NCBI GenBank assembly: GCA_919902235.1
Contig: CAKKQX010000173.1
Coordinates: forward strand, 1 to 35,889
Length of the DNA: 35,889 nt
Source: Burkholderiales bacterium
Lineage (GTDB): Bacteria > Pseudomonadota > Gammaproteobacteria > Burkholderiales > SG8-41
Direction: 5' to 3'
Shown here: positions 1 to 35,889 of the stretch, piece after piece
Numbering within the stretch: the first letter of the stretch is position 1
Layout: each line of letters opens with the position of its first letter
The notes under the pieces: model-generated
Databases searched by the model: none
The model's input: the letters and a program-made list of their open reading frames with translations, nothing else
Told to the model about the DNA's origin: nothing
Made by a program: the position numbers and the translations under genes

Positions 1-225
1 TTTGCCCGTGCCACCGATGCTTCCAAGCTGGCACTGGCGCACCTGGTGCGGCAGCTGGAACGCCTGGGCTTCGGCATGATCGATTGCCAGATGCGAACCT
101 CGCACCTTGTCTCGTTCGGCGCGCGCGAAATTCCACGCAGCGAATTTATGCTAAAGCTGCAGGAATTGGTAAACTACCCGTCGCAATCGGGCAAATGGCG
201 TATCGACGATGACTTATTTGACTGA
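1..225 (+). CDS. aat: Leucyl/phenylalanyl-tRNA--protein transferase, C-terminal part
   Basis: Only the last 74 codons are in the window; the gene enters from the left in frame 1. The enzyme moves Leu or Phe from aminoacyl-tRNA to N-terminal Lys/Arg of cytosolic proteins, marking them for ClpS/ClpAP degradation. The visible part has the typical family end: a [12 protein letters not shown] stretch (residues 1-12 of the fragment), then GFGMIDCQM, a [14 protein letters not shown] segment and a short tail. The stop codon lies inside the next gene (17-bp overlap), so the two transferases are probably translationally coupled. Assignment is by motif; the N-terminal part is missing. Confidence 0.93.
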
Positions 226-937
226 TTTTCCGCTGTCGGTGCTGCAGTTCTACGCAACTGCACCCTATCCGTGCAGCTATTTGCCGGACAGGCTGGCACG
301 TTCGCAGGTCGCCACGCCCAGCCACCTGATCGACGGCCCGGTCTACAGCGAGCTGGTGCGCGCCGGTTTTCGCCGCAGTGGTGCCTTTACCTACCGGCCG
401 CACTGTGATCACTGTCGCGCCTGCGTGCCGGTGCGCATCCTGGCCGAGGCATTCCGCAGCAGCCGCGCCCAGCGCCGTGCCTGGAAAAAGCATGCAGCGC
501 TCGAAACGCGCATGCTCGACCACCTCAAATACACCCCCGAGCATTACGCGCTCTACCTGCGCTACCAGTCGCAGCGCCACAGCGGCGGCGGCATGGATCA
601 GGACAGCCGCGAGCAGTATCGCCACTTCCTGCTGCAAAGCAACGTCGATTCGCGCCTGGTCGAATTTCGCGATGACGGCGTGTTACGCATGGTCAGCATC
701 GTCGATGAACTGCAGGACGGTTTGTCGTCGGTCTACACCTTTTTCGATCCCGAGGTGAGTGGAGCCAGCTTCGGTACCTTCAACATTCTGTGGCAGATCG
801 AACTGTGCCGCCGGCTCGATCTGCCGTACCTCTATCTCGGCTACTGGATCGCGCAAAGCCGCAAGATGGCCTACAAGATCCAGTTCCAGCCCATGCAGGG
901 TCTGATCGACGGCCGCTGGCAGCCCGTCCAACCCTAG
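209..937 (+). CDS. bpt: Aspartate/glutamate leucyltransferase (bacterial R-transferase homologue)
   Basis: A 242-residue ATE1/Bpt-family protein that adds Leu to N-terminal Asp or Glu, the second branch of the bacterial N-degron pathway. The N-terminal ATE domain shows [14 protein letters not shown] (about residues 15-28) and the cysteine cluster [13 protein letters not shown] (about 67-79). The C-terminal N-acetyltransferase-like half has SVYTFFDPE and YLYLGYWI followed by MAYKIQFQP. Length fits the family. ATG 209 is chosen because [10 protein letters not shown] is the usual family start, although it lies inside aat. It shares a transcript with aat. The next gene starts only 20 bp downstream. 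Confidence 0.96.
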
Positions 938-957
938 CGGACCCTCTGCGCCGCATC

Positions 958-1641
958 GTGCGTGTTCTGATCATCGAAGACGATCCCGCGATCGCCGCCA
1001 ACCTCTACGACTTCCTGGAAGCGCGCGGCCACAGCGTCGATGCCGCCGCCGACGGCGTTACCGGCCTGCATCTCGCCGTCACCCAGCGCTTCGACGGCAT
1101 CCTGCTCGACCTCGGCCTGCCCGGCATGGGCGGCGCCGCGCTATGCCGCAAGCTGCGCGACGAAGCGCATGTCGATACGCCGGTGCTGATGCTGACCGCG
1201 CGCGACACGCTTGAAGACAAACTGAAGGGCTTCGAGCATGGCGCCGATGATTACCTCGTCAAGCCGTTTGCACTGAAAGAAGTCGAAGCGCGCCTGCTGG
1301 CGCTGCACAAGCGCCATGCCGGCAAGGTCACCAGCCGCCTCCTGGAAGTCAACGATCTGTCTTTCGACCCGAAAACACTGTCGGTCCGCTTCGCCGGCAC
1401 CGAGGTCAGGCTGCCGCCCAAATGCATGCGTCTGCTCGAATTGATGATGGGCGAGCCCGGACGCGTGTTCAGCCGCAGGGAGCTGGAATCGGAAATCTGG
1501 GGCGACACGCAGAAAACCAGCGACACCTTGCGCAGCCACATGCATGTGCTGCGGCGGGCGTTGACCCAGGCCGGCGGTCGCGATCCGATCGAAACCGTGC
1601 ATGGCATAGGCTACCGGCTGCATTCGAATGCCGGCGCTTAA
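958..1641 (+). CDS. OmpR/PhoB-family response regulator
   Basis: A 227-residue two-component transcription regulator. The receiver domain (about 1-118) has the acidic pair D8/D9, phospho-acceptor D51 in LLDLGLPG, T80 in LMLTARD and K102 in LVKPF. The C-terminal winged-helix DNA-binding domain (about 130-222) has the recognition-helix region SDTLRSHMHVLRRAL and ends VHGIGYRL. The start is GTG 958, giving MRVLIIEDD; upstream in-frame starts would put non-homologous sequence from the bpt reading frame ahead of the receiver. It overlaps the kinase gene by 14 bp. Closest in type to PmrA/QseB/TctD regulators by overall look; the exact orthologue is not determined. A plausible target site lies at 2928-2944. 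Confidence 0.95.
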   Translation: MRVLIIEDDPAIAANLYDFLEARGHSVDAAADGVTGLHLAVTQRFDGILLDLGLPGMGGAALCRKLRDEAHVDTPVLMLTARDTLEDKLKGFEHGADDYLVKPFALKEVEARLLALHKRHAGKVTSRLLEVNDLSFDPKTLSVRFAGTEVRLPPKCMRLLELMMGEPGRVFSRRELESEIWGDTQKTSDTLRSHMHVLRRALTQAGGRDPIETVHGIGYRLHSNAGA

Positions 1642-2896
1642 GCTCAATTTACGGCGGCGCGTCGCGCTGACACTCGCGATTTTCTGTATGTTCGCCGTCG
1701 GTGCCCTGGGCATTGCCCTGTTCATGGCATCCGAAGAAATGGAAGAAGCCCTGATCGAGCAGATCATCGACGAGGAAATGAGCTACGTCCTCGAAAGATA
1801 TGCACAACATACTGATTTCAATCCGCAAATAGGCGCCAATCTGGCCAGCTATATCGTGCGCACGCCCGCCGGGGAGTCGAAATTACCGCCGCACCTGCGC
1901 GGCCTCGGCGCCGGCCGCCACGAGATATTCCGCGGCGCCGAAGAGGTCCACGTCGCCGTGCGCCACATCGGCGAGACCCGGTTTCTCGTTGCCTACGAAG
2001 TCGGCCTGCACGAACAGCGCGAGCAGGAATTCAAGCTGCTGATCGTGCTGGCGCTGATTTCGGTGACCGGGGTGGCGCTGGTGTTGGGCTATCTGCTCGC
2101 CGGACTGCTGGTGAAGCAAATCACCGATCTTGCCGACCGGGTCAACCGTCTTGCGCCCGGCGCCACGCAAGATGCGCTGACGCAGCCCGGGCAGGATGAA
2201 GAGGTCGCCCGGCTGGCGCACGCATTGGACGAGTATCGGGCGCGTATCGCAAAAATGCTCCGGCGCGAGCAGGAGTTCACGGCTAACGCCAGCCACGAAT
2301 TGCGCACCCCGCTCACCGCCATCAGCACCAGTTGCGAACTGCTCGCAGCCGACCCCGCGCTCGGCGACAAGAGCAGCAAGCGCGTGGCGCTCATCGCCCG
2401 GGCGGCGGAGCGCATGAGCAAGCAGATCCGCATGCTGCTGTTCCTGGCGCGCGAGCAGGAAACAGGCGCCATTGAGCCGGTGGCGCTGGCGGAGTGCGTA
2501 AATGATGCCGCCGAAACCTGCCGCGACGAAATGACGCGCAAAGCCCTGCGTCTCGAAATCGCCGTCGACAAGGATGTGGTTCTTGATTTCAACCGCCAGG
2601 CGCTGTACCTGGTGCTGGTCAATCTGATCGGCAACGCCGTGCGCCACACCGAGCAGGGCTACATCCGCGTTGCTTACGACGGACGGCAGCTGAGCGTTGC
2701 CGATTCCGGATCGGGCATCGCTGCCGAACAGCTGCCGCACCTGTTCGAACGCTTCTATCGCGGCGACATCGGGACTGATGACGGTTTCGGTCTGGGGCTC
2801 GCCATTGTCAAGCGCATCTGCGACCACTACGGCTGGAAAATCGAGGTCGACAGCGCCCCGGGGCGCGGCTCCGAATTCAGCATCGTTTTCCCCTAG
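1628..2896 (+). CDS. Membrane sensor histidine kinase
   Basis: A 422-residue partner kinase of the preceding regulator. TM1 spans about 13-33, a periplasmic loop about 34-135, TM2 about 136-161 and HAMP about 162-215. The dimerisation/phosphoacceptor helix carries H223 in SHELRTPLT. The ATPase domain has the N box NLIGNAVRHTEQG, the G1 box DSGSGI and the G2 box GFGLGLAIV. The loop begins with a very acidic stretch (residues 36-50, containing ExxE patterns), somewhat like the metal/peptide-sensing acidic patches described for PmrB; that comparison is inference. Start ATG 1628 overlaps the regulator gene, which suggests coupled translation. The signal sensed is unknown. Confidence 0.95.
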   Translation: MPALKLNLRRRVALTLAIFCMFAVGALGIALFMASEEMEEALIEQIIDEEMSYVLERYAQHTDFNPQIGANLASYIVRTPAGESKLPPHLRGLGAGRHEIFRGAEEVHVAVRHIGETRFLVAYEVGLHEQREQEFKLLIVLALISVTGVALVLGYLLAGLLVKQITDLADRVNRLAPGATQDALTQPGQDEEVARLAHALDEYRARIAKMLRREQEFTANASHELRTPLTAISTSCELLAADPALGDKSSKRVALIARAAERMSKQIRMLLFLAREQETGAIEPVALAECVNDAAETCRDEMTRKALRLEIAVDKDVVLDFNRQALYLVLVNLIGNAVRHTEQGYIRVAYDGRQLSVADSGSGIAAEQLPHLFERFYRGDIGTDDGFGLGLAIVKRICDHYGWKIEVDSAPGRGSEFSIVFP

Positions 2897-2927
2897 CTCT
2901 GCCACTTTGCCGCCGGCCGCCGCCGGT

Positions 2928-2944
2928 CTTCACAACTTCTTCAC
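2928..2944 (+). promoter_or_regulatory. Candidate response-regulator box CTTCAC-N5-CTTCAC
   Basis: Two identical hexamers, CTTCAC at 2928-2933 and 2939-2944, are 5 bp apart, giving the 11-bp period of a tandem OmpR-family dimer site. The layout matches the PmrA box (CTTAA-type hexamer, 5-bp spacer). It lies in the 138-bp gap between the kinase gene and the transferase gene, 90 bp before the latter's ATG. No convincing -10 box was found downstream. Spacing and identity are seen; function is inferred. Confidence 0.55.
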
Positions 2945-3034
2945 TTCTGCATGACATGGCCTTGACGCGCGCCGCGCTAAGCTGCGGTGGCAATCATGAC
3001 GTTGCCCTGATGCGCAGCGCGAAAGGCAGAAGAG

Positions 3035-4990
3035 ATGAATACCGCAGTCCAGCGGCTTCCCTGGGGAGCCGCTTCCGCATTTACCGGCTCCACGCACCGG
3101 CGCTATATGCTGGTGTGGCTGATCGCCGGCATTTATTGCACGGTCTCGGGCGCCACCCGTATTGTCCTTGCGCTCAAGGCGCTGGCCGCATCGCAGATTG
3201 CCGGCTCCGAATTGGCGACCATACTGCTCACCGGCACAGCATACGACCTCGTTGCCTGCCTCTACCTGTGCGCGCCGCTGGTAATGTATCTGCTGCTGGT
3301 ACCGGAGCGTCTCTACCAGCGCCGGGCACACCGCATCGCGGTCTGGATCATGTTTGCTTTTGCAGTTTACGGATTAACGTATCTTGGCGCGGTCGAATAC
3401 TTCTTTTTTGACGAGTTCAATTCCCGCTTCAACTTCGTCGCAGTCGAATACCTGATCTACCCGCACGAGGTGTTCGTCAACATCTGGCAATCCTATCCCG
3501 TTGCCAAGGCGCTGATCGCCAGCGGCATCGTCACGGCGCTGCTGCTGTGGTTGCTGCGGCCGCGCATTGCGCGGGCGCTTACCGCACACAGCCGTTTCAG
3601 CCGGCGCGTCAAACCCGCGGCGTGGCTGCTTGCGGCACTGGCTGTTGTGCATCTCGGGGTGGATATCAATACCGGACGCGCCAACCGCAACCGCGTGGCT
3701 GACGAAATTGCAGCCAACGGCATCTATTCCTTCTTCAATGCCGCCGTCAATAACCACCTCGACTATACGCAGTTCTATCTGCACGTCGGCGAAGCCGAGG
3801 CCGCCGTGCGCGTGCGCCGGCTGGTCGCCCAGCCGCACACGACTTTTCTGGCGGACGCGCGCAATCCCCTGGCGCGCCATGTGCAATATGCCGGGGCGCC
3901 CAAACCGCTGCACGTCGTAGTGCTGCTGCAGGAATCACTGGGCGCCGAATTTGTCGGCACCTATGGCGACAAACGTGGGCTCACCCCTAACCTCGACCGC
4001 ATCGCGCGCGACAGCCTGGTGTTCACCAACACCTACGCCACCGGCACGCGCACCGTGCGTGGCATGGAGGCGGTTGCGGCGTCCTTCCCGCCGGTACCCG
4101 CCGAGTCCATTGTCAAACGCCAGCACAACGAAGGCATGTTCAACTGGTCGACGGTCATGAGCAAAAACGGCTACAGCCCCACTTTCATTTACGGCGGCTA
4201 TGGCACATTCGACAACATGAACTATTACTTCGGCAACAACGGCTACCGCGTCGTCGATCGCACCGATATGGACCAGCCTGGATTCAGCAACATCTGGGGC
4301 GTCAGCGACGAAGATCTGTTCCGCAACGCGTTCCGGGTATTCGATGAACAGCACGCGCGCGGCGAGCGCATTTTTTCCATCGTGATGACGACCTCGAACC
4401 ACAAGCCGTTCACCTTCCCTGCTGGCATAGAAGGCGTCAAGCCCAAGGGCGGCGGGCGCGAGGCCGGTATCCGCTACGCGGATTACGCGATCGGGCGCTT
4501 CATCGAACAGCTCAAGCAAAAGCCGTACTTCGATGACACAATGGTGGTGATCGTCGCCGATCATGGCGCGCGCGTTTATGGACGCGAGGACATCCCGCTG
4601 CCATCGTACGAAATTCCATTCCTTGTTTACAGCCCGAAACACGTAGCGCCGCGCCGCACGGATACCCTGACCAGCCAGATCGACGTCGCGCCGACCGTGC
4701 TCGGCCTGCTCAACATTTCCTACGACAGCGTATTCTTCGGTCGCGATGTGCTGGCCGATGCTGCCGACCGGCACTTTGCGCTGCTCAACCACAATCGGGA
4801 TATCGCCTTGTTCAGAAACGGCAGGCTGGAAGGGTTCGGTTTCCGCAACACGCACACGGCCAAGAACTACGATCCGCTTACGCGCGGCCAGTCCGCAGCC
4901 GAACCGGATCAGGATGGCATGAAGGACGCCGCCAGCATCTATCAGCTCGCCTACAAGCTCTATGCCAACCGCGACTATCGGCTCCACTAA
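3035..4990 (+). CDS. LTA synthase-family membrane phosphotransferase (sulfatase/alkaline phosphatase fold)
   Basis: A 651-residue integral membrane enzyme. Five predicted TM segments (about 25-47, 62-88, 101-122, 155-175, 194-209) are followed by a large periplasmic sulfatase-fold domain, the arrangement of LtaS/MdoB-type enzymes. Likely metal and nucleophile residues are E300 in LLQESLG, T340 in TGTRTVRG, and D509-H510 in VIVADHG. The family moves phosphoglycerol or phosphoethanolamine from a phospholipid to a periplasmic acceptor such as glucan or lipid A; the acceptor here cannot be read from sequence. It overlaps the PAP2 gene by 29 bp and follows a two-component system, suggesting regulated surface modification. 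EptA-type phosphoethanolamine transferase is a less likely alternative, because the N-terminal membrane part and the TGTRTVRG site look like the LtaS group. Confidence 0.88.
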   Translation: MNTAVQRLPWGAASAFTGSTHRRYMLVWLIAGIYCTVSGATRIVLALKALAASQIAGSELATILLTGTAYDLVACLYLCAPLVMYLLLVPERLYQRRAHRIAVWIMFAFAVYGLTYLGAVEYFFFDEFNSRFNFVAVEYLIYPHEVFVNIWQSYPVAKALIASGIVTALLLWLLRPRIARALTAHSRFSRRVKPAAWLLAALAVVHLGVDINTGRANRNRVADEIAANGIYSFFNAAVNNHLDYTQFYLHVGEAEAAVRVRRLVAQPHTTFLADARNPLARHVQYAGAPKPLHVVVLLQESLGAEFVGTYGDKRGLTPNLDRIARDSLVFTNTYATGTRTVRGMEAVAASFPPVPAESIVKRQHNEGMFNWSTVMSKNGYSPTFIYGGYGTFDNMNYYFGNNGYRVVDRTDMDQPGFSNIWGVSDEDLFRNAFRVFDEQHARGERIFSIVMTTSNHKPFTFPAGIEGVKPKGGGREAGIRYADYAIGRFIEQLKQKPYFDDTMVVIVADHGARVYGREDIPLPSYEIPFLVYSPKHVAPRRTDTLTSQIDVAPTVLGLLNISYDSVFFGRDVLADAADRHFALLNHNRDIALFRNGRLEGFGFRNTHTAKNYDPLTRGQSAAEPDQDGMKDAASIYQLAYKLYANRDYRLH

Positions 4991-5693
4991 AGCGAAAGAT
5001 TCAGCGGCCCAGCATCACGACTGGTTCCTGTTCGGTGCGCCGCTGCTGGCGGCAATTGTGCTGCTGGGACTGGAAACAACCGATATCGACCGCACCATGG
5101 CCCGCTGGTTCTTCGATCCCGCCAGCGGCGTGTTTCCGCTGCGCTATAACATTTTTCTCGAAACCGTCCTGCACCAGTGGACAAAGTACGTGGTGGTGCT
5201 GATCGCCTGCCTGGCGATCGCCGGTTTCATGTTGTCCTTCATCATCGCTCCCCTCAATCCGCAGCGGCGGCTGCTGCTGTTTCTTGCCCTGAGTCTGACC
5301 CTGGCGCCGGCGGCAGTCAGCGGCCTCAAACTGATCAGCAACAAACACTGCCCCTGGGATGTGGAAGAATTCGGGGGATTCCTGCCCTATACCCGCCTGC
5401 TGGAACCGACGCCGCCCGGGCTCAGGCCCGGCAACTGCTTTCCGGCGGGACATGCTTCCACCGGATTCGTGGTGATGGCATTTTATTTTGCCGGCCGCGC
5501 GCGGCGGCGCCCGCTGCTTGCCCGCGCCGGACTGGCCACCGGGCTCGCAGCGGGGATGGCGCTGGGCCTGGGCCGCATGCTGCAGGGCGCGCATTTTCTG
5601 TCGCACACGCTGTGGACGGCGGTAGTGTGCTGGACCGTGATGGCGCTACTCTATGCGGCAATACTGCGTCCGCGGCAAAAACAGGCAGGATAG
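4962..5693 (+). CDS. PAP2-family membrane phosphatase
   Basis: A 243-residue polytopic membrane protein with about six hydrophobic segments. PAP2 signature elements are present in variant form: K123 in LKLISNKHCPW (motif 1), FPAGHAST with H164 (motif 2), and GRMLQGAHFLSHTLW with H211 and H215 (motif 3, where the usual Asp is His). The family dephosphorylates lipid phosphates such as undecaprenyl-PP, phosphatidic acid or lipid A phosphates. ATG 4962 lies inside the preceding gene (29-bp overlap), so translation is probably coupled; GSTKAKDSAAQHHDW would then be a cytosolic N-terminus. Pairing with the transferase suggests it either recycles a diacylglycerol-type by-product or trims the same acceptor. 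The substrate is unknown. Confidence 0.87.
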   Translation: MPTATIGSTKAKDSAAQHHDWFLFGAPLLAAIVLLGLETTDIDRTMARWFFDPASGVFPLRYNIFLETVLHQWTKYVVVLIACLAIAGFMLSFIIAPLNPQRRLLLFLALSLTLAPAAVSGLKLISNKHCPWDVEEFGGFLPYTRLLEPTPPGLRPGNCFPAGHASTGFVVMAFYFAGRARRRPLLARAGLATGLAAGMALGLGRMLQGAHFLSHTLWTAVVCWTVMALLYAAILRPRQKQAG

Positions 5694-5747
5694 CCGCAAT
5701 CTGTGCAGCAGCCTGCCCGGGATCTGGGTAAGCGGGACAGTAGCGGT

Positions 5748-5753
5748 TAAAAT
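5748..5753 (+). promoter_or_regulatory. Candidate -10 box (TAAAAT) of pyrD
   Basis: TAAAAT ends 6 bp before the pyrD ATG (5760). A transcript starting 7 bp downstream would begin at or next to the A of the start codon, so the mRNA could be leaderless. No Shine-Dalgarno sequence is visible (GGCGGC precedes ATG). The -35 region is weak. Confidence 0.4.
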
Positions 5754-5759
5754 GGCGGC

Positions 5760-6785
5760 ATGCCCTATCCATTGCTGCGCTCTCTGCTCTTCACGCTGGA
5801 AGCTGAGACTGCGCACCACCTGACGCTTGATTGCCTCAAGACCCTGCAGCGCTTCGGGCTGGCAGGTGCAATGGCAGCCCGAAGCGCCATCGCCTGTGAA
5901 CGCAAGGTGATGGGCATCGCTTTTCCCAACCCCGTGGGGCTGGCCGCGGGTCTCGACAAAAATGGCGACTATATCGATGCGCTCGCCGCGCTCGGCTTCG
6001 GATTCATCGAAATCGGCACCGCCACCCCGCGCCCGCAGCCGGGCAATCCGCGTCCCCGCCTGTTCCGGGTGTGCGCGGCGAACGCGATCATCAACCGTAT
6101 GGGCTTCAACAACGATGGCGTCGACCGCCTGATCGCAAATGTGCAGCGCGCTTCCTACCGCGGCGTGCTGGGCATCAATATCGGCAAAAACTTCGACACG
6201 CCGATCGAGCGCGCTACTGAAGATTACCTGCACTGCCTGCGCAAGGTCTACCCGCTGGCGAGCTATGTCGCCGTCAACGTCTCCTCGCCCAACACTAAAA
6301 ATCTGCGCCAGCTGCAGGAATCGGCGGAACTCGATAACCTGCTCGGCGCGCTCAAGACGGAACAACTTAAGCTCGCCGACCGCCATGGCAAATATGTGCC
6401 TCTGGCGCTCAAGATCGCGCCTGACCTTGACGATGTGCAGGTCCGTGAAATCGCCGGACTGCTGCGCAAGCATGCGATAGACGGCGTGATCGCAACCAAT
6501 ACCACGGTCACGCGCGACGGCGTTGCCGGAATGGGAAACGCCGAGCAGACAGGCGGCCTGAGCGGCGCGCCGCTAACGCAGCGATCGACCGGCATCGTCC
6601 GCCAGCTTGATCAGGAGCTTGCGGGCAGTGTGCCCATCATTGGCGTCGGCGGCATCGTGAACGGCGACGATGCCGTGCAGAAAATCACAGCGGGGGCGAG
6701 CCTGGTGCAACTCTATACCGGGCTGGTTTATCGCGGGCCCGCTTTGGTGAGAGAGTGCCTCGCGGCGCTGTGCGACAGCCAGTGA
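5760..6785 (+). CDS. pyrD: Dihydroorotate dehydrogenase (quinone), class 2
   Basis: A 341-residue membrane-associated FMN enzyme that oxidises dihydroorotate to orotate with quinone, step 4 of pyrimidine synthesis. The N-terminal helical part ([20 protein letters not shown]) is the class 2 membrane and quinone-tunnel domain. The barrel carries [16 protein letters not shown] (FMN/substrate loop), the NRMGFNNDG loop and [15 protein letters not shown], whose S176 is the class 2 catalytic base. TNTT and [11 protein letters not shown] form the phosphate-binding end. Length matches E. coli PyrD. The next gene starts within its stop codon (GTGA overlap). In many betaproteobacteria pyrD directly follows bpt; here a 4.7-kb module lies between them. 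Confidence 0.97.
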
Positions 6786-7426
6786 ACGCGCCAATCGCAC
6801 AGGTTTCCTGCGATGCCATCGATGCGCTGCTGCCGCAGACCCAGTGCCGGCAATGCGGGTACCCGGGTTGCCGCCCTTATGCCGAAGCCATCAGCACCGG
6901 TCGCGCCGAAATCGATCAATGTCCGCCAGGCGGCGAAGACGTCATACGCGATCTGGCGGCGGTGCTGGGCTTGCCGTTCAAGCCGCTCAATCCGCAGTTT
7001 GGCGTCACCAGGCCCGCCGCGGTCGCCGTCATAGACGAGCAGACGTGCATCGGCTGCACGCTGTGCATACAGGCCTGCCCGGTCGACGCCATTGTCGGCG
7101 CCGCCAAGCTCATGCATACCGTGATCGCGCAGGAATGCACGGGTTGTGCGTTGTGCATGCCGCCCTGTCCCGTCGACTGCATCAGCCTGCGCGAAACCGG
7201 GATAGCGCGCTCGCGCGAACAGCGCAAAAATGTCGCCGCACTCGCGCACCGCCGCTTCGAATCCCGCAACCGCCGGCTGGCGCAAGTCGGGCGGCAGGCA
7301 GTCAAAGCGCTGGAGACTACCCGCCGTTCCGGGTGCGGGAGCATGGCTGACGAGGAGAAAAAACGTGCGGCAATAGCGAAAGCTGTTGCGCGCGCCAGAT
7401 CAAGATTGCAGCAGGATGGCCGCTAA
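6782..7426 (+). CDS. rsxB: RsxB/RnfB-type iron-sulfur protein, soluble form
   Basis: A 214-residue ferredoxin-like protein. The 4Fe-4S domain typical of RnfB has C22, C25, C30 and C47 ([11 protein letters not shown]...QCPPGG). Two bacterial ferredoxin motifs follow: C89/C92/C95/C99 and C119/C122/C125/C129. It lacks the N-terminal membrane helix of canonical RnfB, as in the short betaproteobacterial form. No other rnf/rsx gene is in the window, so a role in a full Rnf pump is doubtful; it may pass electrons to or repair Fe-S proteins such as the nearby endonuclease III (inference). Start GTG 6782 ([18 protein letters not shown]) is preferred over GTG 6755 because it matches the family start and gives a 4-bp overlap with pyrD. 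The C-terminus is basic. Confidence 0.88.
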
Positions 7427-7434
7427 AATCCGCT

Positions 7435-8421
7435 TCACCTGCCGATAATGCCACGCATAATGCCGCCGGCGTCCAAACCGCCGCCACCTTGGGGGACGGG
7501 CTGCGGCGTGTCGCCTGAAGCAGATCCAGAATTCTGGGAAGCCGGTGCGCCGACTGGTGCTGGAGATGGTTGGGCAGCATTAACCGGAACCGCCACTGCG
7601 GACACGCGCCTGATCTGCGGTTCCTGTCCCGCCGGCAGCTTTGCCACGTAAGGCACCAACTTGTCGCCCAATTCCGTGAGGCGCTCTCCGGGCCGGGGAT
7701 GTGTCTTGAACAGCAGCGTGAGCGATGCATCTTCGGCGCCGCGCGCCGCCAATTTGTGCATCACCTCAACCAGGCCGTACGGGCTATAACCGGCGCGCGC
7801 GGCCAACACCACACCTATCGCGTCGGCTTCGAATTCGGCGCTTTTGTCGAGTCCGCGCGCCATCACTTCCGCGCCGGTGCCTATCAGGTTATTGACCAGA
7901 AAATTCCGGTCATTGCGCTGGGCAAGTTTTGCCCCGGCGGAAATCGCCGCGCTTTTCTGCATCACCGTGATGTGGTGGCGCCGGATGATATGACCGATCT
8001 CGTGCCCCAGCACGCCCGCGAGCTGGGCTTCGTTATCGAGCATTTCATAGAGTCCGCGGGTAATCAGCACATGACCACCGGGCGCGGCGAAGGCGTTGAT
8101 TGATGGGGTATCGACGATGCCGAAGCGCCACGGTAAATCGGGCCTGTCGGTTTGCGAGGCAAGCCAGCGCCCGACGCGGTTTACGTAAGCCTGTAATTCC
8201 TTATCATCGACCAGGGGCGCGGCGCCCAGCATACGCCCGGCAATCTCACGACCGACCAAAATCTCGTCTTTTTCGTCAACCCCGGAAACCGCTGTGATCG
8301 CGTCCTTGCCTGCACCGAACAATCGGTTGAGGTTGATTTCCAACGCGAGCAGATTATTTGCCATCACAGCAGAACATAAAATAATTATTGAAATCAATAA
8401 TTTAGTATATTTTAAGATCAT
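7435..8421 (-). CDS. Periplasmic M48-family zinc metalloprotease
   Basis: A 328-residue exported protease. The first ~27 residues form a signal peptide (basic start, hydrophobic ILCSAVMANNLLA). The peptidase M48 domain has the HEIGH zinc motif (H140, E141, H144), followed by EFEAD where E196 is the likely third ligand, and the family's INAFAAPGGHVLITRG upstream strand. The C-terminal ~60 residues are low-complexity Pro/Ala/Gly, probably disordered. It belongs to the LoiP/YcaL/BepA-like group; no TPR repeats are seen. It starts inside the stop of the SH3 gene (ATGA overlap), so both form one operon. It converges on rsxB with an 8-bp gap. Confidence 0.93.
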   Translation of the reverse strand: MILKYTKLLISIIILCSAVMANNLLALEINLNRLFGAGKDAITAVSGVDEKDEILVGREIAGRMLGAAPLVDDKELQAYVNRVGRWLASQTDRPDLPWRFGIVDTPSINAFAAPGGHVLITRGLYEMLDNEAQLAGVLGHEIGHIIRRHHITVMQKSAAISAGAKLAQRNDRNFLVNNLIGTGAEVMARGLDKSAEFEADAIGVVLAARAGYSPYGLVEVMHKLAARGAEDASLTLLFKTHPRPGERLTELGDKLVPYVAKLPAGQEPQIRRVSAVAVPVNAAQPSPAPVGAPASQNSGSASGDTPQPVPQGGGGLDAGGIMRGIIGR

Positions 8422-8933
8422 GGCTTGGCATCCAGATAGTCAACCCGTACCGCAGTTAGCCCGGTTGCCTGCGCCTTGCTCTCCGCATCCTGTTTGGACG
8501 CCGCAAACTGGTCCAGCAATTTCAACTGCTCGGGATCAAGCTGTGCCTGCTGCAGGTCCTCTGCATCGAGACCGCGCATGCCTATGGTGCTGGTGACATT
8601 GACTTGCTGGCGCGGGCCGACAAGGCGCCCGACGACAGCACTGTCGTCCCCGGGTGAGGATGGGGCAGCTGATTGCGAGGAAGCGAAACGCACGTTGAAG
8701 GAAAACAGCCAGCCGGCAGTATCGGCGGTCTTGAGATTGAGCCAGGCACCCTTCTTGCCTACAACCGCGCCACTGGCGCCCTGCTTCAGCGTGGTTACAA
8801 CCTTCGACTCGGTGCTGGCTTCGGAATAGAGCAGGGTATCGCGCCCGATAGTGACCTGCTGCGCAGAAACCAGTCCCGTGCCTGCGAACATGCTGATGGC
8901 CAGCAAAACATGCAATCCGAATCGTGACCCCAT
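8418..8933 (-). CDS. Exported bacterial SH3-domain protein, partner of the M48 protease
   Basis: A 171-residue protein. A signal peptide (MGSRFGLHVLLAISMFAGTGLVSA) is followed by one SH3b domain (about 26-82: VTIGRDTLLYSEAST ... GAWLNLKTADTAGWLF). After a Ser/Pro linker comes a segment with STIGMRGLDAEDLQQAQLD (about 115-133) that I recall seeing in proteins next to M48 proteases, and a charged tail. SH3b domains bind cell-wall or peptide ligands; here it may position the co-encoded protease. It overlaps the protease gene by 4 bp and is divergent from nth. No enzymatic motif is present. Confidence 0.85.
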   Translation of the reverse strand: MGSRFGLHVLLAISMFAGTGLVSAQQVTIGRDTLLYSEASTESKVVTTLKQGASGAVVGKKGAWLNLKTADTAGWLFSFNVRFASSQSAAPSSPGDDSAVVGRLVGPRQQVNVTSTIGMRGLDAEDLQQAQLDPEQLKLLDQFAASKQDAESKAQATGLTAVRVDYLDAKP

Positions 8934-8966
8934 GCCGGAAATCCAGTTCAGAACTTGCAGTCGATG

Positions 8967-8974
8967 ATTATAAT
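8967..8974. promoter_or_regulatory. Palindromic -10 element (ATTATAAT) between divergent genes
   Basis: ATTATAAT is its own reverse complement, so it offers a TATAAT box on both strands. On the plus strand, TTCAGA (8947-8952) is a fair -35 with a 16-bp spacer to TATAAT (8969-8974), 57 bp before nth. On the minus strand the same bases could serve the SH3/M48 operon, whose start codon begins at 8933; no strong -35 is seen there. Symmetric -10 boxes are known to drive bidirectional transcription. The shared use is inferred. Confidence 0.45.
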
Positions 8975-9030
8975 GTCAGCCGGTTGCCAACGCCATCCTC
9001 CATTTTCCCCGCATTCTTATCGCCCATTGC

Positions 9031-9672
9031 ATGAATCCTGCCAAACGCCACGCCATTTTCACCCGGCTACGCGCAGCCAATCCTGCACCACGCACCGAGC
9101 TCAGATTCAGCTCGCCGTTCGAACTGCTGGTCGCCGTCGTCCTGTCGGCACAGGCGACGGACAAGAGCGTCAATCTCGCCACCGCAAAACTGTTCCCGCA
9201 CGCCAATACGCCGGCGGCGCTGCTCAAGCTGGGCCGGGCCGGGCTGGAAGGCTATATCAAGAGCATTGGACTGTACCGCACCAAGGCCAGGAACATCATT
9301 GCCACCTGCAAACTGCTGCTGGAACGGCACGCCGGAAGCGTGCCGCAAACACGCGAGACGCTGGAAGCGCTGCCCGGAGTCGGCCGCAAAACCGCGAACG
9401 TGATCCTGAACACCGCTTTCGGACAGCCGACGATTGCGGTCGACACGCATATATTCCGCGTTGCCAACCGCATCGGCATCGCTCCCGGCAAGGACGTGCT
9501 GCAGGTCGAGCAGAAGCTGCTCAGGTTCGTGCCCGGGGAATTCAGGCTGGACGCGCACCACTGGCTGATCCTGCACGGGCGTTATGTATGCGTCGCGCGC
9601 AAGCCCAAGTGCCCGGACTGCCTGATCAGGGATTTATGCGAATTCAAACACAAGACCGTGAGCGGTGAGTAG
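9031..9672 (+). CDS. nth: Endonuclease III (base-excision DNA glycosylase/AP lyase)
   Basis: A 213-residue enzyme that removes oxidised pyrimidines and cleaves AP sites. The helix-hairpin-helix LPGVGRKTANVI contains catalytic K120, and VDTHIFRV contains D138, both at E. coli Nth numbering. The 4Fe-4S cluster motif C-x6-C-x2-C-x5-C is complete near the C-terminus (CVARKPKCPDC...LC). Length is normal. The last codons, encoding TVSGE, and the stop are built from GTGAGCG/GTGAGTA units that begin an intergenic repeat, so the repeat has supplied the protein's end. No clear ribosome-binding site precedes ATG 9031. In relatives nth tends to sit next to rsxB; here the M48/SH3 operon separates them. 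Confidence 0.97.
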   Translation: MNPAKRHAIFTRLRAANPAPRTELRFSSPFELLVAVVLSAQATDKSVNLATAKLFPHANTPAALLKLGRAGLEGYIKSIGLYRTKARNIIATCKLLLERHAGSVPQTRETLEALPGVGRKTANVILNTAFGQPTIAVDTHIFRVANRIGIAPGKDVLQVEQKLLRFVPGEFRLDAHHWLILHGRYVCVARKPKCPDCLIRDLCEFKHKTVSGE

Positions 9673-9741
9673 CGGAGCTTTACAACCCGCCGGCCAGCGC
9701 CGGGCCCGGCCGCTTACTGCTCTTACTGCTTACCGCTCACC
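9658..9741. repeat. Inverted heptamer-unit repeat at the 3' end of nth
   Basis: The left arm GTGAGCGGTGAG (9658-9669) faces a right arm whose reverse complement is GTGAGCGGTAAG (9729-9740): 11 of 12 positions pair, plus one G-T. Both arms consist of 7-bp units of the form GTGAGCG / GTAAGCN, and the right arm continues inward with ACTGCTC/TTACTGC units. About 60 bp of GC-rich spacer lies between. The same unit family recurs at 19484-19576 and, in changed form, at 30338-30365 and 35259-35330. Confidence 0.7.
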
Positions 9742-9762
9742 ACCAAACGTGCTCCCGTTCTA

Positions 9763-10083
9763 TCAGCGTTTAAGAACGAGTCCTTGCTGTTGCGAGTAGT
9801 AGGTGGCGAGATCCGCCATGTCCCGTTTGGAAAGATTGGCAGCCATGGGCGCCATGATGGCGTTCTTGCGGGCGCCGGTTTTATAGTCGTTCAGCGCCTT
9901 CACAAGATAATCGTAGTGCTGCCCGGCAAGGCGCGGAAAATCCGGCGCCTGGCTGTTGCCGTCCGGACCGTGGCACGCCGCACAGGTCTTGGATTTTTCC
10001 TTGCCTGCCGCGATATCAGCCGCCTGCGCCTGCGCACCGGCAAACAGAACCGCGCAACACGCGGTCAACAGAATATTTTTCAT
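9763..10083 (-). CDS. Small periplasmic class I cytochrome c (c553-like)
   Basis: A 106-residue exported monohaem cytochrome. The signal peptide is about residues 1-22 (MKNILLTACCAVLFAGAQAQA). Haem attaches at C34-x-x-C37-H38 (CAACHGPDG). A Met in NAIMAPMAANL is the likely sixth ligand, and the C-terminal helix MADLATYYSQQ is typical. ATG 10083 is preferred over the upstream in-frame ATG (10113), because it directly starts a good signal peptide and is preceded by purine-rich AGGAAATGAGG. It lies 26 bp downstream of the second cytochrome gene and probably shares its transcript. It is an electron carrier; the partner oxidase or dehydrogenase is not in the window. Confidence 0.9.
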   Translation of the reverse strand: MKNILLTACCAVLFAGAQAQAADIAAGKEKSKTCAACHGPDGNSQAPDFPRLAGQHYDYLVKALNDYKTGARKNAIMAPMAANLSKRDMADLATYYSQQQGLVLKR

Positions 10084-10109
10084 TGCCAAATACCTCATTT
10101 CCTGTTCGA

Positions 10110-10457
10110 TCACTTGCCCGCCGACTGCGCCGGGCCGGGAGCATAATAAGCCGCAAGATCAGCCATGTCCTTGTCGGAAAGATCCGCCGCAATCGCCTTC
10201 ATCGAGGGATGATTGCGATCGCCTGATTTATACGCCTGCAGTGCCTTGACGATATAGGCTGCATGCTGGCCGCCGATCTTGGGCACGCTGTAGACTTCGG
10301 GAAACGCGGTCTTGTAGCCGCCGATGCTGTGACAACCGATGCACATGGAGTTTTTCTGCTTGCCGGCGACCGGATCGCCGTCCGCGGCGTGCAGTGCGCC
10401 CGCTGATGCGATGACCGCGGCCGCGACCGCAAGGCTGGGATAATTGCGAAATTTCAT
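10110..10457 (-). CDS. Small periplasmic class I cytochrome c
   Basis: A 115-residue exported monohaem cytochrome, paralogous to its neighbour. The signal peptide is about residues 1-25 (ends SAGALHAAD). Haem attaches at C39-x-x-C42-H43 (CIGCHSIGG). The probable axial Met lies in HPSMKAIAADL, and the end is DMADLAAYYAPG. The shared GGQHAAYIVKALQAYKSG segment corresponds to AGQHYDYLVKALNDYKTG in the neighbour, indicating tandem duplication with divergence; together they resemble the two halves of a dihaem c4. AGAAGG lies just before ATG 10457. First gene of the pair's transcript. Confidence 0.9.
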   Translation of the reverse strand: MKFRNYPSLAVAAAVIASAGALHAADGDPVAGKQKNSMCIGCHSIGGYKTAFPEVYSVPKIGGQHAAYIVKALQAYKSGDRNHPSMKAIAADLSDKDMADLAAYYAPGPAQSAGK

Positions 10458-10519
10458 ATCGGCCTTCTTTTATGGTTGCATAGAATTTTTAGGGTTGCAC
10501 GGGAGATTCTTCGGGCGCG

Positions 10520-10525
10520 ATTATA
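10520..10525 (-). promoter_or_regulatory. Candidate -10 box (TATAAT) of the cytochrome c pair
   Basis: A perfect TATAAT on the minus strand, about 62 bp before the start of the first cytochrome gene, in the 101-bp gap divergent to the SulP gene. No good -35 is seen (the region reads GCAACG at 17 bp). Confidence 0.4.
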
Positions 10526-10558
10526 CCGTAAAAATCCGCGCGCGTTGCCGCGCCCGGC

Positions 10559-12454
10559 ATGATGGCCGATAATGCCGGTTGCAGGGCATCACCCAACCTC
10601 AGCTCAAATATTTTGAACCCGCTTTCCCCGACGCCGACCCGATACTGGCTGCTAAAGCTGTTGCCGTTTTTGCACTGGTGGCCAAGAGTCAACCGCGAAA
10701 CGCTGCGTGCCGATACGCTGGCCGGCCTCACCGGGGCCGTTATTGTGCTGCCGCAGGGCGTCGCTTTCGCCACCATCGCGGGTCTGCCCCCGGAGTACGG
10801 TTTGTACGCCGCCATGGTGCCGGCCGTCATCGCCGCCCTGTTCGGCTCGAGCTGGCACCTCGTTTCGGGCCCTACTACCGCCATTTCCATCGTGATCTAC
10901 TCGACCATGAGCGGCGTGGCCGAGCCCGGAACGCCGAAATATATCGAACTGGTGTTGATGCTGACCTTTCTGACCGGGGTGTTTCAGATCGCCATGGGAC
11001 TCGCGCGCATGGGCGCTCTGGTCAACTTCATCTCGCATACAGTGATTGTCGGTTTTACCGCAGGGGCCGGATTGCTGATTGCGGGCACCCAGATACAGCA
11101 TTTCTTCGGCCTGCAAATGCCGCGCGGCATTTCCTTCGCGGAAACCATACAGCAGTTCCTGATGCATATTCCCGACATCGATCTTTACGTGACCTCGGTC
11201 AGCGCCGTGACGCTGCTGTCCGGCATTTTCATCAAGCGGCGCTACCCGCGCTTTCCCTACATGATCGCGGCCATGGTGACGGGCAGCGTTTACGCATTTG
11301 CCCTGACCAAATTGCCGGGATTGACTGCGGCCCAGCATATCACCACGGTCAGCGCCCTGCCTGGCGCGTTACCCGGGTTTTCAATGCCGGAATTTTCGCT
11401 CGAATCGCTGCGCAAGACGGCTTCGATCGCAGTCGCAATCACCATGCTCGCCCTCACCGAAGCAGTGTCGATAGCGCGCTCCATCGCCGTGCGTTCGGAA
11501 CAGCGCATTGACGGCAATCAGGAATTCATCGGACAAGGGCTGTCCAATATCCTCGGCAGCTTCTTTTCAGCCTACGCCTCAAGCGGTTCGTTCAACCGCA
11601 GCGGCCTCAACCATGCGGCCGGCGCGCAAACGCCGCTGGCATCGGTGTTCTCCGCGATTTTTCTGGTGTTCATCGTGCTGGTGGTGGCACCGCTCGCCCG
11701 GCACCTTCCGATACCGGCAATGGCCGGCATCCTGTTCATGATCGCTTATGGGCTGATCGATATTTCCCATATCAGGAGCATCCTCAAGACCAGCCGTTCC
11801 GAAAGCGTGATACTTGGCGCAACGCTGCTGGCAACGCTGTTTGTGCAGCTTGAATTCGCCATCTACGCCGGCGTGCTGCTTTCACTGATGCTCTACCTGA
11901 AGCGCACATCGCATCCTCTCATCCTCGATGTGAAACCCGATCTGGGCCCGGAAAGCTACCACTACACCGCGGACAGCGGGCTGCCCGACTGCCCGCAACT
12001 CAAAATGGTGCGCATCAACGGCTCGGTCTTTTTCGGCGCCGTGGACCATGTGCAGCACGCGCTGCAGGATATCGGCAGCGCAGGGCAGATGCAAAAGCAT
12101 GTCCTGGTCGTGGCCAGCGGCATCAATTTCATCGACATCGCCGGCGCGGAAATGTTCGCGCAGGAGGCAAGACGGCGCCGCAGGATCGGTGGCGGGCTTT
12201 ATTTCTACCGCTTGAAGGACGAAGTCAGGCGCCTGCTCAAGCGCGGCTATTACCTGCACGATATCGGCGAGGAGAATGTTTTCCCGGTAAAATTCCGGGT
12301 GGTCAGCGCAATCTATCCCAAGCTCGATCCGGCAGTCTGCCGCAATTGCAAGGTGCGGATTTTCATGGAATGCCATGTCACGCTCCCCAACGGGGAACTG
12401 CGCCAGCCGGCCGCGGATAATCAGAATCGGGAACCGGCCGGCGGAACAAAATGA
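10559..12454 (+). CDS. SulP-family anion transporter with STAS domain (first copy)
   Basis: A protein of up to 631 residues of the SLC26/SulP family (sulfate, bicarbonate or other anions). The start of the transmembrane core has LAGLTGAVIVLPQGVAFA and AGLPPEYGLYAAMVPA, the family signature. About 10-12 hydrophobic helices follow, with the conserved TEAVSIARSIAVRSEQRIDGNQEFIGQGLSN region near 300-335. The STAS domain covers about 480-590 (VRINGSVFFGAVDHVQ ... INFIDIAGAEMF). A short tail with CRNCKVRIFMEC and polar residues ends it. The true start is uncertain: the first ~35 residues are not conserved-looking, and ATG 10562 or a later codon is possible. Substrate cannot be told from sequence. 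It is 52 bp ahead of the second SulP gene. Confidence 0.88.
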   Translation: MMADNAGCRASPNLSSNILNPLSPTPTRYWLLKLLPFLHWWPRVNRETLRADTLAGLTGAVIVLPQGVAFATIAGLPPEYGLYAAMVPAVIAALFGSSWHLVSGPTTAISIVIYSTMSGVAEPGTPKYIELVLMLTFLTGVFQIAMGLARMGALVNFISHTVIVGFTAGAGLLIAGTQIQHFFGLQMPRGISFAETIQQFLMHIPDIDLYVTSVSAVTLLSGIFIKRRYPRFPYMIAAMVTGSVYAFALTKLPGLTAAQHITTVSALPGALPGFSMPEFSLESLRKTASIAVAITMLALTEAVSIARSIAVRSEQRIDGNQEFIGQGLSNILGSFFSAYASSGSFNRSGLNHAAGAQTPLASVFSAIFLVFIVLVVAPLARHLPIPAMAGILFMIAYGLIDISHIRSILKTSRSESVILGATLLATLFVQLEFAIYAGVLLSLMLYLKRTSHPLILDVKPDLGPESYHYTADSGLPDCPQLKMVRINGSVFFGAVDHVQHALQDIGSAGQMQKHVLVVASGINFIDIAGAEMFAQEARRRRRIGGGLYFYRLKDEVRRLLKRGYYLHDIGEENVFPVKFRVVSAIYPKLDPAVCRNCKVRIFMECHVTLPNGELRQPAADNQNREPAGGTK

Positions 12455-12506
12455 GCACCCGCACTGCGAGCACAGGAAGGCCGGCGGCTTAAGAGTGCCT
12501 AACATA

Positions 12507-14642
12507 ATGAAACGCCTGTGCCCGTTCCTGACGTGGTTCCCGGCCTCGCGGCGGGCGCTGCGGTCCGATTTCATCGCCGGCGTCACCGTGGCCATGGTGC
12601 TGATTCCGCAGTCGATGGCTTACGCGCAGCTCGCCGGCCTGCCTGCTTACTATGGCCTGTACGCGGCATTCCTGCCGGTGATGATAGGCGCGCTTTGGGG
12701 CTCCTCGCACCAGTTGGCAACGGGACCGGTGGCCATGGTTTCGCTGCTTACCGGGTCTACGCTTGCCCAGTTCGCCGCGCCCGGCACCGAGCAGTTCATC
12801 GTGCTAGCAATAGCGCTGGCGCTGATGGTCGGCCTGATGGAGCTGGCGATCGGGGTGTTGCGCCTCGGCGCCATCGTCAATTTCATGTCGCACCCGGTGA
12901 TCGTGGGCTTCACCAACGCAGCGGCGATCATCATCGCGCTGTCCCAGCTCAACAAGATTCTCGGCGTCTCGGTTGGCCGCAGCGAACGATTCCTGTTGGA
13001 CATCTGGGGCGTATTTCTGCAGATCGGGGATACGCACATGCCCACTTTGCTGATGGGTGCTGTGGCGTTCGTCATCATGGTGCTGCTCAGGAAGTACCGG
13101 CCCAGGTGGCCGGGCGTGCTGATTGCCGTGGCGCTGACCACCCTCGTAAGCTGGGCAATCAGCTTTGAACGCAACAGCAGCGCCGGCGCCGACCAGTTCC
13201 AGGACGCCACGGTCTCGAATGTCATCGAGAACGTGGCGGGTTTGGCAAATCGCATCGAGGAGCTCAACAACGAAATCGCGGTCAAGTCGGCCGACCTGAA
13301 GAAGCAGGAGAAAGTCCACGGCAAGAACCACCCGCGAATACTGGCAATCAATTACGACATCGAAATCCTGCGTCTCGACATCAATACCATAGAGCGTGAG
13401 TACCGCCTGCGCGTGCGCGAACTGCGTCGTTTTGTGCTGGAGCGCACCCCGGACGCTCCAGGACAGACGCCAACCTTCCATCTGGCTGAACTCACACCTT
13501 CCGGCACCAGCACCGACGGTTACCGCTGGCGCATCAGCAAAGTCACCAAAGACCGGGTGCTGCTGAGCGGCGGCGGCGAAGTGGTAGGCACGATTCCGTC
13601 AGGCCTGCCCAAAATCGCATGGCCCAGATTCGACTGGAACATGCTGCTTACGCTGCTGTCGAGCGCCTTCGTCATCACGCTGGTCGGATTCATGGAAGCG
13701 ATTTCCATCGCCAAGGCGATGGCCGTCAGGACCAAACAGCGCATCAATCCCAACCAGGAACTGATCGGACAGGGATTGGCCAATATTATCGGCAGCATGA
13801 GCCAGTCATTCCCGGTCAGCGGATCGTTCTCGCGTACCGCGGTCAATATGAGCGCCGGCGCCGTCAGCGGCCTGTCATCGGTGATTACCAGCATGATCGT
13901 GCTGGTCACTCTGCTCTTGTTCACCCCGCTGCTTTATCACCTGCCCCAGGCGGTGCTGGCGGCGGTGATCATGCTGGCAGTGATCAGCCTGGTGGACGTC
14001 AAAGCGATGCTGCACATCTGGAAAGCCCATCGCCACGACGGCGTCGCCTCCATCGTCACATTCGTGGCGACACTGGGCTTTGCGCCTCATCTCGATTCCG
14101 GCATTCTGGTGGGAGCGGGACTGGCAATCCTGCTTTACCTCTACCGCACCATGCATCCGCGCGTGGCTATACTCGGCCGCCATCCCGACGGCACGTTGCG
14201 CGACGCCCTGCTGCACGATCTCAGAACCAGCGAACACATCATCGCCATCCGCTTCGACGGTTCGCTGTATTTCGCCAACGTGCCGTATTTCGAGGATGCG
14301 GTGCTGGAACAGTCCGCGCAAAATCCAAAAGCAAAATTTATTCTGATAGTAGGTGACGCCATCAATGAAATCGACGGCTCGGGCGAGGAAGTGATACGCC
14401 ACCTCGCGCGGCGCCTGCAGGAAGGCGGCGTAACCATGGTATTCAGCGGCCTCAAGCGGCAAGTAGTGCAGGTCATGGAAAATACCGGTCTTTATGCGCT
14501 GATCGGTGCGCAGCACTTTTTCCGGACGGAAGACGGTGCACTCGATGCGATTTACCAGTGGATCAAGGATCCGGCATTCGATCTCAAGTTCTGCCCGCTG
14601 AACCTCAAACCGGCGCAGGAACAGGGCCAACCCGACGCATGA
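12507..14642 (+). CDS. SulP-family anion transporter with STAS domain and large central coiled-coil insert (second copy)
   Basis: A 711-residue SulP transporter. Family signatures are FIAGVTVAMVLIPQSMAYA, AGLPAYYGLYAAFLP, the EAISIAKAMAVRTKQRINPNQEL region and a C-terminal STAS domain (about 577-690, with INEIDGSGEEVI). Between the helix ending TTLVSWAIS and the conserved VVGTIPSGLP there is an extra hydrophilic block, about residues 220-358. It is rich in Glu/Lys/Leu (ELNNEIAVKSADLKKQEK, then INTIEREYRLRVRELRRF), a probable coiled coil, followed by a small beta-rich part. In ordinary SulP proteins these two segments are nearly adjacent. ATG 12507 (MKRLCPFLTWFPASRRAL) is preferred; GTG 12495 and upstream in-frame ATG 12375, which would overlap the first SulP gene, are alternatives. 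Confidence 0.9.
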   Translation: MKRLCPFLTWFPASRRALRSDFIAGVTVAMVLIPQSMAYAQLAGLPAYYGLYAAFLPVMIGALWGSSHQLATGPVAMVSLLTGSTLAQFAAPGTEQFIVLAIALALMVGLMELAIGVLRLGAIVNFMSHPVIVGFTNAAAIIIALSQLNKILGVSVGRSERFLLDIWGVFLQIGDTHMPTLLMGAVAFVIMVLLRKYRPRWPGVLIAVALTTLVSWAISFERNSSAGADQFQDATVSNVIENVAGLANRIEELNNEIAVKSADLKKQEKVHGKNHPRILAINYDIEILRLDINTIEREYRLRVRELRRFVLERTPDAPGQTPTFHLAELTPSGTSTDGYRWRISKVTKDRVLLSGGGEVVGTIPSGLPKIAWPRFDWNMLLTLLSSAFVITLVGFMEAISIAKAMAVRTKQRINPNQELIGQGLANIIGSMSQSFPVSGSFSRTAVNMSAGAVSGLSSVITSMIVLVTLLLFTPLLYHLPQAVLAAVIMLAVISLVDVKAMLHIWKAHRHDGVASIVTFVATLGFAPHLDSGILVGAGLAILLYLYRTMHPRVAILGRHPDGTLRDALLHDLRTSEHIIAIRFDGSLYFANVPYFEDAVLEQSAQNPKAKFILIVGDAINEIDGSGEEVIRHLARRLQEGGVTMVFSGLKRQVVQVMENTGLYALIGAQHFFRTEDGALDAIYQWIKDPAFDLKFCPLNLKPAQEQGQPDA

Positions 14643-14674
14643 TCTGGTGGTCCGTGCCCCGCGGACAATGATTT

Positions 14675-14704
14675 TTGCGCTCGCGGCAGCGCGACGGTTA
14701 CAAT
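14675..14704 (+). promoter_or_regulatory. Candidate promoter of the cobalamin adenosyltransferase gene
   Basis: TTGCGC (14675-14680) and TACAAT (14699-14704) are separated by 18 bp. The -10 ends 9 bp before ATG 14714, so the predicted transcript would have almost no leader, and no Shine-Dalgarno sequence is visible. Confidence 0.45.
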
Positions 14705-14713
14705 CTTCAGCTC

Positions 14714-15268
14714 ATGGGTAACCGCCTCACAAAAATCGTCACCCGCACCGGAGATAACGGCACGACCGGGCTCGCCGACGGCTCGCGCGTCTCGAAAGAC
14801 ACGCTGCGCATCGAAACGATAGGCGCGGTGGACGAATTGAACAGCAACATCGGCGTGCTGCTCGCGGAGGATCTCCCGGAAAAAACGCGGGCATGCCTTA
14901 CGGACGTGCAGCATGACCTGTTCGACCTGGGGGGTGAACTCAGCGTCCCCGGCCATGCCGTCATGACCGAGGCGCACGCCGTCCGGCTTGAAACGTTGCT
15001 CGATGACTTCAACGCCACTTTGCCGCCGCTCAGGGATTTTATCCTGCCCGGGGGCTCGCGCGCGGCGAGCCTTGCCCACGTCGCGCGTACCGTGTGCCGG
15101 CGCGCCGAGCGGCGGCTGGTCGCGCTGTCGCAGCAGGAAAAAATTTCGCCTTCACTCCTGCACTACCTGAACCGCCTGTCCGACCTGCTGTTCGTGCTCG
15201 CCAGAACGCTCAACCGTCATGCCGGCCTTGGCGACGTGTTGTGGCAGCAGGGTAAAAACCGGCAATAG
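14714..15268 (+). CDS. Cob(I)yrinic acid a,c-diamide adenosyltransferase, PduO type
   Basis: A 184-residue ATP:corrinoid adenosyltransferase that makes adenosylcobalamin from cob(I)alamin and ATP. The N-terminal ATP-binding segment reads TKIVTRTGDNGTTGLADGSRV (about 5-25). VDELNSNIG lies near residues 40-48, and the catalytic helix contains ARTVCRRAERRL (about 124-135). The start MGNRLTKI is the family norm; an earlier in-frame start (14675) would add non-homologous residues. The ECF sigma gene begins 4 bp after the stop. A BtuF-like corrinoid-binding protein is encoded nearby on the other strand, but no B12-dependent enzyme is in the window. Confidence 0.93.
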   Translation: MGNRLTKIVTRTGDNGTTGLADGSRVSKDTLRIETIGAVDELNSNIGVLLAEDLPEKTRACLTDVQHDLFDLGGELSVPGHAVMTEAHAVRLETLLDDFNATLPPLRDFILPGGSRAASLAHVARTVCRRAERRLVALSQQEKISPSLLHYLNRLSDLLFVLARTLNRHAGLGDVLWQQGKNRQ

Positions 15269-15272
15269 CGCG

Positions 15273-15854
15273 ATGAGCCAGGACCCCCAAACCCGGACTG
15301 CCGAATCGAATGCCCGGCTTGCCGCCCTGCTCACGCAGTGCGCGCTCAGGAACCAGCAGGCTTTTGCCGACCTTTACCGCGCCACGGCGGCGAAACTGTT
15401 TGGCGTCACGCTGCGTATATTACGTAGGGAAGACTGGGCCGAGGAAGTCCTGCAGGAGAGCTACGTGAACATCTGGAACCATGCCGCCGACTACGCCGTG
15501 CAGAAGAGCGCGCCGCTCACCTGGATGACCAGCATCGCAAGAAACCGCAGCCTCGACTGGCTGCGCCGCCCGCGCCAGGAGAACTCTGGCGCGGAATACG
15601 AAATCGCGGTTGAATCGTGGCAGGATGAAGCGCCGGGGCCGCTGGAACAGCTGATGCGCGCCGACGCCGCCGGCGCGCTCGCCGATTGCCTGGGCACGCT
15701 CGACAGCCGGCAGCGGCAGACTATCGTGCTCGCGTTTTTTCATGGCCTTTCCCACTCGGAACTCGCTGCGCATCTGCAGCAGCCGCTCGGCACCATAAAG
15801 ACCTGGGTGCGGCGCGGACTGGAGCGGCTGAAAAATTGCCTTGCAAGTGCATAA
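15273..15854 (+). CDS. ECF-type sigma-70 factor (SigK-like)
   Basis: A 193-residue extracytoplasmic-function sigma factor. Region 2 (about 30-95) has DLYRATAAKLFGVTLRIL, the core-binding EEVLQESYVNIW and the -10-recognising TWMTSIARNRSLDWLRR. Region 4 (about 135-188) has LDSRQRQTIVLAFFHGLSH and the helix-turn-helix ELAAHLQQPLGTIKTWVRRGLERLK. ATG 15273 gives the usual short N-terminus; in-frame start 15219 would overlap the adenosyltransferase. The anti-sigma gene follows after 11 bp, the normal partner order. In SigK/RskA systems the sigma factor often controls envelope or oxidative-stress genes; the regulon here is unknown. Confidence 0.94.
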   Translation: MSQDPQTRTAESNARLAALLTQCALRNQQAFADLYRATAAKLFGVTLRILRREDWAEEVLQESYVNIWNHAADYAVQKSAPLTWMTSIARNRSLDWLRRPRQENSGAEYEIAVESWQDEAPGPLEQLMRADAAGALADCLGTLDSRQRQTIVLAFFHGLSHSELAAHLQQPLGTIKTWVRRGLERLKNCLASA

Positions 15855-15865
15855 AGCTGATGTAA

Positions 15866-16576
15866 ATGGCCTCCTACAAAAACCCGCAACTGCGTGACAA
15901 GCTGGCCTCGGAATACGTGCTGGGCACGCTCCGCGGCCAGGCGCGCGCGCGTTTCCAGAGTCTGCTGAAATACGACGCCACCCTCAGACAATTGGTTGCG
16001 GAGTGGGAACAGAAACTGACGCCGCTGGCCGCAGCCGCCGGCGACATCGAACCTCATGCGCGCGTATGGCGCAAGATCGCGGCGCGCATCAGCGGCAGCG
16101 CCAAAGCCGGCTGGTGGGCCAATCTCGCACTATGGCGGGGCCTGACAGTCGCCACCACCGCCCTCACCCTTGCCTTGGGAGTGTTCATAGGCTCACGGCC
16201 TGCGCCCGAGCCGCCGATGGGCATGGTCGCCGTCATGTCGGACGAGCGCGCGCAGCCCGCCATGGTCGTATCGTGGCCGCCGCAAAAAGCGGCGCGCGAT
16301 GCCCACATCCGCGTCAAGCTCATCCAGGATCATCCGACCATGGCGGCGAATACCTCTTGGGAGTTGTGGATGCTGCCTGGCGGCAAGGCCGCGCCGGTTT
16401 CGCTCGGACTGGTCGGATTGGAGGAAAATCAGATTCTCAAGCTCAGACCCGAGCACGCGGGCATGATGAGCAAGGCGTGGGGCGTGGCGCTGTCCATCGA
16501 ACCCGCGGGCGGCTCCCCGACCGGCGCTCCCACTGGCCCGATGATTTTCAAGGGTCAATGCGTGAAAGTCATATAG
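15866..16576 (+). CDS. RskA-family membrane anti-sigma factor
   Basis: A 236-residue partner of the preceding sigma factor. The cytosolic N-terminal anti-sigma domain (about 1-75: KLASEYVLGTLRGQARARFQSLL) is the typical RskA type and lacks the HxxxCxxC zinc motif. One TM segment spans about 91-109. The periplasmic C-terminal domain (about 115-236) contains VSWPPQKAARDAHIRVKLI and TSWELWMLPGGKAAPVSLG, the hallmark of the anti-sigma-K family. Release of the sigma factor would need regulated proteolysis; no protease is encoded alongside. Start ATG 15866 is 11 bp from the sigma stop. Confidence 0.93.
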   Translation: MASYKNPQLRDKLASEYVLGTLRGQARARFQSLLKYDATLRQLVAEWEQKLTPLAAAAGDIEPHARVWRKIAARISGSAKAGWWANLALWRGLTVATTALTLALGVFIGSRPAPEPPMGMVAVMSDERAQPAMVVSWPPQKAARDAHIRVKLIQDHPTMAANTSWELWMLPGGKAAPVSLGLVGLEENQILKLRPEHAGMMSKAWGVALSIEPAGGSPTGAPTGPMIFKGQCVKVI

Positions 16577-16641
16577 CCCGCAACGGCATTCCCCCCACCC
16601 TTGCTGTAGGCGAACAAGGCCTATTGAGCGTTTCATAATGG

Positions 16642-16800
16642 ATGACAGTCGGAACGCTCGATCCCTTTCGCAATGGAACATGTGTGCGTTACGACCAGAA
16701 TCGGCCGCCAAAAACGCCGTGGATGGACATCATGCTGTACGGCACCCGGATCGACCTGGGGTTTGAAGACCGGGAACAGTGCCCGGGACTCACCGCCTGA
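16642..16800 (+). CDS. Small unknown protein (52 residues)
   Basis: A short reading frame: ATG 16642, stop 16798-16800, with an in-frame stop just upstream (16636-16638), so the start can only be here or further inside. It begins MTVGTLDPFRNGTCVRYD and has a central PPKTPWMDIMLYGTRIDLGF; there are two cysteines (one near residue 13, one near 47). No signal peptide or membrane segment. G/C bias at third positions is strong in the second half, as in real genes here. It follows the anti-sigma gene after 65 bp on the same strand and may be part of that transcript. I do not recognise a family. A tandem AACGGTCAG (16802-16819) follows the stop. Confidence 0.5.
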   Translation: MTVGTLDPFRNGTCVRYDQNRPPKTPWMDIMLYGTRIDLGFEDREQCPGLTA

Positions 16801-16824
16801 TAACGGTCAGAACGGTCAGCCGCG

Positions 16825-17736
16825 CTAGTCTTTACTACCCGCACTTGCCGATTGGCGGCGCTTCGCTCGCACCTTGTCCAGGTGTTCACAAATGACGGCC
16901 GCACCCTCGGCGATTCGCGGCGTCTGCCGCTGTATCGAATCAGGCGCAACGTAAAACGCCGGCGTCGAACGCAACCCGTCCACTGCGACTTTGCGCCATT
17001 GCGCGATAAATTCCCGCTCCCCGCCTGCCGAACTGCCACCCAGGATGGCCTCGGGCTGCGCAGCCAGCACCGCTTCGAGCGAAACCGCAGGCGTCAGCGC
17101 CGGCACATGCGCGAACACGTTGCGTCCGCCGCACAATGCAACCACATCGCTGATGAGGTGCGCGCCGTTCACGGTCAGCAACGGCTGGTGCCAGATTTCG
17201 TAAAACACGCGAACCGGCGGTTTGCCTTCGTGAAGTTTTCTTAACATACTGATTTTATTTATAAATACAAGCGCCTCCTGCTCCGCCTCCCGCTGCCTGT
17301 CAGTGAGTGCCCCTGTCATGCGCATCAGGCGTGGAATATCCGCAAGCCGCGCCGGCTCGGTCACAAACACCGGGAATCCAAGCTGTTCCAGCCGCATCAC
17401 ATCACGCGGCGAATTTCCGCTGCGCCACGCCAGTATGAGATCAGGCCCGAGTTTCACGATGCGTTCGAGATCAATGCGCGCCGCATCCCCGACCTGCGGC
17501 AGGCGCCGCGCTGCCGGTGGATGATCGCTGAAGCGCACAACGCCGATCAGCTTGTCTCCGGCGCCCGCGGCAAATACGATTTCGGCCAGATGCGGCGCCA
17601 GTGCGACGATACGCTGCGCAGGAACGGCGAGTCGCAGCGTCTTGCCGCGGTCGTCGCGCAATTCCAGGGCATGGCTTGCAGCCGCGAAAAATAACGCGCA
17701 GCACAGGAAAGCCATGTATTGCGCCGGGCGGGACAC
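16825..17736 (-). CDS. BtuF-like periplasmic cobalamin/metal-complex binding protein
   Basis: A 303-residue substrate-binding protein of the ABC type III group. The N-terminal export signal is about 1-23 (FLCCALFFAAASHA), then a mature Rossmann-like lobe with RIVALAPHLAEIVFAAGAGDKLIGVV, DLERIVKLGPDLILAWRSGN, the linker helix, and a second lobe with FYEIWHQPLLTVNGAHLISDVVALCGG. These are BtuF motifs, so vitamin B12 is the likely ligand; ferric siderophore binding is the alternative. No btuC or btuD permease gene is nearby, so it would use a transporter encoded elsewhere. Start is GTG 17736 (supplies a basic residue before the hydrophobic core); ATG 17715 is possible. It lies 19 bp after the CNB-domain gene on the same strand. 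Confidence 0.85.
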   Translation of the reverse strand: MSRPAQYMAFLCCALFFAAASHALELRDDRGKTLRLAVPAQRIVALAPHLAEIVFAAGAGDKLIGVVRFSDHPPAARRLPQVGDAARIDLERIVKLGPDLILAWRSGNSPRDVMRLEQLGFPVFVTEPARLADIPRLMRMTGALTDRQREAEQEALVFINKISMLRKLHEGKPPVRVFYEIWHQPLLTVNGAHLISDVVALCGGRNVFAHVPALTPAVSLEAVLAAQPEAILGGSSAGGEREFIAQWRKVAVDGLRSTPAFYVAPDSIQRQTPRIAEGAAVICEHLDKVRAKRRQSASAGSKD

Positions 17737-17755
17737 CGCGTGACGATAACCGCCG

Positions 17756-18301
17756 TTACTGCCGGCCGTTCTCCATGTACTGCAGAAGTTTGGCGCTGGT
17801 CTGCCGCAACCGCAGCGACAGCATGGTGACGAGTTTGACCAGTATCTTGGAGCCGATGCTGGGATGATCGAGAATAATCTTCGCCATGCTGTCGCGCGTC
17901 AGCACGGAAAAGGTGGTGATGCGCGCCGCGCGGCAGGTTGCGAAGCGCGGCTCCCCGTCTATCATCGACATCTCGCCCAGCGTCATGCCGGGGCCGACAC
18001 TGGTCATGCGCTGGTGCTCAGAGCGCAGGCCTCTTTTGAGAATGTCGACTTCGCCTTCGATGATGAGCAGCATGAAATCGCCCACATCGCCTTCGCGTAT
18101 GATGATCTCGCCAGACTGGGCGCGAAAGATGTCCATATAGCCTGCCAGGACCGCAATGTCCCGGCGCGAGAACTCCGCGAAAAACTGCGACTGCCCGACC
18201 AGGCCGAAGATCTCCTCGGCCAAGGCAGTACCCTTGCTTACCTTTTCAAGGTTGAGCAGGTTGCCTTGATCGGATGCGAGTTCGAGTGCGCTTTGCGCCA
18301 T
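17756..18301 (-). CDS. Cyclic nucleotide-binding domain protein without DNA-binding domain
   Basis: A 181-residue protein containing a single CRP-type cNMP-binding fold (about 35-155). The beta-roll shows FRAQSGEIIIREGDVGDFMLLIIEGEVDI, and the phosphate-binding cassette region is GEMSMIDGEPRFATCRA, with Glu and Arg in the usual places for binding a cyclic nucleotide. The C-terminus is a helical extension of ~30 residues with no helix-turn-helix, so it is not a CRP-like transcription factor; it may act through protein contacts. It lies between aroG (59-bp gap) and the BtuF-like gene (19-bp gap) on the same strand. Partner and ligand (cAMP or cGMP) are unknown. Confidence 0.88.
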   Translation of the reverse strand: MAQSALELASDQGNLLNLEKVSKGTALAEEIFGLVGQSQFFAEFSRRDIAVLAGYMDIFRAQSGEIIIREGDVGDFMLLIIEGEVDILKRGLRSEHQRMTSVGPGMTLGEMSMIDGEPRFATCRAARITTFSVLTRDSMAKIILDHPSIGSKILVKLVTMLSLRLRQTSAKLLQYMENGRQ

Positions 18302-18360
18302 TTAATGGATCCTTCAATGCCCGCGCCGGCCGAGTACAGCGGCAACCACCGCCGCAATGC

Positions 18361-19434
18361 TCAGTCGGCTTCGGCCCCCGCCTTGATCCGCCGCTTGCGC
18401 ACCGCTTCCGCAAGATGGTCGAGCAAAGCCCGGCTGTCCTCCCAGCCTATGCAGCCGTCGGTAATGCTCTGACCATAAACCAGTTCCTTGCCGGGGGCCA
18501 GATCCTGGCGCCCTGCTTTTAGATGGCTCTCCAGCATGGCCCCGAAAATACGCTCTTCGCCGCCGGCAATCTGGCGGCCGACATCGTGGGCAACGGTAAT
18601 CTGTTTCTGCGGGTCTTTGCTGCTGTTGCCATGACTGAAGTCGATCATCAGCCGCGCCGGCACTCCGGCCTCGGCCAGCCCTTTGCCCGCGGCTTCGACG
18701 CTGGCGGCATCGTAGTTCGGCGCTTTGCCGCCGCGCAGGATGATGTGGCAGTCCTCATTGCCGGTGGTCGAGACAATCGCGGAATGCCCGGCCTTGGTGA
18801 CGGACAGAAAATGGTGCGGCGCCTGCGCCGCGCGTATGGCATCGACTGCGATTTTGATATTGCCGTCGGTGCCATTCTTGAAACCGACCGGGCACGACAG
18901 GCCCGAAGCAAGTTCGCGATGCACCTGGCTTTCGGTGGTGCGCGCGCCGATTGCACCCCACGACACCATGTCGGCGATGTATTGCGGTGTGATCATGTCG
19001 AGGAACTCGCAGCCTACCGGCATGCCAGCCTCGTTCAGGTCAAGCAGCAACTGGCGGCCGATGCGCAAGCCTTCGTTGATATTGAAGCTGCCGTCGAGTC
19101 TGGGATCATTGATGAGCCCCTTCCAACCCACCGTCGTGCGCGGCTTCTCGAAATAGACGCGCATCACCACCACCAGGTCATTTGCGAGCCGGTCCTTCGC
19201 CCCATTCAGCTTGGCGGCGTAATCCCGGGCGGCTTTCACATCGTGGATGGAACACGGCCCCATGATCACCAGCAGGCGGTCGTCGGCGCCGTGCAGGATG
19301 CGATGGATGGCCTGGCGCGCTTCAAACGTGGTCTTGGCGGCTTTTTCGGTCAACGGAAATTCGCGCAGCACATGCGACGGCGGCACGAGTTCCATGATCT
19401 CCTTGATGCGGACATCGTCAGTTCTGTATTGCAT
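18361..19434 (-). CDS. aroG: 3-deoxy-7-phosphoheptulonate synthase, class I (AroG type)
   Basis: A 357-residue DAHP synthase that condenses PEP and erythrose 4-phosphate at the head of the shikimate pathway. Motifs in order: LLVIMGPCSIHD (about 54-65), MRVYFEKPRTTVGWKGLINDP (about 92-112), GARTTESQVHRELASGLSCPVGFKNGTDG (about 162-190), and IDFSHGNSSKDPQKQ (about 263-277). The length and N-terminal ~45 residues are those of the E. coli AroG/F/H family, which is feedback-regulated by aromatic amino acids; which one inhibits cannot be fixed here. ATG 19434 agrees with homologues. A perfect -10 box lies 29 bp upstream. Confidence 0.96.
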   Translation of the reverse strand: MQYRTDDVRIKEIMELVPPSHVLREFPLTEKAAKTTFEARQAIHRILHGADDRLLVIMGPCSIHDVKAARDYAAKLNGAKDRLANDLVVVMRVYFEKPRTTVGWKGLINDPRLDGSFNINEGLRIGRQLLLDLNEAGMPVGCEFLDMITPQYIADMVSWGAIGARTTESQVHRELASGLSCPVGFKNGTDGNIKIAVDAIRAAQAPHHFLSVTKAGHSAIVSTTGNEDCHIILRGGKAPNYDAASVEAAGKGLAEAGVPARLMIDFSHGNSSKDPQKQITVAHDVGRQIAGGEERIFGAMLESHLKAGRQDLAPGKELVYGQSITDGCIGWEDSRALLDHLAEAVRKRRIKAGAEAD

Positions 19435-19462
19435 ACTGGTCCAAAGCTTATGAAATCAAAGC

Positions 19463-19468
19463 ATTATA
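19463..19468 (-). promoter_or_regulatory. Candidate -10 box (TATAAT) of aroG
   Basis: A perfect TATAAT on the minus strand, preceded by GA, 28 bp before the aroG start. Its -35 region falls at the edge of the heptamer repeat (19484 onward), with no good TTGACA match, so the repeat may have replaced or shaped the upstream promoter. Confidence 0.5.
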
Positions 19469-19483
19469 TCAGGGTACTGGAAT

Positions 19484-19576
19484 GGTGAGCGGTGAGCGGT
19501 AAGCGGTAAGCAGTAAATGGAAAAGCGCAAGCCTGATACGGATCGCAGTCGGGCGTTGCCGCTCATTGCTTACCGC
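19484..19576. repeat. Heptamer-unit repeat with inverted arms between tldD and aroG
   Basis: Left arm: four 7-bp units in direct tandem, GGTGAGC (19484), GGTGAGC (19491), GGTAAGC (19498), GGTAAGC (19505), then a degenerate AGTAAAT. Right arm: inverted units GCTCATT and GCTTACC (19561-19574). GCGGTAAGCA (19503-19512) and TGCTTACCGC (19567-19576) form a perfect 10-bp inverted repeat around a 54-bp spacer. The left arm begins about 50 bp upstream of aroG and the right arm ends 10 bp from the end of tldD. Same family as 9658-9741. Confidence 0.75.
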
Positions 19577-19586
19577 ACGCGGAATT

Positions 19587-21059
19587 CTAAACCGTACCCC
19601 CGACGGTCAGACCGTCTATGCGCAGCGTCGGCTGGCCAACGCCGACCGGCACGCTCTGGCCCTCCTTGCCGCAGGTGCCAACCCCGGGATCGAGACTCAT
19701 GTCGTTGCCGATCATGGCCACCCGCGTCAGCGCATCGGGGCCGTTGCCGATCAGCGTCGCGCCTTTTACCGGATGCGTCAGCCTGCCGTTCTCGATCAAA
19801 TAGGCCTCGGAAGCCGAGAACACGAATTTGCCGCTGGTGATGTCGACCTGGCCGCCGCCGAAGTTCACTGCATAAAGTCCGTTCTTGACGGAAGCGATAA
19901 TCTCCAGCGGGTTCACGCCGCCGTTGGGACCGTTGAGCATGTAGGTGTTGGTCATGCGCGGCATCGGAATATGCGCATACGATTCGCGCCGGCCATTGCC
20001 GGTGGGCGCCACCTTCATCAGCCGCGCGTTGAGACTGTCCTGCAAGTAGCTCTTGAGCACGCCATTTTCAATCAGTACGTTGCACTGCGTCGGATTGCCT
20101 TCGTCGTCGATGTTGAGCGAGCCGCGGCGGTGCGCGATGGTGCCGTCGTCAACCACAGTGACCCCGGGCGCCGCGACGCGCTCGCCGATACGGCCGCTGA
20201 AGGCGGAAGTGCCCTTGCGGTTGAAATCCCCCTCGAGCCCGTGGCCGATCGCCTCATGCAGCAGCACGCCGGGCCAGCCCGGCCCCAGCACCACGGTCAT
20301 GGTGCCCGCCGGCGCCGGCCGCGCTTCGAGATTGACAAGCGCCTGATCGACCGCTTTCCTGGCGTAATCGCCCAGCACCGCATCGGTGAAATAAGCGTAA
20401 TCAAAACGCCCGCCGCCGCCGGAGCTGCCCTGCTCGCGCCGGCCGTCCTGTTCCACGATCACCTGCAGCGAAAGCCTGACCAGCGGCCGCACGTCGGCGG
20501 CCAGCACGCCGTCGCTGCGCGCAATCAGCACCACTTCGTATTCGCCGCCGAGGGAGGCCATCACCTGCGTCACGCGCGGATCAAGTGCGCGCGCCTCGCG
20601 CTCCAGCCGTTCCAGCAGCGATACCTTGTCCTTGTCGCCGAGACTGGCGAGCGGGTCGCGCGGCACATACAGGTTATGCCCGTTGCTGCGCTTCGCCACC
20701 CGCGCAGTACCATCACCACCCTGGCGGGCGATGGCGCGGGTTGCTTCCGCCGCCGACTTGAGCGCGGTCAGGCTGATGTCATCGGAGTAAGCGAAAGCGG
20801 TCTTCTCGCCGCTCACCGTGCGCACGCCCACGCCCTGGTCGATATTGAAGCTGCCGGACTTGACTATGCCCTCTTCCAGGCTCCACGACTCGCTGCGGCT
20901 GTACTGAAAATACAGATCGGCATAATCGACGCGATGCGCCATGATCTGGCCGAATACGTTTTGCAAATGCGCCGCGTCCAGGGAATAGGGCGCGAGCAGC
21001 ATTTCGTTTGCGGTCGCAAATGGAATTTCAGGTTGCAAAACTGACGACTGGTGTTCCAC
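19587..21059 (-). CDS. tldD: TldD metalloprotease subunit
   Basis: A TldD/PmbA-family protease subunit of about 490 residues. It works with TldE/PmbA to cut unfolded peptides, CcdA antitoxin or peptide antibiotic precursors; tldE is not in the window. Visible features: [21 protein letters not shown] and [23 protein letters not shown] in the N-terminal domain, and the zinc-site motif [11 protein letters not shown] (H268, E269, H273, counted from GTG 21059), with the conserved GMIGNDM-type end. The start is uncertain: GTG 21059 is chosen because the E. coli start aligns near there; TTG 21095 and ATG 21005 are alternatives. It is the third member of the yhdP-nitrilase-tldD block. Confidence 0.93.
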
Positions 21060-21153
21060 GATGATTTGAGTCCCGATCTGGATGCGTAAGCACAATTACA
21101 AATTAAGAATAAAAATGGTGGCGAACCTTGCCGATTTCAACCTCGGGCCCGGA

Positions 21154-22035
21154 TTAGCAGCGATGCAGCGTTCGATGCGTCAGCGCCGGCAGGCTTTGCC
21201 GCAAGCGTCTGAGGTGCGCGAGGTTCACGCCGCCGATGACCACGCCGGAGCCACGCGGTAAACGGTCGAGCACCACGCCCCATGGGTCGACAATCATGGA
21301 ATCGCCGTGCGTTTCGCGGCCGTTCAAATGATAGCCGCCCTGCGCCGGCGCCAGCACATAGGCCAGATTCTCGATGGCGCGGGCGCGGATCAGGGTTTCC
21401 CAGTGCGCCTTGCCGGTGGTTTCGGTGAACGCCGATGGCACCAGGATGATATCGACTTCTTTCATCGCACGGTAAAGCTCGGGAAAACGCAGGTCATAAC
21501 AGATCGACAAACCCAGCCGCCCCACCGGCGAATCGACGGTGACGACTTCCTTCCCCGGCTCAATGGTCTGATCTTCTGCATAACGCTCCTTTCCCATCTC
21601 GAAACCGAACAGGTGGATCTTGTCGTAGCGCGCGACAAGCTTGCCCTTGTCGTCATAGATCAGGCTGCTGTTGCGGACCCTGTGCTGTTGCGAGGACACC
21701 AGCGGCACGGACCCCCCGACCAGCCAGATCTTGTGCTTTTTCGCGGTAGACGACAGGAATTCCTGAATCTGGCCCTTGCCCGGTTCTTCGCGCAGCGCAA
21801 CCTTGTCGCGGTCATGCAAACCCATGATGGCGAAATATTCAGGCAGCGCGACCAGCTTTGCGCCCTGCTCTACCGCGATTTCGATCAGGCGCCGCGCTTC
21901 GTTGAGATTACCCTTGATATTCGGTCCGGAAGCCATCTGCACCGCTGCGATGCGCACCGCCCCGGACGGTGATTTGTCTTCCTTGCTGAAATGCGGCCTG
22001 GCACGGCCGAAAGAGGAACGCAATTTGGTGCTCAT
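21154..22035 (-). CDS. Nitrilase-superfamily amidase (Nit1/deaminated glutathione amidase-like)
   Basis: A 293-residue carbon-nitrogen hydrolase. The catalytic triad is E66 (LPEYF), K139 (YDKIHLF) and C179 (SICYDLRFPE), and the DLRFPELYR context is typical of the Nit1/NitFhit branch, which repairs the side product deaminated glutathione; omega-amidase activity is the alternative. The first ~25 residues (MSTKLRSSFGRARPHFSKED) precede the usual VRIAAVQMASG start and are unusual for the family; no internal ATG closely precedes VRIAAVQMA, so they are kept. ATG 22035 overlaps the stop of the small exported-protein gene by 4 bp. Same order (yhdP, nit, tldD) is common in betaproteobacteria. Confidence 0.92.
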   Translation of the reverse strand: MSTKLRSSFGRARPHFSKEDKSPSGAVRIAAVQMASGPNIKGNLNEARRLIEIAVEQGAKLVALPEYFAIMGLHDRDKVALREEPGKGQIQEFLSSTAKKHKIWLVGGSVPLVSSQQHRVRNSSLIYDDKGKLVARYDKIHLFGFEMGKERYAEDQTIEPGKEVVTVDSPVGRLGLSICYDLRFPELYRAMKEVDIILVPSAFTETTGKAHWETLIRARAIENLAYVLAPAQGGYHLNGRETHGDSMIVDPWGVVLDRLPRGSGVVIGGVNLAHLRRLRQSLPALTHRTLHRC

Positions 22036-22394
22036 GGCTTCACTTCGATTTTCAGGGGTTCGCCGGACTTAAGACCGCCGCTCAGTCTAACGCGTTCGGG
22101 ACTGATGGCCAGCACGATCAGCCAGGCACGCAATTCTTCAGCGTGTAGCAGCGGTTCCTGCCCTTCAGCGTGATGAATGACCAGACTCGACCCGGACTGC
22201 CCAATATGCATGTCCACGGCCCGCCTGATATCCGGCTGATCGAGAACCACGCGGGCGCTGCGCGGGCGGTCCCACAGATCAGGCAGCACCGGAAACACCT
22301 GATCGGCCGATGCCAGCAGCGCTGTCCCCGACAGACCCGTGACCAGCGTTGATCTTATCACGAAGCTCCTCATGAAGCCTGTTACCGCCTTCAT
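22032..22394 (-). CDS. Small exported protein of unknown function
   Basis: A 120-residue protein not recognised as a named family. A signal peptide is likely (basic MKAVTGFMRSFVIRS, hydrophobic TLVTGLSGTALLASA, mature from about residue 31). The mature part is beta-rich, with SARVVLDQPDIRRAVDMHI and ELRAWLIVLAISPERVRLSGG, and no cysteines, membrane segment or catalytic motif. It overlaps yhdP and the nitrilase gene by 4 bp each (ATGA at both ends), so it is translated as part of that unit. Because it sits with YhdP, a role in envelope lipid traffic is possible but only by position. ATG 22373 (residue 8) is an alternative start. Confidence 0.75.
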   Translation of the reverse strand: MKAVTGFMRSFVIRSTLVTGLSGTALLASADQVFPVLPDLWDRPRSARVVLDQPDIRRAVDMHIGQSGSSLVIHHAEGQEPLLHAEELRAWLIVLAISPERVRLSGGLKSGEPLKIEVKP

Positions 22395-25300
22395 TGCGGA
22401 TTGCCTTGCACGGATGCGTCCGGCTGCCCGATTTTGGATACCTGCGGCTCGGCCCAGGTGCCGATCACGTTGTATTCGTACGAGGCAATCCGGTCGAACG
22501 GGTCCTTGAGTATTTTCTGCGCCAGAAAAGCCGCGATGCCGGCCACAGGGCCGCCTAACAGCGCACCCGCTATGGACAATCCGTCGCTCAGGCCGGGGGT
22601 GATTCTGACGCGCAGATTCTGGGTTTCCTGCGCCATGTCGACTTCCCCGCTCATCAATACGCGTGCTGATGGACTCTGAATGTGGAAGCCGTTGGTTACC
22701 GCAATGCCGCGACTGATATTTACAGCGCCGATAATTTCATCGAACACCAGACCATCGCTGAAGATATCGCGGAAATCGAGCGTGATGCGGCGCGGCAGCG
22801 ACTGCAGACTCATGATGCCAAGCAGCTTGCCGAAGCCCGGCCTGAGCCGCAGAAACTGCCCCTTCCGGGCCTGCATCGCAAGCGTGCCGGCTAGCGTCGG
22901 ATAATCGAACTCCTGCGGCGCGCCGGCCCAGGCCAACTCCCCTTCCAGCCTGGCGTTGCCGCCTTGCACGCTGTCGGGGTAACCCAGACGCGTCAGCAAT
23001 TTGCCGACGTCGCTTGTTTCAAGGCGCAGGCTCAATTGGGTACGCTGCTGATTAAGCCCGGCTCTCCATATACCGCTGCCCGAAAAAGTACTCTCGGGGT
23101 TGGAAATGTGCAATTTGTCGATGCGCCAGTCCTGCCCAACAGGAACGGCATTCAACTCAAGCTTGCCGAGCTGTTTATCCTTGAGCTGGAATTGGTCGGC
23201 GATGACGTCGAGCGCCGGCAGTTCACGTGTCCTGTCTGCCAAGTTCTGAGTCGGGGCCGAGCCCGGCGCCGAGGCGGCAACTGCCGGCGGGATCACCAGT
23301 TTCTTGAAGCGCGCCGTCAGCTTACCGCGGCCTTGCGGCTGCCATGTTGCCGTGCCTTCCATCTCACGCCCGGCAAGACTTGCACGCCAGATACCGTCCT
23401 GCGCCGACCCGTTGATTGCAATATCATGAAAGTTTCTGCCGTTTGCGGTAAGCGTCTCGACCTTGAGATCGACGCCGGAGAACTCGAGTCTCATGCCGTC
23501 GTTGTCCTGCCCGGCGAGTGCCAGCCAGCGGTCGAGATCCAGACTCCTGAGGGAACCGCTGACCATAACACCGTCGCGCTCGGGTTCCGCCGCGGGGCCC
23601 CCAAAGCGGATCTGCCCGCGCCGAATCACGCTGCGCGTGCCCTCTACACGCCGCTGCAAATTGGCGCTTATGCTCTCGCCGTAAGAAATGATGATCTGCT
23701 CCTGTTGCGGACCGGTATATTTGCGCTCGTAACGCAAGGGCACCGCTTCGCCGGCGGCCTTGGCGAGCGGTGCCGGCAAATCGGAGGCGATTCCGCGCAG
23801 GTCCGTTTCCACTACGAGGTCCGCCAGTTTTTTGCGCAGAAGAAACGTGCCGCGCCAGTCGGTCGAGCCGCGCAGTCTAAGCATCCAAGGCGCCGCGCCG
23901 CCGGCGCGCCGCAGGTTATCGATATTGGCGCGCCCCTCCAGATTGATGCGCACGGTGGAATCACGCAGCGTCGTCGCTGAAATCGTGGCCGGCCCGCCGA
24001 GAAAGATACCATTCGCGTTCTGCAGACGCACCGAGGACTCGGTGAACTCGAGCCTGCCGTTGGCCTGCTCGAACGGCGGCAGATCCGGATCGCCAACGAT
24101 AGTATTGTTGATGAATTGATAAGTGCCGGAGACGCTGCTCTTGCTCAGCGCGCGCAACGGTAACTGGAGTTTGAGCGCAAGCGCGCCACTGCCTTGCACC
24201 CGGATACCTTCAGTGAAACGATCGATCATCCCGCTGACGGGACTTTTCTCGATAAACGCCAGAAACTCGCTGGTCGGTCCCTCGGCCTCACCGGTGACCA
24301 GCAACAGCTCATCGGTATGATTGAGGTCCGGTATTTCTGCATGAACCTTGCCAAGCTGGGCACCCAGAATGCTGCCCTTGCGCACAGCAATATCCAGCCG
24401 CTTGCCACGGAAACTTACGTCGCCGGAAATGTTTTCTATTCTCGGCCAACCCCCAGCGTAGTCGAGCACCCCGCCATCGATCCTGGCCGATACCTGGAAT
24501 ACGCCGCCCTTGTTGTCGGAAAACGGGAAATCGTCAAGATTACCCTTGAGCCGCAGCGTTACTTCGTTCGACTGCCCGGACACAAACGCCCGGTCCACCC
24601 AGTCGCGCGCGCTCTTGCCGACGGCCAGCGGAATATAGCGGCCGACATGACGTGCATCCGCGCGCGTCAGACCGCCGTTAAGGTCGATTATGCCCTTGCT
24701 GTCGGGCAGCAGGCGATAGCTGCCGGACAGCGAACCGGCAAGATGCGGGTTGGAGAACGACATGCTGTTGAATATGAGTTCGGAATCCGCACCGCGCCGC
24801 GACCATTCGATGTGCGCGTTCAACTTCTCGAACTCCAGCGGATCACGGAACACGAGCGGCATGTCGATGGTCGCATTGCCGGCATTGAGATAAAGCGAAC
24901 CCGCTTTCTCGCTGCCGTCGATATTGCCGCTGACGCCGGAAAATCCGGGAATCTTGCCGTATCGGTTCATGACCAGGTTTTGAAAACGGCCGCGCACGCT
25001 GTACTGCACCGGCTGCTGCCAGTCGCCGCTCCAGCGCACAGCAAGGTCATGCAGGCTTCCCTTGGGCGACAGCTCCGCCATTTTCTTGCGAAGATCAACC
25101 GCCAGCGGCAAACGGTCAGCCAGCGCCGTCAACGGCCGCAGGTCGAGGGAATTCGCACGCAGTTCGCCGCGCGCCGGCTTGCGGTCCCTGCCTTCGCTGA
25201 GACGCAGCACAAAATCAACGGGCTGCAGCGTTAGGCCACCCTGGGCCGTGAGACCGAGCTTGACAGTCGACAGCTCGAAGCCGGCCGCAGACGATTTCCA

Positions 25301-26272
25301 GGCAATCCGTCCCGACAGCTGCTCCATGTCCAGTTCCGGCAAATCCTTGGCAAGCCGGGTCCTGACATTGGCGAGCCGCACGTCCGCAGTCAGCTCCCTG
25401 AGTTCATGCTGGCTGAAACCCAGCCACATTCGCAACGCGCCGGCACCGCGCGGAAACTCAACGGGGAAAGGCACCCAGGCGCGCCATGCGGCGATGTCGG
25501 CATAATCCAACTGGAGAAAAAGCTGGCCGTTCCAGTTCGACAGTGCCCTGATACTTTCCCCGCTCAGGTCGCCGCGGATATCAAGCGCACCGGCGTACTC
25601 CGGCGGTGGCACCGCATAAAGGCCGAAGCGATGGCGCACCCCGCGATTGACGATGTGCAGCTTGACGCTTTTCAGGTCGAGCGGCGGCGCAGCGCGCATT
25701 TCGTCCAGCCAGGAAATTGTGGCATCGCTGATGACGATCTCGCGCTGGCGCAACAGCCAGTCCACGACGCCTCCGCCATCCTGCGACTGGCCGGATATCT
25801 CGATGCCGGCTACCCACAGCGTGCCGCCCTTATCGCGTTTGACGTTGAGCATCGGCTGGTAAAGCGCGATCGAATGAAAACGCAAATCAAGGGTTAACAG
25901 CGACAGCCACGACAGGGTGTTGTCAACGCGCGCGAGCTGGAGCGCGGATTGGTTCGCCGCATCGAATACGGTAACGTTTTCCAGCATGAGCTGGGGCCGC
26001 ATGCCATCCCAGTTTGCGGAAATCTTGCCAATCGTGATGCGCTGCTTGGCGGTGCGGCTCACCGCCTGCGCGATGTCTTCGCGATATTGCTCGATATTGG
26101 GCAACACCCAGTAGCGCAGGGACAGCACCGCGGCGGCACAAATGAAAACGGCCCCCACAATGGCCCAAGTCAGAACGCGGTAGGTCCAGAGCGAACTGAT
26201 TTGCAGCCATTTAAGCTTGGCGGAAAATGGCACGTTTTGCCTGAGAAACGAAAAAATGCGATAGTCAAACAA
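22391..26272 (-). CDS. yhdP: YhdP-family AsmA-like envelope phospholipid transporter
   Basis: A protein of about 1293 residues, TIGR02099/YhdP family. One N-terminal TM helix (about 33-54, VLTWAIVGAVFICAAAVLSLRYW) anchors it in the inner membrane; the rest is a long periplasmic repeat-beta-groove (RBG) rod of the VPS13/AsmA type. Early conserved parts are SRTAKQRITIGKISANWDGMRPQL and LLTLDLRFHSIALYQP; the C-terminal part has RKGQFLRLRPGFGKLLGIMSLQSLPRRITLDFRDIFSDG and GAVNISRGIAVTNGF, the AsmA-like signature. YhdP with TamB and YdbH moves phospholipids to the outer membrane in E. coli. The start shown is TTG 26272; GTG 26233 is possible. Divergent from glnE with a 45-bp gap. Confidence 0.94.
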   Translation of the reverse strand: MFDYRIFSFLRQNVPFSAKLKWLQISSLWTYRVLTWAIVGAVFICAAAVLSLRYWVLPNIEQYREDIAQAVSRTAKQRITIGKISANWDGMRPQLMLENVTVFDAANQSALQLARVDNTLSWLSLLTLDLRFHSIALYQPMLNVKRDKGGTLWVAGIEISGQSQDGGGVVDWLLRQREIVISDATISWLDEMRAAPPLDLKSVKLHIVNRGVRHRFGLYAVPPPEYAGALDIRGDLSGESIRALSNWNGQLFLQLDYADIAAWRAWVPFPVEFPRGAGALRMWLGFSQHELRELTADVRLANVRTRLAKDLPELDMEQLSGRIAWKSSAAGFELSTVKLGLTAQGGLTLQPVDFVLRLSEGRDRKPARGELRANSLDLRPLTALADRLPLAVDLRKKMAELSPKGSLHDLAVRWSGDWQQPVQYSVRGRFQNLVMNRYGKIPGFSGVSGNIDGSEKAGSLYLNAGNATIDMPLVFRDPLEFEKLNAHIEWSRRGADSELIFNSMSFSNPHLAGSLSGSYRLLPDSKGIIDLNGGLTRADARHVGRYIPLAVGKSARDWVDRAFVSGQSNEVTLRLKGNLDDFPFSDNKGGVFQVSARIDGGVLDYAGGWPRIENISGDVSFRGKRLDIAVRKGSILGAQLGKVHAEIPDLNHTDELLLVTGEAEGPTSEFLAFIEKSPVSGMIDRFTEGIRVQGSGALALKLQLPLRALSKSSVSGTYQFINNTIVGDPDLPPFEQANGRLEFTESSVRLQNANGIFLGGPATISATTLRDSTVRINLEGRANIDNLRRAGGAAPWMLRLRGSTDWRGTFLLRKKLADLVVETDLRGIASDLPAPLAKAAGEAVPLRYERKYTGPQQEQIIISYGESISANLQRRVEGTRSVIRRGQIRFGGPAAEPERDGVMVSGSLRSLDLDRWLALAGQDNDGMRLEFSGVDLKVETLTANGRNFHDIAINGSAQDGIWRASLAGREMEGTATWQPQGRGKLTARFKKLVIPPAVAASAPGSAPTQNLADRTRELPALDVIADQFQLKDKQLGKLELNAVPVGQDWRIDKLHISNPESTFSGSGIWRAGLNQQRTQLSLRLETSDVGKLLTRLGYPDSVQGGNARLEGELAWAGAPQEFDYPTLAGTLAMQARKGQFLRLRPGFGKLLGIMSLQSLPRRITLDFRDIFSDGLVFDEIIGAVNISRGIAVTNGFHIQSPSARVLMSGEVDMAQETQNLRVRITPGLSDGLSIAGALLGGPVAGIAAFLAQKILKDPFDRIASYEYNVIGTWAEPQVSKIGQPDASVQGNPQ

Positions 26273-26317
26273 TGATTTAGCTATTTTAACTCAAGAACCT
26301 GCCGCAAACCCTCATAC

Positions 26318-29023
26318 ATGAAACCGAATAACGCCCGGACCGGCGTTGCGGCGGACCTGGCGCTGGATGCCGCCCGCCGCTACAGCCGTTACCTGAATCG
26401 TCTGCTTGAGGCCGATTCTGCGTTATTGTCCGACAGCAGAATCGGCCAGCCGTTCTCCTTTGATGAAATGCGGTCGCTGCTCGCCGCGCACCCGGCTGAC
26501 GACGATGCGGCGCTGGCTCGTTCGCTGCGCATCCTGCGCAAACGCGTGATGCTGCGATTGATCGCGCGCGACATCGGCGGATTGGCCGATCTGGACGAGG
26601 TCGTGACCACGGTGACAGCGCTGGCGGAAATCGCAATCACCAGCGCGCAATCCCGTCATGAGCTGTGGCTGGCGCAGCGCTATGGCCGGCCCATGGGCGG
26701 CGGCGGCGTGCAGCAGTTGCATGTCGTCGGCATGGGCAAACTTGGCGGCCAGGAGCTCAACGTATCATCTGACATCGATCTGATTTTCATCTACCCCGAA
26801 GATGGCGAAACTGACGGCGCACAGCAGTTGAGCAACCATGAATATTTCACCCACCTCGCGCGCCGCCTCATCGCCGCGCTAAACGAGATCACGGCCGACG
26901 GTTATGTGTTCCGGGTGGACATGCGGCTGCGGCCGTACGGCGATGGCGGTCCGCTGGTAATGAGCTTCGACATGCTGGAAAACTACTTTATCACCCAGGG
27001 CCGCGAGTGGGAACGCTACGCCTGGATCAAGGGCCGGCCGGTCAGCGGCGACCGCGGCGGCGAACTGCTGGAGCTGGCGCGCCCCTTCATCTACCGCCGT
27101 CATCTTGACTACAGCGCGTTTGCCTCGATGCGCGAGTTGCATCAGCAGATCCGGCGAGAAGTCGAACGCCGCGACATGCTCGACAATATCAAGCTCGGAC
27201 CCGGCGGCATCCGCGAAATTGAGTTCATTGTGCAGGTGTTCCAGCTGATCCGCGGCGGCCGCGATCCGGCGCTCAGGCAGCAGCCGACCCTCGCCGTGTT
27301 GCCACTGCTGGCCGAACGCAATCTGCTGCCGCAGGCCGCAGTCACCGAACTGCGCGAAGCCTATGTGTTTCTGCGCAATCTCGAGCATCGATTGCAGTAC
27401 CTCGACGATCAACAGACCCAATCCTTGCCGGCCGACGACGCCGATCGCGAACGCGTGGCACACAGCATGGGCTGCGCCAGTTACGCCGATATGCTGGCAG
27501 CACTTGGTCGCCATCGCGCAAGGGTTACGCATCATTTCGGGCAGATCTTTGCCGCCACTTCGCAGGATCAGCATGCACTCGCAGCGCTGTGGCAGGACCA
27601 TGCCGAGGGCACCGGCATGGAGTCGGGTATGGCGCGGCTGGCCGGGCTCGGATACAAGCGCGCAGCCGACCTGCAGAGCAGGCTGCAGGCCATGCGCACG
27701 AGCAGCCGTTACCGCGGGATGCCCGCGGCCAGCCAGCTGCGGCTCGACCGGCTGGTGCCACTCGCCATCGAAGCCGCCGCAAGCCACGCCGATCCGGATG
27801 CCACGCTGGAGCGGATTCTGCAGCTGTTCGAAAGCGTGAGCCGCCGCGAATCCTATCTGGCGATGCTCGAGGAATACCCGCAGGCGCTGGCGCGGCTCGC
27901 GGAACTGATGAGCGCAAGTCCCTGGGTCGCCCAATATCTCACCCAGCACCCGATTCTTCTCGATGAACTGCTCGATGCGCGCACGCTGTATGCGGCGCCC
28001 GACTGGCCGGCGCTGAGACAGCAGCTGCATGCGCATCTTGAAGACGCCGCCGGCGACGTCGAGAAGCAGATGGATATTCTGCGCCACTTCAAACACGCGC
28101 AAACCATGCGTCTGGTGGCGCAGGATCTCGCCGGCACATTGCCACTGGAGATTCTCAGCGACCATCTGTCGGACCTGGCCTGCCTGCTTCTCGAGGAGGT
28201 TCTGATAATCGCCTGGTCGGGCGTGCGCCAGCGGCACCGCGAGCGGCCGGCTTTCGCGATCATTGGTTACGGCAAACTGGGCGGCAAGGAGCTGGGTTAC
28301 GCATCCGACCTTGATCTCGTTTTCCTGTACGCGGATGACGCTCCCGAGGCGCCGGAAAACTACGCGCGTCTCGCTCAGCGCATCAACAACTGGCTCACCA
28401 GCGTCACCTCCGCCGGCGTTCTCTACGATACGGATCTGCGGCTGCGGCCGGACGGCGCCAGCGGTCTGCTGGTGAGTCCGCTGGACAGCTTCCGCGACTA
28501 CCAGAGCAAACAGGCATGGGTGTGGGAACACCAGGCGCTGACGCGCGCCCGCTTTGCCGCCGGAGATCCGGAAATCGGACGCAAGTTCGAAGCACTGCGC
28601 GTGATGATTCTGCAGCAGCAGCGCGGCCTTGATGTGCTGCGCCGGGAAGTGGTGGCAATGCGCCGTAAAATGCTCGATGCGCACCCCAACCCGAGCGGGC
28701 TGTTCGACCTCAAACACGATCGCGGCGGCATTATCGATGTCGAGTTCATCGTGCAGTATCTGGTGCTGGGCTACTCTTCCACCCATGCCGCGCTCACCGC
28801 CAACATCGGCAACCTGGCGCTGCTCAAGCTTGCCGCAAGCCTGGGACTGATCGGATCCGCCGCGGCGCAGTCGGCGCACGACGCTTATCGCCGTTTCCGC
28901 CAGATGCAACACAGCCTGCGCCTGCACGGTGAGCGCTACGCGCGCGTCGCGCCCGGCATTGTGGAAGACGCCGCGGGCGCGGTTCGTGCGCTGTGGGATG
29001 CGGAGTTTGCCGGCGACGCCTGA
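26318..29023 (+). CDS. glnE: Bifunctional glutamine synthetase adenylyltransferase/deadenylylase
   Basis: A 901-residue enzyme that adds and removes AMP on glutamine synthetase in response to glutamine and PII. The N-terminal deadenylylase domain has GMGKLGGQELNVSSDIDLIF, with metal-binding D152 and D154, and FRVDMRLRPYGDGG. The C-terminal adenylylase domain has IGYGKLGGKELGYASDLDLVF, with D664 and D666, and DTDLRLRPDGASG. Length is in the family range. Start ATG 26318 gives the normal helical N-terminus. It faces yhdP across a 45-bp gap that must hold both promoters. The amino-acid theme continues with ilvE downstream after 141 bp. Confidence 0.97.
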   Translation: MKPNNARTGVAADLALDAARRYSRYLNRLLEADSALLSDSRIGQPFSFDEMRSLLAAHPADDDAALARSLRILRKRVMLRLIARDIGGLADLDEVVTTVTALAEIAITSAQSRHELWLAQRYGRPMGGGGVQQLHVVGMGKLGGQELNVSSDIDLIFIYPEDGETDGAQQLSNHEYFTHLARRLIAALNEITADGYVFRVDMRLRPYGDGGPLVMSFDMLENYFITQGREWERYAWIKGRPVSGDRGGELLELARPFIYRRHLDYSAFASMRELHQQIRREVERRDMLDNIKLGPGGIREIEFIVQVFQLIRGGRDPALRQQPTLAVLPLLAERNLLPQAAVTELREAYVFLRNLEHRLQYLDDQQTQSLPADDADRERVAHSMGCASYADMLAALGRHRARVTHHFGQIFAATSQDQHALAALWQDHAEGTGMESGMARLAGLGYKRAADLQSRLQAMRTSSRYRGMPAASQLRLDRLVPLAIEAAASHADPDATLERILQLFESVSRRESYLAMLEEYPQALARLAELMSASPWVAQYLTQHPILLDELLDARTLYAAPDWPALRQQLHAHLEDAAGDVEKQMDILRHFKHAQTMRLVAQDLAGTLPLEILSDHLSDLACLLLEEVLIIAWSGVRQRHRERPAFAIIGYGKLGGKELGYASDLDLVFLYADDAPEAPENYARLAQRINNWLTSVTSAGVLYDTDLRLRPDGASGLLVSPLDSFRDYQSKQAWVWEHQALTRARFAAGDPEIGRKFEALRVMILQQQRGLDVLRREVVAMRRKMLDAHPNPSGLFDLKHDRGGIIDVEFIVQYLVLGYSSTHAALTANIGNLALLKLAASLGLIGSAAAQSAHDAYRRFRQMQHSLRLHGERYARVAPGIVEDAAGAVRALWDAEFAGDA

Positions 29024-29126
29024 CGCCTGGCGCCGCAAAACGGCAGCCGCAGGCGCCTGGCCCCGCAGCCGCCACGCCGCGTCCGCTCAGCGGCCCGAAC
29101 CTTTCAGCAACACGCGCCAAATACGC

Positions 29127-29132
29127 TAGAAT
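29127..29132 (+). promoter_or_regulatory. Candidate -10 box (TAGAAT) of ilvE
   Basis: TAGAAT lies 32 bp before ATG 29165, after the glnE stop and about 100 bp of GC-rich sequence without a convincing gene. The -35 region (TCAGCA at 17 bp) is weak. A GGAG at 29151-29154 is the ribosome-binding site. Confidence 0.4.
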
Positions 29133-29164
29133 GCCTGCTTTGTCGTTTGACGGAGCATATTAGA

Positions 29165-30091
29165 ATGTCAATGGCCGACCGTGACGGGTACATCTGGCAG
29201 GATGGCAAGCTGGTGCCCTGGCGCAATGCTACAACCCACGTTCTCACCCACTCCCTGCATTACGGACTTGCGGTATTCGAGGGCCTGCGCGCCTACAAGA
29301 CAGCGAATGGCGCGGCGATCTTCCGCCTCAAGGAGCACACCGACAGGCTGTTCAATTCTGCGCATATCTACATGATGAAAATCCCTTACAGCAGGGAAGT
29401 TCTCATGGAAGCGCAGAAAGAGGTGGTGCGCGCCAACAAACTCGAATCCTGCTACGTCAGGCCCATCGCTTTCTACGGTTCGGAGAAAATGGGCGTATCG
29501 CCGAAAGGCGCCAGCGTGCACGTGGCGATCGCGGCCTGGCCGTGGGGCGCGTACCTGGGTACGGAAGCGCTCGAAAACGGCATTCGGGTGAAAACCTCTT
29601 CGCACGCGCGGCACCATGTCAACGTATCCATGTGCCGCGCCAAATACTCCGGCACTTATGCCAACTCCATCCTCGCCAATCTGGAGGCTACCGAGCACGG
29701 TTACGATGAAGGGCTGCTGCTCGATGTCGACGGTTTCGTTGCCGAAGGTTCAGGCGAGAACCTGTTCATGGTAAAAAACGGAAAAATCTATGAACCTGAA
29801 CTCACCAGCGCGCTTATCGGCATCACCAGGGATTCGATCATCACTTTGGCGCAGGAAATGGGTTATACCGTTGCTCCAAAGCGCATCACCCGGGACGACC
29901 TCTACATTGCCGATGAGGCATTTTTCACCGGCACCGCCGCCGAAGTCACGCCGATTCGCGAACTTGATGGACGCGTCATCGGCGAAGGCGGGCGCGGACC
30001 GATTACGGCCAGGCTGCAAAAAGCGTTCTTCGACTGCGTGGCCGGCAAGTCCAGACAGCACGACGACTGGCTGGCGCCGGTAGCGGGCTGA
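29165..30091 (+). CDS. ilvE: Branched-chain amino acid aminotransferase
   Basis: A 308-residue class IV PLP aminotransferase, last step of Leu, Ile and Val synthesis. Motifs: THSLHYGLAVFEGLRAY (about 29-45), CRAKYSGTYANSILANLEA with PLP-binding K160, and EGLLLDVDGFVAEGSGENLF (about 183-202), then FFTGTAAEVTPIRELDG. These fit the IlvE type rather than D-alanine transaminase or aminodeoxychorismate lyase. ATG 29165 (MSMADRDGYIWQDGKLVPW) has GGAG 10 bp ahead; the upstream in-frame TTG (29147) would lie over that ribosome-binding site. The zinc-finger gene follows 6 bp after the stop. Confidence 0.97.
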   Translation: MSMADRDGYIWQDGKLVPWRNATTHVLTHSLHYGLAVFEGLRAYKTANGAAIFRLKEHTDRLFNSAHIYMMKIPYSREVLMEAQKEVVRANKLESCYVRPIAFYGSEKMGVSPKGASVHVAIAAWPWGAYLGTEALENGIRVKTSSHARHHVNVSMCRAKYSGTYANSILANLEATEHGYDEGLLLDVDGFVAEGSGENLFMVKNGKIYEPELTSALIGITRDSIITLAQEMGYTVAPKRITRDDLYIADEAFFTGTAAEVTPIRELDGRVIGEGGRGPITARLQKAFFDCVAGKSRQHDDWLAPVAG

Positions 30092-30097
30092 CCCATC

Positions 30098-30298
30098 ATG
30101 GCGGAACAGACTGCAAACAAGCAGCGGCGGATCGAGATCGCAACGGACGATCTGCCGCTGCATTGCCCGATGCCGTCCATGCTGCTGTGGAATGCGCACC
30201 CGCGCGTGTTCCTGCCCATTGAGCAGACCGGCGAAGCGCTATGCCCTTACTGCGGCACCCAATACATCCTGAAAGGCGGGGCGAAAGCCTCACATTAA
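30098..30298 (+). CDS. Small zinc-finger protein (zf-CHCC type)
   Basis: A 66-residue protein with a single CHCC zinc site: Cys in LHCPMP (about residue 23), His in NAHPRVFLPI (about 34), and Cys pair in CPYCGTQY (about 49 and 52). The fold is related to the NDUFS6/complex I 13-kDa subunit finger. Function in bacteria is not established. It starts 6 bp after ilvE and precedes waaF, an arrangement I recall from other betaproteobacteria. No signal peptide or membrane segment. Confidence 0.9.
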   Translation: MAEQTANKQRRIEIATDDLPLHCPMPSMLLWNAHPRVFLPIEQTGEALCPYCGTQYILKGGAKASH

Positions 30299-30337
30299 GG
30301 AGGCGGAAGCAAAACCCTGTTGCCGTTTCCCGATGCA

Positions 30338-30365
30338 TTCATCCTTCACCGTTCATTCTTCATTT
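30338..30365. repeat. Heptamer direct repeat upstream of waaF
   Basis: Four consecutive 7-bp units: TTCATCC, TTCACCG, TTCATTC, TTCATTT. The complement reads GRTGAAN, close in form to the GGTGAGC / GGTAAGC units elsewhere in the window. They end 18 bp before the waaF GTG. No opposite arm is clear. Confidence 0.6.
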
Positions 30366-30383
30366 TCCTAGGATCTTCGCGCC

Positions 30384-31406
30384 GTGCGCAGCATTCTGGT
30401 GGTGGGTCCCTCCTGGATCGGCGACACTGTCCTCGCCCAACCACTGCTCAAGCTGCTGTGCGCACGTCACGCCGGTCTGGCGATCGACGTGCTTGCGCCG
30501 CCATGGACGCTGCCGTTGCTGCAGCGCATGCCCGAGGTGCGGCGCGCCATCCCCAGCCCCTTCGGCCATGGCGAACTGAAATTGGGCGCGCGCCGCCGGC
30601 TGGGCATCGAATTGCGCGCGGCAGGCTACGATCAGGCCATCGTGCTGCCAAATTCCTTCAAATCGGCACTGGTGCCGTTCTTCGCCGGAATCCCGCTGCG
30701 CTCCGGGTATGTCGGCGAAATGCGTTGGGGGTTGATCAACGACGCGCGGCGCCTGGACAAACAGGCTTTACCCCTGATGGTAGAGCGTTTTGCCGCACTG
30801 GCCGCCCCCCCGGGCGAGGCGCCCGGGCTTCCTTTGCCGCCCGCCCGGTTGCTGGTGGCGCAAGACAAGCGGCTGGCAACCCTGCGCAAGCTGGCGCTTG
30901 AACCGCAGGTGCCGGCCGTCGCGCTTTGCCCCGGTGCCGAATACGGACCGGCCAAACGCTGGCCCGCAGAATACTTTGCCGAACTCGCGCGGCGCTTCAA
31001 GTCGCACGGCTGCAGTGTCTGGATAGTCGGATCCGGCAAGGAAGCGGCCCTCGGCGCGGAAGTTGAAGCGCTGAGCGGTGGATCCTGTACCAACCTGTGC
31101 GGCAAAACCTCGCTTGACGAAGCTGTCGATGTGCTCGCCTCGGTGCGCCTGGCGGTGAGCAACGATTCCGGCCTGATGCACGTTGCCGCCGCGCTCGGCA
31201 CGCCGCTCGTCGCGCTCTACGGTTCGAGCAGTCCCGGATTCACGCCGCCGCTGTCGGACGACGCCAGAATCCTGAAGCTGGACCTGCCATGCAGCCCGTG
31301 TTTCAAACGCCAATGTCCCCTCGGGCATTTTAACTGCATGAGGCAGCTCACTCCCGACAGAGTCTCGGCTGCGATTGAATTTGATAGAATTTGCCGGCCC
31401 GTTTGA
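30384..31406 (+). CDS. waaF: Lipopolysaccharide heptosyltransferase II
   Basis: A 340-residue GT-B glycosyltransferase (family GT9) that adds the second L-glycero-D-manno-heptose to the LPS inner core at the cytosolic face of the inner membrane. The N-lobe starts ILVVGPSWIGDTVLAQPLLKLL, with the conserved Asp (residue 14), then IVLPNSFKSALVPFFAGIPLRSGY. The C-lobe has ALCPGAEYGPAKRWPAEYFAELA and VSNDSGLMHVAAALGTPLVALYGSSSP, the donor-binding motif. Near the end is PCSPCFKRQCPLGHFNCM, typical for WaaF. Start is GTG 30384, fixed by the MRSILVVGPSW family start. It confirms a Gram-negative with a heptose core. Confidence 0.96.
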   Translation: MRSILVVGPSWIGDTVLAQPLLKLLCARHAGLAIDVLAPPWTLPLLQRMPEVRRAIPSPFGHGELKLGARRRLGIELRAAGYDQAIVLPNSFKSALVPFFAGIPLRSGYVGEMRWGLINDARRLDKQALPLMVERFAALAAPPGEAPGLPLPPARLLVAQDKRLATLRKLALEPQVPAVALCPGAEYGPAKRWPAEYFAELARRFKSHGCSVWIVGSGKEAALGAEVEALSGGSCTNLCGKTSLDEAVDVLASVRLAVSNDSGLMHVAAALGTPLVALYGSSSPGFTPPLSDDARILKLDLPCSPCFKRQCPLGHFNCMRQLTPDRVSAAIEFDRICRPV

Positions 31407-31438
31407 TCAACATTCCCGAAAATCCGCCAGAGCCTGCC

Positions 31439-31876
31439 GTGAAGAAGACGCTGTTTCCGACCCCCCAGGATGCCGAGGCCGCTTTTTACGAGGCACTCAC
31501 CAAGGGCGATCTCGACGCGATGATGGCGGTGTGGGCTGACGACGACGAAATCTACTGTGTCCACCCTCATGGGGCCCGCATCAGCGGCATGGCGCAAGTA
31601 CGCGAGTCATGGCGGCAGATTTTCAACAGCGGGCAGACACTGCGCTTTCAGCTCCGCGAACAGCAGTATTTGCACGGCATGATGCTGTCCGTGCACAGCG
31701 TCTACGAACATGTCTCGGTGCTGGGCGAGACGAGAACGCGCAATCCGGTGATCGCCACCAATATCTACCTGCGCACCGAACGCGGCTGGCGCATGGTTGC
31801 GCACCACGCATCGCCCGCGCCTGTTGTAGCTGTAGCCGAAGCCGAGCCGCGGCACTCCGCCAAGACCCTGCACTGA
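31439..31876 (+). CDS. NTF2-like/SnoaL-type small protein
   Basis: A 145-residue protein with the NTF2-like cone fold. QDAEAAFYEALTKGDLDAMMAVWADDDEIYCVHPHGARISG (about 8-50) is the family's N-terminal helix pair and strand, and NPVIATNIYLRTERGWRMVAHHASPAP (about 101-127) is the closing beta sheet. No signal peptide. Catalytic or binding role is unknown; family members are isomerases, dehydratases or simple binding proteins. The start is uncertain: GTG 31439 (MKKTLFPTPQDAE) fits the family, while TTG 31391 would overlap waaF. A TAGAAT at 31384-31389 could be its -10 box. I recall this gene after waaF in related genomes, so it probably belongs with waaF rather than with the cluster that follows. 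Confidence 0.82.
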   Translation: MKKTLFPTPQDAEAAFYEALTKGDLDAMMAVWADDDEIYCVHPHGARISGMAQVRESWRQIFNSGQTLRFQLREQQYLHGMMLSVHSVYEHVSVLGETRTRNPVIATNIYLRTERGWRMVAHHASPAPVVAVAEAEPRHSAKTLH

Positions 31877-31911
31877 ACCGGCCGCATGACCACGATACGG
31901 ACTTTCTGCCA

Positions 31912-31938
31912 TTGTGGTCCGCTTTCCTGCTTTATAAT
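31912..31938 (+). promoter_or_regulatory. Candidate promoter of the ComA-like gene cluster
   Basis: TTGTGG (31912-31917) and a perfect TATAAT (31933-31938) are separated by 15 bp, slightly short. This lies in the 197-bp gap before the ComA-like gene and gives a leader of about 130 nt, in which no clear hairpin or riboswitch was recognised. Confidence 0.45.
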
Positions 31939-32073
31939 CGGGTGGACTTATTGCAAGCGGGCACACCACAGGCATTGTTGCGCAGCTCATCCCGATTCAC
32001 TGCGGCGACTTTCATTTTTCACACGACCACCCGGCACCCCGGCAATGCCGACGTGCCCCTTACGAAAGATCAA

Positions 32074-32901
32074 ATGACCCCGCAGACAGAAACTCATTCC
32101 GGATTCCAGCTGCCTCCGCGCGGCGCCAAGCCGCGGCGCCGCGGCATTACTTCCATGATCGATTTCGGCCCCGACGGCTTCGGCTGGACCGGAGGCGCGC
32201 GCGGCATCAGTGATCTGCTCGACGTCGCCGCGGACTACATCGACTACGCCAAGATTTACGCCATGAACGCGCTGTTGATCCCGGAAGCAACGGTCAGGCA
32301 CACTACCCGCCTGTACCTGGATGCCGGTGTCGTGCCTTTCGCCGGCGGCATCCTGTTCGAATATGCCTGGATGCGCAACCAGCTTGCCGACATGATCAGT
32401 CTTCTCAAACGCCTGGGCATTCCGGGCATAGAGATTTCGGAAAATTACGTCACGCTCGACGAAAACGAACGCCACCGGGCAATCGAGCAGCTGCAAAAAG
32501 CGGATTTGCGCGTGGTCTATGAGTTCGGCCGCAAGAATCCCGACCAACCGATGAGTCTTGCCTGCCTCGGTGAAATCGTGAGCGCAGTCGCGCAACACGG
32601 CATTCGCCATGTCACCGTCGAACAGTGCGAGATCGATCTGCTCGCCCGCGACACGCCCGACGCGCTGCTGTCGCTTGCCGCGCAGCCGTGGTTCGACCAC
32701 GTGGTCATCGAAGTGGACCCGTACCGCTTTCCCGAGCAGCACGTGAACATCCTGCGCGACTTCGGTCCGGAGGTGAACCTCGCCAATGTCACGCCCGGAC
32801 AGATTCTGCGCCTCGAGGGTTTTCGCCGCGGCATAGGCAGGGCGGTCAATTACTCCCTGCTGTCCGGCGATGCTTCGCGTCCCGCGGGCATAAGCAGGTA
32901 A
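32074..32901 (+). CDS. ComA-family (phosphosulfolactate synthase-like) TIM-barrel protein
   Basis: A 275-residue member of the phosphosulfolactate synthase family, which in archaea and Bacillus (YitD) condenses sulfite with phosphoenolpyruvate. Family pattern: RRRGITSMIDFG (21-32), DYIDYAKIYAM (54-64), PFAGGILFEYA (88-98), GIEISENYVTL (118-128), YEFGRKNPD (149-157), VTVEQCEID (180-188) and EVNLANVTPGQILRLEGFRRGIG (233-255). Compared with archaeal ComA as I remember it, Lys of the DKG motif is Phe31, KFGWG is KIYAM, and the EGRESG phosphate loop is EQCEID. The fold is therefore clear but the substrate is probably different. ATG 32074 has GAAAG 8 bp ahead; longer in-frame starts have no family similarity. 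First gene of the final cluster. Confidence 0.82.
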   Translation: MTPQTETHSGFQLPPRGAKPRRRGITSMIDFGPDGFGWTGGARGISDLLDVAADYIDYAKIYAMNALLIPEATVRHTTRLYLDAGVVPFAGGILFEYAWMRNQLADMISLLKRLGIPGIEISENYVTLDENERHRAIEQLQKADLRVVYEFGRKNPDQPMSLACLGEIVSAVAQHGIRHVTVEQCEIDLLARDTPDALLSLAAQPWFDHVVIEVDPYRFPEQHVNILRDFGPEVNLANVTPGQILRLEGFRRGIGRAVNYSLLSGDASRPAGISR

Positions 32902-32948
32902 TTCATTCAGCCACAAAGATTAATGTTAATTTTACGAAGAGGACAGCA

Positions 32949-34457
32949 ATGAGCACCAACATCTTTGGCAATCCCGACGTTATCGTTGTCGGCGCCGGCA
33001 ATGCCGCCGCCTGCGCCGCGCTTGCCGCACGCGAAAATGGCGCCTCCGTCATCATGCTCGAGGCCGCCCCGGTCGAAGAATGCGGCGGCAACAGCCGCTA
33101 CACGGCCGGCCTCATGCGCGTGGCGTTCAACGGTCTCGATGATCTGGAACAGATCATTCCGGACCTCAGCGAAGCCGAGAAGGAGTCCGACTTCGGCACC
33201 TATACCACCGATCAGTACTTCGACGACATGGGACGCATCACCCAGTACCGCACCGATCCCGATCTGTGCGAGCTGTTGATCACGCGCAGTCATGAAACGC
33301 TGGTGTGGATGCGCAAGAAAGGCGTCAAGTTCATTGCAAGTTTCGGACGGCAGTCGTATAAGGTCGACGGCAAGTTCAAGTTCTGGGGCGGGCTCGCCGC
33401 CGAAACCTGGGGCGGCGGTCCCGGCCTGGTGGAGAACGAGCACAAGGCGTGCGAACGTGAAGGCGTCAGGATTTTTTACGAGACGCCCGCAATCGCCCTC
33501 ATCACCGATGACGACGGCAGGGTGCTTGGCGTAAAGGCAAAGCATAAAGGCAGGAACGTCGAGATTCGCGCCAAGGCGGTGGTGCTCGCCTGCGGCGGTT
33601 TCGAATCCAACGCCGAGATGCGCGCACGCTATTTGGGCCCCGGCTGGGACCTGGCCAAGGTTCGCGGCACGCGCTACAACACCGGTCTTGGCATCGAGAT
33701 GGCGCTCGAAGCCGGTGCCATGCCTTACGGCCACTGGTCGGGCTGCCACGCCGTGGGCTGGGACATGAATGCACCGCCTTTCGGCGACCTCTCCGTCGGC
33801 GACAACTTCCAGAAACACAGCTACCCGTGGGGCATCATGGTCAACGCGCGCGGCGAGCGCTTTGTCGACGAGGGCGCAGACTTCAGGAATTACACGTATG
33901 CCAAGTACGGCGCCGTGATCCTCTCGCAGCCCGGGATGTTCGCCTGGCAGATCTTCGACGCCAAGATCATTCCCGTGCTGCGCGACGAGTACCGCATCAA
34001 GCGGGTGACCAAGGTGAAGGCCGACACCATTGAGGAACTCGTAAGGAAACTCGACGGCGTCGATGCCGAGGCCTGCCTGCGCGAAATCCAGACCTACAAC
34101 AAGGCGGTGCGGACCGACATTCCGTTCAACATGGCGATCAAGGACGGACGCTGCACCAGGGGGCTGAAAATCAACAAGGCCAACTGGGCAAATACCATCG
34201 ACACGCCGCCCTTCGAAGCTTACGCTGTCACCTGCGGCGTGACCTTCAGCTTTGGCGGGGTAAAGATCTCCAACCGGGGCGAAGTCGAGGACACCGCCGG
34301 CAAGCCGATCGCCGGACTGTTCGCGGCCGGCGAGCTGGTGGGTGGCATTTTCTACCATAACTATCCGGGCGGCACGGGACTGACCTCGGGCGCGGTATTC
34401 GGCAAGATCGCCGGCACCGGCGCCGCGGCTTATGTCAAGGTAGAATCGGAGCGGTGA
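32949..34457 (+). CDS. TcuA-like FAD-dependent dehydrogenase (fumarate reductase flavoprotein family)
   Basis: A 502-residue flavoprotein. The FAD Rossmann motif is VIVVGAGNAAACAALAARE (11-29) with E39 at the end of strand 2, then CGGNSRYTAG (45-54). VVLACGGFESNAEMR near 215-229 and the C-terminal GLFAAGELVGG ... HNYPGGTGLTSG (470-481) are the succinate dehydrogenase/fumarate reductase and TcuA signatures. TcuA oxidises tricarballylate to aconitate; related enzymes act on other polycarboxylates or steroids, so the substrate is open. A clear GAAGAGGA ribosome-binding site precedes ATG 32949, 47 bp after the ComA-like gene. No TcuB-type electron-transfer partner is seen. Confidence 0.9.
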   Translation: MSTNIFGNPDVIVVGAGNAAACAALAARENGASVIMLEAAPVEECGGNSRYTAGLMRVAFNGLDDLEQIIPDLSEAEKESDFGTYTTDQYFDDMGRITQYRTDPDLCELLITRSHETLVWMRKKGVKFIASFGRQSYKVDGKFKFWGGLAAETWGGGPGLVENEHKACEREGVRIFYETPAIALITDDDGRVLGVKAKHKGRNVEIRAKAVVLACGGFESNAEMRARYLGPGWDLAKVRGTRYNTGLGIEMALEAGAMPYGHWSGCHAVGWDMNAPPFGDLSVGDNFQKHSYPWGIMVNARGERFVDEGADFRNYTYAKYGAVILSQPGMFAWQIFDAKIIPVLRDEYRIKRVTKVKADTIEELVRKLDGVDAEACLREIQTYNKAVRTDIPFNMAIKDGRCTRGLKINKANWANTIDTPPFEAYAVTCGVTFSFGGVKISNRGEVEDTAGKPIAGLFAAGELVGGIFYHNYPGGTGLTSGAVFGKIAGTGAAAYVKVESER

Positions 34458-34476
34458 ATTTACCGGAGGACAACGC

Positions 34477-35253
34477 ATGAACGCACCCGCGATCAAGATC
34501 AACAAGCCGGTTCGCGAACAGGTCAGCAAGGAAGAATGGGAAACGCGCGTCAATCTCGCCGCGTGCTACCGGCTGATGCACGAGTTCGGCATGGTCGAGA
34601 TGGTCGCCAACCACATCTCGGCGCGGGTGCCGGGAACCCACAACGAGTTCCTGATCAACCCCTACGGCATGCTCTACGAGGAAATGACCGCTTCGAGCAT
34701 GATCAGGATCGATGTCGACAGCAATGTGCTCTTCAACGCAACCGAATATGGCGTCAACCAGGCCGGCTACGTGATTCACAGCGCGGTGCACGCCGCGCGC
34801 CACGACGTGGATTGCATCATCCACACCCATACGCTGGCCGGCATGGCGGTATCCGCCATGAAGTGCGGAATCATGCCTGTCGCCCAATCCTCGATGCGCT
34901 TCATCGACATCGCCTATCACGACTACGAGGGCGTGGCGTTGCGGCTCGACGAACGCGAACGTCTGGTGCAAAGCCTCGGCAACCGCGAGGCATTGGTGCT
35001 GCGCAACCACGGCCTGCTCACCGTCGGCCCGAGCATCGCCGAGTGCTTCAACAACATGTTCCGCCTGGAACGTGCCTGCCAGTTGCAGGTAATGGCGCTT
35101 TCCTGCAATACCGAACTGCAGATGCCCCCCGACGAAGTGGTGAAATACACCAACAACAGCATGCTGCCCGGGGTGCGCCGGCGCTTCGGACTGCTCGAGT
35201 GGCCGGCCCTGCTGCGCAAACTCGACCGCACCGACCCGTCCTACCGCGATTGA
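34477..35253 (+). CDS. Class II aldolase/adducin-family protein
   Basis: A 258-residue zinc enzyme of the fuculose-phosphate aldolase/adducin fold. Zinc ligands are H116 and H118 (IIHTHTLAG) and H178 (LRNHGLLTVG). ANHISARVP (about 45-53) is the phosphate/substrate loop, and INPYGMLYEEMTASSM (about 62-77) holds the likely catalytic Glu. The N-terminal ~20 residues are a polar extension. Relatives cleave sugar phosphates or decarboxylate small hydroxy acids, so the reaction is not fixed. It starts 19 bp after the dehydrogenase stop, with GGAGGA just ahead of ATG 34477, and a terminator-like hairpin follows. It belongs to the same operon. Confidence 0.92.
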   Translation: MNAPAIKINKPVREQVSKEEWETRVNLAACYRLMHEFGMVEMVANHISARVPGTHNEFLINPYGMLYEEMTASSMIRIDVDSNVLFNATEYGVNQAGYVIHSAVHAARHDVDCIIHTHTLAGMAVSAMKCGIMPVAQSSMRFIDIAYHDYEGVALRLDERERLVQSLGNREALVLRNHGLLTVGPSIAECFNNMFRLERACQLQVMALSCNTELQMPPDEVVKYTNNSMLPGVRRRFGLLEWPALLRKLDRTDPSYRD

Positions 35254-35258
35254 AACTG

Positions 35259-35330
35259 CGCGAGGCGTGAGGCGCATGCATCGCGCCTTTTTGTTCTTAC
35301 GCCTCACTCCTCACCCCTTACCCCTCACGC
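35259..35330. repeat. Heptamer-unit repeat with inverted arms between aldolase and amidohydrolase genes
   Basis: GTGAGGCG (35267-35274) is inverted as CGCCTCAC (35300-35307). The right arm continues CTCCTCA, CCCCTTA, CCCCTCA to 35327, whose complement gives 7-bp units GTGAGGN / GTAAGGN. This is the third locus with the same plan (GTGAG/GTAAG units, opposed arms) but a different variable base set. Confidence 0.65.
35270..35292 (+). terminator. Candidate rho-independent terminator after the class II aldolase gene
   Basis: The stem AGGCGC (35270-35275) pairs with GCGCCT (35283-35288) across a 7-base loop, followed at once by TTTT. The stem is short but GC-rich. If it works, the amidohydrolase gene would need its own promoter or read-through. 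It shares bases with the left arm of the repeat at 35259-35330. Confidence 0.5.
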
Positions 35331-35336
35331 ATTTCA

Positions 35337-35889
35337 ATGCAACCTGCGCTGTGCCAGGGGCCCGATCCGCAACCGCGCAAACCCGGGCATACACTGCCCG
35401 CGGGCATCATCGATTGCCACTGCCACGTATTTGAAGACCAGACCAGGTATCCGCTGGTTGTGAACCGCAGCTACACCCCGCATTTGTGCACAGTGCAGGA
35501 TTACCTTGCGATGTGCGAAATTGTGGGTATCAGCCGTACCGTTCAGGTGAACGCCAGCACTTATGGCTTTGACAACTCGATCTCTCTCAATGTCATCGCG
35601 AAACTCGGGCAGAAAAAAGCGCGCGGCGTGGCTGGCGTGGCGGCGGACGTCAGCGCAAAGGAAATCGGGCGCCTGCATGATGGCGGCATGCGCGGCGTGC
35701 GGCTTTCCACCATGGTCAAGGGCTACGGCGGTACCGAACTCATCGCTGCCATGGCCGCCAGAATCAGGCCTTTCGGCTGGCACATGCAGCTGCATGTCGG
35801 GAAATGCGCCGAACTGGTTCCACTGGAACAGAAGCTGCTCGACTGCCCCACCCCGCTCGTCTTCGACCATCTGGGCCGCGTGCGCGGCA
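35337..35889 (+). CDS. Amidohydrolase (PF04909 type, LigI-like), N-terminal part
   Basis: The frame is open from ATG 35337 to the window edge (184 codons), so the gene is cut off. IIDCHCHVFED gives the metal-site pattern D26-x-H28-x-H30 of the amidohydrolase-2 group. YPLVVNRSYTPHLCTVQDYL and RTVQVNASTYGFDNS (about 75-89) resemble 2-pyrone-4,6-dicarboxylate lactonase (LigI), as does GMRGVRLSTM (about 119-128) and the LVFDHLGRVRG strand at the edge. Such enzymes hydrolyse lactones or decarboxylate small acids. It follows the aldolase gene after 83 bp, and with it suggests breakdown of a carboxylic acid. Confidence in the family is high, in the substrate low. Confidence 0.85.
   Translation, partial: MQPALCQGPDPQPRKPGHTLPAGIIDCHCHVFEDQTRYPLVVNRSYTPHLCTVQDYLAMCEIVGISRTVQVNASTYGFDNSISLNVIAKLGQKKARGVAGVAADVSAKEIGRLHDGGMRGVRLSTMVKGYGGTELIAAMAARIRPFGWHMQLHVGKCAELVPLEQKLLDCPTPLVFDHLGRVRG

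Follow-up and report, generated by a model that had tools for sequence, protein, structure and literature searches.

A ComA-superfamily TIM barrel with a retained core and rebuilt binding loops, a putative lyase/hydratase encoded beside tricarboxylate-type genes in Proteobacteria

The window (the whole 35,889-nucleotide stretch of DNA that was analyzed) carries on its forward strand a ComA-superfamily gene at 32074–32901, an uninterrupted ATG-to-stop frame of 275 amino acids whose product, P0001, is usually annotated as phosphosulfolactate synthase. A longer frame of 430 amino acids beginning at 31609 was set aside as an upstream extension that homologs do not share. Downstream on the same strand lie genes for a TcuA-like FAD-dependent dehydrogenase (32949–34457, with its likely start at 32949 behind an AGGA; 596 bits against NF006130, cutoff 369) and for a class II aldolase/adducin-family protein (AldII) of the NF005451/PRK07044 subfamily (34477–35253; ribosome site GGAGG). 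The TcuA-like protein scores 264 bits against TIGR02485, below the cutoff of 372.55. An intrinsic-terminator-like hairpin followed by a T run, recognized by pattern match only, is found at 35269–35289 (forward strand), and an amidohydrolase gene (PF04909; 35337–35889, forward strand) is truncated by the end of the contig. The hairpin suggests that the ComA-superfamily, TcuA-like and aldolase genes belong to one transcript and the amidohydrolase gene to another.

P0001 matches the Pfam ComA family (PF02679) with E = 2e-46 and 158.8 bits (gathering cutoff 25.2 bits), and the match covers the whole domain (profile positions 2–240 of 243); against the equivalog model for archaeal ComA (TIGR03849) it scores 119.2 bits, below the cutoff of 280. 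Relatives with 49–81% identity to P0001 occur in many Beta- and Alphaproteobacteria, and all relatives found in annotated records carry the name phosphosulfolactate synthase, PGAP being among the annotators. The PDB entries related to P0001 by sequence are 1qwg and 24fo (M. jannaschii ComA), 9cm1 (a designed particle based on M. jannaschii ComA), and 1u83 (YitD of Bacillus subtilis). The AlphaFold2 model of P0001, run with plasmid rows left out, has a pLDDT of 89.5; Foldseek searches with this model place 9cm1, 1qwg (E = 1e-16, TMt 0.80), and 1u83 (TMt 0.83) far above all other structures, which assigns P0001 to the ComA barrel fold.

ComA of M. jannaschii adds sulfite to phosphoenolpyruvate (PEP) by way of a Mg2+-stabilized enolate, and the Lys/Glu/Asn/Arg core of ComA is thought to stabilize this carboxylate-derived enolate together with Mg2+. 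To compare residues, 83 family members were aligned, 50 of which were kept at <80% identity, and 13 rows of the P0001 clade were set against 16 canonical rows with R-E at positions 170–171 (canonical residues are given in the numbering of M. jannaschii ComA, Mj). Twenty-five positions are conserved in both groups (G14, T16, D20, G22, D40, K43, G74, G75, E79, E103, S105, E133, G135, K137, G161, E168, E171, E205, G220, N227, R240, G242, and a few others), and the family-invariant core (K43, E79, E103, E133, K137, E168, E171, E205, N227, and R240) is fully retained in the P0001 clade. M. jannaschii ComA (1qwg, TIGR03849) thus shares with P0001 the TIM barrel and these 25 positions; the two proteins are about 25% identical, and R170, S172, G173, G177, P207, Q212, R244, and T247 are replaced in P0001. 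R170, S172, G173, P207, Q212, R244, and T247 are 88–100% conserved in the canonical clade and replaced in the P0001 clade as a whole. Seven positions are conserved within each group but differ between them (canonical/clade: T76/I, G107/N, G173/D, P207/D, Q212/H, R244/G, and T247/V); R170, S172, and G177 are among those conserved in canonical rows only, while 35 positions are conserved in the P0001 clade only, including (P0001 numbering) P33, D34, G37, W38, Y62, N65, Y125, F151, H179, Q184, W206, F207, Q243, R256, and Y260.

Unlike M. jannaschii ComA, the P0001 clade has an extra loop after β-strand 1, an insertion at about residues 33–43 (PDGFGWTGGAR; 32170–32202) that contains the invariant P33, D34, G37, and W38 and is absent from 16 of 16 canonical rows. 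Codons 60–65 (KIYAMN; 32251–32268) encode K60, the equivalent of the invariant Mj K43, along with Y62 and N65, which are invariant in the P0001 clade only. The canonical E-x-R-E-S-G loop is replaced by EQCEID (codons 183–188; 32620–32637), with loss of R170, S172, and G173; this loop is not wholly lost in the clade, as E168 and E171 persist. EVDPYRFPEQH (codons 213–223; 32710–32742) takes the place of the canonical EAPxKxxQ, E205 being kept and P207 and Q212 lost, and RRGIGRAVNY (codons 251–260; 32824–32853) takes that of RxGLRxDT, R240 being kept, R244 and T247 lost, and R256 and Y260 newly invariant. The E-x-R-E-S-G loop, the EAP motif, and the R-x-[DE]-[TS] tail, as found in Mj ComA and XcbB1, are replaced throughout the P0001 clade. 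As judged from the alignment, the catalytic core of the clade is retained and its predicted substrate-side binding loops are rebuilt.

A sequence-only reading of this locus had listed four motif differences from archaeal ComA (DKG/DFG, KFGWG/KIYAM, EGRESG/EQCEID, and EAPQKSQQ/EVDPYRFPEQ), which agree letter for letter with 1qwg, and its statement that residues nearly invariant in the canonical group are lost is supported by the clade alignment. Its description of an altered active site applies to the binding loops but not to the invariant core; it had named the persistence of catalytic and phosphate-binding residues as evidence against its view, and one half of this is found, the acid/base and carboxylate core being kept. 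The argument it drew from loss of the Lys of DKG (Mj K21) does not hold, since this position varies among canonical rows (K, N, T, or S) and both invariant Lys residues (K43 and K137) are present in the clade. In YitD of B. subtilis, which has the same fold, the Lys is likewise replaced (DNG); unlike P0001, YitD keeps RESG, EAPNK, and RSDT. Two features had escaped the sequence-only reading: the insertion with P33, D34, G37, and W38, and the change of the C-terminal R-x-D-T to G-R-A-V-x-Y. Overall, its observation is confirmed and its interpretation partly supported.

The P0001 clade, whose stem is long (1.14 substitutions per site), was recovered with support of 100/100, as the prediction of a separate clade would have it, and lies outside the canonical clade of MjComA, YitD, and XcbB1-type enzymes (support 97/91); a topology uniting the P0001 and canonical groups in one clade was disfavored, though not firmly rejected, by the AU test (p-AU 0.073). 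Several further ComA-family clades also lack R-E-S-G, so that altered loops recur across the superfamily. Pseudogene formation or decay was rejected, 60 columns being invariant across 20 diverse clade members, and the substituted motifs are not random decay because they are conserved clade-wide at 48–81% identity.

Two enzymes are known to use phosphosulfolactate as the next step: ComB in the archaeal and Bacillus route, and XcbC in the bacterial coenzyme M route (PMC8727900). ComB (PF04029) was found in none of 20 genomes bearing the P0001 clade, and XcbC (NF052535) scored above its cutoff in 0 of the same 20; both counts include the genome of the window, which is 87% complete. In G079 and G536, both canonical, PF04029 comes immediately after ComA, and in G405 and G1147, likewise canonical, NF052535 is the immediate neighbor of ComA; in G162, the NF052535 copy beside ComA scores 570 bits, just below the cutoff of 575. 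No ComB-, ComC- or ComDE-type neighbors were seen beside P0001-clade genes. XcbB1 of Xanthobacter Py2 (Xaut_5052, L078) is bacterial and belongs to the same Pfam family as P0001, but it keeps RESG and adjoins fumarate-lyase-family genes of coenzyme M synthesis. The absence of ComB and XcbC from these genomes and the catabolic context of the clade's genes support the earlier claim that P0001 does a different job.

In the lineage of the window, the ComA-family gene lies downstream of yhdP-glnE-ilvE-heptosyltransferase-SnoaL, the order ComA-TcuA-AldII is kept with 5–60 bp between genes, and the class II aldolase is 88–91% identical across sister loci; an amidohydrolase gene is additional in L004, L020, and the window. 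The Salmonella tcuRABC system for tricarballylate catabolism is not known to include a ComA-like gene, an aldolase, or PrpF. Salmonella TcuA converts tricarballylate to cis-aconitate according to a passage of PMC10468695 that cites Lewis and Escalante-Semerena (2006). The TcuA-like neighbor of P0001 is a distant paralog below the TIGR02485 cutoff; the congener locus L020 has in the same slot a true, equivalog-level TcuA (passing both NF006130 and TIGR02485) together with TcuB, and no branch in the TcuA tree is deeper than the one between the TcuA proteins of L020 and the window. The presence of either of these highly dissimilar TcuA types at one and the same position suggests that the locus requires an activity like that of tricarballylate dehydrogenase. 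Strict joint inheritance of the gene with a single TcuA lineage was rejected, as the label requires at least two changes, and six on the best tree; these changes indicate replacement by an unrelated TcuA type. Elsewhere, orthologs of the window TcuA are partnered with AldII, an amidohydrolase, or a 4-oxalomesaconate tautomerase scoring above its cutoff.

Other loci of the clade associate the gene with further families. The order PrpD-PrpF-ComA, with 13–42 bp between genes, is found in L024, L076 (a Bradyrhizobium plasmid), and L098, the last two of which also have TcuA and an ABC importer; in L077 (Paracoccus pTAV3), TcuA and ABC genes lie downstream of ComA, and in L026 (Alcaligenaceae) PrpF, PrpD, TcuA, and TcuB all lie within 8 kb. 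Strict linkage to TcuA was rejected because no TcuA lies beside the gene in genera g224 and g231. In g224 (L022, L100, L101, and L104), the gene remains at the glnE-ilvE-heptosyltransferase core locus, which TcuA and the aldolase gene have left, and a TcuA ortholog with 72–75% identity is encoded elsewhere in the genomes; in g231, a sulfatase gene with an intact CVPTR motif lies 21–33 bp from the ComA-family gene (4 of 4 loci examined), and some species have TcuA-aldolase-amidohydrolase or TcuA-aldolase-4-oxalomesaconate-tautomerase modules elsewhere in the genome. The earlier expectation of TcuA-like and aldolase genes as constant neighbors is therefore wrong in general: it is borne out in the window's own lineage and fails in g224, where neither is nearby, and in g231, where a sulfatase is found instead.

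Taken together, the retained core, the replacement of near-invariant positions, the lack of ComB and XcbC, and the operons of tricarboxylate type speak for another addition or elimination reaction on a carboxylate substrate. The odds lean slightly toward P0001 being a ComA-superfamily TIM barrel other than a phosphosulfolactate synthase, a putative lyase/hydratase that would convert a tricarboxylate-like substrate by enolate chemistry. The fuller reading, to which we give a probability of roughly 0.5, is that P0001 is a phosphate-free lyase/hydratase whose substrate is of the tricarboxylate type and which serves, alongside TcuA-like, aldolase, PrpF, and PrpD partners, a catabolic pathway not described before, and that its clade is one of several ComA-like clades recruited to catabolism and all annotated as phosphosulfolactate synthase. 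Its parts differ in strength: loss of PEP/sulfite specificity in the clade is very likely; a polycarboxylate substrate is mildly favored, the substrate call being weak because the TcuA, AldII, PrpF, and PrpD families are broad; and the hydratase/lyase direction is a tentative assignment. The operons of the clade probably break down tricarboxylic acids. With the superfamily Lys/Glu/Asn/Arg core kept and the loops that are invariant in canonical enzymes rebuilt, the enzyme would carry out addition or elimination on the carbon adjacent to one of the carboxylate groups in a tricarboxylate-like substrate; the TcuA-like flavoprotein would make or use a C=C bond, and the other partners would be, depending on lineage, a class II aldolase, a PrpF-type isomerase, a PrpD-type hydratase, or an amidohydrolase. 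A literature search found no paper on the P0001 clade or on ComA homologs in PrpF/TcuA operons.

The main rival to a tricarboxylate lyase/hydratase is a C-S lyase that runs ComA chemistry in reverse, removing sulfite from a sulfonated (poly)carboxylate (e.g., a sulfosuccinate-like compound) in organosulfur catabolism. The proximity of the g231 gene to its CVPTR sulfatase gene fits this, as do an SsuA-like binding protein of the L098 importer (145 bits, cutoff 163.5), the occurrence of sulfatase, TauD, and SsuABC-like genes beside other ComA-like clades, and the nearest match of the amidohydrolase, 4-sulfomuconolactone hydrolase; however, a full-length relative of the window amidohydrolase reaches only 208 bits against that model (cutoff 500), no model for a sulfur function exceeds its curated cutoff, the sulfur-type families concerned are broad, and apart from the weakly matching amidohydrolase the window operon and its sister loci are devoid of sulfur genes, all of which makes a C-S lyase unlikely. 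Less likely again is a retro-aldolase or C-C lyase that would cleave a C6-C7 tricarboxylate, for example 4-carboxy-4-hydroxy-2-oxoadipate, to give pyruvate or oxaloacetate by way of the keto-acid enolate: magnesium-enolate chemistry suits such a reaction, orthologous TcuA modules include a 4-oxalomesaconate tautomerase above cutoff, and HpaI-type aldolases are among the weak Foldseek matches, but matches outside ComA stay at the generic TIM-barrel level and the window operon already has a class II aldolase. That P0001 is a genuine phosphosulfolactate synthase whose loops are unusual, supplying sulfolactate or another sulfonate, would agree with the fold, the invariant core, and the PGAP name of the relatives, but is very improbable given the TIGR03849 score, the replaced canonical residues, and the 0 of 20 genomes with ComB or XcbC above cutoff.

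If the P0001 clade has another function, then in many Proteobacteria both the name phosphosulfolactate synthase and the predictions of coenzyme M or sulfolactate metabolism that follow from it are mistaken. The usual database name of P0001 is probably wrong, the protein having been annotated with the name of its superfamily, and P0001 is a variant within a known superfamily that probably catalyzes a new reaction. The operons offer a concrete entry to that reaction and probably to a new tricarboxylate or sulfo-carboxylate pathway; a kept core with rebuilt binding loops would cleanly illustrate how an enolate-stabilizing barrel can acquire new chemistry.

Further members of the superfamily were seen in other settings. 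The genome of the window has two more ComA-family genes, belonging to other clades and both without R-E-S-G (G000:C236:23443-24165, L044:9390-10232; and G000:C296:16014-16724, L045:8948-9763); one adjoins a CSPNR-motif sulfatase gene and a gene for a TctC-type binding protein, and the other adjoins two genes for TauD-family dioxygenases. Alphaproteobacterial loci (L107:8800-18992 and L118–L121) have a conserved operon for a GntR regulator, a ComA-like protein, an SsuA-like binding protein and ABC importer, TauD (not found in the L120 copy), a DUF3604 protein, and a CVPAR sulfatase, and their ComA-like clade is another tied to organosulfur-type genes. A ComA-like clade with an ELPGPW motif (L109, L114, L115, and L116) occurs with one or two CxPxR-motif sulfatases and TctC-type binding proteins. 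The clade of L034, L035, L036, and L086, with TEIRGPYY and ESEGIT motifs and no R-E-S-G, is possibly related to plant HSA32. On one Rhodospirillales contig, two ComA-family genes of different clades (L025:5618-6421 and L025:8102-8896) are separated by about 1.7 kb, with a PGA_cap-family gene between them on the opposite strand. On a Legionella lytica plasmid (L085:2841-5753), a canonical RESG-type ComA domain forms the end of a 970-amino-acid protein, and ComB is encoded directly after it.
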